DNA from: Synechococcus sp. RSCCF101
GTDB taxonomy: Bacteria > Cyanobacteriota > Cyanobacteriia > PCC-6307 > Cyanobiaceae
DNA: 64,000 bases
Assembly (NCBI RefSeq): GCF_008807075.1
Contig: NZ_CP035632.1
Coordinates: 868,001-932,000, forward strand
Reading direction: 5' to 3'
Shown here piece by piece: positions 1 to 64,000 of the stretch. The notes beneath the pieces were generated by a model, which did no database searches, was not told where the DNA came from, and saw only the letters and a list, made by a program, of their open reading frames with translations. Each line of letters starts with the position of its first letter. The stretch's first letter is position 1. A program made the translations under genes and the position numbers.

Positions 1-552
1 CGCCAGGGCCTGATTGAGGGTGTCGGCCTTGCCGCTGTGACCGGTGCGCAGCAGCTGCAGCCGGGACTGGGCCCGGGATCGGTTGAGCGGGTCAGCCGGC
101 CGGCCGGCGTCATCCAGTCCGTGGTGCGAGGCGAGGCGGCCGATGCTGCCGTCGGTCGACCCGTCGTCGGCCACGAGAATCAGATCGGGGCCGTCCTCCT
201 GCGCCAGCAGGCTGGCCACGGTGGTGAGGAGCGCCTCACCCGCGTTCCAGGCCGGAACGATCGCAGTGATCGCCGCGTCCGCACCGGGCTCGGCAGCCGC
301 GCGGCTCAGGGCTCCGGGCCTGCCGGGTGCCAGGGTCCGCCGCGAGGCGATGGCCATCAGGGCCGCCTGAACGGCGGTGTCAACAGCCATCCAGCCCGCC
401 AGCAGAGCGGCGAGCAGCTCAGCGCGCCCGGACCGCACGGCAAGGCTGATGGCCAGCATCAGGCCGATGCCCGCGGCCAGCAGCAGCCAGAACGCCGGGG
501 CCCGCAGCCGCGGCCATCGGAGGCGCCAGGCGCCTGCCGTGAGCTGGACCAT
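1..552 (-). CDS. Family 2 glycosyltransferase, membrane-anchored, C-terminus outside window
   Basis: Reading from ATG at 552 leftward, the frame stays open to the window edge (184 residues seen). The N-terminus has two hydrophobic stretches (about residues 19-40 and 45-66). A GT-A fold then begins with IVPAWN (98-103) and the nucleotide-sugar site VADDGSTD (127-134), and GKADTLNQAL lies at the edge. This is the pattern of membrane GT2 enzymes that make polysaccharides or glycolipids; acceptor and sugar cannot be told. The start is the first ATG upstream of the hydrophobic segment and lies 68 bases from the divergent gene at 621. The catalytic DXD and QXXRW motifs would lie outside the window. 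Confidence 0.85.
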   Translation of the reverse strand, partial: MVQLTAGAWRLRWPRLRAPAFWLLLAAGIGLMLAISLAVRSGRAELLAALLAGWMAVDTAVQAALMAIASRRTLAPGRPGALSRAAAEPGADAAITAIVPAWNAGEALLTTVASLLAQEDGPDLILVADDGSTDGSIGRLASHHGLDDAGRPADPLNRSRAQSRLQLLRTGHSGKADTLNQALA

Positions 553-620
553 GGCGGATGCAGTGAGTCAAGGCCGCTGTCATCCTGTGACATGAAGGCC
601 TGTGATTGCAGCATCGCGCG

Positions 621-1145
621 ATGGAGTTCAAGCCCGGCGCAGCGGATGAGGCCAGCGAGGGCCCCAGCGACCTGGAGGGCTCGATCCTGCAGGGGCGGCG
701 CTTCACCATGGCCGAGGCGATCGGACGCAGCGCCGGTCCGGGAATGATGCGCGGCGGTTCCCCGATCAGCCGGCACCGGCAGGCCATCGCTGCCGCCGAG
801 GAGGCTCTGAAGGATCACCTCGATGACCCCGAGGGGGTGCTGCTGACCCTGTTGCGCCGCCGGGTTGCCGACAGCCGCGAGCTGATGCGCATGCCGGAGC
901 AGCCCCTTGTCGCCCTGGAGAGCGACATCCGGCGGATCCTGGACTCCGCCAGCCGTCTCAAGGAGCTGGTGCGGGAGGTGGATGCCGCCTGGGGTCGGCA
1001 GTTCGATGAACCGCCCTTCTTCGATCGCGACGGCCAGCCTCCCCATCCGGACGATCCCTACCCGCTGGACGGGGTCCGGCGCGCGCTCACCTCCCTGGCG
1101 GATTCCCTGGCCCGGACCCTGGCCGGCGAGAGCGGCGATCGCTGA
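621..1145 (+). CDS. Conserved hypothetical protein, helical and acidic
   Basis: A 174-residue protein of unknown function. It has no signal peptide or membrane segment. The second half is rich in charged residues and probably helical, with EAALKDHLDD-like and IRRILDSASRLKELVREVD-like segments, and the end is Pro/Asp-rich (about residues 135-150). I use the ATG at 621; an in-frame TTG at 606 adds five residues and is less likely. It is divergent from the glycosyltransferase and followed 35 bases later by the phosphotransferase. Codon use is strongly GC3-biased like its neighbours, which supports real coding. Confidence 0.7.
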   Translation: MEFKPGAADEASEGPSDLEGSILQGRRFTMAEAIGRSAGPGMMRGGSPISRHRQAIAAAEEALKDHLDDPEGVLLTLLRRRVADSRELMRMPEQPLVALESDIRRILDSASRLKELVREVDAAWGRQFDEPPFFDRDGQPPHPDDPYPLDGVRRALTSLADSLARTLAGESGDR

Positions 1146-1180
1146 TTGCCTACGGTCCCGGCTGACGCCAGCCCCCATCG

Positions 1181-2335
1181 ATGGACGGGATCTCCCCTTC
1201 CCGGCCCGGCACACCAGCCGATCTGCTGGAGCTGGCCCGGCGCTTCCAGGGCTGCGAGCAGGCCCAGGCCGTTAAACCCCTCGGCGAGGGCAATGTGCAC
1301 ACCACCTATTGCGTCGCCATGGGCGGCGGGCCCGTGAACCGGGTGGTGCTGCAACGGCTGAACACCGAGGTGTTCCCGCGCCCGGAGCTGGTGATCGAGA
1401 ACATGGAGCGCTGCTGCCTCCACCTGGAGGAGCGGCTGCGCTCCAGCCCGCCGCAGGCCCTCGATGATCAGCGCTGGGAGGTGCCCTCCCTGATCCCCTC
1501 CCGCGACGGCGGCTCGCTCGTGGAGCAGGACGGGGCGCTGTGGCGGGCGCAGCGGTTCGTGGAGGGCAGCCGCGTGGTTCAGGCCGTGGACGATCCCGGC
1601 CGGGCCCGGGAGCTGGGGTTCGGCCTGGGGCTGTTCCACAACCTGATCGGCGATCTGCCACCGGAGCATCTGCACGACACCCTGCCGGGCTTCCACGTCA
1701 CTCCATTGGCACTGATGGCGTACGACGAGGCCATGGAGACCTGCGGGGCGACGGATGGGGCGGAGGAGCGCTTCTGCCACGCCTTCGTTCGCATGAGGCG
1801 TGATCTGGCACCGCTGCTGGAGGAGGCCCGCTCACGCGGTGCACTCACGCTGCGGCCCGTCCATGGGGACCCGAAGGTCAACAACGTGCTGCTCGATGCC
1901 GCAACCGGGAAGGCCGTGGCCCTGATCGACCTGGACACGGTCAAGCCGGGCCTGCCCCACACCGACATCGGCGACTGTCTGCGCTCGGCCTGCAACCGCC
2001 TCGGCGAGGAGACCGACGTGCCGGATGCGGTGCATTTCGATGCCGATCTCTGCGAAGCGGTGCTGGAGGGCTACCTGCGCGGAATGGGCGGCGCCCTGAG
2101 TGCCGCCGAGCAGGAGCATCTCCATGGTGCGGCCCGTCTGATCAGCTTCGAACTGGGGCTGCGCTTCCTCACGGATCACCTGCGCGGCGACACCTACTTC
2201 CGCACCCGCTTCCGCGGCCACAATCTGCGCCGCGCCTGCGTGCAGTTTCAGCTCACGGCCAGCATTGAGGCCCAGGAGCAGGACATCAGAGCCAGGATCG
2301 ATCGCCTGGCGGACACGGTTCAGACCCGCTCATGA
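1181..2335 (+). CDS. APH-family phosphotransferase (sugar-kinase-like)
   Basis: The 384-residue protein has the aminoglycoside phosphotransferase / choline kinase fold. The catalytic loop reads VHGDPKVNNVLLD (about residues 227-239) with the catalytic Asp and downstream Asn, and the Mg-binding segment reads IDLDTVKPG (about 248-256). An N-terminal lobe with GEGNVHTTY at about residue 36 matches the nucleotide loop. Proteins of this length with this motif set include N-acetylhexosamine 1-kinases, so a sugar substrate is a fair guess, but none is proved. A TACGGT -10-like hexamer lies at 1150. Its stop overlaps the start of the DOMON-like gene by four bases, so the two are probably translationally coupled. 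Confidence 0.82.
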   Translation: MDGISPSRPGTPADLLELARRFQGCEQAQAVKPLGEGNVHTTYCVAMGGGPVNRVVLQRLNTEVFPRPELVIENMERCCLHLEERLRSSPPQALDDQRWEVPSLIPSRDGGSLVEQDGALWRAQRFVEGSRVVQAVDDPGRARELGFGLGLFHNLIGDLPPEHLHDTLPGFHVTPLALMAYDEAMETCGATDGAEERFCHAFVRMRRDLAPLLEEARSRGALTLRPVHGDPKVNNVLLDAATGKAVALIDLDTVKPGLPHTDIGDCLRSACNRLGEETDVPDAVHFDADLCEAVLEGYLRGMGGALSAAEQEHLHGAARLISFELGLRFLTDHLRGDTYFRTRFRGHNLRRACVQFQLTASIEAQEQDIRARIDRLADTVQTRS

Positions 2336-2931
2336 CGGCATCAGCAGCGACGCCCCAGCCATTCCGGCTTCACCCCTTCCGCTGGTCCTCCGGCCTGACC
2401 CGGCCCGCGATCCGGGGACAGGCAACCCGCCGCGAGGGCTGCCTCGTGGTAAGCCTGTGGATGGAGGGAGCGCTGCGGCCGGAGCTGGGGAGCCCCGGGC
2501 TGCGGCAGGCCCCGCCGCAGCGGCGGGACGGCCTGTGGCAGCACACCTGCCTGGAGGCCTTCGTGGCTCTGCCTGGAAGCGGGGCCTACTGGGAGATCAA
2601 CGGTGCTCCGAACGGCGACTGGGCCGTCTACCGCTTCAGCGGCTACCGCAGCGGGCGGGAGAGCCCGGAGGCGATCGCCGATCCGGACGCCGTCCTGGCC
2701 CGCGGCGGGGCGCCGCTCGCTTCACCCGACCAGGACTGCGTCATGTCCGGCAGCCTGCGCTGGAGGCTGCCGGACGAACTCCAGCGAGCGTCCGCGCTCG
2801 ATCTGTCGGTCTGCCTCGTGCTGGAGTGTGCCGATGCCGGAGACGCCGATCACATCAGCCACTGGGCCACGGCCCACTGCGGCGAGGAGGCCGATTTTCA
2901 TCGGCGGGACAGCCTGAGGATCAGGCTCTGA
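2332..2931 (+). CDS. DOMON-like domain protein
   Basis: A 199-residue protein resembling the cyanobacterial DOMON-like (type 9) family, a beta-sandwich fold related to heme- and sugar-binding domains. Features seen: HPF near residue 14, LWQHTCLEAFVAL at about 68-80, YWEINGAPNGDWAVYRF at about 86-102, and a C-terminal HISHWATAH segment. There is no export signal, so it is probably cytoplasmic. It starts inside the stop of the phosphotransferase (ATGA overlap), so a shared job on a sugar or glycan is plausible. That link is inference from position. Confidence 0.72.
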   Translation: MTASAATPQPFRLHPFRWSSGLTRPAIRGQATRREGCLVVSLWMEGALRPELGSPGLRQAPPQRRDGLWQHTCLEAFVALPGSGAYWEINGAPNGDWAVYRFSGYRSGRESPEAIADPDAVLARGGAPLASPDQDCVMSGSLRWRLPDELQRASALDLSVCLVLECADAGDADHISHWATAHCGEEADFHRRDSLRIRL

Positions 2932-2961
2932 GGAGCGGGGCGCAGCTGAGGGCTGATTCGC

Positions 2962-3381
2962 TCAGTCCTCGTCGTTTTCCAGCAGCAACTGCTGGAAGGC
3001 GGTGTAGAGCCGGGCCTGCTCATCGGCCTCCGCCGCCTCGGTTGTCGATCTCTTGGAGCGGCTGGACCGGGAGGAGCGATCCAGCGCAGGCTCTGCCGGT
3101 TGAGACCCGGGCGGAGGGGTGAGGCGGCGCATCTCGGCCTCGCGCAGCCGGCTGAGCAGATGAGGCGGCACCCGTCCGTCGGGGCTGGCCTTCATCAGTT
3201 CCCGGAAGAGCACCTCGGGATCCTGCTCGGTCTCCACGGCATGGCGCGCTCTCCTGCTCCCGGAGGAGCGAGTGCCATCCGCTGGTTCGGTGTCCATGCG
3301 GGTCTCCGGCTGGGGCAGCGCCTTCGGCAACTGGCGGCCGAGAGCCCGGAGACGCTCGAGGCTGCGGGAATCAAAGCTCAT
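2962..3381 (-). CDS. Small hypothetical protein, basic and Ser/Arg-rich
   Basis: A 139-residue protein with no recognised domain. The middle holds a conserved-looking segment around DPEVLFRELMKASPDGRVP (about 53-71) that continues into LLSRLREAEMRRLTPPPGS. This is followed by a low-complexity Ser/Arg linker (about 100-112) and an acidic helical tail ending in ENDED. It lies 33 bases downstream of the pentapeptide-repeat gene on the same strand. Function unknown. Confidence 0.65.
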   Translation of the reverse strand: MSFDSRSLERLRALGRQLPKALPQPETRMDTEPADGTRSSGSRRARHAVETEQDPEVLFRELMKASPDGRVPPHLLSRLREAEMRRLTPPPGSQPAEPALDRSSRSSRSKRSTTEAAEADEQARLYTAFQQLLLENDED

Positions 3382-3414
3382 GACTCGGCGGATTCAGGCG
3401 TGGCCATCGGGCCC

Positions 3415-3942
3415 TCAGGCGCACTCCAGGGTGTCGCGCGTGTCGCGTCCGGTGATCGGATTGGTGCCACTGGCCGTGGCACACAGCCGTTTGCGCACGT
3501 CACCGCGGAGGGGAACGTTGGTGAAGTCGGCCCCCTCGATCCGCACGTCCTCGAAGCGGGTGTTGAAGGCAAAGGCGTCCTCCAGCACCGCGCCGCTGAG
3601 ATCGGTTCCATTGAAGACGGCTGAATCGAGCGTGGCCTCCCGCAGGTCCGTGCCGCTCAGATCAGCGTCCTGGAGCTTGGCGCCGAACAGGCTGGCACCG
3701 CGCAGATCAGAGCCGGAGAGGTTGGCCTCGCGCAGATTGGTGAGGTTGAAGGTGACCCCGCGCAGATCACGATCGGAGAAATCCGCCTCGATCAGCACCT
3801 GCTTGGCGTAGTCCATCGCCGCCGAAGCGGGAGTGGGAAGGCCGCTGATCAGCAGCACCGCGAGAACCGCGAGAACCATCCCGGAGCCAACACGGCTCCA
3901 GAGGAGCCGGAAGTCCTGATCCAACCTGCGAACGCGCGTCAT
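3415..3942 (-). CDS. Exported pentapeptide-repeat protein
   Basis: The 175-residue protein begins with a basic N-region, a hydrophobic core (about 21-34) and a PASA-A cleavage site near residue 41, so it should be exported, probably to the thylakoid lumen or periplasm. From about residue 50 it has A(D/N)LXX repeats (EADFSDRDLRG, EANLSGSDLRG, DADLSGTDLRE and so on) that form a right-handed quadrilateral beta-helix. Two Cys near the C-terminus (RKRLC and LEC at the end) could form a disulfide. Family members of this type in cyanobacteria are lumenal proteins of unknown role. Confidence 0.88.
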   Translation of the reverse strand: MTRVRRLDQDFRLLWSRVGSGMVLAVLAVLLISGLPTPASAAMDYAKQVLIEADFSDRDLRGVTFNLTNLREANLSGSDLRGASLFGAKLQDADLSGTDLREATLDSAVFNGTDLSGAVLEDAFAFNTRFEDVRIEGADFTNVPLRGDVRKRLCATASGTNPITGRDTRDTLECA

Positions 3943-3952
3943 GAAGAAGGCC

Positions 3953-4123
3953 TCATTCAGCCCAGTGCCGCTTCATGATGACGGCCAGGTGACTGTCCTT
4001 GAAGGACTGGGGCTTGACGAAGCGGAATCCGTAGAGGAAAGAGACGCCCTGGGCGCACGATTTCCAGCGCAGCTCCACCGCGCTGGCGAACTCCTCGGCC
4101 GTGAAGGTGTCACGCACCGGCAT
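3953..4123 (-). CDS. Conserved 56-residue protein
   Basis: A short frame from ATG at 4123 encodes 56 residues: [20 protein letters not shown], then [20 protein letters not shown] and a tail ending KRHWAE. The amino-acid mix (regular aromatic and charged residues, no low complexity) looks like a real small globular protein. It ends ten bases before the pentapeptide-repeat gene, suggesting one minus-strand transcript. The same frame stays open further upstream, but that part overlaps the yraN-like gene and looks like shadow translation. Function unknown. Confidence 0.65.
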
Positions 4124-4187
4124 GGATCTGGTCACCGACGAGGTCGGACGCGGGGAATCCCGTGGGCGCACGACACCCCCTTCACCC

Positions 4188-4547
4188 GTGAACGCCCTCC
4201 GCAGCGGACGCCTGGCCGAAGGCCGCGCTCTGCGCCTGCTCCTGGCGCGGGGCTGGACCCTGCAGGCGCGCAACTGGCGCTGTCGCTGGGGCGAGATGGA
4301 CCTGCTGATGAGCAAGGGGGACCGGCTGCTGCTGGTGGAGGTGAAGGGCCGGCGGCGTCAGGGCCCGGACCAGTGGGGCCTGGCCCGGTTCCGGCGCGGG
4401 CAGCGGCGCCCGCTGGAGCGCGCCTACGGCTGCTGGCTCCAGGACCACCCGCACTGGAGTGGGGCGACGGTGGAACTGGTGGTGGCCCTGGTGCCGCTGC
4501 CGCCCTCCCGGCTGCCGGTGCGCTGGCTGAGGATGCAGGCTCTGTGA
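4188..4547 (+). CDS. YraN / UPF0102 family nuclease-like protein
   Basis: This 119-residue protein has the UPF0102 core: [17 protein letters not shown] (about 5-21), [17 protein letters not shown] (about 23-39) and [10 protein letters not shown] (about 46-55). The E-x-D / EVK arrangement is that of the restriction-endonuclease-like fold. The biological role of the family is not settled. I use GTG at 4188 because the length then fits the family; ATG at 4122 (141 residues) is the alternative and would overlap the divergent small gene by two bases. The downstream neighbour is rsmA. Confidence 0.8.
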
Positions 4548-4572
4548 CAGTGAGCTGCCGGCCTTCCGTTCC

Positions 4573-5424
4573 ATGAGCTTCTCGGGGCACCGGGCCCGCA
4601 AGCGTTTCGGCCAGCACTGGCTCACCGATGCCGGTGTGCTGCGATCGATCGTGACGGCAGGCGATCTGGGGCGGGCCGATCGGGTGCTGGAGATCGGCCC
4701 CGGACGGGGAGCCCTCACCGATCGGCTGCTGGAAGCCGGTGTGGCGGAGGTGCGGGCGATCGAGCTGGATCGGGATCTGGCGGCGGGCCTGCGGCAGCGC
4801 TACCGCGATGAGCCCCGCTTCCGGCTGATCGAAGGGGATGTGCTTCGCGTCCCCCTCAGACCGGAGGGCGAGGAGGCCGCGACCAAGGTGGTGGCCAACA
4901 TCCCCTACAACATCACCGGCCCCCTGCTCGAGCGTCTGGTGGGACCGCTCAACCGGCCGCTTGAGCCACCGTTCCAGCGGCTGGTGCTGCTGCTGCAGCG
5001 GGAGGTGGCGGAACGCCTGCATGCCGCCCCCGGCAGCCCGGCCTACAGCGGGCTGAGTGTGCGCATGCAGCTGCTGATGCGATGCAGATCGGTCTGCAAC
5101 GTGCCCCCGCGCTGCTTCCGGCCACCTCCGCGCGTGCATTCCCAGGTGGTCCTGCTGGAACCCAGGCCGCCTGAGGAGCGACCGGCAGCGCCCCTGGCCG
5201 GTGCCGCCGAGCGTCTGCTGCGCGCCGCCTTCGCCTCCCGGCGCAAGATGCTCCGCAACACCCTGCCGGCCGCGGTTCCAGACGACGCACTCCTCCGCTG
5301 CGCTTCGGAGGCATCCGTGGACCTGTCTCAGCGTCCCCAGGACCTGGCACCAGAGCGATGGCTCGCTCTCGCCCAGGCTGTGCTGGACTCCGGCCCGTCC
5401 ACCCCCCAGCACGTCGATGGCTGA
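4573..5424 (+). CDS. rsmA: 16S rRNA A1518/A1519 dimethyltransferase RsmA (KsgA)
   Basis: The enzyme dimethylates the two adjacent adenines in the 3' terminal helix of 16S rRNA late in small-subunit assembly, using SAM. Seen: RKRFGQHWL (about 11-19), SAM motif [13 protein letters not shown] (about 38-49), the acidic motif IELDRDL (about 60) and the catalytic NIPYNIT (about 110-116). Length (283) is normal. Its end overlaps the start of ispE by eight bases; the rsmA-ispE pair is common in cyanobacteria. Confidence 0.96.
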
Positions 5425-6346
5425 GCTGATCGTCACGGCACCGGCCAAGGTGAACCTGCACCTGGAGGTGCTCGGCCTGCGGCCCGACGGCTTCCACGAG
5501 CTGGCGATGGTGATGCAGAGCATCGACCTGGCCGACACACTCGAGCTGCAGCGGGCAGCGGATGGCGCGCTGGAGCTCAGCAGTGACATCAGCGCTCTCT
5601 CCTGCGGGCCCGACAACCTGATCCTGCGAGCCGCCGAGCTGCTGCGGCGCCACGTGGCCCGGCCCGATCTGGGCGCGCGCATGCACCTGCGCAAGCGCAT
5701 TCCCATCGGCGCCGGGCTGGCGGGGGGCTCCTCGAACGGGGCCGCGGCCCTGATGGGACTGAACCGTCTCTGGCAGCTGCAGCTCACGCCGGTGGAACTG
5801 CATGAGCTGGCGGCCGCACTCGGCTCCGATGTGCCCTTCTGCCTGCGGGGCGGGCGGCAGCTCTGCTTCGGTCGCGGCGAATGGCTGGAACCGGTGCCGG
5901 TCCCGGAGAGCCCTCTGGCCCTGCTGCTTCTGAAGCATCCCGGGGTGAGCGTCTCCACCCCCTGGGCCTACGGGCGCTACCGGGACTCCAACTCCGATCG
6001 CTACCTGAGCGAAGAAGCCGAGCGGGACGGCCGCCGCCGGGCGCTGCGCACAGCCACCTGGCTCCGGAGCGCGGCCAGCAACGAGCCGCCGCCCCTGCGC
6101 AATGACCTGCAGGCGCTGGTGGCGGAGGCGACTCCCACGGTCCGCACCGCACTCGAGCTGCTGACACGGGCGTCCGGCAACCTCGGCGCCGCCATGAGCG
6201 GATCCGGACCGAGCTGCTTCGCACTGTTTCCGGACCCCGACAGCGCTCTGACGGCGCAGCAGCAGCTCGCCAGCGCCATCGACGCCGCCGGGCTTCAGAG
6301 TTGGTGCTGCAGCCTGCGCGATCGAGGCATCAGCCTGGAGCCATGA
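5417..6346 (+). CDS. ispE: 4-diphosphocytidyl-2-C-methyl-D-erythritol kinase
   Basis: A GHMP-family kinase of the MEP isoprenoid pathway that phosphorylates CDP-ME at the 2-hydroxyl. Isoprenoids made this way feed carotenoids, phytol and quinones. Seen: [13 protein letters not shown] (N-terminal substrate loop), the ATP loop [17 protein letters not shown] (about 96-112) and the C-terminal [14 protein letters not shown] (about 252-265). The start is ATG at 5417, because the sequence [14 protein letters not shown] is typical; the longer open frame upstream belongs to rsmA in another reading. Length is 309. Confidence 0.95.
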
Positions 6347-6672
6347 GCGATCAACCCCCATCAAGCCCCTCAGGAACGGATGCGGAGCCGACCGAACAGC
6401 CCAAAAGCAGCCTGAGCCTGCTGCTGGGGGCACTCACCAGCGGCATGCTGGCCTGGATCAGCCTCAGGCTCAGCGGCGGACTCGTGCACTACTTCGCCCT
6501 GCACGGGGGCTATCAGGGCTCCGCGATCGGCGAGAGCATCGCCTCGGGGCTGCGCACGCTGCTGGTGGGGATGGCGTTCCTGGCCACCTTCAGCTTCGCC
6601 TTCATCGGCCTTGGCCTGCTGCTCGTGCTGGGTCGCCGACTGATCACGGGCAGCAGCGGAGAAGCCGCCTAG
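6343..6672 (+). CDS. DUF3082 membrane protein
   Basis: This 109-residue cyanobacterial protein has a polar Pro/Ser-rich N-terminus followed by two predicted membrane helices (about 23-48 with a Gly-rich middle, and 72-96). It matches what I know of the DUF3082 family, of unknown function. Its ATG overlaps the ispE stop by four bases, so it is probably translated from the same mRNA. Confidence 0.8.
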
Positions 6673-6724
6673 GGTTCCAGCGATCCCGACTGCACCAACC
6701 CGGCAGCGGGCCCCAGCCCCATCG

Positions 6725-6820
6725 ATGACCCCTCACGACCTCGGCCAGCTCGCGCTGCTGCTGATGCCAGGACTGCTGCTTTCCGTGCTGCTGCTGTTCA
6801 CCTTCGCCGCCGGCGGCTGA
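6725..6820 (+). CDS. 31-residue hydrophobic membrane peptide
   Basis: An ATG at 6725 opens a 31-codon frame: MTPHDLGQLALLLMPGLLLS followed by VLLLFTFAAGG. That is a short polar start and one clear membrane span, the layout of small photosynthetic or respiratory subunits (PetM, PsaM-like in size), though I cannot match it to one. It sits between the DUF3082 gene and pdhB, where nothing else is encoded, and ends three bases before a TAGGTT -10-like hexamer. Confidence 0.45.
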   Translation: MTPHDLGQLALLLMPGLLLSVLLLFTFAAGG

Positions 6821-6822
6821 GA

Positions 6823-6828
6823 TAGGTT
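6823..6828 (+). promoter_or_regulatory. Candidate -10 box of pdhB
   Basis: TAGGTT fits the cyanobacterial TAN3T -10 form and lies 39 bases before the pdhB start codon. No clear -35 hexamer is visible. Confidence 0.3.
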
Positions 6829-6867
6829 GGCCCCTCACCGGCTGAGCCGGAATACCGGGATCACCAC

Positions 6868-7851
6868 GTGGCGGAGACACTTCTCTTCAACGCCCTGCGC
6901 GAAGCCATCGACGAGGAGATGGCCCGCGATCCCCATGTCTGTGTCATGGGTGAGGACGTCGGTCATTACGGCGGTTCCTACAAAGTCACCAAGGATCTCT
7001 ACGAGAAATACGGCGCCCTCAGGGTGCTCGACACCCCCATCGCCGAGAACAGTTTCACCGGCATGGCTGTCGGTGCTGCGATGACCGGTCTGCGGCCGAT
7101 CGTGGAAGGCATGAACATGGGCTTTCTGCTCCTGGCCTTCAACCAGATTTCCAACAACATGGGGATGCTGCGCTACACCAGCGGCGGCAACTACACCATC
7201 CCCACGGTTGTGCGGGGCCCGGGTGGCGTCGGCCGCCAGCTGGGAGCTGAGCACAGCCAGCGCCTCGAGGCCTATTTCCACGCTGTTCCCGGCATCAAGA
7301 TCGTGGCGGTGAGCACGCCGACCAACGCCAAGGGGCTGCTGAAGGCTGCAATCCGCGATGACAATCCCGTGCTCTTCTTCGAGCACGTTCTGCTCTACAA
7401 CCTCAGCGAAACCATTCCCAGCGGCGACTACACCTGCGCCCTGGATCAGGCCGATCTGGTGCGTGAGGGCAGAGATCTGACGATCCTGACCTACTCGCGC
7501 ATGCGCCATCACTGCCTCAAGGCCGTGAGCCAGCTCGAGCAGGAGGGTGTGGACGTGGAGCTCATCGATCTGATCAGCCTCAAGCCCTTCGATCTGGAGA
7601 CCATCTGCCGTTCGATCCGGAAAACCCACCGGGTGATCGTGGTGGAGGAATGCATGAAGACCGGTGGTATCGGCGCCGAGCTGATCGCAACGATCACCGA
7701 TCACTGCTTCGACGATCTCGATGCGCGCCCGATCCGGCTGTCCAGCCAGGACATCCCGACGCCCTACAACGGGACCCTGGAGAACCACACCATCATCCAG
7801 CCCCACCAGATCGTCGATGCCGCGCGTCAGCTGATGGCGGGCGAGGTCTGA
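6868..7851 (+). CDS. pdhB: Pyruvate dehydrogenase E1 component, beta subunit
   Basis: The beta chain of the E1 heterotetramer, which decarboxylates pyruvate with thiamine diphosphate and feeds acetyl-CoA. Seen: [20 protein letters not shown] (Glu of the TPP site near residue 28), DTPIAEN (about 56-62), [16 protein letters not shown] (about 112-127) and the C-terminal transketolase domain with [13 protein letters not shown]. Length (327) is typical of the cyanobacterial/plastid form. The start is GTG at 6868. It lies four bases ahead of secD; pdhB-secD-secF is a conserved cyanobacterial order. Confidence 0.96.
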
Positions 7852-7854
7852 CAG

Positions 7855-9360
7855 ATGGCCCGGCAACAGGGTTGGTTCGCCCTGATTCTGGCCCTCGCCA
7901 TTGCGGCGGCCTCGGTGCTGACCACCTTTCCACTCCAACTGGGGCTCGACCTCCGCGGCGGCAGTCAACTGACGCTGAAGGCGCTGCCCGCGGGTTCGGT
8001 CAGCCGCGTCGGGCCCGAGGAACTGGAGGCCGTGCAGCTGGTGCTCGAACGCCGCATCAATGGGCTCGGGGTTGCCGAATCCACCCTGCGCACGGTCGGT
8101 GACGACCAGCTGGTTCTTGAGCTGCCCGGCGAACAGGACCCGACCCGGGCCGCCCGGGTGCTGGGCTCCACCGCCCTGCTCGAGTTCCGGGCCCAGAGGG
8201 AGGGAACCGAGGAATCGATGCGCTCCCTGCTCGGCCTCAGGGCCCAGGCCCGCGCCGTGCTTCAGGTGCTGGAGGAGGGCGGGTCTGGTGGTGCCGATGC
8301 CGACGAGCCCACCACGCTCGATCCCGAGGTGATCGCCGAGCTGAGCAGCGCCATCTCCCTGGACAACGACGGCCAGCTGAGCGAGCGGGATCAGCTGCGG
8401 GCAATCCTGCAGCGGGTCAACGAGGAGATCGTGGCCCTCTACGAACCGGCGGAACTCACCGGCAAGGACCTGGTGACGGCTGGACGGCAGCAGGAGCAGA
8501 ACTCCCAGGCCTGGGAAGTCACCCTCACCTTCAACCGCGAGGGGGGTGAGGCCTTCGCCGAACTCACCCGCCGCATCGCCGGCACTGGCAGGTTGCTCGG
8601 CATCGTTCTGGATGGACGCTCGATCAGTGAAGCGAGCGTGGGACCGCAGTTCCAGGCCGCGGGCATCACCGGCGGCGGCGCCTCGATCACGGGGCGCTTC
8701 ACCGCCGAGGAGGCCCGGGACCTCGAGGTTCAGCTCCGCGGCGGCGCGCTGCCGCTTCCCATTCTCATCCAGGAGGTACGCACGATCGGCCCGACCCTCG
8801 GCGCCGCCAACATCCGCCGCTCGCTGGTGGCGACCCTGGGAGGCCTGGCCCTGGTGGCCGTGTTCATGGTGCTGATCTACCGGCTCTCGGGCGTCGTGGC
8901 GGTGGTGGCCCTCGCGCTCTATGCGCTCTTCAACCTGGCGATGTACGCGCTGGTGCCGGTCACTCTGACGCTGCCCGGCATGGCCGGTTTCATCCTGAGC
9001 GTGGGCATGGCGGTTGATGCCAACGTGCTCATCTTCGAGCGGGTGAAGGAGGAACTGCGCGGGGGTAACACCCTGATCCGTTCGATCGATGCCGGCTTCT
9101 CGCTGGCGTTCTCCTCCATCCTCGACGGCCATCTCACAACGTTGATCAGCTGCGTGGCCCTCTTCTCCCTCGGCATCGGCCTGGTCAAGGGCTTCGCCCT
9201 GACCCTGGGCATCGGGGTGATCCTCAGCCTGTTCACCGCACTCACCTGCACCCGCACCCTGCTGCGTCTGCTGATGAGCTACAAGTCGCTGCGCCGCCCC
9301 GAGCTCTTCCTCTCCAGCTCCCAGCTGCCGGCCGCACCGGTCCATCCCGCCAGCACCTGA
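7855..9360 (+). CDS. secD: Protein translocase subunit SecD
   Basis: SecD with SecF pulls secreted proteins across the membrane using the proton gradient. The 501-residue protein has an N-terminal membrane helix (about 7-25), the P1 region with LGLDLRGGSQL (about 28-38), a long periplasmic/lumenal domain, and five helices at the C-terminus including the signature GMAVDANVLIFERVKEEL (about 383-400). An acidic insert near GGADADEP (about 143-150) is unremarkable. It is followed seven bases later by secF. Confidence 0.96.
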   Translation: MARQQGWFALILALAIAAASVLTTFPLQLGLDLRGGSQLTLKALPAGSVSRVGPEELEAVQLVLERRINGLGVAESTLRTVGDDQLVLELPGEQDPTRAARVLGSTALLEFRAQREGTEESMRSLLGLRAQARAVLQVLEEGGSGGADADEPTTLDPEVIAELSSAISLDNDGQLSERDQLRAILQRVNEEIVALYEPAELTGKDLVTAGRQQEQNSQAWEVTLTFNREGGEAFAELTRRIAGTGRLLGIVLDGRSISEASVGPQFQAAGITGGGASITGRFTAEEARDLEVQLRGGALPLPILIQEVRTIGPTLGAANIRRSLVATLGGLALVAVFMVLIYRLSGVVAVVALALYALFNLAMYALVPVTLTLPGMAGFILSVGMAVDANVLIFERVKEELRGGNTLIRSIDAGFSLAFSSILDGHLTTLISCVALFSLGIGLVKGFALTLGIGVILSLFTALTCTRTLLRLLMSYKSLRRPELFLSSSQLPAAPVHPAST

Positions 9361-9367
9361 GCCACCG

Positions 9368-10405
9368 ATGGCCACCACCCCGTCCACCCCGGTTGTCCCC
9401 CAGGTTCCCGCCCGCCGGATGCTGCGCTTCCGCATCAACCGGCATCGGCGCCTGGTCTGGACCATCTCGCTGCTGGCCTGCGGCCTGAGCCTGATGGCGA
9501 TGGCCATCAGCTGGAGTCGGCCCTCCATCGGCGCTCCACTCCGGCCGGGCCTCGATTTCACCGGCGGGACCCAGATCCAGCTGGAGCGCGTCTGCGATCC
9601 CGCCTGTGACCCGCTGGAGAGCCGTGTCGTGCAGGAGCGGCTCGCTGCCATCACGCTGCCGGAGTCGCCGGATCGCCCGACCCCCGACCCCTCGCGCGCC
9701 CGGATCCAGATCGTGGATCAGGGCCGCACGCTCGTTTTGCGCCTGCCCGCCCTGGCCCCATCCCAGAGCCAGGCGGTGATCACCGCCCTGAGCGAGGTGA
9801 CCGGCCCGCTGGAGGAGGGCGCCACCGCCGTGGACACCATCGGGCCGACGCTGGGGGCCCAGCTGCTGCGCAGCAGCCTGATCTCCCTGCTGGTCAGCTT
9901 CGCCGGCATCGCGGTCTTCATCAGCGTCCGCTACGACCGCCTCTATGCGGGCCTGGCCCTGTTCTGCCTGGGCCACGATGTGCTGATCATCTGCGGGCTG
10001 TTCGCCTGGCTCGGCCTGCTGGCCGGCATCGAGGTGGACAGCCTCTTCGCCGTGTCCCTGCTGACGATCGCCGGATATTCGGTGAACGACACCGTGGTGG
10101 TCTTCGACCGGATCCGGGAGCAGCGCCAGAGCGGTGCGGTCCAGACAGCCGATGGCGAGCCCAACGCAACCGGTCCGGGCGAACCGAGCCTGGTGCAGTC
10201 GATCGACACCGCCGTGTCGGCCACTTTCACCCGCACCATCTACACCTCCACCACCACCCTGCTGCCCCTCCTGGCCCTGATCCTGTTCGGAGGCAGCACC
10301 CTGGTCTGGTTCGGGGTTGCCCTGGCCAGCGGCGTGGTGGTGGGCAGCTGGTCCAGCATCGCGATCGCACCGACCCTGCTGGCACTGCTGCAGAAGCGTT
10401 CATGA
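9368..10405 (+). CDS. secF: Protein translocase subunit SecF
   Basis: The 345-residue partner of SecD. It has a polar N-terminus, a first helix at about 35-55, the motif LDFTGGTQIQLE (about 61-72), a lumenal loop, and a helix bundle containing GYSVNDTVVVFDRIREQ (about 237-253). A Thr/Gly-rich insert after IREQRQSGA is longer than in E. coli but similar inserts occur in cyanobacteria. Its stop overlaps the next ATG by four bases. Confidence 0.96.
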   Translation: MATTPSTPVVPQVPARRMLRFRINRHRRLVWTISLLACGLSLMAMAISWSRPSIGAPLRPGLDFTGGTQIQLERVCDPACDPLESRVVQERLAAITLPESPDRPTPDPSRARIQIVDQGRTLVLRLPALAPSQSQAVITALSEVTGPLEEGATAVDTIGPTLGAQLLRSSLISLLVSFAGIAVFISVRYDRLYAGLALFCLGHDVLIICGLFAWLGLLAGIEVDSLFAVSLLTIAGYSVNDTVVVFDRIREQRQSGAVQTADGEPNATGPGEPSLVQSIDTAVSATFTRTIYTSTTTLLPLLALILFGGSTLVWFGVALASGVVVGSWSSIAIAPTLLALLQKRS

Positions 10406-10674
10406 GGCCGGCGGCGGCCCTGCCGGTCCTGTTGATTCTTCTGGCGTTGCGCGATCTCAGGGGTGAATTCGCCCTGCTGCGCGACGGTTTCACCTGGTCC
10501 GCCGTCTGGTTCGCCAGCCGCGATCACCCGCTGGCGGTGATGGTGCTGCTCTCGTCCGTCTCGCTGCTGAGGCGCTTCGGATTCGGTCCCGCGCCCGGTC
10601 GGGCCCCGCTGCCCCGGCAGGCGATCAGGCGAGACGACGGCGCTGCCGCCAGGGATCGAGGATGTCGTGGATGA
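10402..10674 (+). CDS. Small conserved membrane protein downstream of secF
   Basis: This 90-residue protein starts with ATG in the secF stop. It has a hydrophobic N-terminus (about 4-17), the motif LRDLRGEFALLRDGFTW (about 16-32) and a second hydrophobic segment (about 43-55). The last 17 codons are antisense to the end of the permease on the minus strand, so its tail may be poorly conserved. Function unknown. Confidence 0.65.
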   Translation: MRPAAALPVLLILLALRDLRGEFALLRDGFTWSAVWFASRDHPLAVMVLLSSVSLLRRFGFGPAPGRAPLPRQAIRRDDGAAARDRGCRG

Positions 10675-11710
10675 GAATCTCCCGGATGAACACCTGGAGA
10701 ACCACGGCCAGCGGAAGGGCCATCAGCAGGCCCAGCGGCCCGAACAGCACGGTGAAGACGAACTGGGCGCTGAGGGTGAGTCCCGGCAGCAACTGGACCT
10801 GGTGCTGCATCACCGACGGGGTGATCAGATAGCTCTCCACGTTCTGCACCAGCACGTAGAGCACCAGAACGGCGAGAGCCTTCCAGGGGTTCTCCAGCAG
10901 GGCGACCGCCATCGGGAAGACCGTGCTCAGGGTGGGCCCCACGTTCGGGATCACATTGAGCAGTCCGGCCAGCAACGCATTGGCCACCACCAGCTTCACC
11001 CCGAGCATGAGCAGACCGAGGCCGGCGAGGATCGCCACGAACAGAGAACTGATCAGCAGCCCCACCATCCAGCTGCTCAGAGCCTCACCGCAGAGAGTGA
11101 GAATCGCGCGGAAGCGCCGGCGGTAGAAGGAGGGCACCAGCAGCACGAACACCTGCCGGTACGCCCCGGGCTGCACCGCGATCATCAGGCTGACGGCCAG
11201 CACGAACAGCAGCCGCAGCAGGCCGTTGCCCAGGTTGCCCGCCAGACCGAGAAGGCCGCGCACGCCGCCGCCCAGTCCACTGCTGAGTCCGTCGCTGAGG
11301 GCCGAACTGCCCGGCCAGCCCTCGGGGAACAGCTGCTGCAGCCAGATGGCGCCGCTGCCCCCCCGGCCGTAGACCGCCTGGGTGGCCCAGCTCTGCCACT
11401 CGCGGATCAACCCCACCAGGGTCCGCGCCGCCTCGGGCAACTGCTCGAGCAACTGCTGGAACTGACTGATGAACGGCGGGATCACCACCGTGGCCACCGT
11501 GATGCCCACCAGCACCAGGGAGAGGAGGGCGAGCAGGAGCGCCAGGGGGCGGCTGCAGCTGGTGCGCTGCTGCAGGACGCCCACAAGAGTGCAGATGGCC
11601 ATCGCGATCACGATGGCCGCAAACAGCAGGATCAGGACATCGCGCAGGCTCCAGAGCAGAAGCAGGGCCGTGATCAGCCCCAGCAGTCCGATCCAGTCAG
11701 CCAGCTTCAC
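10625..11710 (-). CDS. AI-2E family (PerM/YdiK-type) permease
   Basis: A 361-residue polytopic membrane protein with about seven to eight helices. Family features: [21 protein letters not shown]-type start, a periplasmic loop (about 75-150), the [14 protein letters not shown] signature (about 255-268) and [19 protein letters not shown] (about 322-340). The family exports autoinducer-like or unknown small molecules; no substrate is implied here. It is last in a minus-strand operon after mnmH and psb28, and its first 14 bases overlap psb28. Confidence 0.88.
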
Positions 11711-12047
11711 CGTCCTTGCCGGTGTAGCCCAGGCCGGCGGATTCGGCGTAGCGGTGGGCGAACCGCAGCAACCGATCCCCGTCAGCGGCGGATTTCCAGG
11801 TGTAGGTGGCCTCGAGTGCGAAGGGCTTGCCGTTGACGAAGCGGGCCTTCACCTCGCGGGTGACGAGTTCGCCTTCCTCATCCACCATGAACATGCCGGT
11901 GATGTCGCCCATGGTTTCCGGGGCCAGAGCCTGCGGCTCCTCGAACACGAAAATCGCCTGGCCGGTGATGCCGTCACGGGATTTGGTGAGCCGGATGTCG
12001 GGCACCACGGGTTCGTCCACACCCCGGAAGAACTGAATCGCCGCCAT
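11697..12047 (-). CDS. psb28: Photosystem II assembly protein Psb28
   Basis: Psb28 binds PSII assembly intermediates near CP47 and cytochrome b559 and protects them before the oxygen-evolving cluster is built. The 116-residue protein begins [20 protein letters not shown] and contains RSRDG-like loop ([17 protein letters not shown]), [12 protein letters not shown]-like strands and the C-terminal [21 protein letters not shown] use the second ATG (12047) because it gives the usual N-terminus; a frame extension of five codons is possible. The 3' end overlaps the permease start. Confidence 0.93.
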
Positions 12048-12071
12048 CCGGCACCCCGCCAAAACGTCAGC

Positions 12072-13115
12072 TTAAGGGGCCTTTTCCGTGCTCCCGCTGC
12101 CGCTGTGGCAATGGCCTCGGCGGATCAGAAGCTCCGCCGCCGCCGCGGCAGGGAGCCCCTCCAGATCGATGCTGTCGGGCTTCGGCCGGCGCTGCAGTTC
12201 GTGGTCGTAGCAGCGGTCGTAGTAGGCGAGCATCGGCTCAGCCGCCTCCGCCCAGCAGCCGGAATCGATAGCGGTCAGAGCCATCGCCGTGCGCTGGGGA
12301 CCCAGGCGCCGTTGAATGCGCAGAGTCGCCTCCCGCAGCTGATCGGGCGGATGGTGGCCGTAATCGCTCACCAGCTGATCGAGTCGCCAGGCGCGCGGGC
12401 GGAGGATCTCGAGGGTGGGCGCCTGCCCCATGGACCGGAACAGGCTCAGCGGCAGGCGGCAGCGGCCGATCTGGGCACTTTCCGCCTCCAGCCAGATCTC
12501 CGGGGCATCGCGATGGGCGTGCAGCGCCAGGGCGAGCCGGTTCTCGAACTGCTCGCTGCTGGGCTGAGGGGGCAGACCCAGGCCCCCGAAGCTGCTGCCG
12601 CGGTGCTGCGCCAGTCCCTCCAGGTCCACCACCGCCACACCACGGGCGGCAAGGGCCTGCAGCAGGGCCGTCTTTCCGGTGCCGGTGCGACCGGCCAGCA
12701 CCCGCAGCGGCCACTCCCGAGCGAACGCGTCGAGCACCCAGCGGCGGAACCGCTTATAGCCGCCCTCCAGCAATCGCACCTCCCGGCCGACGGTCTCGGC
12801 CAGCCAGGCCACACTCGCCGAGCGCATGCCGCCGCGCCAGCAGTACAGACGCAGAGGCTGGGACGCGTCCTCATCGCGAAGCTCCTCCGCCAGGGCCCCC
12901 AGCCGCGGTCCCACCAGCTCAAGGCCAAGCTGGATGGCCTGCTGCCGGCCCTGCTGCTTGTATGCGGTGCCGACGGCGGCCCGCTCCGCGTCATCGAAGA
13001 GGGGCAGATTGCGGCTGCCCGGCAGCCGTCCCTGCGCGTGCTCGGACGGGCTGCGCACATCCAGGAGAGCACCGCTGCCGGCGAGGAATGCGCTCACCTC
13101 CTGACACTGCGCCAT
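12072..13115 (-). CDS. mnmH: tRNA 2-selenouridine synthase (MnmH/SelU)
   Basis: The enzyme replaces the sulfur of 2-thiouridine at the tRNA wobble position with selenium via a geranylated intermediate. The N-terminal rhodanese domain has DVRSPSEHAQGRLPGS (about 19-34) and the catalytic Cys in YCWRGGMRS (Cys about 92). A P-loop AGRTGTGKTALL (about 141-152) starts the C-terminal domain. Length (347) is slightly short of the E. coli form. It is the first gene of the minus-strand operon with psb28, divergent from gun4. The selenophosphate source (SelD) is not in the window. Confidence 0.93.
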   Translation of the reverse strand: MAQCQEVSAFLAGSGALLDVRSPSEHAQGRLPGSRNLPLFDDAERAAVGTAYKQQGRQQAIQLGLELVGPRLGALAEELRDEDASQPLRLYCWRGGMRSASVAWLAETVGREVRLLEGGYKRFRRWVLDAFAREWPLRVLAGRTGTGKTALLQALAARGVAVVDLEGLAQHRGSSFGGLGLPPQPSSEQFENRLALALHAHRDAPEIWLEAESAQIGRCRLPLSLFRSMGQAPTLEILRPRAWRLDQLVSDYGHHPPDQLREATLRIQRRLGPQRTAMALTAIDSGCWAEAAEPMLAYYDRCYDHELQRRPKPDSIDLEGLPAAAAAELLIRRGHCHSGSGSTEKAP

Positions 13116-13198
13116 GACCAGCCGGAACGGCCGCTCCCCATCACCACGCCTGACATAGTGGGCCAGCGCCGGATCGGCTGCGCGGTCGGCCTGTCTTC

Positions 13199-13918
13199 AT
13201 GCTCAGCGGTCCATCCACCTCCCGCTCCCTCCGTTCCGATGACCAGCTCGAGGCCTTCCTGACAGGCTCGGCGAGGCAGCGACGCACCCTGGCCACCACC
13301 ATCGAGAGTCAGGCCGGTGCGATCGCCGGCCGGCTGGGTGAGCTGCTGAGCGGCTTCAATCCGGAGGGTGATGACTGGGCCGCAGGCTGGCTCCTGCAGC
13401 TGGCCCAGAGGGAGAATCCCGACGGAAGCGATGCACCGCTGGCCCGCTGGCCCGAGGGCTGGCTCAGGGCGGATTCGGCGGCCGGTATCGATCACGCTCC
13501 CCTGCAGCTGGCCCTGCTCCGTTGCGACTTCGAGCAGGCCGACCGCATCACCAGCGAGACGCTGCGCGCCCTGGCCGGGGATGGCGCCATCCGGCGGGGG
13601 TACGTGTATTACAGCGAGGTCGCCCCGATGCCGGCCCTGGATCTGCAGACGCTGGACCGCCTCTGGCTCACCTATTCGCAGGGGCGTTTCGGGTTCAGTG
13701 TTCAGGGCCGGCTGCTCAAGGCGGCGGGAGGTCGCTGGGATCGGCTCTGGCCGCGCATCGGCTGGAAGGCCGACGGTGTCTGGACCCGCTATCCCGGATC
13801 CTTCACCTGGACGCTTGAGGCACCCGAGGGGCACATGCCCCTGGTGAACCAGCTGCGGGGTGTGCGCCTGATGGACGCCCTGCTCAACCACCCGGCACTG
13901 GCGGCACGCGTGGCGTGA
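13199..13918 (+). CDS. gun4: GUN4 domain protein, Mg-chelatase activator
   Basis: Gun4 binds protoporphyrin IX and its Mg form and stimulates Mg-chelatase (ChlH). The 239-residue protein has the helical N-terminal extension typical of cyanobacterial Gun4 (about 1-90). The GUN4 core follows: LLRCDFEQADRITSETL (about 102-118), LDRLWLTYSQGRFGFSVQ (about 150-167), DRLWPRIGWKADGVWTRY (about 180-197) and the EAPEGHMPL loop. It is divergent from mnmH with 83 bases between. Confidence 0.92.
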   Translation: MLSGPSTSRSLRSDDQLEAFLTGSARQRRTLATTIESQAGAIAGRLGELLSGFNPEGDDWAAGWLLQLAQRENPDGSDAPLARWPEGWLRADSAAGIDHAPLQLALLRCDFEQADRITSETLRALAGDGAIRRGYVYYSEVAPMPALDLQTLDRLWLTYSQGRFGFSVQGRLLKAAGGRWDRLWPRIGWKADGVWTRYPGSFTWTLEAPEGHMPLVNQLRGVRLMDALLNHPALAARVA

Positions 13919-13965
13919 CGCGGGGCTTTGAGGGTCTTAGGTTTTTCGCGGCGCGTTGAGCACCG

Positions 13966-14409
13966 ATGGCTTCTCGAACGGTCCGCCTGCCGCTGGCCTC
14001 CCTCCTCTCCCGCCTGAGTTTCCGCTGGGCCGATTTCATCCTCCCCTCCACCCTTCAGCTCTCTCCCTTGCTGGAGGTGCTTCTGGAGCCGGTTCCCTGC
14101 AAGGAGCACACAGCCGAACTGCAGCTGGGACTTCAGGAGGCCCTGGTCAATGCCGTGCGCCATGGCAACGGCTGCGACCCCCGCAAGGTGGTGCGCATCC
14201 GCCGGGTGATGACACCCAACTGGATGGTCTGGCAGATCCAGGACGAGGGGGGCGGTGTGCCGTCCGGATCCCGCGATGCGCTGCTGCCGGAGCAGCCGGA
14301 GGCCACCTGTGGACGGGGCCTGTTTCTCATCCATCACTGCTTTGATGATGTGCGCTGGAGCCCGCGGGGGAACCGGCTTCAGCTCGGCGCGCGGCGCCGT
14401 TCCGCCTGA
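13966..14409 (+). CDS. Anti-sigma-type histidine kinase-like ATPase
   Basis: This 147-residue single-domain GHKL ATPase is of the RsbW/SpoIIAB type. Seen: N-box LQEALVNAVRHGNG (about 57-70), the G1 box QDEGGGVPSG (about 93-102) and the G2 region GRGLFLIHHCFDDV (about 118-131). Such proteins phosphorylate or bind anti-anti-sigma partners; no partner gene is adjacent. A TAGGTT -10-like hexamer lies about 28 bases upstream. The last 83 bases are antisense to the gene ending at 14327. Confidence 0.8.
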   Translation: MASRTVRLPLASLLSRLSFRWADFILPSTLQLSPLLEVLLEPVPCKEHTAELQLGLQEALVNAVRHGNGCDPRKVVRIRRVMTPNWMVWQIQDEGGGVPSGSRDALLPEQPEATCGRGLFLIHHCFDDVRWSPRGNRLQLGARRRSA

Positions 14410-14689
14410 CACCGTGATCGGGGCAGCCAGGGTCCTTCAGCTCACCCCTGAGCCAGCCACCGGCCTGATCCACCAGGGCTGTGACGTCCTGTGGATCGCC
14501 ACCGGAGAGAAGCTGGGTCAGAGCCGCGGCCAGAAGCTCCGCCCCACGGCGACGGCGATCGGACTTGAGGGCATGCCAGTCGCGATCAGACAGCCTCAGC
14601 AGGTCGTGCAGCGAACGCGCCCGGTCGAGGCTTCCGGCAGGCCAGGCGGTGGATGGAGACACGGGGAAGCAGACACTCGCAGCCGCCAT
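14327..14689 (-). CDS. DUF6439-like small protein
   Basis: From ATG at 14689 the frame gives 120 residues. The core SLHDLLRLSDRDWHALKSDR and AELLAAALTQLLSGGD, ending in WLRGELKDPGCPDHG, resembles a short cyanobacterial family (DUF6439, from memory). The tail after that core is low-complexity Ala/Gly/Ser and antisense to the ATPase gene, so it is probably unselected read-through to the next stop. The frame is open further upstream, but that part looks like shadow. Function unknown; divergent from the gene at 14749. Confidence 0.55.
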   Translation of the reverse strand: MAAASVCFPVSPSTAWPAGSLDRARSLHDLLRLSDRDWHALKSDRRRRGAELLAAALTQLLSGGDPQDVTALVDQAGGWLRGELKDPGCPDHGVRRNGAARRAEAGSPAGSSAHHQSSDG

Positions 14690-14748
14690 CCTGGCCGGAC
14701 CGGGGCGAGGCGGTCGCCCCCTGGGGTCCGGTCTGAGGCTCGGGGAGC

Positions 14749-15018
14749 ATGAGACCGGTGCGCTGGCTGCATGCCATCGGTCGTCTGATGACCGTCCACC
14801 GGGTGCATCGGCTGCGGAGCCGGCACGGCACGGTTGCTGCGACTGCATCGAGCGGGACGCGTCGCGCCCGCCAACGGGAGCGCACCCTGAAGGACCTGCT
14901 GCAGGCCACGGAGTGGGCCGGACTGATTCCCCCACGTCAGGACCATCCGTTCTGGAAGGCGCTGCGCTGGGGGGGGCCGGCCCTGGCGCTCGGCGCCTGG
15001 CTCGGATCGGTCCGCTGA
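14749..15018 (+). CDS. Small basic protein with C-terminal membrane segment
   Basis: An 89-residue protein. The N-terminal half is Arg-rich (RLMTVHRVHRLRSRHG, TRRARQRERTLKDLLQ). It is followed by TEWAGLIPPRQDHPFWKALR (about 54-73) and a short hydrophobic Gly/Ala end. Probably a small membrane-associated protein; function unknown. A GC-rich hairpin follows the stop directly. Confidence 0.6.
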   Translation: MRPVRWLHAIGRLMTVHRVHRLRSRHGTVAATASSGTRRARQRERTLKDLLQATEWAGLIPPRQDHPFWKALRWGGPALALGAWLGSVR

Positions 15019-15023
15019 GGGCA

Positions 15024-15050
15024 GGCCCTGCCGGCAAAGGCGCCAGGGCC
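15024..15050 (+). terminator. GC-rich hairpin after the 89-residue gene
   Basis: GGCCCTG at 15024-15030 pairs with CAGGGCC at 15044-15050, with further inner pairing of GCC with GGC. It begins six bases after a stop codon. There is no U-run, so intrinsic termination is unproved; it could also protect the 3' end. Confidence 0.4.
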
Positions 15051-15265
15051 GCGATCGACCACCGCCAGCACTGCGTCGGCAGAGATCGTCGTCACCAGGC
15101 TCATCGAACCATGGTTCTGTCATGGGTCGATCGGGGAACTCAACGTGGGAACGAGTTGCTGCCCGATCCCACCGCTGCACAGTCGCACCTGCAAACACTT
15201 CTGCAGGTGGATCGGATGTCTTGGGGTGACCTCTGGCAGTTGAATGGAGAGGTCTCTGAGACACC
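15051..15265. other. Lower-GC gap without a convincing gene
   Basis: About 215 bases at roughly 55-58 % GC by count over two lines, well below the flanks. Short frames exist on both strands, but none shows a clear start, ribosome site and codon bias together. I see no tRNA cloverleaf. Confidence 0.4.
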
Positions 15266-15496
15266 TCAATGCACCGCGATCGTGTCCAACTCGTTGCCTG
15301 GCTTGAGCAGCGTGGCGCGACTGTTCCCTCCCAGCTGCGCCGTGTGGCCGCCCTGCAGGCCAAACAGCAGCTTGACCAGGGCAAGTGTGATCTGAATGAG
15401 CACCCCGCTGTTGTCTGAGCGGTGCTCCAGCACAGCGGCACAATCCACACGGATCAGCATCAACCAGCCCTCTGGCTTCACATCAGGCAGGGTCAT
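15266..15496 (-). CDS. Possible 76-residue protein
   Basis: The frame reads MTLPDVKPEGWLMLIRVDCA and continues with a hydrophobic patch (LIQITLALVKLLFGLQG) and a polar tail ending ELDTIAVH. Third-position GC is high and codons are common ones, which favours this frame. However, a 49-residue frame on the other strand (15269-15418) also looks protein-like, so one of the two is a shadow. Function unknown. Confidence 0.4.
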   Translation of the reverse strand: MTLPDVKPEGWLMLIRVDCAAVLEHRSDNSGVLIQITLALVKLLFGLQGGHTAQLGGNSRATLLKPGNELDTIAVH

Positions 15497-15528
15497 CCGC
15501 GATCACTCCTTTGGCAGCGAGCCGGTGT

Positions 15529-15924
15529 TCAGCGCACCGGCTTTCGTTCGCACTGCTCCTGCAGCACCTCGAAAGCCAGATCACGGGAATCCCTCACCTC
15601 CGCTTCCCAGGCATCAAGCATCTTGAGGCCGGAGGCGACGGACGGAGCTTCCTTCGGGTCGTCGAGAAAGGGCTGGACAAGGAGCTTGGTTTCCCTCAGA
15701 TCCTCAACAAGACCGGGTGCCAACTCGATCACGCCCTCAGCGAACGGGCAGGGATCCTGGCCCTGGATCATGACGGAGTGGTAGGCCCGCACCGTCTCAA
15801 AGTTCCGGGTCAGCCGGGTTCGCAGCTCCTGGCCTTCAGCTTCCGAGAGACTCGGCTTGTGCTGCCCAGGAGTGCAGGCACCCGCGCCCAGGGCGATGAC
15901 CAGGAGGGCGAGGGCGACTCTCAA
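15529..15924 (-). CDS. Putative lipoprotein or secreted protein
   Basis: A 131-residue protein starting MRVALALLVIALGAGACTPG: a short signal peptide with a Cys at 17, close to a lipobox though the -3 residue is Ala rather than Leu. The mature part is helical and charged and has a second Cys at DPCPFAEG (about 59) and a third near the end (EQCERKPVR). It looks like a small periplasmic or membrane-anchored protein. No family recognised. Confidence 0.65.
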   Translation of the reverse strand: MRVALALLVIALGAGACTPGQHKPSLSEAEGQELRTRLTRNFETVRAYHSVMIQGQDPCPFAEGVIELAPGLVEDLRETKLLVQPFLDDPKEAPSVASGLKMLDAWEAEVRDSRDLAFEVLQEQCERKPVR

Positions 15925-16025
15925 TGTTGGGCTGCAGAGGCTGGAATCCTGCCGGAGTCACTGGCCCGGCACTGGGATCCGAGCCCATGGCACCCGTCGT
16001 GCCCCACCAGCGACTGCGGCTGGGC

Positions 16026-17093
16026 TCACGCCTCGCTCAGGGGCCGGCGCGCTGACCAGACCCGTGTCATGAAGTGGGACTCGGCCTCGATGTCGGTGAA
16101 CCCGGCCTGGGCCAGTCGGGCGGGGATGTCGTCGCGGACGTAATCGTTGTAGAAGGGCTCGTGGAAGGCACGGGAGAAGTTCTCCAGGGCCGGCTGGAAG
16201 GCCGCGGCATCGGCCTGCTGAACCGAATCGGCCAGCACCAGGACACCGCCCGGTTCGAGAACCCGGAAGCACTCGGCGAGCACCTTCTGGCGCACCGGTC
16301 CGGGCAGCTCGTGCAGCAGGAACACGTTGGTGACGGCCTGCATGCTGCCTGAGGCGTAGGGCATGGCCTCGGCATTGCCCTCCAGCACCTGAGGCAGAGC
16401 GCCGGGCACCTCGCCCAGCCGCCGGCTGGCTTCGCGCAGGTAGGCGCGCGACAGATCGAGGCCGAGGAGCTGCGCCTCGGGGAAGGCCCCCATCAGCTGC
16501 CGGAGCGTGGCTCCGGTGCCGGTGGCCACATCGAGGATGCGGCAGGCCCCGGCGGGCCGGTCTGCGAAGGCCTCGAGGCCGCGCCGCACCGGAGCGATCA
16601 CCCGCCGGCGCATCGCGCCGGCCAGCCCGTTGAAGAGGATCTCGACCTGCAGGTCGTAGAGCCTGGCGGAGTGGTCGCTGAGGTAGCCGTCGGTCTGGTG
16701 GTGGAAGTTCTGCAGGTAGTAGGCCGGCAGCGACGCTCCCGCCGGACGAGCCGGGAGGTCACGCGTGTCACCGCGACGGCGGCGATCCCAGAAGGCCGGG
16801 ATGTCCAGACAGAGCAGGGGGTAGCGACTCAGCCAGGTGCCCCAGGGGTCATCGAACAGCAGTGACTCGGGGTACTGACCCGACTCCATGTCCTGCCAGT
16901 CGCGTCGGAGCAGCTCCCGCGAGGAGGCCTGAATCGCCTGGAGGGCTTCCATGGAGAGGGGCTGGGCCTCGGCAGCTCCCTCCGGAGCCATCAGGGTCAT
17001 CACCCGGCTGACCACGGTTTTGTGGGTGAGGCCGAGCACGCTCTTGCCGTCCTGCAGGAGCTGGTAGGCGAGATAAGGAAGGGTGGCGGGCAT
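16026..17093 (-). CDS. Class I SAM-dependent methyltransferase
   Basis: A 355-residue protein from ATG at 17093 (alternative ATG at 17117). The first half is a helical domain (PYLAYQLLQDGKSVLGLTHK onward) found in a cyanobacterial group. The second half is a Rossmann methyltransferase: motif I ILDVATGTGATLRQL, the acidic strand end LLGLDLS, AMPYASGSMQAVTNVFLLHEL, and RVLEPGGVLVLADS. The motif set is of the UbiE/COQ5 type that methylates small molecules; the substrate is unknown. Upstream lies the region with the double palindrome. Confidence 0.82.
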   Translation of the reverse strand: MPATLPYLAYQLLQDGKSVLGLTHKTVVSRVMTLMAPEGAAEAQPLSMEALQAIQASSRELLRRDWQDMESGQYPESLLFDDPWGTWLSRYPLLCLDIPAFWDRRRRGDTRDLPARPAGASLPAYYLQNFHHQTDGYLSDHSARLYDLQVEILFNGLAGAMRRRVIAPVRRGLEAFADRPAGACRILDVATGTGATLRQLMGAFPEAQLLGLDLSRAYLREASRRLGEVPGALPQVLEGNAEAMPYASGSMQAVTNVFLLHELPGPVRQKVLAECFRVLEPGGVLVLADSVQQADAAAFQPALENFSRAFHEPFYNDYVRDDIPARLAQAGFTDIEAESHFMTRVWSARRPLSEA

Positions 17094-17192
17094 GCCCCGT
17101 TGCGGCTTTGGGGCCATTTCAGCGAATGGGAACCGGAGAGCGTGAGGGGCACCGGGCCCGTGTCCCCGCTGGCCAATCACAAATGATTGCCA

Positions 17193-17219
17193 CAGTTCAG
17201 AACTGGTAGCCGTTGCTAC
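17193..17219. promoter_or_regulatory. Two adjacent palindromes, the second matching the NtcA box GTA-N8-TAC
   Basis: CAGTTC-A-GAACTG (17193-17205) is a perfect 6+1+6 inverted repeat. Directly after it, GTAGC-N4-GCTAC (17206-17219) is a perfect inverted repeat that matches the NtcA consensus exactly. No TAN3T hexamer is found 22-23 bases further on, so a standard NtcA-activated promoter for the gene at 17279 is not supported; repression or a divergent role is possible. Confidence 0.5.
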
Positions 17220-17247
17220 AGAATGAACACAGGAAAAGAGCTCCCTG

Positions 17248-17263
17248 CCTGCCGAACGGCGGG
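17248..17263 (+). promoter_or_regulatory. Small hairpin ahead of the ribosome site of the 107-residue gene
   Basis: CCTGCC and GGCGGG flank a GAAC loop (one G-U pair). It ends a few bases before GGAGG, the Shine-Dalgarno sequence of the gene at 17279. Confidence 0.3.
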
Positions 17264-17278
17264 AGTCCGGAGGCTGCC

Positions 17279-17602
17279 ATGACCACGATCACAACCCCGC
17301 GCCAGGCCGTCACGCCGCTGGTGAAGCCGGTGGAGAGCTCCAGAGTTCTCCACTACGACAGGGGGATCGCCAAGAGTCGTCGTCATGCGGCCCGGGAATT
17401 CCTCACCTGGGCTGAGGAGCACGGCCGGGAGACGCGGCTGCACGATGCCGGTCTGGCCCAGATCACGACCCACCCCGACCTGATGGAGGAGCAGAACGCA
17501 ATTGCCCAGACCAGGGCCTGGGCGAAGCGGAGGACCCGGACGAACAGGCTCCACCGCAGTGCGCTGACCCATCTCAGAGCTCAGCGCAGCGCGGTGGTCT
17601 GA
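17279..17602 (+). CDS. Small basic protein convergent with glnA
   Basis: A 107-residue protein with a very basic C-terminal half (AWAKRRTRTNRLHRSALTHL). The central helix region reads YDRGIAKSRRHAAREFLTWA. The start is ATG at 17279, preceded at normal distance by GGAGG; an in-frame ATG 66 bases upstream is less likely because it would overlap the palindrome region. Its stop is four bases from the glnA stop on the other strand. The size, charge and NtcA-type box recall glutamine synthetase inactivating factors, but I see no clear sequence match to IF7/IF17. Function unknown. Confidence 0.6.
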   Translation: MTTITTPRQAVTPLVKPVESSRVLHYDRGIAKSRRHAAREFLTWAEEHGRETRLHDAGLAQITTHPDLMEEQNAIAQTRAWAKRRTRTNRLHRSALTHLRAQRSAVV

Positions 17603-17605
17603 GGA

Positions 17606-19024
17606 TCAGGCGTCGTAGTACATCGTGAACTCGTGCGGGTGGGGCCGCTGGCGCAGTTGCTGCACCTCCTCGTATTTGAGGTCGATCCAGTTGCTGATGA
17701 AATCCTCGCTGAACACGCCGCCTTCCATCAGATAGTGCTTGTCGGCGTCGAGAGCCTCCAGCGCCCCATTGAGTGAGGCTGGCACCGTGGAGATCTTCGC
17801 CAGTTCCTCGGCCGGAAGCTCGAACAGATCCACATCAGTTCCGTCACCGGGATCGATCTGATTCTTCACACCATCGATGCCGGCCATCATCATGGCGCTG
17901 AAGGCCAGATAGGGGTTGGCCAGGGCATCACCGGAGCGGAACTCAAGCCGCTTGGCCTTGGGATTCGGGCCGGTGAGGGGAATGCGAACGGCAGCGGAGC
18001 GGTTGCCCTGGGAATACACCAGATTCACCGGTGCTTCGAACCCTGGGACCAGTCGCTTGTAGCTGTTGGTGGTGGGATTGGTGAAGGCAAGGAAGGAGGG
18101 GGCGTGGCGCAGCAGGCCGCCGATGTACCAGCGTGCCGTCTGCGACAGGTTGGCGTACGTTCCCTCGCCGAAGAAGAGTGGCTGGCCCGCTTTCCAGAGA
18201 CTCTGGTGCACGTGCATGCCGGTGCCGTTGTCGGCGAACACGGGCTTGGGCATGAACGTGGCGGTCTTGCCGTACTTCTTGGCAATGTTGCGAACAACGT
18301 ATTTGTAGATCATCACGTTGTCCGCAGCGCCGATGAGCTGGGCGAACTTCATGCCGAGCTCGTGCTGGGCGCTGGCCACTTCGTGATGGTGCTTCTCGAT
18401 GGGAACCCCCAGGGATCCCATGGTGAGGAGCATGTCACTGCGCATGTCCTGCACGGTGTCATTGGGAGAGACCGGGAAATAGCCCTCCTTCAGCTGAATC
18501 TTGTTGGCCAGATTGCCGCCCTCCTCCATGCGACCGGTGTTCCAGGGCGACTCGATCGAATCGACGCTGTAGGAGCTGCTGCCGTAGCCCGACTCATAGC
18601 GAACGTCGTCGAAGACGAAGAACTCCGGCTCCGGGCCGAAGAAGGCCGTATCGGCGATTCCGGTCTTCTCCAGATAGGAGAGGGCCTTGGCCGCCAGGGA
18701 ACGCGGACAGCGGCCGTAGGGATCACCGGTGCGTGGATCGCTGATGGAACAGATCAGGCTGAGGGTCTTGTGGCTGTAGAAGGGATCGATCCAGGCCGTG
18801 CTGGGGTCGGGCACCATCGCCATGTCCGACTCATTGATCGCTTTCCAACCCCGGATGGAGGAGCCGTCGAAGGCCACCCCCTCGCTGAAGGCCGCCTCAT
18901 CGAGCAGGTCGGTGCACACCGTCAGGTGCTGCCACTTGCCATGGAGATCGGTGAACTTGAGATCGATCAGTTCAATCCCCTCATCCTTGATGGTGCGGAG
19001 AACGTCCTGGGGGCTGGAAGCCAT
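17606..19024 (-). CDS. glnA: Glutamine synthetase type I
   Basis: GlnA makes glutamine from glutamate, ammonium and ATP, the main entry of ammonium in cyanobacteria. The 472-residue protein has [11 protein letters not shown] (about 48-58), the active-site [12 protein letters not shown] (about 124-135), the ammonium/ATP region [14 protein letters not shown] (about 209-222), [20 protein letters not shown] (about 252-271) and NRSAAVRIP (about 331-339). The start [16 protein letters not shown] (ATG 19024) is typical; the open frame continues upstream through the promoter. An NtcA-type promoter precedes it. Confidence 0.97.
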
Positions 19025-19070
19025 GGGTGGGGAAGCCGGAACCACGCGCACCGGCACTGACATGGGGCGG

Positions 19071-19113
19071 ACCGTAGTGATGGCCCCTGAGGAGCTTTTG
19101 TATCCGCAGTGAC
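19071..19113 (-). promoter_or_regulatory. NtcA-type glnA promoter
   Basis: Read on the minus strand, GTC-N8-TAC (19113-19100; one mismatch to GTA-N8-TAC) is followed 23 bases later by TACGGT (19076-19071), a TAN3T -10 box. That is the spacing of class II NtcA-activated promoters. The leader to the ATG would be roughly 40 bases. Confidence 0.7.
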
Positions 19114-19306
19114 CATTTGCCGGGCCACGTCCGCGCTTCAGCACGACCCCAACCCGGGAACGGCTCCAACCGGCCGTGATCAGCAGAGATCGCCGCGGCG
19201 CCGGAACGGGGCGTAACCGTTTCTGTCAGATCGCCAGAAACCTTGCTCTGGAGCGGCTTTTGCACAGGCGTGGGTGCTACGTTCCGGCTGAAGCAAGCCC
19301 GGGCTC

Positions 19307-19831
19307 ATGCGTGATGCCGTCACTGGTCTGATCGGTCGCTACGACCTTCAGGGCCGCCACCTCGACAACGAGGCCATCGCATCCGTCCGCGGCTACTACA
19401 ACCAGGCCACCACCCGGCTCAAAGCCGTAGAGTGCATCAACCGCGAGGCGGCCGAAATCGTTCGGGAGGCCAGTCAGCGCCTGTTCCTTGAGGATCCCGA
19501 ACTGCTTCTCCCCGGCGGCAACGCCTACACCACCCGCCGGCTGGCGGCGTGTCTGCGGGACATGGACTATTTCCTGCGCTATGGCAGCTACGCGCTGATC
19601 GCCGGCGACCCCACCATCCTCAACGAGCGGGTGCTGAACGGCCTCGACGACACCTATAAGAGCCTGGGGGTGCCCACGGGACCCACGGTGCGCAGCATGG
19701 TGCTGATGGCGGATGTGCTCTGCGAGCTGCTCCTGGATGAGGGCGTGCCCTCCGAAGATCTCTCCATCGTGCGCGAGCCCTTCGATCACATGGCCCGGGG
19801 CCTGGCTCAGTGCAACCTCAGGGCCCGCTGA
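19307..19831 (+). CDS. apcF: Allophycocyanin beta-18-type subunit ApcF
   Basis: A 174-residue phycobiliprotein of the allophycocyanin beta family. The start MRDAVTGLIGRYDLQGRHLD, the chromophore Cys in RRLAACLRDMDYFLRY (about residue 83) and GVPTGPTVRSMVLM match. The ApcF (core terminal emitter partner) assignment rests on overall resemblance and on its standing alone rather than next to apcA; a divergent ApcB is the alternative. The N-terminal domain has less conserved residues than ApcB. The promoter side faces glnA across 282 bases and has a TACGTT -10-like hexamer at 19278-19283. Confidence 0.75.
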   Translation: MRDAVTGLIGRYDLQGRHLDNEAIASVRGYYNQATTRLKAVECINREAAEIVREASQRLFLEDPELLLPGGNAYTTRRLAACLRDMDYFLRYGSYALIAGDPTILNERVLNGLDDTYKSLGVPTGPTVRSMVLMADVLCELLLDEGVPSEDLSIVREPFDHMARGLAQCNLRAR

Positions 19832-19897
19832 GCGCGACCCCCATCCCTACGCTGAACCGCGTTTCTCGTCCTTCATCCCCGTCCAGCGGCTCCGGAC

Positions 19898-21091
19898 TTG
19901 TCAGTTCCTCCCATTGCCCATCCGGTCAACAGCAGCCATCGCTCCAGGCTCGCCCCTCTCGCCCTGCCTGAGCGCCTGCTGCTGGGTCCAGGCCCCTCCA
20001 ACGCCGATCCGGTGGTGCTCGATGCGCTGGCCCGACCACCCATCGGCCACCTGGACCCGGCCTACGTGGCGCTGATGGGTGAGGTCCAGGAGCTGCTGCG
20101 CTACGCCTGGCAGACCGACAACCGCCTCACCCTGCCCATGAGCGGAACGGGCAGCGCGGCCATGGAAGCCACCCTGGCCAACACGGTCGAGCGGGGTGAC
20201 ACGGTGCTGGTGGCCGTGAAGGGCTATTTCGGCCTCCGCCTGGCCGACATGGCCAGCCGCTACGGGGCCCACGTCGTCACCATCAGTTGCCCCTGGGGAG
20301 AGGCCTTCAGCCTGGAGGCGCTCGAGGCGGCCCTTGATGAGCACCGGCCCGCCATCCTGGCCATCGTTCACGCCGAAACCTCCACCGGGGTCTGCCAGCC
20401 GATGGAGGGCATCGGCGACCTCTGCCGCCGCCACGGCACCCTGCTCCTGCTCGACACCGTCACATCCCTGGGCGCGGTGCCGGTCCACCTGGATGCCTGG
20501 GGCGTCGACATGGCCTACAGCTGCAGTCAGAAAGGCCTGAGCTGCCCCCCGGGCCTGGGACCCTTCACGATGGGGCCGAGGGCCGAGGCCAAGCTCGCCT
20601 CCCGCGGCGGCAAGGTGCCCAACTGGTATCTCGATGTGTCGTTGCTCAACCAGTACTGGGGCAGCGACCGCGTCTACCACCACACGGCGCCGGTGAACAT
20701 GAACTTCGGCATCCGCGAGGCGCTGCGGCTGCTCGCCGACGAAGGACTCGAGCAGGCCTGGCAGCGGCATCGCGCCAATGCCGAGCGCCTCTGGAGCGGC
20801 CTGGAGCGACTCGGTCTCGAGCTGCACGTGGCCGAACCGCTGCGTCTGCCCAGCCTCACCACCGTCCGCATCCCCCAGGGGGTGGACGGCAAGGCCTTCA
20901 GCCAGCACCTGCTCAACAGCCATGGCATCGAAGTGGGCGGCGGACTGGGCGAGCTCGCCGGCCGGATCTGGCGCATCGGGCTGATGGGCTACAACAGCCG
21001 CCAGGAGAATGTCGACCGTCTGCTCAACCTGTTCGAGCAGGAGCTCCCGGCGTTTCGGTCCTCGACTCCCGTTGCTGCCGCCGTCGCCTGA
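19898..21091 (+). CDS. Class V aminotransferase (alanine/serine-glyoxylate type)
   Basis: A PLP aminotransferase of 397 residues. The start region reads [18 protein letters not shown]. It has [25 protein letters not shown], the [14 protein letters not shown] strand and the PLP lysine in [15 protein letters not shown] (about residue 208). This fits the serine-pyruvate / alanine-glyoxylate group that detoxifies glyoxylate from photorespiration. The start is uncertain: TTG at 19898 is the only plausible start codon ahead of the conserved region, and no ribosome site is visible. The last 68 bases are antisense to tadA. Confidence 0.88.
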
Positions 21092-21584
21092 ACCAGCTCT
21101 GCAGCAGCTGGCGCGACGCCTCCGCCTCCACACCGCCTTCAACCCGCATGTGGTGATGGGCGCTCGGGTGGCGGCTCAGATCGAGCGTGCCGCCCAGGCC
21201 GCCGCGCTTGGGATCGGCACTGCCGTAGAGCACGGCGCCGAGACGGGCCTGAACCAGGGCCCCCGCGCACATCGGGCAGGGCTCCAGGGTCACCAGCAGC
21301 GTGCAGTCATTGAATCGCCAGTCCCGGCGCAGGCGTGCCGCCTGCCGGAGGGCGACCAGCTCCGCATGGCCCAGGGGGTCCTGGTCCTGCTCACGCCGGT
21401 TGCTGCCCCAGCCCAGGCAGCGGCCCCGGGCATCGAGCACCGCCGCAGCGACGGGAATCTCTCCGCCCATGCCGCAGCGGCGGGCCTGCCGCAGCAGACG
21501 GGTCATCCAGAACACCGCGGTGGCGTCCGACGCCCTGAGCGGCTCGGGGTCGCGGCTCCCGCGGAGATCGCAGGGGGATGGCAT
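21024..21584 (-). CDS. tadA: tRNA-specific adenosine deaminase
   Basis: TadA converts A34 to inosine in tRNA-Arg(ACG). The zinc and catalytic site is HAE (73-75) with PCPMCAG (102-108). The N-terminal helix FWMTRLLRQARRCGMGGEIP matches the family. The last 30 or so residues ([14 protein letters not shown]...) are not conserved and lie opposite the aminotransferase 3' end. Length is 186. It is divergent from the decarboxylase at 21608. Confidence 0.93.
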   Translation of the reverse strand: MPSPCDLRGSRDPEPLRASDATAVFWMTRLLRQARRCGMGGEIPVAAAVLDARGRCLGWGSNRREQDQDPLGHAELVALRQAARLRRDWRFNDCTLLVTLEPCPMCAGALVQARLGAVLYGSADPKRGGLGGTLDLSRHPSAHHHMRVEGGVEAEASRQLLQSWFRRRRQQRESRTETPGAPARTG

Positions 21585-21607
21585 CGGTGCGAGGCCAGGA
21601 GGGGAGA

Positions 21608-23041
21608 ATGAAGCATGACGTGCGCTCGCCTGTGCAGCTGGACTCCGCCGCTCCTCCGATCGAAGGGCTCTCCCCCTTCGCCGGGAGCGGTCAGCTGGAC
21701 CGGGCGCTCACGACCTTCCTGGCCAGCAGCAGCCAGATGCTGTGCGAGTGGATCGCCGCCAAGAGCGACCACGGCCCGTTGCCCAGGCTGAGCGTTCTTC
21801 TCGATGCGGCACCGGAACCGATCGGGAGGGATGCCGACGGCCTCCTCGCCGACCTGCGCACAGCCATGGAGGGGGCCTACCAGCCCCACCACCCTGGCGC
21901 TCTGGCCCACCTCGATCCGCCCCCTCTCACCTCGTCTCTGGCCGCGGAACTGATCGCCGCCGGTCTCAACAACAACCTGCTGGCGGAGGAACTGGCGCCC
22001 AGCCTCAGCCGCCTGGAACGCGGCGTGTGCACCTGGATGGCACGGCGACTGGGCTTTCCAGAAGGCTCCGGCGGTGTGGCCGCGAGTGGCGGCACCCTCA
22101 GCACCCTGAACGCCCTGGTCTGCGCCCGGCGCCGGCAGGGCCTGCAGAGCCGAGCGGACGCGGTCATCGTCGCCAGCGAGGAGGCCCACGTCTCCCTGGC
22201 CAAGGCCGCCGCGGTGATGGGCCTCGCCGCCGATGGCCTGGTGAGCGTGCCCACCGACGGTGAGGGCCGCCTCTGCGTCGATGCCCTGTCCGGGCAACTG
22301 GCGGCCCTGGAGCAGACCCGCCGGCCGGTGATCGCGGTGGTGGCCACCGCCGGGACCACCGTCCGTGGAGCGGTGGACCCGCTCGGGGCCATCGCCGGCC
22401 TCTGCCGGGAGCGGCAGCTCTGGTTCCACATCGATGGGGCCATCGGGGCCGTCTTCGGTCTGAGCCGGCGGGAGCGCACACGGGTCCCGGGGCTGGCCAT
22501 GGCCGACTCCCTCACGGTGAACCCCCAGAAGCTGCTGGGGATCAGCAAGACCTCCTCCCTTCTGCTCCTGCGCGATCCGGCCTGGCTGAGGGAGGCCTTC
22601 CAGACCGGCCTGCCTTACATGGAACCGAGCTGGGGTGGCGGCCACGGCGGTGAATGCGGACTCCAGGGGAGCCGGCCGGCTGAGGTGCTGAAGCTCTGGC
22701 TGGGGCTGCGGCAGCTCGGGCTCGACGGCATCGAAGCCGTGCTCAGAGGGGCCCTGGAGCGCAGGCGCACCCTGGAGCGTCAGCTCGATGCCACGAGCCT
22801 GCAGATCGCGGGGGGACCGCTGCACCTGCTGGCCGTGACCCCCCGCCACCTCCCCCCCGAAGGGGCGGAGCGATGGGCCGAGCAGACCCGGCGCGTCCTG
22901 CTGGAGCGCCATCTGATGCTCTCCCGGCCTCACTACCGTGGGCGCTCCTGGCTGAAGGCCGTCCTGGGCAATCCCTACACCGATGCGGGGCTTCTGACCG
23001 AGCTGGCCGAGCTGCTCAACCGCTCGGCACTGTCGTCATGA
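21608..23041 (+). CDS. Group II PLP-dependent decarboxylase
   Basis: A 477-residue enzyme of the glutamate / diaminobutyrate / aromatic amino-acid decarboxylase family. Seen: HPGALAHLDPPPLTSSLAAE (about 97-116), the substrate-side VAASGGTLSTLNAL (about 157-170), VATAGTTVRGAVDPL, FHIDGAIGA and the PLP Lys in TVNPQKLLGISKTSSLLL (about 309). Substrate cannot be read from sequence; L-2,4-diaminobutyrate, aspartate and glutamate are candidates. The start is ATG at 21608 behind a strong AGGAGGGGAG ribosome site; an upstream GTG/ATG in frame is less likely. The stop overlaps the next start by four bases. Confidence 0.88.
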   Translation: MKHDVRSPVQLDSAAPPIEGLSPFAGSGQLDRALTTFLASSSQMLCEWIAAKSDHGPLPRLSVLLDAAPEPIGRDADGLLADLRTAMEGAYQPHHPGALAHLDPPPLTSSLAAELIAAGLNNNLLAEELAPSLSRLERGVCTWMARRLGFPEGSGGVAASGGTLSTLNALVCARRRQGLQSRADAVIVASEEAHVSLAKAAAVMGLAADGLVSVPTDGEGRLCVDALSGQLAALEQTRRPVIAVVATAGTTVRGAVDPLGAIAGLCRERQLWFHIDGAIGAVFGLSRRERTRVPGLAMADSLTVNPQKLLGISKTSSLLLLRDPAWLREAFQTGLPYMEPSWGGGHGGECGLQGSRPAEVLKLWLGLRQLGLDGIEAVLRGALERRRTLERQLDATSLQIAGGPLHLLAVTPRHLPPEGAERWAEQTRRVLLERHLMLSRPHYRGRSWLKAVLGNPYTDAGLLTELAELLNRSALSS

Positions 23042-23241
23042 GCTCCGGGCCGGGCCGGGGGCGCTGGACAGCGATCATCACCGGCGCCGTGTCGATCCTG
23101 ATCGGGGTGCTCTATCTGCTGATGATCAGCGTGCTCGACGCCCGGGGTCCGCTCCGTCCGCCGCCGCCGGAGGCTCTCCTGGGGGCTCTGGCCACTGGCG
23201 CTCCCTCCCCTGCGGCGGCAGCTGGCGCTCCCGTCGCCTGA
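23038..23241 (+). CDS. Small single-span membrane protein
   Basis: A 67-residue protein. The N-terminus is polar (MSSGPGRGRWTA), one membrane helix follows (about 12-31: IITGAVSILIGVLYLLMISV), and then comes a Pro/Ala-rich tail. It starts in the stop of the decarboxylase (ATGA), so it should be co-translated. The whole tail is antisense to the end of the GTPase gene (116 bases shared). Function unknown. Confidence 0.6.
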   Translation: MSSGPGRGRWTAIITGAVSILIGVLYLLMISVLDARGPLRPPPPEALLGALATGAPSPAAAAGAPVA

Positions 23242-24754
23242 GGGGCTCCACCACCCGGCGCAGGGCGGTGTCCAGGAAGGCCGCCAGAGCCTCGCTGCGA
23301 CGGTTCAGGTCGTACTGGCGCTGAACCACGTCCTGGATGCCGCCGTCGCCCCAGGACTGATCCTGCTGGAAGTAGACGATCAGACTCCGGCCCGCCACCC
23401 GGGTGAGCCAGGCGCCGGCCACCCCCTGGACGGCGCGCCCCAGCAGAAGGGTCGGCACCGAGAGGGTGAGGGCCGACCCGATCAGTGCCACCCCGCCCTT
23501 CAGCACCCCGAGTGCCGCCAGGGCCCGCCCCAGCGTCAGGGCCAGCTCGGTGGCGCGGTCACGCGAGAGCTCCACCCCGTGGATCCGGGCGATCTCCATC
23601 ACCATCTGCACCTGCACGGCCACCGTGCCGAGCAGGTCGACGCCGGGCAGGGGCGTGAGCGCCAGCACGCCACCGCTGATCCAGGCCTGACGGTCCACCA
23701 CGTCCTCGGCATCCTCCTGTCGCTGCCGGGCCAGCAGCATCCGGCTGGCCCGGCCCAGGTGGCGGCACTGCAGCAGCAGGTTGTCGGCGATGAGCTCCTC
23801 ACCGTCACGGTGAAGCAGTTCAGCGATGCGGTTCAGCAACTCCTCCAGTTCCGGCTCAGGCTGAACGGGCCGCTGTCCCGGGCGGGGAACCGGCCGCGGT
23901 GCGGCGCTCACGGCCACCAGATCGGCCGGCTCCAGAAGCGTGCCGCAGCGCTGCGCCAGACGTTGCCGGAGCCGGCGCTCCTCCGCCTCGCCTCGCAGAT
24001 CGCACTTGTTGAGCACGAGCAGCAGACGCTTGCCGAGGGCCGCGAGGCTGCGCAGGGCCGCCATCTCGGAGGCGCGCAGGTCCGCATCCACCACCACCAG
24101 CAGCAGATCGGCACGACTGGCCTGGTGGCGGGCCCGCTGCTCCCGGTCGAGGCCCTCCGCTCCGGCCTCGAGAATGCCCGGCGTGTCGACCAGCACCAGG
24201 CCCCGGTCCAGCCCCTGCAGGCGCAGCCGATAGCGGCTGCAGGCATCGGTGGACCCCATCGCCGCGCCCACCTCGCCCACCACCTCCTGCAGCAGGGCCC
24301 GGATCAGGGAGGTCTTGCCGCTGGAGCCGCTGCCGAACACCACCAGTTCCAGATCACCCCGCTCCAGGTCCCTGGCCACGCGCCGGGCCTCGCGGCGCAG
24401 GCGCTCGGCCTCCGAGGCATCACGCACCCGATCCAGAACCCGGTCGATGCCCTCCAGCTGCCGGCCGGCCGCCTCGCGGCGGGAGCGCAACGGCTCGCCG
24501 GGGGGCGTGTCAGCGGCGCTCGTCCGCGAAGGTGAGGCCCGCCAGGGAAGCCGATTCCGGCGTGGCCAGAACCATCGGGCCAGCAGCAGGCCGCAGCCCC
24601 CGACCACCAGCAGCAGCAGGGGACCCACCATCCAGGCGGGCAGCAGCAGCTGCAGGTTCCAGATCAGGCTGTTGACCGCCTGGAGCACCAGCGTCAGCAC
24701 CACAAGGGCCAGCAGGGCGCCCGCCGCGATCCACCAGAGGCCGGGACGCTTCAT
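23126..24754 (-). CDS. Membrane GTPase with DUF697 domain
   Basis: A 542-residue protein. Two N-terminal membrane helices (about 8-27, 42-60) and a coiled charged linker precede an Era-like GTPase domain with P-loop GSGSSGKTSLI (141-151), DTPGI, and NKCD. A C-terminal DUF697 region has hydrophobic helices (ISGGVLALTPLPGVDLLGTV and the GVALIGSALTLSVPTLLLG segment). Related YcjF-type proteins act at membranes in stress or division; the role here is not known. It lies three bases after the PBP gene. Confidence 0.87.
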   Translation of the reverse strand: MKRPGLWWIAAGALLALVVLTLVLQAVNSLIWNLQLLLPAWMVGPLLLLVVGGCGLLLARWFWPRRNRLPWRASPSRTSAADTPPGEPLRSRREAAGRQLEGIDRVLDRVRDASEAERLRREARRVARDLERGDLELVVFGSGSSGKTSLIRALLQEVVGEVGAAMGSTDACSRYRLRLQGLDRGLVLVDTPGILEAGAEGLDREQRARHQASRADLLLVVVDADLRASEMAALRSLAALGKRLLLVLNKCDLRGEAEERRLRQRLAQRCGTLLEPADLVAVSAAPRPVPRPGQRPVQPEPELEELLNRIAELLHRDGEELIADNLLLQCRHLGRASRMLLARQRQEDAEDVVDRQAWISGGVLALTPLPGVDLLGTVAVQVQMVMEIARIHGVELSRDRATELALTLGRALAALGVLKGGVALIGSALTLSVPTLLLGRAVQGVAGAWLTRVAGRSLIVYFQQDQSWGDGGIQDVVQRQYDLNRRSEALAAFLDTALRRVVEPLRRRERQLPPQGRERQWPEPPGEPPAAADGADPGRRAR

Positions 24755-24757
24755 CGA

Positions 24758-26923
24758 TCAGTCCGCCGCGGCACCGGGGCGGCCGGCCTCCCGCATGATC
24801 GAGGCCCAGAGCGATGCCGCCAGGGCGCTGGAGCTGCGGGTGGGGCTGTTGTCGTCGTTGCCCAGCCAGATGCCCATGGCCCAGTGCCGCGCCGGGTCAT
24901 AGCCGACGAACAGAAGATCGCGGCTGTCGTTGGTGGTGCCGGTCTTCCCCCCCTCCTGGCCTCCCAGGGAGGCCGCGCGGCCGGTGCCGGTGCGCACCAC
25001 GCCGCGCAGCAGCTCCTGCATCCGCCGCGCCACATCCGGACGGAGCACCGGTCGCGGGGCCGCCAGGGAGAGGGACGCTCGCTCGGGAGACTCACGGCAG
25101 GAGGCCACGGTCCCGGCGGGGCAGGCTTCCACATCCAGCAGGCGGCGGATGGTGGTGGGCTGATGCCACACACCATCGTTGGCCACGGCGGCATAGGCCG
25201 CCGTGAGCTCGAGCAGGGTCACTTCGCTCTGACCGAGCACCAGGCCGGGCACCGGGCTCAGAGGCGTGCTGATGCCCAGGTCCCTGGCCTGGCGCAGCAC
25301 CTGATCGAGCCCCACCTGCCGGGCCAGCCTCAGGGCCGCGGTGTTGCTGCTGACCGCGAAGGCGGCGCGCAGGCTGAGCCGGCCGCTGCAGGAGCTCCCG
25401 AAGGTCTGGCCGGCCCAGGTCAGGGGCGAACAGTCGACGCCATCGGCGGGCGAGAGGCCCTCGCCCAGAGCCACCAGATACGGCATCAGCTTGAAGGTGC
25501 TGCCGGGCTGGCGCAGGGCCATGGTGGCCCGGTTGAACTGACTGAGGCGGTAGTCACGCCCGCCCGCCAGAGCAAGGATGCCGCCGTTGCGGTAGTCGAG
25601 CACCACAACGGCGCCCTCGCTCACCCCGAGCCCTTCAGCGCGAGCCAGCAGGCGCTCCAGCTGCTGCTCCACCGCCGACTGAACGGACGGATCGAGATGG
25701 GTCTCGATCAGGAAATTGCCCTCATCGGCCACGGCCGGCCCGAGCAGGTCGGCCAGGTCGCGCCGGACCTGATCGGTGTAGAAGGGCGCCTGGCGCAGGC
25801 CCTGCCGGGGCCTGCAGGCGCCGGCATCCAGCTCCACCGGGCGACGCCTGGCCTGGCGGGCGGCCTCGTGGGAGAGCCGGCCGCTGTCGGCCATCTTCTG
25901 CAGCACGCGGTTGCGCGCCTCCAGGGCCCGCTCGGGATGGCGGCAGGGGTCGTGGCCGTTGGGCGATGGCAGCAGCCCCACCAGCAGGGCCGCCTGCTCG
26001 AGCGAGAGCGCTGCACTCGGGCGGCCGAAGTAATGCTGCGCGGCCTGATCGAAGCCCCAGCCCACTCCCAGATACACCCGGTTGAGGTAAGCGAGCAGCA
26101 GGGTCTCCTTGCTGAAGCGCGCTTCCAGCTGCAGTGCCACCAGCAGTTCGCGCCACTTGCGGGAGAGGGTGTCGCTGCGTCCCACCTGCTCCGGGTAGAG
26201 GCTGCGGGCGAGCTGCTGGGTGAGGGTGCTGCCGCCCTCGAGCACCCGTCCGCCGCTGATGTTGGTGAGCAGGGCACGGGTGGTGCCGATCGGATCGAGA
26301 CCCGGATGCCACCAGAAGCGGTCGTCCTCACTGGCCAGAAGAGCGCGCACGAGCCGTTCGGACCCGTCCTCGAGGCGGCGCTGATCGCCGCCGCCTTCGG
26401 ATTCCGGCGAGGCCAGCGGCTGATCGGTGCGATCGAACAGCAGCAGGGGGCCGCGGGCCCCCGCCAGCTGCCGCGACACCGGCGTGGTGAGCAGGCCGGC
26501 CGTCAGGGCCGAAACGCCGGCCAGTGCAATGGCCAGGAGGGCGCCTGAGACCGCCCCCGGCAGGCGGCGGAACGGAGAGGGCGCCTGATGGAACACCAGA
26601 ACCGGCGCCGACGGGTCCTCGGCCGGGGCGAACGCCACCCGATCCCCGTCCCGCAGCCACAGCTCGCGCACCCGTCGCCCGCGCCACCAGAGACCGTTGG
26701 TGGACCCCGCATCCTGAAGCAGCCAGGCCCGCCCAAGCCGCTGCAGAACGGCATGGCGACGGCTGACCGATGGGTGGTCGAGCCGGATCTCCAGTCCGCT
26801 CTCACGACCGATGCGGTAGTGATGCCCGTGCAGATCCCAGCGGGGATCCTCGCCTGCGAAACCGGTGCCGGTGATCCAGGCCGCGGCAGCGGTGGGCCGG
26901 GACTCAGGAGGAGCGCTGCCCAC
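24758..26923 (-). CDS. Class A penicillin-binding protein with N-terminal FHA domain
   Basis: A 721-residue bifunctional peptidoglycan synthase. The N-terminus is an FHA phosphothreonine-binding domain: YRIGRESGLEIRLDHPSVSR, RHAVLQ and DAGSTNGLWWRG (about 36-82). A membrane helix follows (about 127-147). The GT51 transglycosylase has ASEDDRFWWHPGLDP and GGSTLTQQLARS. The transpeptidase has S-T-F-K (about 474), SSN (AVSSNTAAL) and KTGT (about 658), so both sites look intact. The FHA domain suggests control by Ser/Thr kinases; no kinase gene is in the window. It overlaps lspA by 20 bases. Confidence 0.93.
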   Translation of the reverse strand: MGSAPPESRPTAAAAWITGTGFAGEDPRWDLHGHHYRIGRESGLEIRLDHPSVSRRHAVLQRLGRAWLLQDAGSTNGLWWRGRRVRELWLRDGDRVAFAPAEDPSAPVLVFHQAPSPFRRLPGAVSGALLAIALAGVSALTAGLLTTPVSRQLAGARGPLLLFDRTDQPLASPESEGGGDQRRLEDGSERLVRALLASEDDRFWWHPGLDPIGTTRALLTNISGGRVLEGGSTLTQQLARSLYPEQVGRSDTLSRKWRELLVALQLEARFSKETLLLAYLNRVYLGVGWGFDQAAQHYFGRPSAALSLEQAALLVGLLPSPNGHDPCRHPERALEARNRVLQKMADSGRLSHEAARQARRRPVELDAGACRPRQGLRQAPFYTDQVRRDLADLLGPAVADEGNFLIETHLDPSVQSAVEQQLERLLARAEGLGVSEGAVVVLDYRNGGILALAGGRDYRLSQFNRATMALRQPGSTFKLMPYLVALGEGLSPADGVDCSPLTWAGQTFGSSCSGRLSLRAAFAVSSNTAALRLARQVGLDQVLRQARDLGISTPLSPVPGLVLGQSEVTLLELTAAYAAVANDGVWHQPTTIRRLLDVEACPAGTVASCRESPERASLSLAAPRPVLRPDVARRMQELLRGVVRTGTGRAASLGGQEGGKTGTTNDSRDLLFVGYDPARHWAMGIWLGNDDNSPTRSSSALAASLWASIMREAGRPGAAAD

Positions 26924-27377
26924 GATTCACCAGCAGATCCACGGCGAAGCAGGCCACGGCCAGATTGATGGCCACATCCGCCGCATTGAAGATCGGGAAG
27001 GAGACAGGCAGAAACTCCAGGTAGTCCACGACGTAGCCCAGCCGCAGCCTGTCGAGGCCGTTCCCCAGGCTGCCGCCCAGCAGGAAGGCCACGGCCAGAC
27101 CCTGCCAGGGGCGTCGGGCCCGGCCCTGCAGGATCCAGACCACGGCCCCGAGGGCCACCGCCAGGCTCAGCAGCGCCAGCAGGTGCGTCAGATCGGTGAA
27201 GAGGCTGAAGGCCGCTCCGGTGTTGGTGGCGTAACGGAGACCGAGAAGGCCGGGAATCCAGGGCCTGGGGCCGCCCGTCAGCAGCTCGGTGGAGGCCCAG
27301 TGCTTGCTCAGCTGATCAAGGCCCACGATCCCGGCCGCGACCAGCAGGAGCAGCCAGCGGTCGGGGCGCCGGTTCAC
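26904..27377 (-). CDS. lspA: Lipoprotein signal peptidase (signal peptidase II)
   Basis: LspA cleaves the signal peptide of diacylglyceryl-lipoproteins. The 157-residue protein has four membrane helices, LDQLSKHWA (first Asp region), YATNTGAAFSLF, and the catalytic Asp pair in GSLGNGLDRLRLGYVVDYLE and FNAADVAI. The start is GTG at 27377 inside the bioY stop (GTGA overlap); the longer open frame upstream reads the end of bioY in another phase. The usual partner Lgt is not in the window. Confidence 0.94.
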   Translation of the reverse strand: MNRRPDRWLLLLVAAGIVGLDQLSKHWASTELLTGGPRPWIPGLLGLRYATNTGAAFSLFTDLTHLLALLSLAVALGAVVWILQGRARRPWQGLAVAFLLGGSLGNGLDRLRLGYVVDYLEFLPVSFPIFNAADVAINLAVACFAVDLLVNRGQRSS

Positions 27378-27949
27378 GTGTCCACCAGCAGCAGACGCCG
27401 CAGCGGCAGAGCCACCACGCCGATGGCGCAGCACACCAGCAGCTGACCCCAGAGGGGGCCGAGGGCGTAGGTGTAGAGCATGGCGCCGAGGGGCTCATTC
27501 CAGCGACCCAGCAGATGGCCCAGCACCAGGTTCAGCGCCCCGCACAGCTGCATCACCAAGAGGCCGACCACGGCGGCGCCCGTCAGAGCGAGGGGGTCCT
27601 CCATGCCGGGCTGGCGGGCGAGGCGCCCGGTGACCCAGGCCGCGGGCAGGAAGCCGGCCAGAAAGCCGAACTCGGGATTGAGCAGGTAGCTGCCGCTGCC
27701 GCCACCGGTGAAGACCGGCAGCTGCCACAGGCCCACCGTCAGATAGGCCACCGCGGCCAGAAAGGCCCCTCTCGGACCGCACAGCAGCGCGGTGAGCAGC
27801 AGGGCGGGCACCTGGAGGGTGGTGGGCAGCTCGAGCAGCTGCAGCTGACCGGTGCGATCAGGGAAGGCCAGTGCCGCGGGCACCATGCTGCCAAGGAGGA
27901 TCAGCAGCACCCCGCAGAGGGCTCCACTCCAGGTCACCAGGGCTCGCAT
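27374..27949 (-). CDS. bioY: Biotin transporter BioY
   Basis: The substrate-binding membrane component of an ECF-type biotin importer, 191 residues with about six helices. Family features: the helix after PTTLQVPALLLTALLCGPRG (about 46-65), YLTVGLWQLPVFTGGGSG and NPEFGFLAGFLPAAWVTGRL. No ATPase or T-component gene is near, so it works alone or with shared ECF parts. First gene of the bioY-lspA-PBP-GTPase operon and divergent from sipA (57 bases between). Confidence 0.9.
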   Translation of the reverse strand: MRALVTWSGALCGVLLILLGSMVPAALAFPDRTGQLQLLELPTTLQVPALLLTALLCGPRGAFLAAVAYLTVGLWQLPVFTGGGSGSYLLNPEFGFLAGFLPAAWVTGRLARQPGMEDPLALTGAAVVGLLVMQLCGALNLVLGHLLGRWNEPLGAMLYTYALGPLWGQLLVCCAIGVVALPLRRLLLVDT

Positions 27950-28006
27950 CCAGCTCCGACGGATGGGGCCATCCTGCTGTAGGAGGAAGAGCCTGAAAAG
28001 AGGCAG

Positions 28007-28243
28007 GTGGACGAGACCAAGCAGCTCTCCCCGGGCGATCGGGTGCGGCTCAGCGCCGTTCTGCCCTATCTGAAGACGGCGGACCCCATGCCCATGCTCC
28101 GGCCCTCCGACCTGGTGAGCCTCGATGAGGAGGGGCAGGTGCTGGAACTCAGGGCGACCGGAACACTGGCTGTGCGCTTCCGCCGCGGCACCTTTCTCAT
28201 GGAGCAGGGCTGGCTGCGTTCCAGCCGGGAGGAAGGGAGCTGA
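28007..28243 (+). CDS. sipA: SipA, NblS-interacting regulator (DUF3148)
   Basis: SipA binds the sensor kinase NblS (Hik33) and changes its activity in light/stress signalling. The 78-residue protein has GDRVRLSAVLPYLKTADPMP (about 10-29), MLRPSDLVSLDEEGQVLELR and the RFRRGTFLMEQGWL end of this SH3-like family. The start is GTG at 28007 by length. The last 47 bases are antisense to the M16 gene. Confidence 0.85.
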   Translation: MDETKQLSPGDRVRLSAVLPYLKTADPMPMLRPSDLVSLDEEGQVLELRATGTLAVRFRRGTFLMEQGWLRSSREEGS

Positions 28244-29489
28244 GCAGAGCCTCGGCCTCAGGCTGCGGGCCACAGATGCTGAGCATCGGCCGGCTGAGCC
28301 AGCGCCGGGCGGAGGCCATCACCGCCTCCGGAGTCAGGTGGGCGGCGGCCTCCAGCTGCTGATCGTCAAAGTCCAGCGGCAGGCCATGGGTCAGCAGCAG
28401 GGCCGTTCGATCGGCTCTCTGGCTGCAGGTCTGCCTGGCGTGGGCCAGCTGCCCGCGGAACTTGGCCACCGCCAGGTCCAGCTCGCGCGCGGACAGGGGA
28501 ACGCTGCCCATCCGATCCCACTCCTCCAGCAGACAGGCGCAGGCCTCCTCGCCCCGCTCCACCCCGGTCGAGAGGCTCATCACGAACGGGGAGGCACCCC
28601 GGCGGGGGGCGTGCTGCACGCCCACGTCGTAGGCCAGACCCCGCTCTTCCCGCATCACCTGGAACAGACGCGACGACATGCCTGCGCCCAGGTGGCAGTC
28701 GAGCAGTCGCAGGGCCAGGTCGTCCGGATGGCCCAGAGGGACGCTGGCCCGGCCGAGCATCAGCACGAGCTGCTCGGTGTCAGCCGGGGCGATGGCCACG
28801 CTGCAGCCGCTGCCTGCAAGCTCGTCGCCCGGGATCGGGGGCGGCCCGTCCGAGGCCGCGGGCAGGGGCCGGTCGGGAAGCGACACCAGTTCAGTGAGGC
28901 GGGATTCGAGGCCGGGGTCCACCACACCGTCGATCACGAGCACCGCCGGCCGGTCCGGCAGGGAGTGGGCCAGCCCGGCCAGCAGGGCGTCGTCACTGGC
29001 CGCCACACCCGGCTCCGTACCCAGGGGGTCGTGGCCGTAGGGGCCGGACTCATAGAGCAGAGGCCGGAGCTGCTCAAGCGCGAGCTGGAACGGATCCTCC
29101 CTGTTCCGGCGCAGCATCTGCAGGGTCAGATCGCGCTCCAGATCCACCTGGTCCGGATCCAGCCGGGGCCGCCGCACCATGGCCTCCAGCAGCGGCAGCA
29201 GGGTCGAGGCGTCATCACTAGCGCACTTGAGGCTGAGCACCAGGGCGTCCTCGTGGGCGTCGCAGCGCAGCGCGGCACCCAGGCCCTCCACCAGCTCGGC
29301 CATGGCCCGGGCATCGCGGTCTCCGCAGCCCCGGGTGAGGCAGGCCGCCAGCAGCTGATGGGCGCCCCTGGCGCCGAGGGGATCACCACCACTGCCTCCC
29401 TCCAGCCAGAGCCGCGCCGCCAGGATGGCCGGGCCCTGATGGCTGTGCAGCCACACCCCGTCGCGCGCCGCCGGTCGGAACGGGCTCAC
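28197..29489 (-). CDS. M16 peptidase-like subunit lacking the zinc site
   Basis: A 430-residue member of the insulinase/processing peptidase family. At the place of HXXEH it reads RGAHQLLAACLTRGCGD, so the zinc ligands are missing and it cannot be the catalytic chain. It keeps the C-terminal half signature around LDCHLGAGMSSRLFQVMREE and RGLAYDV, which forms the R/Y substrate pocket. With the upstream gene (4-base overlap) it should form an active heterodimer, as in bacterial M16B pairs. Confidence 0.88.
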   Translation of the reverse strand: MSPFRPAARDGVWLHSHQGPAILAARLWLEGGSGGDPLGARGAHQLLAACLTRGCGDRDARAMAELVEGLGAALRCDAHEDALVLSLKCASDDASTLLPLLEAMVRRPRLDPDQVDLERDLTLQMLRRNREDPFQLALEQLRPLLYESGPYGHDPLGTEPGVAASDDALLAGLAHSLPDRPAVLVIDGVVDPGLESRLTELVSLPDRPLPAASDGPPPIPGDELAGSGCSVAIAPADTEQLVLMLGRASVPLGHPDDLALRLLDCHLGAGMSSRLFQVMREERGLAYDVGVQHAPRRGASPFVMSLSTGVERGEEACACLLEEWDRMGSVPLSARELDLAVAKFRGQLAHARQTCSQRADRTALLLTHGLPLDFDDQQLEAAAHLTPEAVMASARRWLSRPMLSICGPQPEAEALLSSLPPGWNAASPAP

Positions 29490-30732
29490 GCCGGCACCGC
29501 CCGCAGCACCGTGGCCGCCGCGGGATCCAGGGCGGGCAGCAGGGTGCTGCGGAGGCGATCCGGCGTCCAGCCGTCGATCAGGGAAAGAGGGTGATCGAGT
29601 GCCTGGCGGCGACCCCAGAGCAGGCCGCTTCCCGCCATGGCTGCCACCGAGGTGGGGGTTTCCAGGGCGAACCGCAACCCGTTGGCCACCATGCGCCCGG
29701 CCCGGGCCAGAGCCCCGGAATCGCAGCCCCGATCCATCTGCTCCTGCCAGGCCTCGCCGACGGCGGCTTCCACCGCATCGAGCTGCCCGGCCGGGGCGGC
29801 CACCTCGAGCAGGGCGAGGCTGCCCGCCTCCATCACATTGAGATCCAGATCCACGCTCTCGGCCAGCCGCAGCTCCTCGCGCAGGCGATGCACCAGCACG
29901 CTGCCCCGGCCCTCGCCGAGCAGGCTGGTGATCAGATCACCGCCCACCACGCCGTCGAGATCGGCAGCGGCGGGCTGGTGCCAGGCCATCAGCAGGCGGC
30001 CCGATTCCAGGCGGGGAACGGGCAGGGTGCTGCGCCGGGGAAGCGAGCGGATCGAAGCGGTGGGTGGCGCTGCGCCGCCGCAGGGGAGATCGGCCAGGGC
30101 GCTGCCGGCAATGGTGCCGGCCAGGCCGGCCGGCAGGCTGCCGGCAACGGCCAGACAGCAGTTGCCGGCCCGGTAGCGGTCGGCATGGAACGCGCCCATG
30201 GCCTCCGGGGTCATGGCCAGCAGGACCTCCGGATCCCCGAGGATCGGCCGGCCGTAGGGATGGTCCGGGCAGCAGAGGGTCAGCAGGCTCTGAATCACCC
30301 GCTCCTCGGGCTGGTCGTTCGACTGGGCGATCTCCTCGAGCACCACCCGGCGCTCCATGGAGAAGTCCTCCGCCTCCAGGCTCGGGTGGAGCACCAGGTC
30401 CAGCAGCAGCTCGAGAGCCCGCGGCACCTGCTCGGGAGGCACCAGCACGTGGTAGTGCACATCGTCGTAGCCGGTGGCCGCATTGCTGCTGCCGCCGAGC
30501 TGCTCGATCGCCCGGTCAAAGGCTCCCGCCGGGAGATCCGGGCTGCCCTTGAACACCATGTGCTCGAGGAAGTGGGCCATGCCCCGCTGGGCGGGGGTTT
30601 CGCTGACGCTGCCGGCCCGGCACCAGAAATCGAGGCAGGTCAGCGGTGCTTCCGGCATGGAGGCCGCCACCCAGGAGGCGCCGTTGCCGAGCTGGTGCAC
30701 CTCCAGATCGGGACTGTGCTGCTGGCCGGGCA
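29486..30732 (-). CDS. Zinc M16 peptidase, catalytic subunit
   Basis: A 415-residue processing-peptidase-type enzyme. The inverted zinc motif HFLEH is at 54-58, and the distal Glu comes about 75 residues later (in VVLEEIAQSNDQPEERV). The N-terminus LGNGASWVAASMPEAPLTCL is typical. The start is TTG at 30732; no better codon precedes the conserved region. The heterodimer partner follows directly. Such pairs degrade peptides such as cleaved signal or transit peptides. Divergent from pcyA. Confidence 0.92.
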
Positions 30733-30791
30733 ACGGCAGTGGCTGTGCGTGGGACGATCATTGTGCTGTGCCACACCCCCCAGACCGCGTG

Positions 30792-31544
30792 ATGCCCATC
30801 GCCACCGGTTCGGACGCCTCGACCGACACCCGCCTGAATCCGCTGGCGGATGCCCTGGCGGACCTGATCACGGAGAGCTGGAGCCGTCTGCCGGATCTGG
30901 AGCCGCTGCCGATCGATCCGGAGCTGGAGGCCATCAGCGGGTCCCTCGATGGCGACGACCTCTTCATCCGCAACAGCCTGCGGCGCGCCCGCGGCTACCG
31001 GAAGATGCACCTGGAGACCGCCCGCCTCGGGGCCGGCCTTCAGATCCTGCACTGCGTGTTCTTCCCCGATCCACGCCACGATCTGCCCCTGTTCGGGGCG
31101 GACGTGGTGGCCAGCCGGGCCGGGGTCTCGGCCGCCATCGCCGACCTCTCGCCCGTTGCAGCGGAGCTGCCGGCCGCTCTGAGCAGCGCCCTTCGCCAGC
31201 GCCCGGAGCCCCCCTACAGCCAGCCCAGGGAGCTTCCGGCCTGGGGCGACATCTTCTCCCCCTTCGTCCGCTTCGTCCGGCCGGTGGGGCCCGAGGAGGA
31301 GGGCTGGTTTCTCGATGATGTGCGCCTGTTTCTCGATCTGATCGCGGATGCCGTGGCCTCCAGCCGGCCCCAGGCGTCCGACGACCCGGCTACGGTGCAT
31401 CGTTACGAGATGCAACTTTCGTATTGCCTTCAGCAGAAGCGCAACGACAAGACACGACGAGCCCTGGAGAAGGCGTTCAATCCCTCATGGGCGGACCGCT
31501 ACATCGAGACGCTCCTGTTCGACGACCCGCCGCGGCCGGCCTGA
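30792..31544 (+). CDS. pcyA: Phycocyanobilin:ferredoxin oxidoreductase
   Basis: PcyA reduces biliverdin IX-alpha to phycocyanobilin by four ferredoxin electrons, giving the chromophore of phycobilisomes and phytochromes. The 250-residue protein has RKMHLETARLGAGLQILHCV (about 76-95), FGADVVASRAG (about 102-112, with the catalytic Asp), FSPFVRFVRP and the C-terminal YCLQQKRNDKTRRALEKAF. The start is ATG at 30792 by length and fold; upstream codons belong to the divergent M16 region. The last 58 bases overlap devB. Confidence 0.95.
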   Translation: MPIATGSDASTDTRLNPLADALADLITESWSRLPDLEPLPIDPELEAISGSLDGDDLFIRNSLRRARGYRKMHLETARLGAGLQILHCVFFPDPRHDLPLFGADVVASRAGVSAAIADLSPVAAELPAALSSALRQRPEPPYSQPRELPAWGDIFSPFVRFVRPVGPEEEGWFLDDVRLFLDLIADAVASSRPQASDDPATVHRYEMQLSYCLQQKRNDKTRRALEKAFNPSWADRYIETLLFDDPPRPA

Positions 31545-32446
31545 GACGGCCTCTGCTGCTGCTCATCCCCGCCGCCCTGATCATCGGCGGCGGCGCGGTG
31601 CTGCTCCAGCAACGGGTCACCGCTCCAACCGCAGCCGGGCCGGAGACGGCTGAGCGCCCCCCGGCTCCACCCAGATCGGTGGCCGCCCTGGGTCGTCTGG
31701 AACCCGAAGGGGACATCCGGAATCTGGCCGCTCCCGTCTCCGGCTTCGGCGGCACGCCGAGGATCGAGACCCTGCACGTGCGGGAGGGCGACCGGGTCGG
31801 CACTGGTGAACTGCTGGCCACCTTCGACAACCGGGCCAATCTGCTGGCGGAGCGGGCTGTGATCACCACCCGCCTGCGCAGCCTGAGCACCGAGCTGGAG
31901 CTGCAGCAGCGCGAGACCGCCCGGTACCGGCGCCTCGCGGAAGCCGGTGCCACCTCCTCGGATGACCTCGACCAGCGGGAGCTGGAGCTGGTGCAGATCC
32001 AGGGCCGGCTCGATCAGGCTCGCGCCGAACTCAGGGAACTGGACACGGACCTGAAGGACACGGAGCTGCGGGCACCCTTCGCCGGCACCGTGCTGCGGCT
32101 CCATGCCCGCGCCGGTGAGCGACCCGGCAGCGACGGGGTGCTGGAGCTTGGTGCCAGCGACCGGATGCAGGCGGTGATCGAGGTTTACGAGACCGACATC
32201 GATCGCGTCGCGGTCGGTCAGCCGGTGCGCCTGACCAGCGAGAGCGGTGGCTTCGAGGGGGAGCTGCGCGGGCGCGTGCTGCGCATCAGCCCCCAGGTGC
32301 GGCAGCGGCAGGTGCTGGCCACCGACCCCACCGGTGATGTGGACGCACGCATCGTGGAGGTGCGGGCCAGCCTCGATCCCGAGGATGCGGCCCGGGTCTC
32401 CCGTCTGGCGGGTCTGAAGCTGATCGCCCGCTTCGAACCGCAATGA
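31487..32446 (+). CDS. devB: ABC exporter membrane fusion protein, DevB family
   Basis: A 319-residue HlyD/MacA-like adaptor. One N-terminal helix (about 17-36), then a lipoyl-like half motif (VAALGRLEPEGDIRNLAAPV), an alpha-hairpin (about 115-180, LRSLSTELELQQRETARYRR and ELELVQIQGRLDQARAELRE), the second lipoyl half (LRAPFAGTVLRLHARAGERP) and a beta-barrel. The start is ATG at 31487, inside pcyA; a later start would remove the helix. With DevC and DevA it forms a tripartite exporter (glycolipids in heterocyst formers; substrate in unicellular species unknown). Confidence 0.9.
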   Translation: MGGPLHRDAPVRRPAAAGLRRPLLLLIPAALIIGGGAVLLQQRVTAPTAAGPETAERPPAPPRSVAALGRLEPEGDIRNLAAPVSGFGGTPRIETLHVREGDRVGTGELLATFDNRANLLAERAVITTRLRSLSTELELQQRETARYRRLAEAGATSSDDLDQRELELVQIQGRLDQARAELRELDTDLKDTELRAPFAGTVLRLHARAGERPGSDGVLELGASDRMQAVIEVYETDIDRVAVGQPVRLTSESGGFEGELRGRVLRISPQVRQRQVLATDPTGDVDARIVEVRASLDPEDAARVSRLAGLKLIARFEPQ

Positions 32447-33612
32447 TCCGGTTCTGGGAGCGGCGCAGCATTCCCCTGGCCTGGCTGCTGCTGACCCGGC
32501 AGCCGATGCGCCTTCTGGTGGCTCTGGCGGGCATCAGCTTCGCCGGAATCCTGATGTTCATGCAGCTCGGTTTCCGCGACGGCCTGTTCGATGCCAGCGT
32601 CACCGTGCACGAGCGTTTCGACGCCGACCTCGTGCTGCTGAGTCCCCGCTCGATGAGCTCCATCAGCATGGCCGGCTTTCCCGAGCGACGGCTGGTGCAG
32701 GCCATGGCGGCACCGGAGGTGACGGGAATCACGCCGGTGCACTGGAACTTCCTGCTCTGGCGCAACCCCGAGACCCGGCGCACCCGCTCGATCCTCGCCC
32801 TGGGTTTCGAGCCCGGCGATCCCCTGTTCGTGGAGCCTGGTCTCGACGGCCAGGGGGAAACCCTGGTGAACCGCGGTCGGGTGCTCTTCGACGAGCGCTC
32901 GCGGGAGGAGTTCGGTCCGGTGGCCGAGTGGTTCCGCGAGGGCCGCACCGTGGAGACCGAGGTGGCCGGCAAGCGGGTGCGGGTCTCCGGTCTGGTGACC
33001 CTCGGCCCCTCCTTCGGCGCCGACGGGAACCTGCTGACGAGCCGCGAGACCTTCCTGAGGCTCACGCCGGACAATCCGCCCGGGAGCATCGAGCTGGGTC
33101 TGGTGCGGCTCCGGCCGGATGCCGACCCTGCAGATGTGGCAGCGCGCCTGGAGGCCCTGCTGCCGGACGATGTGGCCGTGAAGACCAAGCAGGACTTCAT
33201 CGAGTTCGAGAAGAACTACTGGCGCACCAGCACGGCGATCGGATTCATCTTCTCCCTCGGGGCCGCCATGGGCTTCGTGGTGGGCTGCGTGATCGTGTAT
33301 CAGATCCTCCACAGCGACGTGAGTGATCACCTGCCCGAGTACGCCACGCTGATGGCGATGGGCTACCGGCTCAAAACCCTCCTGGGGGTGGTCGCCCGCG
33401 AAGGCCTGTTGCTGGCTGTGCTCGGCTATCTGCCCGCCTACGCCGCCGGTCAGGTCCTGTACGCCCTGGTGCGCAGCTCGACCCGTCTGCCCGTGAGCAT
33501 GACCGGAGCGCGATCCAGCCTCGTGTTCACCATGATCCTGGTGATGTGCATGGGCTCCGCCGCCATGGCCATGCGCCGTCTGGCGGATGCCGATCCGGCG
33601 GAGATCTTCTGA
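32443..33612 (+). CDS. devC: ABC exporter permease, DevC family
   Basis: A 389-residue MacB/FtsX-type permease. The first helix lies at about 20-42 (LLVALAGISFAGILMFMQLG), followed by a long periplasmic domain (about 45-260). Three helices form the C-terminus (about 262-290, 310-335, 352-372), with the segment LPEYATLMAMGYRLKTLLGV typical of the family. It starts within the devB stop (ATGA overlap). Confidence 0.92.
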   Translation: MIRFWERRSIPLAWLLLTRQPMRLLVALAGISFAGILMFMQLGFRDGLFDASVTVHERFDADLVLLSPRSMSSISMAGFPERRLVQAMAAPEVTGITPVHWNFLLWRNPETRRTRSILALGFEPGDPLFVEPGLDGQGETLVNRGRVLFDERSREEFGPVAEWFREGRTVETEVAGKRVRVSGLVTLGPSFGADGNLLTSRETFLRLTPDNPPGSIELGLVRLRPDADPADVAARLEALLPDDVAVKTKQDFIEFEKNYWRTSTAIGFIFSLGAAMGFVVGCVIVYQILHSDVSDHLPEYATLMAMGYRLKTLLGVVAREGLLLAVLGYLPAYAAGQVLYALVRSSTRLPVSMTGARSSLVFTMILVMCMGSAAMAMRRLADADPAEIF

Positions 33613-33616
33613 AGCC

Positions 33617-34402
33617 ATGCTCCCCTCCAGCCCTTCCCCAGTGACCCTGCAGCCCGCCGGCGCCGCCATGGCGGCCGTGTCGGTCGAGGGGCTCAGCCAC
33701 TGGTACGGCCGCGGTGAGACCCGGCGGCGGGTGCTGCAGGAGGTGGGCTTCGCGATCGCCCCCGGCGAGGTGGTGCTGCTCACCGGTCCCTCCGGCTGCG
33801 GCAAGACCACCCTGCTCACCCTGGTGGGCGGCCTGAGGCAGGTGCAGCAGGGGTCGGTGCGTGTGCTGGGCGAGGAACTGCAGGGCTCCGGCCGGGCGCT
33901 GCGTCAACGGGTCAGGCGCCGCATCGGCATGATCTTCCAGGGCCACAACCTGCTGCGCTGCCTGAGTGCGGAGCAGAACGTGCAGATGGGCTCCGACCTG
34001 CTGCCGGGCCTGCCCTACCGCGAACGGCGTCGCCAGGCACAGCACTGGCTGGAGGCGGTGGGCCTGGCGGACGAACGCCGCAAGCTCCCCCACGATCTCT
34101 CCGGCGGTCAGAAGCAGAGGGTGGCCATCGCCAGGGCCCTGGCCGCCCGGCCGCGTCTGCTGCTGGCGGATGAACCCACCGCCGCCCTCGACAGCCGGAC
34201 CGGCCGGGAGGTGGTGGAGCTGCTCCGCCGGCTGGCGCGGGACCAGGGGTGCGCCGTGCTGATGGTGACCCACGATCCACGCATCCTCGATGTGGCCGAT
34301 CGCCTGCTCGAGATGGAGGACGGCCGGCTGCGGGAGACGGAAGCCCCCGACATGGCTGTCGGCAATGGAGCGGGAACCTTTGCCCTGTCCGGCCCCGGCT
34401 GA
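33617..34402 (+). CDS. devA: ABC exporter ATPase, DevA family
   Basis: A 261-residue ATPase. Walker A GPSGCGKTTLL (about 57-67), Q-loop in IFQGHNLLRC, signature LSGGQKQRVAIARAL, Walker B LLLADEPTAALD and switch HDPRI are all intact. The start is ATG at 33617; an internal ATG 51 bases on is possible. The gene ends inside a perfect hairpin, a good place for transcription of pcyA-devBCA to stop. Confidence 0.92.
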   Translation: MLPSSPSPVTLQPAGAAMAAVSVEGLSHWYGRGETRRRVLQEVGFAIAPGEVVLLTGPSGCGKTTLLTLVGGLRQVQQGSVRVLGEELQGSGRALRQRVRRRIGMIFQGHNLLRCLSAEQNVQMGSDLLPGLPYRERRRQAQHWLEAVGLADERRKLPHDLSGGQKQRVAIARALAARPRLLLADEPTAALDSRTGREVVELLRRLARDQGCAVLMVTHDPRILDVADRLLEMEDGRLRETEAPDMAVGNGAGTFALSGPG

Positions 34403-34414
34403 ACAGCCGGGGCC
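34391..34414 (+). terminator. Perfect 10-bp hairpin at the end of devA
   Basis: GGCCCCGGCT (34391-34400) pairs fully with AGCCGGGGCC (34405-34414) around a GAAC loop that contains part of the TGA stop. No U-run follows, so it may end transcription inefficiently or stabilise the mRNA end. Confidence 0.55.
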
Positions 34415-34430
34415 ATGTGGAGTGAACCGT

Positions 34431-34436
34431 TACATT
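34431..34436 (+). promoter_or_regulatory. Candidate -10 box (TACATT) of the 51-residue gene
   Basis: A TAN3T hexamer 23 bases ahead of the ATG at 34460 and just after the devA hairpin. No clear -35. Confidence 0.35.
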
Positions 34437-34459
34437 GAACGTCCACAGATTTCCGCTGC

Positions 34460-34615
34460 ATGGCCAAACGCCGCAACCTCAAGAAGGAGAAACAGGAGCG
34501 CAACAGGGCCTACGCCCGCCGGTTCAAGAAGCGCAAACTCCGCAATGACGGCCGCGGTGAAGGCGCCGGCAACGGCGTGACCGGCACGGCCAACAATGGC
34601 GGAGCCGCCGACTGA
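34460..34615 (+). CDS. Conserved 51-residue basic protein
   Basis: MAKRRNLKKEKQERNRAYAR and then RFKKRKLRNDGRG, followed by a Gly/Asn-rich tail. The strongly basic helix suggests RNA or ribosome binding. Small proteins beginning MAKRRNLKKEK occur across cyanobacteria as far as I recall; function unknown. It has its own -10-like box and ends 41 bases before the glycosyltransferase. Confidence 0.7.
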   Translation: MAKRRNLKKEKQERNRAYARRFKKRKLRNDGRGEGAGNGVTGTANNGGAAD

Positions 34616-34656
34616 GCCCGGGTTCAGCCGGACGCACTGGAGGGGAGGACGGGTTG

Positions 34657-35589
34657 ATGCAGATCAGTGTCGTCATCCCCACTTACAACCGCCTCCCCAT
34701 CCTTCAGAAGTCCCTTCGGGCTCTGGAACGACAGGACGCCTCGCCGCTGGTGGGGGACTATGAGGTTGTGGTGGTCGATGACGGCTCCACCGACGACACC
34801 GTCGGCTGGCTGAGGGCCGCGGCAGCGGAGCTGCCTCATGTCCGCCTGATCCAGCAGGAGCACGGTGGCCCGGCCGAAGGCCGCAACCGCGGCGTGGCCC
34901 ACGCCCGCGGCGATGTGATCGTCTTCATCGACAGCGATCTGGTGGTGACGCCCTCCTTCCTCGGCGCCCACGCCCGGGCTCTGGAGGCGGCCTGGTCGCG
35001 GCGGGGCGATCGGCTCTGTTTCACCTACGGAGCCGTGATCAACACCAGCCGCTTCGATGATCCCTGCTCCGAGCCCCACAAGCTCTCGGATCTCTCCTGG
35101 GCCTACTTCGCCACCGGCAACGTGGGAATCGACCGAGCGGTTCTCGAGCAGTCCGGCCTGTTCGACACCAGCTTCCGCCTCTACGGCTGGGAGGATCTGG
35201 AGCTGGGCGAGCGCCTCAGGCAGATGGGTGTGTCCCTGATCCGCTGCCCGGAGGCCGTTGGCTACCACTGGCATCCGGCCTTCAGCCTGGACCAGATCCC
35301 CCGCCTGCTGGAGGTGGAGCGCCAGCGGGCCCGCATGGGGCTGGTCTTCTACCGGAAGCATCCCACCGGCCGGGTTCGGATGATCATCCAGTTCACCTGG
35401 CTGCATCGCCTGCTCTGGGAACTGCTGACCCTCGGAGGTCTGCTCAACGAACGCTCACTGCGGCCCCTGCTGGCCTGGCTGATCCGTCAGGGGCGGCCGG
35501 CCCTGGCCCTGGAGGTTCTCCGCGTCAGCCTCAACCTGGTCGGTGTGCGCAGCCTGCAGCGGGAGGCGCGGCTGGCAGGGGTGCGCTGA
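34657..35589 (+). CDS. Family 2 glycosyltransferase
   Basis: A 310-residue soluble GT-A enzyme. Seen: SVVIPTYNRLPIL (about 4-16), VVVDDGSTDDT (about 39-49), GGPAEGRNRGVAHARG, the DXD-type IDSD, and the acceptor-side GWEDLELGERLRQMG (about 173-187). Sugar and acceptor are unknown; the family mostly builds surface polysaccharide. Start ATG at 34657 (a TTG one codon earlier is possible). It precedes the rpsB leader. Confidence 0.9.
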   Translation: MQISVVIPTYNRLPILQKSLRALERQDASPLVGDYEVVVVDDGSTDDTVGWLRAAAAELPHVRLIQQEHGGPAEGRNRGVAHARGDVIVFIDSDLVVTPSFLGAHARALEAAWSRRGDRLCFTYGAVINTSRFDDPCSEPHKLSDLSWAYFATGNVGIDRAVLEQSGLFDTSFRLYGWEDLELGERLRQMGVSLIRCPEAVGYHWHPAFSLDQIPRLLEVERQRARMGLVFYRKHPTGRVRMIIQFTWLHRLLWELLTLGGLLNERSLRPLLAWLIRQGRPALALEVLRVSLNLVGVRSLQREARLAGVR

Positions 35590-35615
35590 GGCCCGGGCCG
35601 CCACCAACGCTTTGT

Positions 35616-35621
35616 TACCGT
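35616..35621 (+). promoter_or_regulatory. Candidate -10 box of rpsB
   Basis: TACCGT fits TAN3T; a start point near 35628 would give a leader of about 90 bases that holds the whole stem-loop element below. Confidence 0.3.
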
Positions 35622-35652
35622 TCGGGGGTTCACTCAAACCGCACATCTGTCC

Positions 35653-35703
35653 GTTTCGGGTGACCGCGTCGCGGTCCCTGACAGGTGGAGGCGAACCCGA
35701 AAC
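35653..35703 (+). ncRNA. Structured 5' leader of rpsB, candidate S2 autoregulatory element
   Basis: GTTTCGGGT (35653-35661) pairs perfectly with ACCCGAAAC (35695-35703). Inside lies a second perfect hairpin GACCGC-GTC-GCGGTC (35662-35676), then CCTG-A-CAGG and a purine stretch GGTGGAGG. The closing stem ends 15 bases before the ATG. No Shine-Dalgarno lies between. This is the shape of ribosomal-protein leaders that bind their own product. Confidence 0.5.
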
Positions 35704-35718
35704 CCACAACCGAACCCC

Positions 35719-36429
35719 ATGGCTGTTGTCACACTCGCCGAGATGATGGAGGCGGGTGCCCACTTCGGGCACCAGACCCGTCGTTGGAACCCGAAGATGT
35801 CGCGCTACATCTATTGCGCGCGCAACGGTGTCCACATCATCGATCTCGTGCAGACCGCCGTCTGCATGAACAGCGCCTACAAGTGGGTGCGCGGTGCCGC
35901 CCGCAGCGGCAAGCGCTTCCTCTTCGTCGGCACCAAGAAGCAGGCCTCCGAAGTGATCGCCCAGGAGGCGGCCCGCTGCGGCGCCTCCTATGTCAACCAG
36001 CGCTGGCTGGGCGGCATGCTCACCAACTGGACCACGATGCGGGCCCGCATCGACCGCCTCAAGGACCTCGAGCGGATGGAGGCCTCCGGCGCCATCGCCA
36101 TGCGCCCGAAGAAGGAGGGCTCGGTTCTGCGCCGTGAGCTGGAGCGACTCCAGAAGTATCTCGGTGGCCTCAAGAACATGCGCCGCCTGCCCGACGTGGT
36201 GGTGCTCGTGGACCAGCGCCGTGAATCGAACGCGGTGCTCGAGTGCCGCAAGCTCGACATCCCTCTGGTGTCGATGCTCGACACCAACTGCGATCCCGAC
36301 CTCGCCGACGTGCCCATCCCCTGCAACGACGACGCCGTGCGTTCGGTGCAGCTTGTGCTCAGCCGGCTCGCGGACGCGATCAACGAAGGCCGCCACGGCT
36401 CCCAGGACCAGCGCGGCATCGAGGACTGA
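35719..36429 (+). CDS. rpsB: 30S ribosomal protein S2
   Basis: S2, 236 residues. Seen: [20 protein letters not shown] (about 5-24), IHIIDL-type segment (VHIIDLVQT), [24 protein letters not shown] and [20 protein letters not shown], ending in the [19 protein letters not shown] region. The start [13 protein letters not shown] is typical. It pairs with tsf 108 bases downstream, as in most bacteria. Confidence 0.97.
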
Positions 36430-36473
36430 TCACCGCTGCCGCAGGGGTTCTCTCCAGCCCCCAGCCCCAACCC

Positions 36474-36496
36474 GGGTCCCCTGCCTCAGGGGGCCC
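36474..36496 (+). terminator. 10-bp hairpin between rpsB and tsf
   Basis: GGGTCCCCTG (36474-36483) pairs with CAGGGGGCCC (36487-36496) around CCT, with one G-U pair. There is no U-run. A C-rich, G-poor tract follows up to the tsf start. It could be an attenuator or processing site that sets the rpsB:tsf ratio. Confidence 0.45.
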
Positions 36497-36537
36497 GAAC
36501 CCTCTCCAACCCCGACTCTCCCCCGACCTGCATCTCG

Positions 36538-37188
36538 ATGGCCGTCTCCGCCAAGCTCGTGAAGGACCTGCGCGACAAGACCGGCGCAGGAATGATGGAT
36601 TGCAAGAAGGCCCTCGCCGAGAACGACGGCGACATGACCAAGGCCGTGGAATGGCTGCGTCAGAAGGGAATCGCCAGCGCCGAGAAGAAGGCGGGCCGCA
36701 CCGCCGCCGAAGGGGCGATCGGCAGCTACATCCACACCGGCGCCCGTGTCGGTGTGCTGGTGGAAGTGAACTGCGAAACCGACTTCGTCGCCCGCGGTGA
36801 TCTCTTCCAGGAGCTCATCCGCAACGTGGCCATGCAGGTGGCGGCCTGCCCCAACGTGGAGTACGTCAGCACCGAGGAGATCCCCGAAGCGGTGAGCGAG
36901 CGCGAGAAGGCGATCGAGATGGGTCGCGACGATCTCGCGGGCAAGCCCGAGGCGATCAAGGAGAAGATCGTGTCCGGCCGCATCGGCAAGCGCCTGAAGG
37001 AGCTCGCTCTGCTGGAGCAGCCCTACATCAAGGACAGCACCATGAGCGTGTCGGAGATGGTCAAGCAGGTGGCCGGTCAGATCGGCGAGAACATCCAGGT
37101 GCGCCGTTTCACGCGCTATACGCTCGGGGAGGGCATCGAGGTGGCCGGCAGCGACTTCGCCGCCGAAGTGGCGGCCATGGGTGCCTGA
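36538..37188 (+). CDS. tsf: Elongation factor Ts
   Basis: EF-Ts recycles EF-Tu by exchanging GDP for GTP. The 216-residue protein has [20 protein letters not shown] (about 7-26), the Tu-contact core region [13 protein letters not shown] (about 77-89) and a short C-terminal domain ending in the [10 protein letters not shown] segment. It is the short form seen in cyanobacteria, without the second full dimerisation subdomain. The leader is pyrimidine-rich with no Shine-Dalgarno. Confidence 0.96.
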
Positions 37189-37191
37189 GCA

Positions 37192-37207
37192 CTCACCACA
37201 CGGTGAG
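37192..37207 (+). promoter_or_regulatory. Hairpin covering the start codon of the gene after tsf
   Basis: CTCACC and GGTGAG form a perfect 6-bp stem around ACAC. The GTG start at 37203 sits in the 3' arm. It begins four bases after the tsf stop and could lower translation of the downstream gene. Confidence 0.4.
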
Positions 37208-38336
37208 AGACCCCGGCCAGCAGCTGGATCTGCTCCACATGCAGACCAGCCGTCTGGCACCCGTTCTGTATCGCGACCTGGCGCTCTACCTCCAGGTGCT
37301 GCGGCAGGAGCTGCTCCCGGCCACCCGCAATGCCGTGCTGCAGCTGCTGGTCCACCAGGCGCCGTCCGCCTACCTGGAGCGCTCGGATGCCGGCCGGCGC
37401 TCCTTCCACCGCTTCCTGGAGCGGGCGATCCAGCGCTGCGGCAGCCTCCTGACCGTGGAGCAGCTCCTGGCCCTCGCCAGCGTGGTGGAGGCGGAGCAGA
37501 GGGCTGAGTGGCTCAGGCAGGCCAGGCGGGTCGTTGTCGAAGCGACTGAGGTGCGGCCGCCGGCCCCGGTCCAGAACGGCTCGGTGGAGCTGTCGATGCA
37601 GCCGCCGCTGGACAGTCCCTGGATCGCGTCGGGATTCACCGACCCCGGGTCCTCTTCATCCCAGCCAGGTGAGGAGACCGCAGCCGTGGTGCCGATGCCG
37701 GCCCGGGGAGATCTGCCCATGCTCGATGCCTTTCTGCAGCTGGCCGCCCAGCCATCGGAGCGGCCGGCTGGCGCCTCATCCGGCGGCGAGCCGGCCGAAC
37801 CGGAGGACAGCGAGCAGCACCCGGGCGGTTCAGGGGAGATCAACGACGCGAGCTTCAGCCTGCTCGTCGAGACCGGTCATCTGCTGCCGCGGCAGCCGCA
37901 GCATCTGCTGGCGTGGTGGGAGCGGCTGGAGCAGGCCCTCAGCCGCAGGCTGCGCAATCTGTCCCATGCGGTGAACACCGAACTGATGCGCAGTCGCTTC
38001 AGCACCAGCCTGCTGCCGCTGTCGCTGCTGCAGGCCGTGCTGGACGGGCAGGTGGAACCCCAGGCCGCCCGGGCCAATCTGCTGACCCTCTCGGTGCCCG
38101 TGCCGTCGCCCCAGGGCGGGACGCTGCTGGAGACCCAGGCCCTGCTGCTGCGACCGGCGGATCTGGAGGAGACGCTGCCGCGGCTGCGGCAGTGCCGGCA
38201 GCGGCTGGAGGAGCGGCGCCGCCAGCTCAGGCGCATGGCACGCCAGCATCGCTACTGGAGCGGACGGGCCCGGACCATGGAGGTGGAGCAGGCGTGGGCC
38301 AGGGACGTGGCACAGACCAGCCGGCCGCGTCCCTGA
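37203..38336 (+). CDS. Conserved hypothetical protein between tsf and recG
   Basis: A 377-residue protein in three parts. A helical N-terminal domain (about 1-115, LAPVLYRDLALYLQVLRQEL and LLTVEQLLALASVVEAEQRA) comes first, then a Pro/Ser/Gly-rich linker (about 118-215). A helical C-terminal domain (about 220-377) follows, with LLPRQPQHLLAWWERLEQAL and a long Arg/Gln-rich coiled coil (LRQCRQRLEERRRQLRRMAR). No family recognised and no membrane segment. Starts at GTG inside a hairpin; its end overlaps recG by 43 bases. Confidence 0.75.
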   Translation: MRDPGQQLDLLHMQTSRLAPVLYRDLALYLQVLRQELLPATRNAVLQLLVHQAPSAYLERSDAGRRSFHRFLERAIQRCGSLLTVEQLLALASVVEAEQRAEWLRQARRVVVEATEVRPPAPVQNGSVELSMQPPLDSPWIASGFTDPGSSSSQPGEETAAVVPMPARGDLPMLDAFLQLAAQPSERPAGASSGGEPAEPEDSEQHPGGSGEINDASFSLLVETGHLLPRQPQHLLAWWERLEQALSRRLRNLSHAVNTELMRSRFSTSLLPLSLLQAVLDGQVEPQAARANLLTLSVPVPSPQGGTLLETQALLLRPADLEETLPRLRQCRQRLEERRRQLRRMARQHRYWSGRARTMEVEQAWARDVAQTSRPRP

Positions 38337-40825
38337 CGGCCGCGGGCCCTGAGGCCGCAGCGGGGCTGGAGGAGTGGATCCGTCTCCTGTTCAGGGCCCT
38401 GCGCCTGGAGGCCGAGCGGGGCTGGCCCGATCTGATGGGACGCCGGGAGCGCTTCAGCGCCTTCCTGGCCCGGAGCCTGGCCAGTCCGCATCCCCGGCTC
38501 GCGGAGGGGGACCGCGGCCGTCTGCGGGATCTCGCGACCAGCTTCTCGGGCTACGGCGGCATGGAGGAGCCGGCCCGGCGGCATCTGGTGGTCCGCACCC
38601 AGCAGCTCCTGCAGAGCCTGCGGCCGGCCTCACCCGACCGGAGCGCCGCACCGCCGCGCCTGAATCTCGGTCGATCCGACGCTCGGACGCCCGCCGGCGC
38701 CGCAGCCCGGGAGGCTGTGGTGCCGGCGGGCACGCCCCTGGCGCAATGCCCCGGGATCGGTGCCGCCACAGCGACCCGGTTGATCGGGCTCGGCCTGGTG
38801 ACGGCCGGCGACCTGGCGCGCCACTACCCGCGCGACTATCTCGACTACTCCAACAGGGTGCGGATCGCCGATCTGGAGCCGGGCACCACAGCCACCGTGG
38901 TGGCCACCGTGCGGCGCTGCCACAGCTTCACCAGCAGCCGCAACCCGAGCCTGTCGGTGCTGGAGATCCTGCTGCGGGATGTCAGCGGCAGCCTGCGGGT
39001 CACCCGCTTCTTCACGGGACGGCGCTACGGCAAGGGCGGATGGCTGAAGAGTCAGGAGCGGCTCTACCCGCCGGGCAGCCTGCTGGTGCTCAGCGGCCTG
39101 GTGAAGGACAGCCGGCAGGGGCCCCGCCTCCAGGATCCCCTGATCGAGCGGCTGGACCATCCGGGAGCGGCGGTGCGCTCGTCGGTGATCGGCCGGCTTC
39201 AGCCGGTCTACGGCCTCACCGAGGGGCTCACGGCGGAGCGGCTGCGGCGGGCCATCGCCGGCCTGCTGCCGAGCATGCGCCGCTGGCCCGACCCGCTCGG
39301 GCAGGCCACCCGCCAGGCGGCCGGGCTGATGGAGCGCGGTGAGGCCCTGGTTCAGATGCATGAGCCGGAGGACAGGGCCAGCCTGGAGGCCGCGCGCCAT
39401 CGGCTGGTCTTCGATGAGTTCCTGCTGCTGCAGCTGCGCCTGCTGCAGCGGCGCCAGCGCCTGCGCCAACGTCACTCACCGCCGCTGGCGGTGCCCCACG
39501 ACGGCGGCGGGCTGCTGGGACGCTTCCTGCGGCGGCTCCCCTTCAGCCTGACAGGAGCCCAGCGGCGGGTACTGGCTGAGATCCAGGCCGACATGGGCCG
39601 GGCGGACCCGATGGCGCGCCTGGTGCAGGGCGATGTGGGCAGCGGCAAGACCGTGGTGGCGGTGGCGGCCCTGCTGATCGCCGTGGACGCGGGCTGCCAG
39701 GGCGTGCTGATGGCCCCCACCGAGGTGCTGGCCGTGCAGCACATGCGCTCCCTCGCCCGCTGGCTGCCCCAGCTGCACGTGAGCGTCGGCCTGCTGACGG
39801 GCTCCACGCCGCGGCCGCAGCGCCGGGAGCTGCTGCAGGACCTGGAGAACGGCATGCTGCGGGTGCTGGTGGGAACCCACGCGCTGCTGGAGGACCCGGT
39901 GTCCTTCGCGCGGCTGGGGCTCGTGGTGGTGGACGAACAGCACCGCTTCGGCGTGCGGCAGCGGGACCGGCTGCTGGGGAAGGGACTTCAGCCCCACCTG
40001 CTCACCATGACGGCCACCCCGATCCCCCGCACCCTGGCACTGGCCCTGCACGGCGACCTGGATGTGAGTCAGATCGATGAACGCCCCCCCGGGCGTCGCC
40101 CGATCGCCACATCGCTGCTGGCCGCGAGCCGGCGCGACGAGGCCTACGGCCTGATCCGGCGCGAGGTGGAGGCCGGCGGGCGGGCCTACGTGATCCTCCC
40201 CCTCGTGGAGGAGTCGGAGACGCTGGATCTGCGCTCCGCGGTGGAGGTGCATCAGCATCTCAGCGCCGAGGTGTTCCCCGATCTGGGCGTGGGGCTGCTG
40301 CATGGACGGCTGAACAGCCAGGACAAGCAGGCGGCGATCGAGGCCTTCGCCGCCGGCGACGCTCAGGTGCTCGTCTCCACCACCGTGGTGGAGGTGGGGG
40401 TGGATGTGCCGGAGGCGAGCGTGATGGTGATCGAGCATGCCGACCGCTTCGGACTGGCCCAGCTGCACCAGCTTCGCGGCCGCGTCGGCCGGGGCGAACG
40501 CCCGTCCCATTGCATCCTGATCAACGACAGCCGGCAGCCCCAGGCGCGGCAGCGACTCGAGGTGATGGTGCGCTCGAACGACGGCTTCGAGCTGGCCGAC
40601 ATGGATCTGCGCCTGCGGGGTCCGGGCCAGGTGCTCGGCACCCGCCAGTCGGGCCTGCCCGATCTGGCCCTGGCGAGCCTCAGTGACGACGGCTCGGTGC
40701 TGGAGGAGGCCCGCGAGATGGCCCAGACCCTGATCGAGAACGACCCGGATCTGGAGTCCGCGCCCCTGCTGCGCCAGGCCCTGGCCGGTCCGGACGGAGG
40801 CGCCGGCTCGCCGATCCTCAACTGA
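38294..40825 (+). CDS. recG: ATP-dependent DNA helicase RecG
   Basis: RecG remodels stalled forks and Holliday junctions. From GTG at 38294 the protein has 843 residues. There is a cyanobacterial N-terminal helical extension (about 1-150), a wedge/OB domain (about 155-330), helicase motif I GDVGSGKT (about 445-452), motif II DEQH (about 545), TATPIPRTLAL, and the C-terminal RGRVGRGERPSHC and DLRLRGPGQVLGTRQSG. The extension is longer than in E. coli, as is usual for cyanobacteria; the exact start is uncertain because the frame is open far upstream. Confidence 0.93.
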   Translation: MGQGRGTDQPAASLTAAGPEAAAGLEEWIRLLFRALRLEAERGWPDLMGRRERFSAFLARSLASPHPRLAEGDRGRLRDLATSFSGYGGMEEPARRHLVVRTQQLLQSLRPASPDRSAAPPRLNLGRSDARTPAGAAAREAVVPAGTPLAQCPGIGAATATRLIGLGLVTAGDLARHYPRDYLDYSNRVRIADLEPGTTATVVATVRRCHSFTSSRNPSLSVLEILLRDVSGSLRVTRFFTGRRYGKGGWLKSQERLYPPGSLLVLSGLVKDSRQGPRLQDPLIERLDHPGAAVRSSVIGRLQPVYGLTEGLTAERLRRAIAGLLPSMRRWPDPLGQATRQAAGLMERGEALVQMHEPEDRASLEAARHRLVFDEFLLLQLRLLQRRQRLRQRHSPPLAVPHDGGGLLGRFLRRLPFSLTGAQRRVLAEIQADMGRADPMARLVQGDVGSGKTVVAVAALLIAVDAGCQGVLMAPTEVLAVQHMRSLARWLPQLHVSVGLLTGSTPRPQRRELLQDLENGMLRVLVGTHALLEDPVSFARLGLVVVDEQHRFGVRQRDRLLGKGLQPHLLTMTATPIPRTLALALHGDLDVSQIDERPPGRRPIATSLLAASRRDEAYGLIRREVEAGGRAYVILPLVEESETLDLRSAVEVHQHLSAEVFPDLGVGLLHGRLNSQDKQAAIEAFAAGDAQVLVSTTVVEVGVDVPEASVMVIEHADRFGLAQLHQLRGRVGRGERPSHCILINDSRQPQARQRLEVMVRSNDGFELADMDLRLRGPGQVLGTRQSGLPDLALASLSDDGSVLEEAREMAQTLIENDPDLESAPLLRQALAGPDGGAGSPILN

Positions 40826-40896
40826 TCCGGCCCTGATCGGAACCGACCTGTCCCGCCCCGCGGCCAGACTGGCGCGCCGATCCGGGGGGCCCCACC

Positions 40897-41652
40897 ATGA
40901 TTCCGCCAGAGGAGACGCTGCCGGCCAGGCCCTGGCACCCGATTCCGATCGAGGACTGCGGCGAACCCCTGACGCCTCTGCCCGGTTCGCTGCAGCGGCT
41001 GCTGCCCCATCCCTACGCCCGACTCGGGGCGCCCTACGGCAACGGGGCGGATCCGTTCCGGCTGCGGCGCGGCGTGGTGGAGCGGCTGCTTCAGGCCCAG
41101 GACCATCTGCAGCGGCGGGTGCCCAGCTGCCGTCTGGCCATCTTCGATGCCTGGCGCCCGGTGGCGGTGCAGGCCTTCATGGTGCGGCACGCCAGGCGGG
41201 AGGAATGCCTCCGCTGCGGCATCGACCCGGATCGGGACAGCCCCGAGCGGCAGGAGGTGCATGAGCGGGTGGACCGGTTCTGGGCCGCACCCAGCCGGGA
41301 CCCGGGGACCCCGCCGCCCCACAGCACCGGAGCGGCCGTGGACCTCACCCTGGCGGGCGATGACGGCACCCTTCTGGCGATGGGAGGAGCCATCGACGCG
41401 ATCGGTGCCATCTCCGAACCGGACCATCACGCCGCGGCCGCGACCCTGGACCCCGGCGGGGACGCCGCCCTCTGGCACGGACGCCGCTGCCTGCTGCGCG
41501 CCGCAATGGAGACCGCCGGCTTCCGGCAGCATCCCAACGAGTGGTGGCACTTCAGCTGGGGAGACCAGCTCTGGGCCTGGCGGGCCGGCGCGGCCACGGC
41601 CCGCTACGGCGGCATGGAGGCTGCCGTTCGGGGCGCGGATCAGGCGGGCTGA
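40897..41652 (+). CDS. D-Ala-D-Ala dipeptidase (VanX/DdpX family, M15D)
   Basis: A 251-residue zinc peptidase. Metal and catalytic residues are visible in HSTGAAVDLTL (His, Asp; about 143-153) and NEWWHFSWGD (catalytic Glu, zinc His; about 210-219). FDAWRPVAVQ (about 83-92) carries the conserved Arg. Such enzymes in non-resistant bacteria recycle D-Ala-D-Ala from peptidoglycan. No signal peptide, so cytoplasmic. Its last 13 bases overlap the end of sir. Confidence 0.9.
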   Translation: MIPPEETLPARPWHPIPIEDCGEPLTPLPGSLQRLLPHPYARLGAPYGNGADPFRLRRGVVERLLQAQDHLQRRVPSCRLAIFDAWRPVAVQAFMVRHARREECLRCGIDPDRDSPERQEVHERVDRFWAAPSRDPGTPPPHSTGAAVDLTLAGDDGTLLAMGGAIDAIGAISEPDHHAAAATLDPGGDAALWHGRRCLLRAAMETAGFRQHPNEWWHFSWGDQLWAWRAGAATARYGGMEAAVRGADQAG

Positions 41653-43424
41653 AGGGCCCCCTCCAGCAGCGCCTGCACCTTCTCCGGGCCGATCCGACCG
41701 ATGTGGGCCCCGAAGCTGCGGCGCACTCCGGACGCCTGCCAGTCGCTCAGCAGGGGCTCGAGCGCCCGTTCCAGATCGTTGAGGTGTAGACGCTGGAGGT
41801 AGGGCCGGGCCAGGCAGGACAGGTTGGGTGTGCCGCCCAGCCAGAGCTGGTACTGAGCGGGACCGCTGCCCACCAGGCCCAGTTCAGCCATGTAGGGCCG
41901 GGCGCAACCGTTGGGGCAGCCGGTCATGCGCACCAGGATCGACTGGCTGATCCCCAGCCGCTGCAGCAGGGCCTCGAGACGCTCGAGCACCTCGGGCAGG
42001 ACCCGCTCGGACTCGGTGATCGCCAGACCGCAGGTCGGCAGGGCGGGGCAGGCGATGGCATGGCGGGCGAGACGCGCCGGAGCCTCGGGCTCGCTGATGC
42101 CCATCGCTTCAAGATCGCGCCGGACGCTGGAGCGCTGAGCGGTGCCGATGTTGCAGAGCAGCAGATCCTGGTTGGGCGTCAGCCGCAGTTCCAGCTGGTA
42201 GGTCTCCACGATGCGGCGCAGGGCGCGGCGCGTCTCGCCGCTGAGGCGGCCGCACAGCAGGGGCACACCCACGAACCAGAGTCCGCGGGCCTGACGATGC
42301 CAGCCCAGGTAATCCTCCAGGCGAGCCCGGGGCTCCCGCTGCAGGGGCAGGAGCGGATGGGGGAAGTAGCGCGTCAGCTCCTCCCGGAACCAGTCGATGC
42401 CGCGATCCTGCAGCACGTATTTCATGCGTGCATGCCGGCGGATGCGGCGGTCGCCGTGATCGCGCTGCAGCGCCAGGATCGCCTGCAGCAGTTCGAGCAC
42501 GTGCTCGGCGGCCACGTAGCCCAGCGGATCGGCCGTGCGGGCGAAGGTGCTCTCGTTGTTGTGGGTGCGGCCCATGCCGCCACCCACATGCACGTTGCAG
42601 CCGCGCAGCTCACCGTTCGGGTCGCAGAACGCCACCAGGCCGATGTCCTGGGTGAGAAGATCGATCGAGTTGTCCCCCGGCACGGTGACGGCCACCTTGA
42701 ATTTGCGGGGCAGGTAGGTGGTGCCGTACAGGGGCTCATTCGCATCACCGCTGTACACCGCGCCGGAGCGCTGCATCGCCCGCGCGGCCTCCACGGGCTC
42801 GCTCGGCTGGATGCGGTAGGCCGGCTCGCCATCCACCCAGAGATCCAGGTAGGTGTCCTCGGCCCGGCGGGGGGCCAGCAGGTCGGCGATGTCGGCCGCC
42901 AGCCGCCGCGCCGCCGGGTAGGCGCCCTTGTCGTACGGGGCGGCGGGGGCCATCACATTGCGGTTCACATCGCCGCAGGCGGAGAGGGTCGAGCCCAGGT
43001 GACGCACGATCGTGCCGATCACCTCACGCAGGTCGGCCTTGGCCACGCCGTGCATCTGGAAGGCCTGACGCGTGGTGAGCCGCAGGGTGCCGTTGCCGTA
43101 GCGCTCCGAGAGGTCGTCGAGCGCGACGAACAGGGCCGCAGGCACCCGTCCGCCGGGGTTGCGCAGCCGCAGCATCATCTGCCAGTCCTTGCTTTCCCCC
43201 TTGCGCCGGTTGTCGCGATCGTCCTGCTGATAGCTGCCGTGAAACTTGAGGATCTGCACCGCGGCTTCGCTGAAGCAGGGCTCCTCATTCGCCAGCTCCG
43301 TCAACAACGGCTCGCGCAGATAGCCGCTCTCGGTCTTCAGGGTCTCCAGGCGGCTGAGGCCTGCCTTCGGTGCCGGCTTCGCGTCAGCGGCTGGCGCGAG
43401 GCTTGCCTCCGAGGTCAGGGTCAC
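41640..43424 (-). CDS. sir: Ferredoxin-dependent sulfite reductase
   Basis: Reduces sulfite to sulfide with six ferredoxin electrons using siroheme and a 4Fe-4S cluster. The 594-residue protein has the cluster Cys in ACPALPTCGLA (C-X5-C, about 457-463) and TGCPNGCARPYM (C-X3-C, about 500-504). It also has the siroheme-binding TTRQAFQMHGV and GDVNRNVMAPAAP segments. An N-terminal extension of about 25 residues is Ala/Lys-rich. Divergent from glyS. Confidence 0.95.
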   Translation of the reverse strand: MTLTSEASLAPAADAKPAPKAGLSRLETLKTESGYLREPLLTELANEEPCFSEAAVQILKFHGSYQQDDRDNRRKGESKDWQMMLRLRNPGGRVPAALFVALDDLSERYGNGTLRLTTRQAFQMHGVAKADLREVIGTIVRHLGSTLSACGDVNRNVMAPAAPYDKGAYPAARRLAADIADLLAPRRAEDTYLDLWVDGEPAYRIQPSEPVEAARAMQRSGAVYSGDANEPLYGTTYLPRKFKVAVTVPGDNSIDLLTQDIGLVAFCDPNGELRGCNVHVGGGMGRTHNNESTFARTADPLGYVAAEHVLELLQAILALQRDHGDRRIRRHARMKYVLQDRGIDWFREELTRYFPHPLLPLQREPRARLEDYLGWHRQARGLWFVGVPLLCGRLSGETRRALRRIVETYQLELRLTPNQDLLLCNIGTAQRSSVRRDLEAMGISEPEAPARLARHAIACPALPTCGLAITESERVLPEVLERLEALLQRLGISQSILVRMTGCPNGCARPYMAELGLVGSGPAQYQLWLGGTPNLSCLARPYLQRLHLNDLERALEPLLSDWQASGVRRSFGAHIGRIGPEKVQALLEGALQPA

Positions 43425-43449
43425 GGCGGATGGGACGAAACGAAAATCG

Positions 43450-43479
43450 ACCGTAGCGAACGAAAGGCTTCATTACAGT
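43450..43479. promoter_or_regulatory. Back-to-back -10 boxes between sir and glyS
   Basis: Minus strand TACGGT (43455-43450), 25 bases before the sir start; plus strand TACAGT (43474-43479), 22 bases before the glyS start. Both fit TAN3T. The two promoters would overlap, so they may compete. Confidence 0.4.
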
Positions 43480-43501
43480 CAGCTGTTGCTGTGCGCAGGG
43501 A

Positions 43502-45703
43502 TTGGCCACCTTTCTGCTCGAAATCGGGACCGAGGAGCTCCCCGCCGACTTCGCCCGCCTCGCCCTGCCGCAGCTGCAGCACCTGGCGGAACGGGACCTG
43601 CAGGAGGCGCGCCTCGCTCACGCGGGGATCGAAGCCCTGGGAACGCCCAGGCGGCTGGCCCTGCTGGTGGAGGGCCTGCCCGACCGGCAGCCCGACCTCG
43701 AGGAGGAGCGGAAGGGACCGCCCGCCGGGGCCGCCTTCCGGGACGGGCAGCCCACGCGGGCGGCGGAGGGCTTCGCCCGGCGCTGCGGCCTGACGCCGGC
43801 GGAGCTGGAGATCCGGCCGACCGACAAGGGCGAGTTCGTCTTCGCGCGGGTGAAGGAGCCCGGGCGGCCGACCTCGGAGCTGCTGGCGAGCCTGATTCCC
43901 GCCTGGATCGCGGGCCTGCAGGGCCGCCGCTTCATGCGCTGGGGTGCCGGCGACCTGCGCTTCAGTCGCCCGATCCGCTGGCTGGTGGCCCTCCTCGATG
44001 GTGATGTGATCCCCGTTCAGCTCGAGGGCAGTGATCCGCCGGTGGAGAGCGGCCGGCTCAGCCGGGGCCACCGGCTGCACCCGAAGGCCGTGGCGATCGC
44101 CGAACCAGCGGCCTACCGCAGCACGCTCGCCGCCGCGGGGGTGGTGGTGGACCGGGCGGAGCGGGAGCGGCGCATCCATGAGGCTCTGGCGCAATCGACC
44201 GAGGCCGCGGGCCTCACGCCGGATCTTCCGGCGGCACTCAACGACGAACTGGTGGACCTCGTGGAGGATCCGATGGTGCTCGAGGGCTCCATCCCGAGCC
44301 GGTTCCTGGAGCTGCCACCGGAATTGCTCACCACCGTGATGCGCTCGCATCAGCGCTACGTGCCCCTCTTCCTGGCCGGCGGTCAGCGTGACCCGCTCGC
44401 TCTCGCCGCCGGCGACTGCGTCTCGGAGAGGTTTCTGTTCGTGGCCAGCGGCCTGCCGGGCGCTGCCGACGGAATCCGGCGTGGCAACGAGCGGGTGCTG
44501 ACCGCGCGCCTGGCGGATGCCGCCTTCTTCCTCGCGGCGGATCAGGCCGTTCCCAGCATCGATCGCCGCGATCAGCTGGCGCGGGTGACCTTCGCCGCCG
44601 GTCTGGGATCGCTGCTGGATCGGGTGGAACGGCTCGAGTGGATCACGGACGTGCTGATCGAGCTGCTGCCGCTGACGCCCGAGGACGCCGTGGCGGCGAG
44701 GCGCGCCGCCCACCTCTGCAAACACGACCTGGTGAGCCAGATGGTGGGCGAGTTCCCGGAGCTGCAGGGAGTGATCGGAGCCAAGTACCTGCTGGCGGAA
44801 GGAGAATCACGACCGGTGGCTCTGGCGGTGCTGGAGCACTACCGGCCCCGGGGTGCCGGCGATGCGCTGCCCGGAACCCCTGCCGGAGCGGTGCTCGCCG
44901 TTGCCGAACGACTGGAGCTGCTGCTGAGCGTCTACGCCAAGGGGGAGAGACCGCGGGGCTCGTCGGACCCCTATGCCCTGCGCCGAGCCGGCAACGGCGT
45001 GGTTCAGATCCTCTGGTCGATGGGTTGGCGCCTGGATCTCGGCGCGGCGCTGGAACGGATGAGCCGCCACTGGCAGAGCCTGCTGCCCGGGCTGCCCCTC
45101 CTGGGGTCGCCCCTGGCGCGCGCCATCGCCGAAGACCTGCTGCAGCGGGTCGGCACCCTGCTGGAGGACGGCGGCCTCGACGGTGACATCGTGCAGGCGG
45201 TGGCAGGACGGGCCGGCGACGACGGGTCCGACCCGACCCTGGCCAGACCGCTGAAGGATGTGGGCGATGCCCGGGCCCGGGCCCAGTTGCTGCAGGATCT
45301 CAGGCGTCAGGGCCAGCTGGCCGCCGTCCAGGCCGTGGTGCAGCGGGCGGCCAACCTCGCCGCCCGCGCCGAACCCGGCAGCGACGCGATTCAGCCGGAG
45401 GGCCTGGTGGACCCGGGTCTGTTCGAATCCGTGGCCGAGTCGGAGATGCTGACCACCCTTCAGCGTCTGGCGCCCCTGGCGCAGGCCGAGGGGGTCACGT
45501 CCTACGCACGACTGGCGAGCGGTCTGATCAGCAGCGCCCCAGTGCTGGCGTCCTTCTTCGATGGGGAGAACAGCGTGATGGTGATGTGCGACGACGCGAC
45601 CCGTCGGCGCAACCGGCTGCACCTGCTGTCGGTGCTGCGCAATCAGGCTGCACGACTCGGCGACTTCACAGCGCTCCAGGCCGACAGCACGGAGCGAACC
45701 TGA
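43502..45703 (+). CDS. glyS: Glycyl-tRNA synthetase beta subunit
   Basis: The beta chain of the bacterial alpha2-beta2 enzyme, 733 residues. The start ATFLLEIGTEELPADFARLA is diagnostic, as are GRRFMRWGAGDLRFSRPIRW (about 141-160), MRSHQRYVPLF (about 280-290), FVASGLPG, and RAAHLCKHDLVSQMVGEFPE (about 401-420). The C-terminal anticodon-binding region is present. The start is TTG at 43502. The alpha subunit gene is not in the window. Confidence 0.95.
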   Translation: MATFLLEIGTEELPADFARLALPQLQHLAERDLQEARLAHAGIEALGTPRRLALLVEGLPDRQPDLEEERKGPPAGAAFRDGQPTRAAEGFARRCGLTPAELEIRPTDKGEFVFARVKEPGRPTSELLASLIPAWIAGLQGRRFMRWGAGDLRFSRPIRWLVALLDGDVIPVQLEGSDPPVESGRLSRGHRLHPKAVAIAEPAAYRSTLAAAGVVVDRAERERRIHEALAQSTEAAGLTPDLPAALNDELVDLVEDPMVLEGSIPSRFLELPPELLTTVMRSHQRYVPLFLAGGQRDPLALAAGDCVSERFLFVASGLPGAADGIRRGNERVLTARLADAAFFLAADQAVPSIDRRDQLARVTFAAGLGSLLDRVERLEWITDVLIELLPLTPEDAVAARRAAHLCKHDLVSQMVGEFPELQGVIGAKYLLAEGESRPVALAVLEHYRPRGAGDALPGTPAGAVLAVAERLELLLSVYAKGERPRGSSDPYALRRAGNGVVQILWSMGWRLDLGAALERMSRHWQSLLPGLPLLGSPLARAIAEDLLQRVGTLLEDGGLDGDIVQAVAGRAGDDGSDPTLARPLKDVGDARARAQLLQDLRRQGQLAAVQAVVQRAANLAARAEPGSDAIQPEGLVDPGLFESVAESEMLTTLQRLAPLAQAEGVTSYARLASGLISSAPVLASFFDGENSVMVMCDDATRRRNRLHLLSVLRNQAARLGDFTALQADSTERT

Positions 45704-45754
45704 CATCGGTTGGCCCACCTGTGAGCCGCTCCTCGGAGGGGCAGCTCACCGATG
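45704..45754. terminator. Extended stem-loop after glyS
   Basis: CATCGGT (45704-45710) pairs with ACCGATG (45748-45754). Inside, GTGAGC (45721-45726) can instead pair with GCTCAC (45744-45749), with a small inner hairpin CTCC-TCG-GAGG. It begins at the glyS stop codon region and lies between two convergent genes. Confidence 0.45.
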
Positions 45755-45760
45755 GGTGTG

Positions 45761-45788
45761 CTGAGGACGGGGTGGGCCCGTCCCTCAG
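45761..45788. terminator. Second hairpin between glyS and chlP
   Basis: CTGAG-GACGGG pairs with CCCGTC-c-CTCAG around GTGGG, with one bulged base: 11 pairs in all. It ends seven bases before the chlP stop, so it can serve both directions. No U-run on either strand. Confidence 0.5.
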
Positions 45789-45794
45789 CCCGGC

Positions 45795-47183
45795 TCAGGA
45801 GCGGGAGGCGAGAACGGGCTCCTCGGTGGAATCCCGGCGCTGGGCGGCCATGCGGGAGGCCCGGGCCTCGGCATGGGCCTCAAGGATGGCGGCCTCGATC
45901 TCACGGAGCCGCGAGGCCATCTCATCGGGATCGCGAACGGCGCTGGCAACGGGGTGATAGCTGGCGGGAGCCAGGGCGTTGCCGCGCAGCACGGCCCCGA
46001 GGGTGCGCAACGTGAGCTTGATCTGCTGCCAGGGGTTCATCATCACGACCCGCTTGTACAGATAGCTGTCGAAGGTCAGCTTCTGAACGTCGCTGTCATC
46101 GCACATCTCCACGAAGGCCTCACGAGCCGCATCGTTGCGATAGAAGATCGCCTGAAGCAGTTCCAGCACCTTGTAGGTCGCCCCGTAGCGGCGGTCCCAC
46201 TGGCGCAGGTAGCCCTTGAGATCACGCTCGGAGGGGATTCGCTGGCCGCCCTTGCTGGTGGCGACGATCTGCTCAGCGGCCATGCGGCCGCTCTTGGCGG
46301 CGAAGTAGATGCCCTCACCGGAGCTCTTGGTCACGTAACCGGCGGCATCGCCGACGAGCGCCATCCGCCCCACCACACGGCGAGGACGGGGATGCTCGGG
46401 AATGGGATGGGCCTCCACCTTGATCACCTCGCCGCCGAGAAGTCGCTCGCTGGCCCGGTCCCGAATCCCCCTCTGCAGGCTCTTGATCAGTGACTGGTTG
46501 TCCTGCATGGTGCCGGTGCCCACCGCCACATGGTCGTACTTGGGGAAGACCCAGGCGTAGAAGTCCGGGGAGACATCCGATCCCACGTACATCTCGGCCA
46601 GATCTTCGTAATAGGCCATCTCCTCATCCGGAAGGCGGATCCGCTCCTGGAAGGCGATGGCCACGTTGTAATCGCCCGCGTCCATGGCCTTGGCCACACG
46701 GCTGTTGGCCCCGTCAGCACCGACGATCAGATCCACCTCAAGGGTGCTGGCCACTCCGGTCGGGCCGCCACCGCCGTAATCGGCGTAATGAAGGGTGTAC
46801 GGGCCCTGGCGGCCCGCGCCGGTGTCGATGCGCTGCACAAGGCCGTTGATCAGATGGGCCCCCAGATCGGCGGCACGGTTGCGGAGGAAGGAGTCGAGCA
46901 CCTCACGCCGGCACATGCCGATGTATTCATCCGGGTTGTCGAGGTGAATATCAACCTCGCGATTCGAAGGCGAGATCATGCGCATGTTGCGCACCTTGCG
47001 ATCGATGATCGTCTCAGGCAGATCGAATTCATCGACCATGCAGAGAGGAATGGCACCACCGCAGGGCTTGGCGTTGTCGAGCTTGCGCTCGAACAGCCAG
47101 GTCTGAATCCCGGCCCGGGCCAGCACCTCGGCTGCACAGGATCCACTGGGGCCTCCGCCCACAACCGCGACGCGCAATGTCAT
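45795..47183 (-). CDS. chlP: Geranylgeranyl reductase
   Basis: ChlP reduces the geranylgeranyl tail to phytyl for chlorophyll and tocopherol. The 462-residue FAD protein starts MTLRVAVVGGGPSGSCAAEV with the Rossmann GGGPSG (9-14). It has ERKLDNAKPCGGAIPLCMVD, GADGANSRVAKAMDAGDYNV, YAWVFPKYDHVAVGTGTM and RMALVGDAAGYVTKSSGEGI. Length and order match the cyanobacterial enzyme. The promoter faces the carboxypeptidase gene. Confidence 0.96.
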   Translation of the reverse strand: MTLRVAVVGGGPSGSCAAEVLARAGIQTWLFERKLDNAKPCGGAIPLCMVDEFDLPETIIDRKVRNMRMISPSNREVDIHLDNPDEYIGMCRREVLDSFLRNRAADLGAHLINGLVQRIDTGAGRQGPYTLHYADYGGGGPTGVASTLEVDLIVGADGANSRVAKAMDAGDYNVAIAFQERIRLPDEEMAYYEDLAEMYVGSDVSPDFYAWVFPKYDHVAVGTGTMQDNQSLIKSLQRGIRDRASERLLGGEVIKVEAHPIPEHPRPRRVVGRMALVGDAAGYVTKSSGEGIYFAAKSGRMAAEQIVATSKGGQRIPSERDLKGYLRQWDRRYGATYKVLELLQAIFYRNDAAREAFVEMCDDSDVQKLTFDSYLYKRVVMMNPWQQIKLTLRTLGAVLRGNALAPASYHPVASAVRDPDEMASRLREIEAAILEAHAEARASRMAAQRRDSTEEPVLASRS

Positions 47184-47216
47184 CAGCCTGCTGCCTGATC
47201 CGATCGGAGTGCCCGG

Positions 47217-47272
47217 AAGCTATCACCGCTGTTCGGTGCCGGACGGCCCGGGCTGGCATGGATCCGTACGAT
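47217..47272. promoter_or_regulatory. Divergent -10 boxes between chlP and the carboxypeptidase gene
   Basis: Minus strand TAGCTT (47222-47217), 33 bases before the chlP start; plus strand TACGAT (47267-47272), 23 bases before GTG 47296. Both fit TAN3T; no clear -35. Confidence 0.35.
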
Positions 47273-47295
47273 TGAAACAACCTGTTCATGTTCCG

Positions 47296-48021
47296 GTGCC
47301 CAGGGCCGCCGTTCAGGATGAGATCCCGGTCGCCAGGAGGATTGCCCCCCAGCAGCGGCGCAGGCGGCGAGGCTCCCGTCTGATCCTGCTGACCAGCCTG
47401 GCCGTGTGCGCCGCGTCCGCCCTGCTCGTGTTGCGAGGGCGGCCTCGTCTCGCCCCGCAGGCTCCGGTGGCCGAGGACCGGATCGCCCGGCTCGGGCCTC
47501 CCGATCAGGAGGGGCGCCTCTTCGGCCATCTGCCCTACCCGGAAGCCTCGGCTGCGGATCTGGTGCAGGTGGATGCCAGCCACAGGCTTCACCGCGATGC
47601 GGCCGAAGCCTTTCTGGCCATGCAGGACGCCGCAGCGGCCGACGGCGTGGACCTGCGCCTGCTCAGCGCCTTCCGGTCGGTGTCGCTGCAGGAGTCGATC
47701 TTTTTCGATGTCATGGAGCAACGCAACCAGAACGCCCGGGAGCGGGCCCTGGTGAGTGCCCCGCCCGGCTACTCGGAACACGGAACCGGTTTCGCCGTGG
47801 ATGTGGGCGACGGGCTGGAGCCGGAGGCCGACTTCTCGGTCTCCTTCGAGAACACGGCTGCCTTCCGCTGGATGGAGCACCACGCTCCGCGCCACCGCTT
47901 CACCCTCTCCTTCCCGCCGGACAACCCCCAGGGCGTCAGCTACGAACCCTGGCACTGGCGTTACGAGGGCAGTGTGGCGGCGCTGCACCTGTTCCAGGCC
48001 GCCCAGAAGCTGGAGCCCTGA
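47296..48021 (+). CDS. D,D-carboxypeptidase of the VanY/LdcB family (M15B)
   Basis: A 241-residue peptidase with an Arg-rich start and one membrane helix (about 26-45, LILLTSLAVCAASALLVL), so anchored with its domain in the periplasm. Zinc motif SEHGTGFAVDVGD (about 159-171) and EPWHWRYEG (catalytic Glu, His) are intact, and LLSAFRSVSLQ holds the conserved Arg. It trims the stem peptide of peptidoglycan. I choose GTG 47296 over GTG 47209, which would place the -10 box inside the gene. Confidence 0.88.
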   Translation: MPRAAVQDEIPVARRIAPQQRRRRRGSRLILLTSLAVCAASALLVLRGRPRLAPQAPVAEDRIARLGPPDQEGRLFGHLPYPEASAADLVQVDASHRLHRDAAEAFLAMQDAAAADGVDLRLLSAFRSVSLQESIFFDVMEQRNQNARERALVSAPPGYSEHGTGFAVDVGDGLEPEADFSVSFENTAAFRWMEHHAPRHRFTLSFPPDNPQGVSYEPWHWRYEGSVAALHLFQAAQKLEP

Positions 48022-48068
48022 TCCCGATCTGCCGGCGCGTTAGGCAGTTGGTCCGGCCTGGACTGGGA

Positions 48069-48074
48069 TAGTGT
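48069..48074 (+). promoter_or_regulatory. Candidate -10 box of typA
   Basis: TAGTGT (TAN3T form) 37 bases ahead of the typA ATG. No clear -35 hexamer. Confidence 0.3.
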
Positions 48075-48111
48075 TGCCGAACGTCACATTCAGGACGCCA
48101 GCCGTTTCCAT

Positions 48112-49926
48112 ATGACCCCTGAGGCCCGTTGCGCACCGATTCGCAACATCGCGATCATCGCCCACGTCGACCATGGCAAGACCACTCTGGTTGACGCACT
48201 TCTGAGCCAGTCGGGGATCTTCCGGAACAACGAGGCGGTCCCGACCTGTGTGATGGACTCCAACGATCTGGAGCGGGAACGGGGCATCACCATCCTCTCC
48301 AAGAACACGGCCGTCACCTACGAAGGCACGAGGATCAACATCGTCGACACGCCGGGCCACGCCGATTTCGGCGGCGAGGTGGAGCGCGTGCTCGGGATGG
48401 TGGACGGCTGCCTGCTTGTGGTGGATGCCAATGAAGGCCCGATGCCGCAGACGCGCTTCGTGCTCAAGAAGGCCCTGGAGCAGGGGCTCCGGCCGATCGT
48501 GTTCGTCAACAAGATCGACCGTGCCCGCGTCGAGCCGGAAACCGCAGTCGACAAGGTGCTCGACCTGTTCCTCGAGCTGGGCGCTGACGACGATCAGTGC
48601 GATTTCCCCTACCTCTTCGGCAGCGGCCTCGGCGGCTTCGCCAAGAGCGAGATGGGCGACGAGAGCGAGACCATGCGTCCCCTGTTCGACGCGATCCTCC
48701 GCCATGTGCCGCCACCGGTCGGAGACCCTCAGAAGCCGCTGCAGCTCCAGGTCACCACGCTCGACTACTCCGATTTCCTCGGCCGAATCGTCATCGGACG
48801 CGTGCACAACGGCACCATCCGCAACGGCCAGTCGGCCGCGCTGATCAAGGACGACGGCAGCATCAAGCGGGGCCGGGTGAGCAAGCTGCTCGGCTTCGAG
48901 GGCCTGCAGCGGGTTGAGATCGACCAGGCGGGCGCGGGCGAACTGGTGGCCGTGGCCGGCTTCGACGAGGTCAACATCGGCGAAACCATCTCCTGTCCCG
49001 ATGAGCCCCAGGCCCTGCCCCTGATCCGGGTCGACGAACCCACCCTGCAGATGACCTTCGTGGTCAATGACTCACCCTTCGCCGGCAAGGAGGGCAAGTT
49101 CGTCACCAGCCGCCAGCTGCGCGACCGTCTCCAGCGGGAACTGCTCACGAACGTGGCCCTGCGCGTCGAGGACACCGACTCGCCCGACCGGTTCGCCGTG
49201 AGTGGCCGCGGTGAGCTGCATCTGGGGATCCTGATCGAGACCATGCGGCGTGAGGGTTACGAGTTCCAGGTCAGCCAGCCCCAGGTGATCTTCCGCACCA
49301 TCGACGGAACCCCCTGCGAGCCCGTCGAAACCCTGGTGATGGACGTGCCCGAGGCGTCCGTCGGCACCTGCATCGAGCGCCTCGGCACCCGCAAGGCCGA
49401 GATGCAGAACATGGAGACCGGCAGTGACGGCCGCACCCAGCTCGAGTTCATCGTGCCCTCGCGCGGCCTGATCGGCTTCCGCGGCGAATTCGTGCGCGCA
49501 ACCCGTGGCGAGGGAATCATGAGCCACTCCTTCTTTGAATACCGCCCGATGCAGGGCGACTTCGAAACCCGGCGCAACGGCGTGCTCATCGCCTTCGAAG
49601 AGGGCACGGCCACCTTCTACGCACTCAAGAACGCCGAAGACAGGGGGCAGTTCTTCATCTCGCCGGGGACCAAGGTCTACAAAGGCATGATCATCGGCGA
49701 GAACAATCGCCCCCAGGATCTGGAGATCAACGTCTGCAAGACCAAGCAGCTCACCAACATGCGCTCCGCCGGCGCTGAGGAACTCGACACCCTCCAGTCG
49801 CCCATGCAGATGACGCTGGAGCGGGCCCTGGAATACATCGGCTCCAATGAGATGCTCGAGGTCACACCCGAATCGATCCGCCTCCGCAAGCTGCCGATGC
49901 GCCGGATGGCCAAGAGCAAGGGCTGA
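48112..49926 (+). CDS. typA: Ribosome-associated GTPase TypA/BipA
   Basis: A 604-residue translational GTPase related to EF-G and LepA that acts in ribosome assembly and stress. G1 [13 protein letters not shown] (about 17-29), switch [18 protein letters not shown] (about 79-94) and NKIDR (about 134) are intact. The C-terminal BipA-specific region is present ([20 protein letters not shown] and the end with [12 protein letters not shown]). Ordinary length. Confidence 0.97.
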
Positions 49927-49992
49927 CCCTCGGCCACTGCGCCCATCCCGCCTCAGCCGCACTCCAATCCCCGCTCTCGTCCGATCCAGCCC

Positions 49993-50391
49993 ATGGAGGT
50001 CGATCCCTCCCCCAGCCAAGACCCGATCCGCAGCGATCCACGCTTTCGCGAGGGCGTGGAGCTGTTCAACCGGCACGACTGGTACCCCTGTCACGACGCC
50101 TTCGAGGCTCTGTGGTTCGAGACCAGCGGACCGCAGCGGGTCCTCCTGCAGGGCCTGCTGCAGATCGCGGTCGCCCACCTCCATCTGGAACGGGGCAACA
50201 GCCGCGGGGCCACGATGCTGATGGGCGAAGGTCTCGGGCGGCTCCGGGGCAGCGGCGACGAGGCCTGTGGGATCGATCTGACCAGGCTGCGGGAGACGGT
50301 GCAGGACCGGCTCACGGCCCTGCAGAACGGCGCAGACCCAACGGCCCTGCCCTTGCCGGAGCTGGTGGCTCCGGTACATTCGCGAGATTGA
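49993..50391 (+). CDS. DUF309 family protein
   Basis: A 132-residue helical protein with the DUF309 signature: FREGVELFNRHDWYPCHDAF (about 18-37), EALWFETSGPQRVLLQGLLQ, IAVAHLHLERGNSRGA. The His/Trp/Glu-rich helix pair is conserved in cyanobacteria and plants; function unknown. The leader is C-rich without a Shine-Dalgarno. Its stop overlaps or abuts the lptA start. Confidence 0.88.
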   Translation: MEVDPSPSQDPIRSDPRFREGVELFNRHDWYPCHDAFEALWFETSGPQRVLLQGLLQIAVAHLHLERGNSRGATMLMGEGLGRLRGSGDEACGIDLTRLRETVQDRLTALQNGADPTALPLPELVAPVHSRD

Positions 50392-50393
50392 CT

Positions 50394-50918
50394 GTGCTGC
50401 GCTTGATCGGTCACCAGGCATGGCAGCAGCGGCGCCAGATCGCTGGACTGTCTCTCCTTGCGGCTCTGGCAGGATTCGCCACATCTCCGCCGGTCATCTC
50501 ACAGGAACTGCCTGTGCCAGCCGCACCCACCCCCACCGTGGCCGCTCCCGGCGAGGTGGTGCCCGATCCCGAGCCGGAGACCGGTCTGGTGACGATCGAG
50601 TCGGACGTGCAGACGGCCGACAACACCACCGGTGTGATCACCGCCATCGGCAACGTGCGGATCATCTACCCCGACCGGGGCGTGGTGGCCACCTCCAGGC
50701 AGGCCCAGTTCTTCACCCGCGAGAACCGGATCGTCCTCAGCGGGGATGTGGACGTGATCGAGAAGGACGGCAACAGTCTGCGGGCCGAGCGGGTCACCTA
50801 CCTCGTGGATGAGGAGCGGGCCATTGCCGACCCCCTGCCCGGTGAGCAGGTGTTCAGCACCCTCTTCATTCCCCCCCCCGCTGCGGACACCGCCGCTCCG
50901 GAACCGCTCACCCCATGA
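50394..50918 (+). CDS. lptA: LptA/OstA-like LPS transport protein
   Basis: A 174-residue exported protein. N-terminal signal (about 13-31, RRQIAGLSLLAALAGF) and a Pro-rich linker precede an OstA-type beta-jellyroll: VTIESDVQTADNTTGVITAI, GNVRIIYPDRGVVATSRQAQ and the ENRIVLSGDVDVIEKDGNSL strands. It would bridge the inner and outer membranes for LPS. The start is GTG 50394 (TTG 50388 is possible). It overlaps lptB by four bases. Confidence 0.88.
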   Translation: MLRLIGHQAWQQRRQIAGLSLLAALAGFATSPPVISQELPVPAAPTPTVAAPGEVVPDPEPETGLVTIESDVQTADNTTGVITAIGNVRIIYPDRGVVATSRQAQFFTRENRIVLSGDVDVIEKDGNSLRAERVTYLVDEERAIADPLPGEQVFSTLFIPPPAADTAAPEPLTP

Positions 50919-51643
50919 CGCTGGCCCTCAGCGACGTGGCCCTGACCCTGTCGGGCCGCCCCCTGGTGCGCGATGTGTCCCTGGAGCTCGACCCGGGAGA
51001 GGTGGTGGGCCTGCTGGGACCCAATGGTGCCGGCAAGACCACCACCTTCAACCTGATCACCGGGCTGCTCCGTCCCGACCGGGGCCGCGTCACCCTCGAC
51101 GGACAGCCGGTGGAGCATCTCTCCATGCCGGAACGGGCCCGGCTGGGCATCGGCTATCTGCCCCAGGAAGCCAGCGTCTTCCGCCAGCTCAGCGTGCGCG
51201 ACAACCTGCTGCTGGTTCTTGAGCAGAGCGGCGTCGCACCGCGACGGCGGCGGGACCGGCTCGACCAGCTGATCGAGGACTTTCACCTGACGGCCTTCGT
51301 CTCCCGCCGCGGCTACCAGCTCTCCGGCGGCGAACGGCGCCGTTGCGAGGTGGCCAGAGCTCTGGCCATGGGCGGAGAGGGGCCACGCTTCCTGCTGCTG
51401 GATGAACCCTTCGCCGGCGTGGACCCCCTGGCGGTGGCTGACCTTCAGGATCTGATCAGCGGCCTGCAGCGGCGGGGGATGGGACTTCTGATCACCGACC
51501 ACAACGTGCGGGAGACGCTCGCCATCACCCACCGGGCCTACATCCTCACCGAGGGGATGATCCTGGCCTCCGGTGCATCCGATCAGGTGGCCCATGATCC
51601 GCTCGTGCGGCGTCACTATCTCGGAGAGGCCTTCCAGCTGTGA
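50915..51643 (+). CDS. lptB: LPS export ABC transporter ATPase LptB
   Basis: A 242-residue ATPase. Walker A GPNGAGKTTT (35-44), Q-loop YLPQEASVFRQLSV, signature LSGGERRRCEVARAL (about 137-151), Walker B FLLLDEPFAGVDP and switch ITDHNVRETL are all intact; the PQEASVFR and DHNVRETL forms are the LptB type. It starts in the lptA stop and ends in the permease start, so lptA-lptB-permease is one unit. Confidence 0.95.
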   Translation: MTLALSDVALTLSGRPLVRDVSLELDPGEVVGLLGPNGAGKTTTFNLITGLLRPDRGRVTLDGQPVEHLSMPERARLGIGYLPQEASVFRQLSVRDNLLLVLEQSGVAPRRRRDRLDQLIEDFHLTAFVSRRGYQLSGGERRRCEVARALAMGGEGPRFLLLDEPFAGVDPLAVADLQDLISGLQRRGMGLLITDHNVRETLAITHRAYILTEGMILASGASDQVAHDPLVRRHYLGEAFQL

Positions 51644-52809
51644 TGGGACGCGCCACTCTGAAGCCGCCCCGCTGGCTGCGGCCCACGATCATGGACCGAT
51701 GGCTGGTGGGCGAGCTGGTTGGCCCCCTGCTCTTCGCCATCGCGGCCTTCACCGTGGTGTCGCTCTCGGTGGGGGTGATGTTCGAACTGGTGCGCCGGGT
51801 CGTGGAGTCCGGCCTGCCGGTAACCGTGGCGGTGGAAATCCTCGGCCTGAGGCTGCCGGGCTTTCTCGTGCTGTCGTTTCCCATGGCCACCCTGATGGCC
51901 ACCCTTCTGGCCTACAGCCGGCTGTCGGGCAACAGCGAGCTCACCGCCCTGCGCAGTGTCGGGCTGAGCACCAGCCGGATCGTGGCGCCCGCGCTGGCGG
52001 TGGCTCTGCTGATGACGGGACTGACCTTCGTCTTCAACGACGTGATCGTTCCCCGCACCAACACGATGGCGGAGGTGAATCTGCGCCGGGCACTCGGCAA
52101 GGCGATCGCCACGGAGCAGGGCAAGAACGTGGTCTATTCCCGCTTCGGCAGGATCGTGAATGCCGAGGACGGTGAATCCGCACGCGGCCTGGTGCAGCTC
52201 TTCTACGCCCGCCGGTTCGATGACGGTGAGATGCAGGGGGTGACGGTGCTGGACTTCTCCCGTGCCGACACCACCCAGATGCTGATGGCCGAGCGGGGGG
52301 TCTGGAACGAGGAGCGGGCTCTCTGGGAGTTCCGCGACGGACGTGTGGTGACCCTCACCGGTGAGGAGGGTGCCGCCACCTCCGCCAACTTCGATCGCTA
52401 TTTCTACCCCCTCAGCCGCGGACCGATCGAGGTGGCCCAACTGCCCGACGACGCGGCTCACATGACGCTGGCTCAGGCCAGGAGCGCGGAACGCCTGCTG
52501 CTGGAGGCCGGAGATCAGAAGGAGGCGCGTCGCCTGCGGGTGCGGATCCAGGAGAAATTCACCCTGCCCATGGCCTGCCTGGTGTTCGGCCTGATCGGAA
52601 GCAGCCTGGGAGCCAGGCCGAACGCCCGCACCAGCCGCAGCCAGGGCTTCGGCATCAGCGTGGTTCTGATCCTCATCTATTACATCCTCAGCTTCAGCTT
52701 CAGCTCCCTCGGGGTGAAGGGCACCCTCTCCCCGATGCTGGCCGCCTGGTCGCCCGTGGCGATCAGCCTCGGCTTCGGTGCCGTTCTGCTCCGCCTCGCG
52801 AGCCGCTGA
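51643..52809 (+). CDS. LptF/LptG-family LPS export permease
   Basis: A 388-residue YjgP/YjgQ permease. There are three N-terminal helices (about 20-45, 60-85, 105-128), a periplasmic jellyroll (about 130-280) and three C-terminal helices (about 300-320, 335-355, 362-382). Segments IMDRWLVGELVGPLLFAIAA and SFPMATLMATLLAYSRLSGN are typical. Cyanobacteria often have one such permease, likely acting as a homodimer with LptB. GTG 51640 is an alternative start. Confidence 0.9.
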   Translation: MGRATLKPPRWLRPTIMDRWLVGELVGPLLFAIAAFTVVSLSVGVMFELVRRVVESGLPVTVAVEILGLRLPGFLVLSFPMATLMATLLAYSRLSGNSELTALRSVGLSTSRIVAPALAVALLMTGLTFVFNDVIVPRTNTMAEVNLRRALGKAIATEQGKNVVYSRFGRIVNAEDGESARGLVQLFYARRFDDGEMQGVTVLDFSRADTTQMLMAERGVWNEERALWEFRDGRVVTLTGEEGAATSANFDRYFYPLSRGPIEVAQLPDDAAHMTLAQARSAERLLLEAGDQKEARRLRVRIQEKFTLPMACLVFGLIGSSLGARPNARTSRSQGFGISVVLILIYYILSFSFSSLGVKGTLSPMLAAWSPVAISLGFGAVLLRLASR

Positions 52810-52906
52810 TCAGCGATCAGCCTTCTGGAACCGCACCGGGCCGCGTGCTGCGGCGGGATCGCCCCCGGACCCGGCAGACTGGCCCCAGTGATAGTGATCC
52901 CGCCTG

Positions 52907-53815
52907 GTGAGCGACCCGGTCATCGCCTTGGGCCTTCTCGGCTTCTCTCTGCTGCTGCTGGCCCTGCCTCTGGCCTTCTGGGCCAGCGGCGGCCAGAAGC
53001 CGATGGCCGCCGTGCGGGTGCTGGTGGCCAGTGCCAATCTCACCCTCACAGCTCAGCTGGTGCTGCGCTGGTGGGAATCGGGTCATTTCCCGATCTCCAA
53101 TCTCTACGAATCGCTCTGCTTTCTCGCCTGGGCCTGCAGCCTCACCCAGCTGCTGGTGGAGCGCCAGTGGCCCTCACCTCTGGTGGCCGCCTCCACCACG
53201 CCGATGGCCCTGGGCTGCGTGGCCTTCGCCAGTTTCGTTCTGCCGGGAACACTGCAGGATGCCGCGCCCCTGGTGCCGGCCCTCCGCTCCAGCTGGCTGG
53301 TCATGCACGTGAGCGTGATCATGGTCAGTTACGCCGCCCTGGCTGTCGGTTCGCTGCTCTCCCTGGCGGTGCTCTGCCTGGAGCCCGGTCAGGCGCTGGA
53401 GCTGAGGAGCAGCTCGATCGGCAGCGGCGGTTTCCGTCAGGCGCTGCTGCAGGCCACCGACGGGCCCCTGGACCTGCGACCGGTGGCCATCGGCCGCAGC
53501 GAGCAGCTCGACAGCCTCAGCTACCGCACCATCACGGTCGGCTTCCTGCTGCTGACGGTGGGCATCATCAGCGGTGCGGTCTGGGCCAACGAGGCATGGG
53601 GCAGCTGGTGGAGCTGGGACCCGAAGGAGACATGGGCCCTGATGTGCTGGCTCGTCTACGCGGCCTATCTCCACATGCGGCTCAGCCGGGGCTGGCAGGG
53701 CAGACGCCCCGCCATCGTGGCCGTGGCGGGGCTGGTGGTGATCCTGGTCTGCTACATCGGCGTCAACCTGCTGGGCATCGGACTGCACAGCTACGGCTGG
53801 TTCCTGCAGGCCTGA
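52907..53815 (+). CDS. ccsA: Cytochrome c biogenesis protein CcsA
   Basis: The heme-handling membrane protein of the system II cytochrome c pathway, 302 residues with about eight helices. The tryptophan-rich heme motif reads [14 protein letters not shown] (about 231-244); flanking His residues ([12 protein letters not shown] near 130 and LHSYGWF at the end) are the heme ligands. The start is GTG 52907. Partner Ccs1 (ResB) is not here. Some databases call this family CcsB. Convergent with rpe. Confidence 0.94.
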
Positions 53816-53828
53816 TCCGAGAGCCGGC

Positions 53829-54512
53829 TCAGACGAGCACAGCCTCAGGGCGCCGGCTGGCGCGGATGCCACGGATGGCCTCGGCGTAATCGGGCTGGTT
53901 GAACACGCCCGACCCCGACACGATCGCGTTGGCCCCAGCCTCGATCACCTGCCAGGCGTTGGCCCCCTTGATGCCGCCATCCACTTCGATCCAGGGATCG
54001 AGGCCGCGCTCATCACAGCGGCGACGCAGCTCGCGGATCTTCTCCACCTGGGAGGGGATGAAGCTCTGGCCACCGAATCCGGGGTTCACGCTCATGATCA
54101 GCACCAGGTCGCAGAGCTCCAGGCAGTAATCCAGCGTGTCGAGCGGCGTGCTGGGGTTGAGCACCGCTCCGGCCTTCTTGCCGAGGTCGCGGATCTGGGA
54201 CAGGTTGCGGTGCAGGTGGGGGCAGGCCTCCACCTGCACGCTGATGATGTCGGCGCCCGCCTTGGCGAAGTCGGCCACGTACTTCTCCGGCTCCACGATC
54301 ATCAGGTGCACATCAAGCGGCTTGCTCGTCACCGGACGCAGCGCCTCAACGATGAGGGGACCGATCGTGATGTTGGGCACGAAACGCCCATCCATCACAT
54401 CGACGTGGATCCAGTCGGCACCGGCGGCGTCCACGGCCCGGACCTCTTCACCGAGGCGAGCGAAATCGGCGGAGAGAATGGAGGGTGAAACCACCAGTGA
54501 CTTGCTGCTCAT
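53829..54512 (-). CDS. rpe: Ribulose-phosphate 3-epimerase
   Basis: Interconverts ribulose 5-phosphate and xylulose 5-phosphate in the Calvin cycle and pentose phosphate pathway. The 227-residue TIM barrel has [16 protein letters not shown] (about 9-24), [15 protein letters not shown] (about 33-47), the second metal/acid site VDVHLMI-type segment ([13 protein letters not shown]), [12 protein letters not shown] and IEVDGGIKG. The start is ATG 54512; a TACAAT -10 box lies 25 bases upstream. Confidence 0.96.
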
Positions 54513-54537
54513 CGGACGGGGACGCTCGGACCGGGCG

Positions 54538-54543
54538 ATTGTA
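54538..54543 (-). promoter_or_regulatory. Candidate -10 box of rpe (TACAAT)
   Basis: Read on the minus strand, TACAAT sits 25 bases before the rpe ATG, one base from the consensus TATAAT. Confidence 0.45.
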
Positions 54544-54749
54544 AGAAGCTCCCGCCGCCAGAAATCCCACTGCCGTCGCTGATACCATTTCCTCCTGGCC
54601 AGGTCCGAGAGGTGCCTTGCGGCCGCCGCTGCGTCCACACCCGACACACCGGCGACATTCCCTCAGGGATGCCGTCACCCGGGAGTCCGGCCGGGGTCGC
54701 ATGGGTTCCGTCCTGAGCCCCAACCCCTTCTGCCCTTCTCCCCCCCGTC
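54544..54749. other. Intergenic region between rpe and glpX
   Basis: About 200 bases. It holds a plus-strand TACCAT -10-like hexamer at 54583-54588 and a strongly C-rich tract at 54716-54746 directly before the GTG of glpX. No gene is seen. Confidence 0.4.
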
Positions 54750-55754
54750 GTGGATCGCACCCTCATCCAGGAACTGCTCGAAGTCGTTGAGCAGGCCGCC
54801 ATCGCCTCCGCCAAGCTCACCGGGCAGGGCCTCAAGAACGAAGCCGATGAGGCCGCGGTCGAGGCCATGCGCCAGCGCATGGGTCAGATCGCCATGCAGG
54901 GCCGGATCGTGATCGGCGAGGGCGAGCGCGACGAGGCGCCGATGCTCTACATCGGTGAGGAAGTGGGCAGCGGCACGGGCCCCGGGGTCGATTTCGCCGT
55001 GGACCCCTGTGAGGGAACCAACCTCTGCGCCAACGCCCAGGACGGCTCGATGGCCGTTCTCGCGGCCAGTGAGCGGGGCGGACTCTTCAACGCACCCGAC
55101 TTCTACATGAACAAGCTGGCGGCACCCCCGGCCGCCAAGGGCAAGGTGGACATCCGCAACAGCGCCACCGAGAACCTCAAGATCCTGGCCGACTGCCTCG
55201 GCCTGGCCATGAGCGAGCTGGTGATCGTCTGCATGGACCGGGCGCGCCACAAGGGCCTGATCGCCGAGATCCGCGGGACCGGCGCCCGGGTGAAGCCCAT
55301 CAGCGACGGCGATGTGAGCGCGGCGATCGCCTGCGGGTTCGAGGGGACCGGCACCCATGCCCTGATGGGCATCGGCGCCGCACCCGAGGGCGTCATCTCC
55401 GCTGCGGCACTGCGCTGCCTCGGTGCCCACTTCCAGGGTCAGCTCGTCTACGACCCGGCTGTGGCCCAGACCAAGGAATGGGAAGGCCTGACCCGGGAGG
55501 GCAACCTGGCCCGGCTGAGCGAGATGGGCATCACCGACCCCGACAAGGTGTATGAAGCCAGTGAACTGGCCTGCGGCGAGCACGTGGTCTTCGCGGCCAG
55601 CGGCATCACCGACGGCCTGCTGTTCAAGGGCGTCCGCTTCGAACGGGACTGCCTCCGCACCAGCTCGCTGATCATCAGTTCGCTGGACAGCACGGCCCGC
55701 TTCACCGACACCATCCACATCAAGCCCGGCGCCCAGAAAGTGGCTCTGCGCTGA
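54750..55754 (+). CDS. glpX: Class II fructose-1,6-/sedoheptulose-1,7-bisphosphatase
   Basis: The cyanobacterial dual FBPase/SBPase of the Calvin cycle, 334 residues. GlpX signatures: [20 protein letters not shown] (about 50-69), the metal site [11 protein letters not shown] (about 86-96), and [20 protein letters not shown]. The start is GTG 54750 after a pyrimidine tract and no Shine-Dalgarno. It is followed 36 bases later by hemA. Confidence 0.96.
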
Positions 55755-55790
55755 CACCGATCGGTTCCCCGAGGCACCGCGTCACCTGCC

Positions 55791-57098
55791 ATGCACATCG
55801 CCGTTGTTGGACTGAGCCATCGCACGGCTCCGGTCGAGGTTCGGGAGCGCCTCAGCATCCCCGAGCAGACGATCGAGTCCTCGCTCAACGCCCTCAAGGG
55901 CGACGACGAGGTGATCGAAGCCTCGATCCTGAGCACCTGCAACCGGCTGGAGATCTACGCCCTGCTGCGCCATCCCGACCAGGGACTGGATGCGGTGGGG
56001 GAATTCCTCAGCCGGCACTCGGGCCTGGGCATTGATGAGCTGACCCCGCACCTGTTCACGTACCACCACCGGGATGCCGTGAACCACCTGCTGCGGGTGG
56101 CGGCCGGGCTCGACAGCCTGGTGCTCGGGGAGGGTCAGATCCTGTCCCAGGTGAAGCGCATGGTGCGGCTCGGACAGGAGCACCGGTCGATCGGGCCGAT
56201 CCTGAACCGACTGCTCACCCAGGCCGTGAGCACCGGCAAGCGGGTCCGCAGCGAAACCAATCTGGGCACGGGCGCCGTGTCCATCAGCTCGGCCGCCGTG
56301 GAGCTGGCCCAGCTCAAGGTGGGCCAGGCCCGTGGTCTCGATGCGCTGGTCAGCCTGGATCAGGAGCAGGTGGCCGTGGTGGGCGCCGGTCGGATGAGCC
56401 GGCTGCTGATCCAGCACCTGAAGGCCAAGGGCTGCGCCGGTGTGGTGCTGCTGAACCGGACGATCGAAACCGCCCGGCGGCTGGCCGCGGACTTCCCCGA
56501 TCTGCCCGTGCAGGTGCGGCCACTGTCGGATCTCGACCAGTGCCTCAGCACCTGCTCGCTGATCTTCACCAGCACGGCCGCCGATGAGCCCCTGATCGAT
56601 GCGGCGCGGCTGCAGCCCCTCAATCGCCGCGCGTCGCTTCGGCTGATCGACATCGGGGTACCGCGCAACATCAGCGCCGATGTGGAGCAGATCGAGGGCG
56701 TCGACGCGTTCGATGTGGATGATCTTCAGGAAGTGGTCAACCGCAACCAGGAGTCACGACGCCAGATCGCGGAAGAGGCCGAGGGTCTGCTGGCCGAGGA
56801 ATCGCGCCTGTTTCTCGAGTGGTGGGATGGCCTGGAGGCGGTTCCCACCATCAACCGCCTGCGCACCCATCTCGAGGCGATTCGTGAACAGGAACTCCAG
56901 AAGGCCTTCAGCCGCATGGGGCCGGATTTCTCCGCCCGTGAACGCAAGGTGGTTGAAGCCCTGAGCAAGGGCATCATCAACAAGATCCTGCACACACCGG
57001 TGACCAACCTCCGTGCCGCCCAGCCCAGGCCGCAGCGGCACCAGGCCCTGCGGGTGGTGGAGGAACTGTTCGCACTGGAGCAGCCGCCGGAGGCCTGA
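55791..57098 (+). CDS. hemA: Glutamyl-tRNA reductase
   Basis: The first committed step of tetrapyrrole synthesis: glutamyl-tRNA to glutamate-1-semialdehyde with NADPH. The 435-residue protein has GLSHRTAPVEVRERL (about 7-21), the nucleophilic Cys in SILSTCNRLEIYAL (Cys about 50), GEGQILSQVKRMVRLGQE (about 111-128), the NADPH fold VVGAGRMSRLL (about 197-207) and the helical dimerisation end. Regulation by light and heme is known for the family. Confidence 0.97.
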   Translation: MHIAVVGLSHRTAPVEVRERLSIPEQTIESSLNALKGDDEVIEASILSTCNRLEIYALLRHPDQGLDAVGEFLSRHSGLGIDELTPHLFTYHHRDAVNHLLRVAAGLDSLVLGEGQILSQVKRMVRLGQEHRSIGPILNRLLTQAVSTGKRVRSETNLGTGAVSISSAAVELAQLKVGQARGLDALVSLDQEQVAVVGAGRMSRLLIQHLKAKGCAGVVLLNRTIETARRLAADFPDLPVQVRPLSDLDQCLSTCSLIFTSTAADEPLIDAARLQPLNRRASLRLIDIGVPRNISADVEQIEGVDAFDVDDLQEVVNRNQESRRQIAEEAEGLLAEESRLFLEWWDGLEAVPTINRLRTHLEAIREQELQKAFSRMGPDFSARERKVVEALSKGIINKILHTPVTNLRAAQPRPQRHQALRVVEELFALEQPPEA

Positions 57099-57161
57099 AG
57101 TTCACGGCAGGGGCAGTCGCTGAGGTGAGCAGCGATGCCAGCTCCGCCCACCATGATCCGT

Positions 57162-57167
57162 TAAGTT
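57162..57167 (+). promoter_or_regulatory. Candidate -10 box of glgC
   Basis: TAAGTT (TAN3T) 34 bases before the glgC ATG, in the 103-base gap after hemA. No clear -35. Confidence 0.3.
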
Positions 57168-57201
57168 CGGCAGGCCTGGCCTGCAGCCCGAGGGGAATGC
57201 C

Positions 57202-58497
57202 ATGAAGCGAGTTCTGTCGATCATCCTGGGAGGTGGCGCGGGAACCCGCCTGTACCCGCTCACCAAGATGCGCGCCAAACCGGCGGTGCCTCTGGCCGGC
57301 AAGTATCGACTGATTGATATCCCCATCAGCAACTGCATCAACTCCGGCATCAACAAGATGTACGTGCTGACGCAGTTCAACAGCGCCTCGCTCAATCGGC
57401 ACCTCACCCAGAGTTACAACCTTTCCGCCGGTTTCGGCCAGGGTTTTGTTGAAGTCCTCGCCGCCCAGCAGACACCGGAGAGTCCGAGCTGGTTCGGGGG
57501 CACGGCGGATGCCGTGCGCAAATACCAGTGGCTGTTCCAGGAATGGGACGTGGATCAGTACCTGATCCTCTCCGGCGACCAGCTGTACCGGATGGACTAC
57601 AGCCTCTTCGTCAAGCATCACATCGAGACCGGGGCCGATCTCAGCGTCGCGGCGCTGCCGGTGGATGAGGCCCAGGCTCAGGCCTTCGGGCTGATGCGCA
57701 CCGATGTGGAAGGCTCGATTCTCGAATTCAGCGAGAAGCCCAAGGGAGAGGCGCTGCATGCCATGGCCGTGGACACATCCCGCTTCGGCCTCTCTGGCGA
57801 GGACGCCGCGAAGCGCCCCTATCTGGCATCGATGGGCATCTATGTGTTCAGCCGCGAGACCCTGTTCGATCTGATCAACAGCAACCCGGGCCACAAGGAC
57901 TTCGGCAAGGAGATCATCCCCGAGGCCCTCAAGCGGGGCGACAAGCTGCAGAGCTATGTCTTCAACGATTACTGGGAGGACATCGGCACGATCGGGGCCT
58001 TCTACGAAGCCAATCTGGCTCTCACCCAGCAACCCGATCCGCCGTTCTCGTTCTACAACGAGGAATTCCCCATCTACACCCGGCCCCGCTACCTGCCTCC
58101 CAGCAAACTGCTCGACACGCAGGTCACGGAGTCGATCATCGGCGAAGGGTCGATGCTCAAGGCCTGCAGTGTGCACCGCTGCGTGCTGGGTGTGCGCTCC
58201 CGCGTGGAGAGCGAATGCGTGCTGCAGGACTCCCTGATGATGGGCGCTGATTTCTTCGAGTCCGCTGAAGAACGGGCCGCCCTGCGTGCGAGGGGTGGCA
58301 TCCCTGTGGGCGTCGGCTCGGGCACCACCGTGAAGGGAGCGATTCTCGACAAGAACGTCCGCATCGGCAACAACGTCACCATCGTCAACAAGGACCGCAT
58401 TGAGGAAGCCGACCGGCCGGAGCTCGGGTTCTACATCCGCAACGGAATCGTGGTGATCGTCAAGAACGGCAGCGTCGCCGACGGCACGGTGATCTGA
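57202..58497 (+). CDS. glgC: Glucose-1-phosphate adenylyltransferase (ADP-glucose pyrophosphorylase)
   Basis: Makes ADP-glucose, the controlled step of glycogen synthesis. The 431-residue protein has the nucleotide loop [20 protein letters not shown] (about 10-29), [12 protein letters not shown] (metal Asp), [10 protein letters not shown] and the left-handed beta-helix C-terminus. Two Lys-containing ends (IDKN-like [11 protein letters not shown] and the [10 protein letters not shown] segment) correspond to the 3-phosphoglycerate activator site. Length is typical. Confidence 0.97.
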
Positions 58498-58522
58498 CCC
58501 GGCACCCATCGCGGCAGCCGGG
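58498..58522 (+). terminator. Hairpin after glgC
   Basis: CCCGGC (58498-58503) and GCCGGG (58517-58522) can pair around a 13-base loop, directly after the TGA. No U-run; weak evidence. Confidence 0.3.
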
Positions 58523-58615
58523 CAGAAGGCTGTGACCCATCGCTGACAGTCGTGCCGACGGGCGGTCGGGGCGGCCCGGAATGGTCACACTGGCGACAGG
58601 TCCGGCATTTCCTGC

Positions 58616-60034
58616 ATGGCAAAGGCACACTTCGGCCTGATCGGGTTGGGCGTGATGGGCGAGAACCTCGTCCTCAACGCCGAACGGAATGGGTTCTCCA
58701 GCGTGGTCTACAACCGCACCACGTCCAAGACCGATGAGTTCCTCGCCGGACGTGGTGCCGGCAAGCAGATCGTTGGTGCGGCGACCCTGGAGGAGTTCGT
58801 GGCCAGCCTGGAACGGCCACGGCGGATTCTGATGATGATCAAGGCCGGTCCGGCCATCGATGCGGTGATCGACCAGCTCGATCCGCTCCTGGAGGAGGGC
58901 GACCTGCTGATCGATGGCGGCAACTCGCTGTACACCGACACCGAACGCCGCGTCGCCCGCCTGGAGAGCCGCAGTTTCGGCTACATCGGCATGGGCGTTT
59001 CCGGTGGAGCCAAGGGCGCTCTGGAGGGTCCGAGCATGATGCCGGGCGGAACGAAGGCCTCCTACGACGCCATCGAAAGCCTGGTGACCACGATGGCGGC
59101 CCAGGTGGAGGACGGCCCCTGTGTGACCTACATCGGACCCGGCGGTGCCGGCCATTTCGTCAAGACGGTCCACAACGGCATCGAGTACGGGATCGAACAG
59201 GTGCTGGCCGAGGCCTATGACCTGATGAAGCGCATCGGCGGCCTCAGCGGCAGCGCCATGGCCGATGTGTTCGCCCACTGGAACAGCACCGAGGAGCTGG
59301 CCTCCTATCTGGTGGAGATCACCGAGGTCTGTCTGCGCCGCCGGGACGACGACGGCACGGATCTGGTGGAGGCGATCGTCGATCAGGCCGGCCAGAAGGG
59401 CACCGGTCTGTGGACCGTGATCAGCTCCCTGGAGATGGGCGTGCCCGTGCCGACGATCTATGCCGCCCTCAACGCCAGGGTGATGAGCTCACTGAGGCCC
59501 CAGCGGCAAATCGCCGAGGGCATTCTGCAGGGCCCCGGCCCCGTGGAGGCGTCCGTCCTGGGAGATCCGGCCGCTGGCATGGCGCCCCTGATGGATGCCT
59601 GTGTGCTGGCCTGCATGGCCAGCTACGCCCAGGGCATGGCCCTGATGCAGGAGGCCTCGAGCCTGCACAGCTACAACCTGCACATGCCCTCGATCGCTCA
59701 GATCTGGAAAGGCGGCTGCATCATCCGCGCCAGGCTGCTGAAACGCATCCAGGACGCCTACAACACCGATCCCTCCCTCGCCAATCTGCTCATCGATCCC
59801 TGGTTCGCCGACCAGGTGAACCGGCGCCTGCCCTCCCTGGCCGCGGTGGTGGCGGCGGCCAGTCGCAGCGGCATCCCCGTGCCCTGCCTGAGCAGCAGCC
59901 TCGACTACATCAACAGCTACCGCACGGCGCGGCTGCCCCAGAACCTCGTTCAGGCCATGAGGGACTGCTTTGGCGCTCACACCTACCAGCGGGTAGACAA
60001 GGAGGGAACCTTCCACACCGAGTGGCTCGACTGA
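58616..60034 (+). CDS. gnd: 6-phosphogluconate dehydrogenase (decarboxylating)
   Basis: The NADP-linked step from 6-phosphogluconate to ribulose 5-phosphate in the oxidative pentose phosphate pathway, the main night-time NADPH source. The 472-residue protein has GLIGLGVMGENLVLNAERNG (about 6-25), the substrate motif GMGVSGGAKGALEGPSMMPG (about 124-143), IGPGGAGHFVKTVHNGIEYG (catalytic Lys/His/Asn) and the C-terminal NLVQAMRDCFGAHTYQRVDK. Followed 27 bases later by pgl. Confidence 0.97.
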   Translation: MAKAHFGLIGLGVMGENLVLNAERNGFSSVVYNRTTSKTDEFLAGRGAGKQIVGAATLEEFVASLERPRRILMMIKAGPAIDAVIDQLDPLLEEGDLLIDGGNSLYTDTERRVARLESRSFGYIGMGVSGGAKGALEGPSMMPGGTKASYDAIESLVTTMAAQVEDGPCVTYIGPGGAGHFVKTVHNGIEYGIEQVLAEAYDLMKRIGGLSGSAMADVFAHWNSTEELASYLVEITEVCLRRRDDDGTDLVEAIVDQAGQKGTGLWTVISSLEMGVPVPTIYAALNARVMSSLRPQRQIAEGILQGPGPVEASVLGDPAAGMAPLMDACVLACMASYAQGMALMQEASSLHSYNLHMPSIAQIWKGGCIIRARLLKRIQDAYNTDPSLANLLIDPWFADQVNRRLPSLAAVVAAASRSGIPVPCLSSSLDYINSYRTARLPQNLVQAMRDCFGAHTYQRVDKEGTFHTEWLD

Positions 60035-60061
60035 GCCCACGGTGCAGCTCGCACCTCAGCC

Positions 60062-60787
60062 ATGACGGCACCAAGCTCCAGCGGCTACCGGGTGGTCCGC
60101 GCCAGCTCCTCCGAGGATCTGGCGCGACGTGCCGCCGAGACCATCGCCAGCCACATCGATCTGGCCCTCGATCAGCGGGACCGGGCCCAGATCGCGCTCT
60201 GCGGTGGCGGCACGCCGGCCGCCACCTACCGGCACCTGGCTCAGGAGCGCCTTCCGTGGGACCGGGTGGATGTGTTCCTCGGCGATGAACGCTGGGTGGA
60301 CAGCGAGGATCCCGCCAGCAATGCACGGCTTCTGCGCCAGACCCTGCTGGCGGAGGGGCCTGGCGCCAGCGCCAGCTTCCATCCGGTTCCCACCTCGAGC
60401 GCCAGTCCCGAGGACGGGGCCAGGCTCTACGAGGAGGCCATCCAGCGCGCCTGCCGCGGTGCGCCGCCGATCTTCGATCTGATGCTGCTGGGACTCGGGG
60501 AGGACGGTCACACCGCCTCCCTCTTCCCCGGTACGGCGGCAACCACGGTGCGCGACCGCTGGGTCACGATCGGGGAGGGCAAGGGCCTGCCTCGCATCAC
60601 CCTCACCGCTCCTGTGCTGTCGGCAGCCGGTCAGGTGATCATGCTCGTGGCCGGAGCGGGCAAACAGCAGGCGCTGCAGCGGCTGCAGGACCCTGCCGAA
60701 CCGGCTGAGCGCACACCGGCCCGGCTGGTGCAACCGGCCCGCGGTGTGCTGATCCTGGCGGACGAGGCCGCTGCGGGGTCCGCGTGA
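60062..60787 (+). CDS. pgl: 6-phosphogluconolactonase
   Basis: Hydrolyses 6-phosphogluconolactone, the step before Gnd. The 241-residue DevB/SOL-type protein (unrelated to the exporter DevB) has ALCGGGTPAATYRHLAQE (about 43-60), VFLGDERWVDSEDPASNARL (about 72-91) and LLGLGEDGHTASLFPGTAAT. The zwf gene is not in the window. Its stop overlaps the CIA30 gene start by four bases. Confidence 0.95.
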   Translation: MTAPSSSGYRVVRASSSEDLARRAAETIASHIDLALDQRDRAQIALCGGGTPAATYRHLAQERLPWDRVDVFLGDERWVDSEDPASNARLLRQTLLAEGPGASASFHPVPTSSASPEDGARLYEEAIQRACRGAPPIFDLMLLGLGEDGHTASLFPGTAATTVRDRWVTIGEGKGLPRITLTAPVLSAAGQVIMLVAGAGKQQALQRLQDPAEPAERTPARLVQPARGVLILADEAAAGSA

Positions 60788-61368
60788 CGCCTCCCCCCGC
60801 CGTGCCGCCGCCCCTGCCGGCCGGGGCCCTCGAGATCGCCACGGGGGCGGCCTTCAGCGGCTGGCTCGCCCTGAACGACACCGTGATGGGCGGTCGCAGC
60901 AGTGCGGCCTGCAGCCTCACCCCGGAGGGTCTGCTGCTGGCCGGGGAGGTCATCGAGGCGGGTGGCGGTTTCGTCAGCTGCCGCTCACCGCTGTTCTCGC
61001 CGCCGCTGGATCTGTCGGCCTACCGCGCCCTGCGGCTGCAGCTGCGGGGCGATGGCCGCACCTACAAGCTGGCGGTGGCCACCCGGGACGGGGCCCTGGG
61101 GCTCACCGAGCTGATCCCGAGCGGGCTGCGCTGGGTCGCGGAGGTGCCCACTCAGGCCGAGGGCCGCACCGTGGTGGAAGTGCCCTTCGCCGCGCTCACA
61201 CCGTCGATCCGGGCCAGGCCCGTGGGCTTCTCGCCCCGCTTCGATCAGGCGGGCCTGACCCGGCTGCAGCTGCTCCACTCCCGTTTCGGCACCCGTGGCG
61301 ACGACAACCCGGGCTTCCGGGCCGGTCCGATCCGCCTGCTGCTGGAGGCGATCCATGCCGTTCCCTGA
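60784..61368 (+). CDS. CIA30 family protein
   Basis: A 194-residue beta-sandwich of the complex I intermediate-associated protein 30 family. Seen: WLALNDTVMGGRSSAA (about 22-37), LRLQLRGDGRTYKLAVATRD (about 82-101), EVPFAALTPSIRARPV (about 132-147). In cyanobacteria the role is unknown; an NDH-1 assembly link is only by family name. The start is GTG in the pgl stop, and the end overlaps the next gene by 14 bases. Confidence 0.85.
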   Translation: MTPPPAVPPPLPAGALEIATGAAFSGWLALNDTVMGGRSSAACSLTPEGLLLAGEVIEAGGGFVSCRSPLFSPPLDLSAYRALRLQLRGDGRTYKLAVATRDGALGLTELIPSGLRWVAEVPTQAEGRTVVEVPFAALTPSIRARPVGFSPRFDQAGLTRLQLLHSRFGTRGDDNPGFRAGPIRLLLEAIHAVP

Positions 61369-61726
61369 TCCCTCCGTCATCGCCACGGCGGCGGATCTCT
61401 GCCTGCGGCCCTGGCGTCACGGCGTGGTGGTGCTCGATGACAGCGCCCTGCCCGATGAGCTCTGCCTGAGGCTCGAATGCCGCGACGGCGACGGCTCGCG
61501 TCAGCCCGGCCGGGACCTGGAACTGGAGCTCTACCGCAGCGGCCGGGATCTGCACCTGATGCTCAGCTGGCCGTCCGAGCCCGAGGCACCGATGCTCTGG
61601 CAGGGACGCCATCCGGTCTGGATGGACCCCCAGTCCGGCCAGCGCTGCAGCAGCCCGGGTGGGGAGAGCGATGCCCTGGAAGCCCTGGCCCGCCGGCTGC
61701 GGGCTCTGCTGAATCCCTCGGGGTGA
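61355..61726 (+). CDS. Conserved small protein after the CIA30 gene
   Basis: A 123-residue protein starting MPFPDPSVIATAADLCLRPW. It has a repeating strand pattern (ELELYRSGRDLHLMLSW), PMLWQGRHPVWMD and a helical tail ALEALARRLRALLNPSG. No membrane segment or known domain. The ATG lies inside the CIA30 gene, so the pair is probably co-translated. Confidence 0.7.
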   Translation: MPFPDPSVIATAADLCLRPWRHGVVVLDDSALPDELCLRLECRDGDGSRQPGRDLELELYRSGRDLHLMLSWPSEPEAPMLWQGRHPVWMDPQSGQRCSSPGGESDALEALARRLRALLNPSG

Positions 61727-61849
61727 CAGCAATGACCCGCCTCGCCGGCGCGACGCCGACTGGGGCCACTGCAGCGACGGGTCTAGGGTCGGCCCACGGT
61801 CAGCATCCGCAGCGGCCAGGTCCTCCCGACCGGGATCACTGAACCACCC

Positions 61850-62701
61850 ATGCCGGAACAGGACAACAGACCGCCACTGCCACCGCCCCCGTCGATGCCG
61901 ACAGCGAGGGTCAGGCCGGAGCCACGGCTGTCGGGCTTCGAGATCCGCGACGGCCTCGCTTCGGATGCGATCCGGGTCGTGTTTCAGCCTCAGGTGTTCA
62001 GCCAGGGTGGCGGCGTGCGTGGGGCCGAAGCGTTTCTGCGCTGGCAGGACGCCTCCGGGGTGACGCTCCCACCGAGCGCCGTCATGGAAGCCGTGGAGAA
62101 GGACCGGCTGTGGCCGTCGGTGACCAAGGCGATCATGGCGCGGACGCTGAAGAAGCTGCGGTCGTGGCTGCAGAAGGACCTGCCGGTCTGCATCGGCATC
62201 AAGTTGCCGGGTCCTGTGCTCATCGCCCCCGCCGTGGTCGACGCCATCGCCGAGCAGGTGCTTCAGTCGTCGGTCAAACCGAGCCACATCGTCTTCCACA
62301 TCGAGTCGCTGCCGGCGGATCTCAGCCTGATCCCGGCCCAGCAGACCACGCTCGGCAAACTGCACGACAGCGGCTTCCGTCTTTCAGCGCTCTGCCCGCT
62401 GCTGATGACGGATTTCACCCTCTCCAGACTGGGCTACAGCCTGTTCGATGAATTCCGCATCGATTTCCGTCTGGCGCATCCCAGCACCCGTGGTGACCGG
62501 CTCTCCCACAGCACGGAACGGTTCGTGGCCGGTGTGCGCAAGGCGAACAAACTCTCCATTGTTCAGAACCTCGAAACCCGCGCCGATTACGACATCGCCG
62601 TGAACACCGGTGTTGATCTGCTGCAGGGTTACTTCATCTCCAAGCCGCTCACCGCGGCTGAGTTCGAGGACTGGCAGGACAGGCCGAGCTGGCAGCCCTG
62701 A
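61850..62701 (+). CDS. Degenerate EAL domain protein
   Basis: A 283-residue protein with a Pro-rich start (about 1-25) and one EAL fold. Compared with active c-di-GMP phosphodiesterases: EAL is E-A-F (GAEAFLRW), the Asn motif is IGIKLPG, the second metal Glu region is FHIES, DDFGTG is TDFTLS, the catalytic Lys segment is FRIDFRL, and AEGVET is VQNLET. Only the final QGYFISKP is normal. It should not cleave c-di-GMP; a binding or scaffold role is likely. A TAGGGT -10-like hexamer lies at 61784. Its last 53 bases are antisense to the hydrolase gene. Confidence 0.85.
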   Translation: MPEQDNRPPLPPPPSMPTARVRPEPRLSGFEIRDGLASDAIRVVFQPQVFSQGGGVRGAEAFLRWQDASGVTLPPSAVMEAVEKDRLWPSVTKAIMARTLKKLRSWLQKDLPVCIGIKLPGPVLIAPAVVDAIAEQVLQSSVKPSHIVFHIESLPADLSLIPAQQTTLGKLHDSGFRLSALCPLLMTDFTLSRLGYSLFDEFRIDFRLAHPSTRGDRLSHSTERFVAGVRKANKLSIVQNLETRADYDIAVNTGVDLLQGYFISKPLTAAEFEDWQDRPSWQP

Positions 62702-63452
62702 GCAGAGCCTCGCGCATCGACCGGGACAGGGAGATCGGGGTGGTGTGAGCGATCTCCGGGTCCACAACCATCTCTGCCAGGCCCTCCCGGAACGCCCGAT
62801 GCAGTGCCACCGCATGCTCCGGGGGCACCACGGCATCCCGCTCGGCAGCGACGATGCGGGTGGGCGCCCTGACCTGCGGGGCCTCGGCGGCCGCATCCCA
62901 GCGGTCCTGCAGCAGCAGATCCACCGGCAACCAGGCCAGAGCCCGGCGGGCCACGGCGAGCAGGCTGTCGAACGGCACCAGAAGCACCAGCTGCACCACA
63001 GGCCGGCTGGCGGCCACATGCACGGCAGGCCCGGTGCCGAGGCTGCGACCCACCACGATCACGCTGGGGTGGCGCCGCGCCACGAGAGCGTGAAGCGCCT
63101 CAGCATCCGCTCGCAGGGATCGCTCGTTCGGCGATCCGTCGCTGCCGCCGTAGCCCCTGTAATGGAGCAGATAAAGAGCGGTGTCGGGCAGCAGGGCGGC
63201 CAGCTCGGCGCGGGTGACGGACACATCCTCCGCATTGCCGCCGAAGTAGATCAGGGCACAGGGTCCCGGATGGGGGCGATGGGACACCATCACCCGGGTG
63301 CCATTCACCATCAGGGCGAGCCGTCCGGATGGGTCGGCCGCGGGTCTGGGGTGATAAATGAGGCGCCGCTGCTGCACACGAACCCAGAGCGCGACTGCGG
63401 CATAGGCCGCCAGCCCGCCGGCCAGCAGCGGCAGCAGGCGCAGGGCTCCCAT
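62649..63452 (-). CDS. Alpha/beta hydrolase, membrane-anchored
   Basis: A 267-residue protein from ATG 63452, with an N-terminal helix (about 2-22) and an alpha/beta-hydrolase domain. The oxyanion region is ALIYFGGNAEDV and LHYRGYGGSDGSPNERSL precedes the nucleophile elbow VVGRSLGTGPAV (Ser). The acid is in IVAAERDAVVPPEH and the His in the DPEIAHTTP segment near the C-terminus. This is the Bem46-like group of unknown substrate. The frame is open 17 codons further (to 63503), but that would leave only ten bases to the divergent acyltransferase start. Confidence 0.85.
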   Translation of the reverse strand: MGALRLLPLLAGGLAAYAAVALWVRVQQRRLIYHPRPAADPSGRLALMVNGTRVMVSHRPHPGPCALIYFGGNAEDVSVTRAELAALLPDTALYLLHYRGYGGSDGSPNERSLRADAEALHALVARRHPSVIVVGRSLGTGPAVHVAASRPVVQLVLLVPFDSLLAVARRALAWLPVDLLLQDRWDAAAEAPQVRAPTRIVAAERDAVVPPEHAVALHRAFREGLAEMVVDPEIAHTTPISLSRSMREALLRAASSACPASPRTQPR

Positions 63453-63513
63453 GGCGGCAACGCTCTCCGATGCAGACTTGCAGGGTGACGCATCGGCGGG
63501 CACGCCGCTCTCG

Positions 63514-64000
63514 ATGGCTCCGGATCGCTGTGAGGCGCTTGATGCGACCCGCTTCCTGGCGGTGCTGCTGCTGATTCCCTTTCACACCGCCGCGATCTTT
63601 TACCGCGGCGATCTCGGCAGCTTCTACCTGACAGCCCCGTCCAGCAGTGCCGTGCTGAGCGCCTTCGTGCTGCTGGTGCATCAGTGGCACATGCCCCTGT
63701 TCTTTCTGCTCGCCGGAGCCGCCAGCTGGCACTCCCTGCAGCAGCGAACCGCAGTGTCCTTCCTGCGGCAGCGCCTGCAGCGGCTTCTGCTGCCCCTGGT
63801 GGTCGGAACGCTGCTGCTGGTGCCGCCACAGGTGTACGTGCACGCCGTGCAGAGCGGGGAGCCGGTCGGTGGCTTTCTTCGCTTCTATCCCCACTTCTTC
63901 GATGGCGTCAGACCGGCCGGCCACTTCGAGTGGGGCCACCTCTGGTTTCTCGCCTATCTGCTGGCGATCACGCTGGCGTTCCTGCCGTTGATGCAGTGGC
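63514..64000 (+). CDS. Acyltransferase 3 family membrane protein, cut by window edge
   Basis: From ATG 63514, 162 codons are seen. The start reads RCEALDATRFLAVLLLIPFH with the family's conserved Arg and His near the first helix. It continues with a loop, LVHQWHMPLFFLLAGAASWH, FLRQRLQRLLLPLVVGTLLL and FEWGHLWFLAYLLAITLAFL. These are the first helices of the OafA/acyltransferase 3 fold that O-acylates sugars or lipids. Substrate unknown; the rest lies outside the window. Confidence 0.88.
   Translation, partial: MAPDRCEALDATRFLAVLLLIPFHTAAIFYRGDLGSFYLTAPSSSAVLSAFVLLVHQWHMPLFFLLAGAASWHSLQQRTAVSFLRQRLQRLLLPLVVGTLLLVPPQVYVHAVQSGEPVGGFLRFYPHFFDGVRPAGHFEWGHLWFLAYLLAITLAFLPLMQW

What the first reader, a model, noticed from the sequence alone, without database searches (positions are those of the whole stretch)
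17184..17278. Two adjacent perfect palindromes in front of a small basic gene that faces glnA
CAGTTC-A-GAACTG is followed without a gap by GTAGC-N4-GCTAC, and the second is an exact NtcA box. The -10 box expected for NtcA activation is missing, so repression or a second regulator binding the first palindrome is possible. The gene is next to glnA, small and very basic, as are NtcA-repressed glutamine synthetase inactivating factors, but it lacks their recognisable sequence.
Basis: partly seen in the sequence, partly recalled or inferred. Interest (0 to 1): 0.6.

Follow-up and report, generated by a model that had tools for sequence, protein, structure and literature searches.

The report
Probable nitrogen-repressed regulator beside glutamine synthetase
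In small freshwater and marine cyanobacteria, an unnamed small-protein gene beside glutamine synthetase carries a deeply conserved DNA switch that should turn it on only when nitrogen is plentiful, which makes it a good candidate for the missing brake on ammonium assimilation in these organisms.

Summary
The palindromes, gene and glnA neighbour are real. The box thus sits inside the core promoter (centre about -18.5), a repressor position. In the same window glnA has the opposite, activating layout (box, 23 nt, TAN3T). The first palindrome is neither conserved nor beyond chance. The 107-aa protein belongs to an undescribed family under purifying selection, in 71 of 271 Cyanobiaceae genomes and none of 140 other genomes of the phylum. 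This clade is reported to lack the glutamine synthetase inactivating factors IF7/IF17 and PirA. The family shows no sequence relation to IF7, occurs only in genomes with GlnA-type GS, and the box is missing where the gene is missing. Best reading: an NtcA-repressed small regulator made under nitrogen sufficiency, probably restraining GlnA as IF7 does elsewhere. Repression is well supported in silico; GS inhibition is inferred, about even odds. Caveat: a boxless, mostly acidic set of homologues exists, so basic charge is not a family trait.

The parts
17206..17219 (+). NtcA box GTAGCCGTTGCTAC (GTA-N8-TAC), predicted repressor site
   Evidence: Perfect box before 76 of 94 homologous loci, 73 of 89 distinct upstream regions against 0.54 expected
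17219..17224 (+). Predicted -10 hexamer CAGAAT, overlapping the last base of the NtcA box
   Evidence: AGAAT conserved directly after the box; box followed by ANAAT in 52 of 89 regions, never in shuffles
17231..17231 (+). Predicted transcription start (A of a conserved CA)
   Evidence: Column conservation in the anchored alignment; inference
17193..17205 (.). First palindrome CAGTTCAGAACTG; covers the expected -35 position; probably no operator
   Evidence: Not conserved, not over-represented, chance-level
17174..17189 (.). Inverted repeat CAATCA-CAAA-TGATTG in the zone where orthologues carry lineage-specific conserved elements; function unknown
   Evidence: Sequence
17269..17273 (+). Shine-Dalgarno-like GGAGG, five bases before the ATG
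   Evidence: Sequence
17279..17602 (+). Gene for the 107-aa small protein (P0001), founding member here of an unnamed Cyanobiaceae family
   Evidence: 102 of 400 and 71 of 271 family genomes have it; dN/dS 0.05-0.14 among close orthologues; no Pfam or NCBIfam match
17381..17581 (+). Conserved domain, residues 35-101: two related helical stretches ending in (LHDSA)xAxLR
   Evidence: Alignments A1 and A4, AlphaFold helices 28-64 and 68-106
17606..19024 (-). glnA, type I glutamine synthetase, convergent with the small gene
   Evidence: ORF; orthologues convergent with the small gene in 63 of 94 loci
19100..19113 (-). NtcA-like box of glnA (GTCACTGCGGATAC, one mismatch)
   Evidence: the same layout in L036-L038
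19071..19076 (-). glnA -10 TACGGT (TAN3T), 23 nt after its box: activation layout
16026..17093 (-). Divergent neighbour: SAM-dependent methyltransferase (start at the conserved Met)
   Evidence: Pfam Methyltransf_25 3e-18; divergent neighbour in 79 of 94 loci

Best explanation
The gene encodes a small, probably two-helix regulatory protein of a Cyanobiaceae (picocyanobacterial) family. When nitrogen is short, 2-oxoglutarate-loaded NtcA sits on 17206-17219, inside the core promoter and against the -10, and blocks transcription, while it activates glnA from glnA's own upstream box. When nitrogen is plentiful NtcA lets go, the protein is made, and it most likely binds GlnA and lowers its activity, doing the job of IF7/IF17, which this clade lacks. 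Shown in silico: conserved box, -10 against it, a real protein, restriction to GlnA-positive genomes. Inferred: repression by NtcA (about 0.85), a role in nitrogen control (about 0.8), GlnA as the target (about 0.5).
For: Box before 73 of 89 distinct upstream regions against 0.54 expected, directly followed by ANAAT in 52; box centre about -18.5, comparable with gifA -30.5 and gifB -7.5 (PMC6316151) and pirA -33.5 (PMC8092223). Opposite, activating layout at glnA in the same window. The box follows the small gene: kept where the methyltransferase neighbour was not found (L135, L136, L138, L139, L142) or glnA is not adjacent (L115-L117, L147, L148), and missing between methyltransferase and glnA in GlnA-positive genomes without the gene. 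All 71 carriers have GlnA-type GS; 0 of 32 genomes without a full match carry it (Fisher 5e-5; within genus g6 p 0.004). IF7 family: 55 of 146 phylum genomes, none convincing in 151 Cyanobiaceae genomes; the small gene: 0 of 140 genomes outside Cyanobiaceae. dN/dS 0.05-0.14.
Against: No binding or expression data. No sequence relation to IF7. 13 of 18 boxless homologues are acidic, several of them beside glnA, which does not fit one simple electrostatic mechanism for the whole family. Many GlnA-positive genomes, all Prochlorococcus-like ones sampled among them, lack the gene. Linkage to glnA could by itself explain loss of both together. The -10 matches the consensus at only 4 of 6 positions.
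Confidence: 0.5

Rival explanations
1. An NtcA-repressed small protein that acts on another partner in nitrogen control (PII, PipX, NtcA itself, an ammonium transporter, arginine synthesis), as PirA acts on PII. Its place beside glnA reflects history or shared regulation rather than binding to GlnA.
For: Promoter evidence is the same as for the best explanation. In some genomes gene and glnA lie kilobases or more apart (for example G071, G155, G024). PirA is a known case of this kind (PMC8092223).
Against: Convergent neighbour of glnA in 63 of 94 loci; absent from all genomes without GlnA-type GS.
Confidence: 0.25
2. The nitrogen-excess brake on GS in this clade is the DUF4278/glutamine-riboswitch protein proposed earlier, and the present protein does something secondary.
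For: The same genome has a DUF4278 gene with the same box (GTAGCAACCGCTAC) and a Glutamine-II riboswitch (38.6 bits, cut-off 33) before it; PMC6316151 proposes such genes as candidates.
Against: That role is untested as well; the two candidates are not exclusive (Synechocystis has two IFs). DUF4278 matches the IF17 N-terminus, which is dispensable for inhibition (PMC6316151).
Confidence: 0.12
3. NtcA activates the gene (or the divergent methyltransferase) from this box in the usual way.
For: GTA-N8-TAC is the canonical activator site; CRP-family activators can also work from other positions.
Against: No TAN3T about 22 nt downstream here or conserved among orthologues; conserved -10 directly against the box; the box stays where the methyltransferase was not found and is missing where only the methyltransferase is present.
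Confidence: 0.08
4. The first palindrome is the operator of a second regulator that acts together with NtcA.
For: Perfect palindrome exactly abutting the NtcA box; the pattern read backwards has no match in the genome.
Against: Not in any orthologue; no excess in the genome; chance-level for the region.
Confidence: 0.05

Closest known systems
Glutamine synthetase inactivating factors IF7 (gifA) and IF17 (gifB) of Synechocystis and Anabaena
   Same: Small protein, basic in this member, NtcA box overlapping the core promoter, expected to be made under nitrogen sufficiency, opposite wiring to glnA
   Different: No sequence relation; lies next to glnA, in another clade; GS binding unknown; homologues not all basic
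[quoted passage not shown]
   Same: Small protein, NtcA-repressed promoter, high under nitrogen excess (PMC8092223)
   Different: PirA is 51 aa and reported absent from marine picocyanobacteria; target of the present protein unknown; sequences not compared here
Picocyanobacterial DUF4278 genes with glutamine riboswitches (such as PMM1846)
   Same: Same clade, NtcA box before the gene, expected high under nitrogen sufficiency; candidate GS regulators
   Different: Different protein family; a riboswitch there, none found here

Membership tests
IF7/IF17 GS inactivating factors | Sequence homology to the IF7 domain | tested here: not met
   hhalign of the family (A1) against 16 IF7 sequences (A2): probability 0.05%, one aligned column
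IF7/IF17 GS inactivating factors | Three essential conserved arginines (R8, R21, R28 of IF7, invariant in A2) | tested here: not met
   R8, R21, R28 invariant in A2; the invariant columns of A1 hold no arginine and no alignable counterpart exists. Position numbers of the essential residues are from memory; three conserved arginines per PMC6316151
IF7/IF17 GS inactivating factors | NtcA box overlapping the core promoter (repression layout) | tested here: met
   (in silico only)
IF7/IF17 GS inactivating factors | Small, strongly basic protein | tested here: inconclusive
   Met by this member (107 aa, pI 11.5) and most boxed members (58 of 73 with pI above 8); 13 of 18 boxless members acidic
IF7/IF17 GS inactivating factors | Binds and inactivates GlnA | not testable with these tools
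PirA | Homology to the 51-aa PirA and binding to PII | not tested
   No PirA sequence was fetched; PMC8092223 reports it absent from marine picocyanobacteria
DUF4278 proteins (PF14105) | Match to PF14105 | tested here: not met
   No Pfam family matches P0001 or any of 28 members
Canonical NtcA-activated promoter | TAN3T about 22-23 nt after GTA-N8-TAC | tested here: not met
   Absent here; present at glnA in the same window

The most novel reading that the evidence does not exclude
Picocyanobacteria have their own glutamine synthetase inactivating factor, unrelated to IF7/IF17 but wired into the same NtcA repression logic, so that the same regulatory solution arose twice in cyanobacteria.
Probability: 0.42. 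Interest if true: 0.85.

Novelty: new variant of a known kind. Interest (0 to 1): 0.72.

Why it matters
A 2018 review heads a section 'The Regulation of GS in Marine Picocyanobacteria is Unclear', and later work states that the IFs and PirA are absent there (PMC6316151, PMC8092223). This finding gives a specific, testable gene family with a conserved NtcA-repressor promoter in culturable members of that clade (one carrier genome is 2,366,980 bp long, which from memory is the length of Synechococcus sp. WH7803), in organisms that carry much of aquatic nitrogen assimilation.

Tried and rejected
IF7 homology by profile-profile comparison: none. Solved structures by sequence: none for the family, only chance-level hits for IF7. 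Viral contigs and phage records: none. Glutamine riboswitch or other Rfam family before the gene: none. [quoted passage not shown] One IF7-profile hit in a Cyanobiaceae genome (E 0.007, inside a 416-aa frame) was taken as chance. Four of eleven dN/dS pairs were out of register and ignored; seven in-register pairs were used. No close relative of the same genus was in the sample, so the first palindrome could be compared only with other genera.

Full report
WHAT IS THERE. The window lies in a 2.98-Mb one-contig genome of the family Cyanobiaceae, which also holds Prochlorococcus and marine Synechococcus (family inferred from relatives). Between a methyltransferase on the minus strand (conserved from about 17093 downwards) and glnA on the minus strand (17606-19024) sits a 107-aa ORF on the plus strand, 17279-17602, with a GGAGG five bases before its ATG.

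THE NTCA BOX. I collected 94 loci with homologues of the protein and anchored their upstream regions. A perfect GTA-N8-TAC lies before 73 of 89 distinct regions; first-order shuffles give 0.54 on average and at most 3; stretches just downstream of the same genes give 1 of 89. The flank is conserved too: GTAGCAACCGCTAC-AGAAT-G is the majority sequence. Box directly followed by ANAAT occurs in 52 of 89 and never in shuffles. Conservation then drops until a CA about 11 bases after the box, a natural transcription start. I therefore read CAGAAT (17219-17224) as the -10, with the box between -35 and -10 (centre about -18.5). NtcA bound there should block RNA polymerase. Known NtcA-repressed genes have boxes in comparable positions: gifA -30.5, gifB -7.5 (PMC6316151), pirA -33.5 (PMC8092223). 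glnA in the same window has the opposite layout: GTCACTGCGGATAC, 23 bases, TACGGT, with the same arrangement in three relatives.

WHOSE BOX IS IT. It follows the small gene. Where the methyltransferase was not found beside the gene (L135, L136, L138, L139, L142), or glnA is not next door (L115-L117, L147, L148), the box stays. Of twenty GlnA-positive genomes without the gene, most of which keep the methyltransferase-glnA pair, none has the box with AGAAT; two other GTA-N8-TAC matches occur in those stretches, neither between such a pair. Of ten methyltransferase loci from genomes without a full glnA match, one has a lone GTA-N8-TAC without AGAAT and the rest none.

THE FIRST PALINDROME. No orthologue has it, it occurs once perfectly and twice with one mismatch in the genome, and inverted repeats of its size are expected by chance in such a region. 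It covers the expected -35 position. A third inverted repeat, 17174-17189, lies where orthologues carry lineage-specific conserved elements; that is a better place to look for a second regulator, but nothing here shows one.

THE PROTEIN. Seven in-register orthologue pairs give dN/dS of 0.05-0.14, so it is a real protein under selection. The conserved part (residues 35-101) is two related stretches, roughly FLAWA..H...R...A.LAQI..HPD and Q.AWA.R.......LHDSA.AQLR; L037 and L038 have three. AlphaFold gives two long helices, 28-64 and 68-106, with block pLDDT of 64-82 from residue 31 on, but pTM only 0.38 from five sequences; treat it as a secondary-structure hint. No Pfam or NCBIfam model matches any of 28 members, no solved structure matches by sequence, and no viral contig or phage record carries it.

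DISTRIBUTION. Of 271 Cyanobiaceae genomes at least 90% complete, 71 have it, in 11 of 34 genera; a broader profile gives the same number. It is absent from the small Prochlorococcus-like genomes sampled and from 140 genomes elsewhere in the phylum. IF7 shows the reverse: 55 of 146 phylum genomes, none convincing in 151 genomes of this family. All 71 carriers have glnA-type GS; none of 32 genomes without a full match has the gene (Fisher 5e-5; within genus g6, 8 of 18 against 0 of 15, p 0.004). Shared ancestry and linkage weaken these p-values.

CAUTION ON 'BASIC'. Boxed members have a median domain charge near +2, but 13 of 18 boxless members are acidic (-4 to -12). Several acidic ones still sit beside glnA. 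The tree needs about five changes between boxed and boxless, but it rests on 80 columns and is poorly resolved. One reading is that only the boxed, mostly basic members are NtcA-controlled effectors; another is that salinity or some other pressure shifted the charge. I cannot decide.

MECHANISM. Shown in silico: a conserved NtcA-type site against a -10, a real protein, linkage to GlnA. Inferred: NtcA represses; the protein appears on nitrogen sufficiency; it restrains GlnA. The last step is about even odds. The main alternatives are another partner such as PII (PirA-like) and the DUF4278/riboswitch genes as the true brake; the same genome has one of those with the same type of box and a Glutamine-II riboswitch. 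In Synechococcus WH7803 GS activity is higher on nitrogen starvation or nitrate than on ammonium (PMC4923085), which is consistent with such a brake but also follows from glnA regulation alone.

STATUS. It is not a member of the IF7/IF17 family: homology was tested and failed. It may work like one. I rate it a new variant of a known kind: an undescribed family in the class of NtcA-repressed small regulators, in a clade said to have none of the known ones.

Noticed in passing
L187 (G000:C1:400000-402000), minus strand, about 1010 down to 740: A DUF4278 gene has a perfect box GTAGCAACCGCTAC and a Glutamine-II riboswitch (38.6 bits, cut-off 33) before it: a double nitrogen switch in the same genome.
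   Followed up: partly
L188 (G000:C1:2823500-2825500), minus strand, 1287 down to 132: A second DUF4278 gene with a sub-threshold glnA-type glutamine riboswitch (30 bits, cut-off 35) lies upstream of glnB; a perfect GTAGCAACGGCTAC sits between them, before a 91-aa ORF.
   Followed up: no
L010, L011, L021, L022, L024, L037, L038, L114, L118, L133, L157: Acidic homologues without an NtcA box, some still beside glnA, some elsewhere; L037 and L038 carry three repeat units.
   Followed up: partly
Genomes G089, G216, G197, G174, G256 and others of genus g6; also G037, G076, G107, G048, G142, G204: Many near-complete Cyanobiaceae genomes have no full-length match to GlnA-type GS, so GSI loss looks common, beyond the single published case RS9917.
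   Followed up: partly
G526:C6:1876020-1877044: Several tandem ORFs carry the first about 38 residues of IF7 in a non-picocyanobacterium, a possible array of IF7-like genes.
   Followed up: no
G000:C1:36167-36185: The only other GTA-N8-TAC-ANAAT in the genome (GTACTTGTTCGTACAGAAT); gene context not examined.
   Followed up: no
window 17174-17189: Inverted repeat CAATCA-CAAA-TGATTG; orthologues carry lineage-specific conserved elements at the same distance upstream of the NtcA box.
   Followed up: partly
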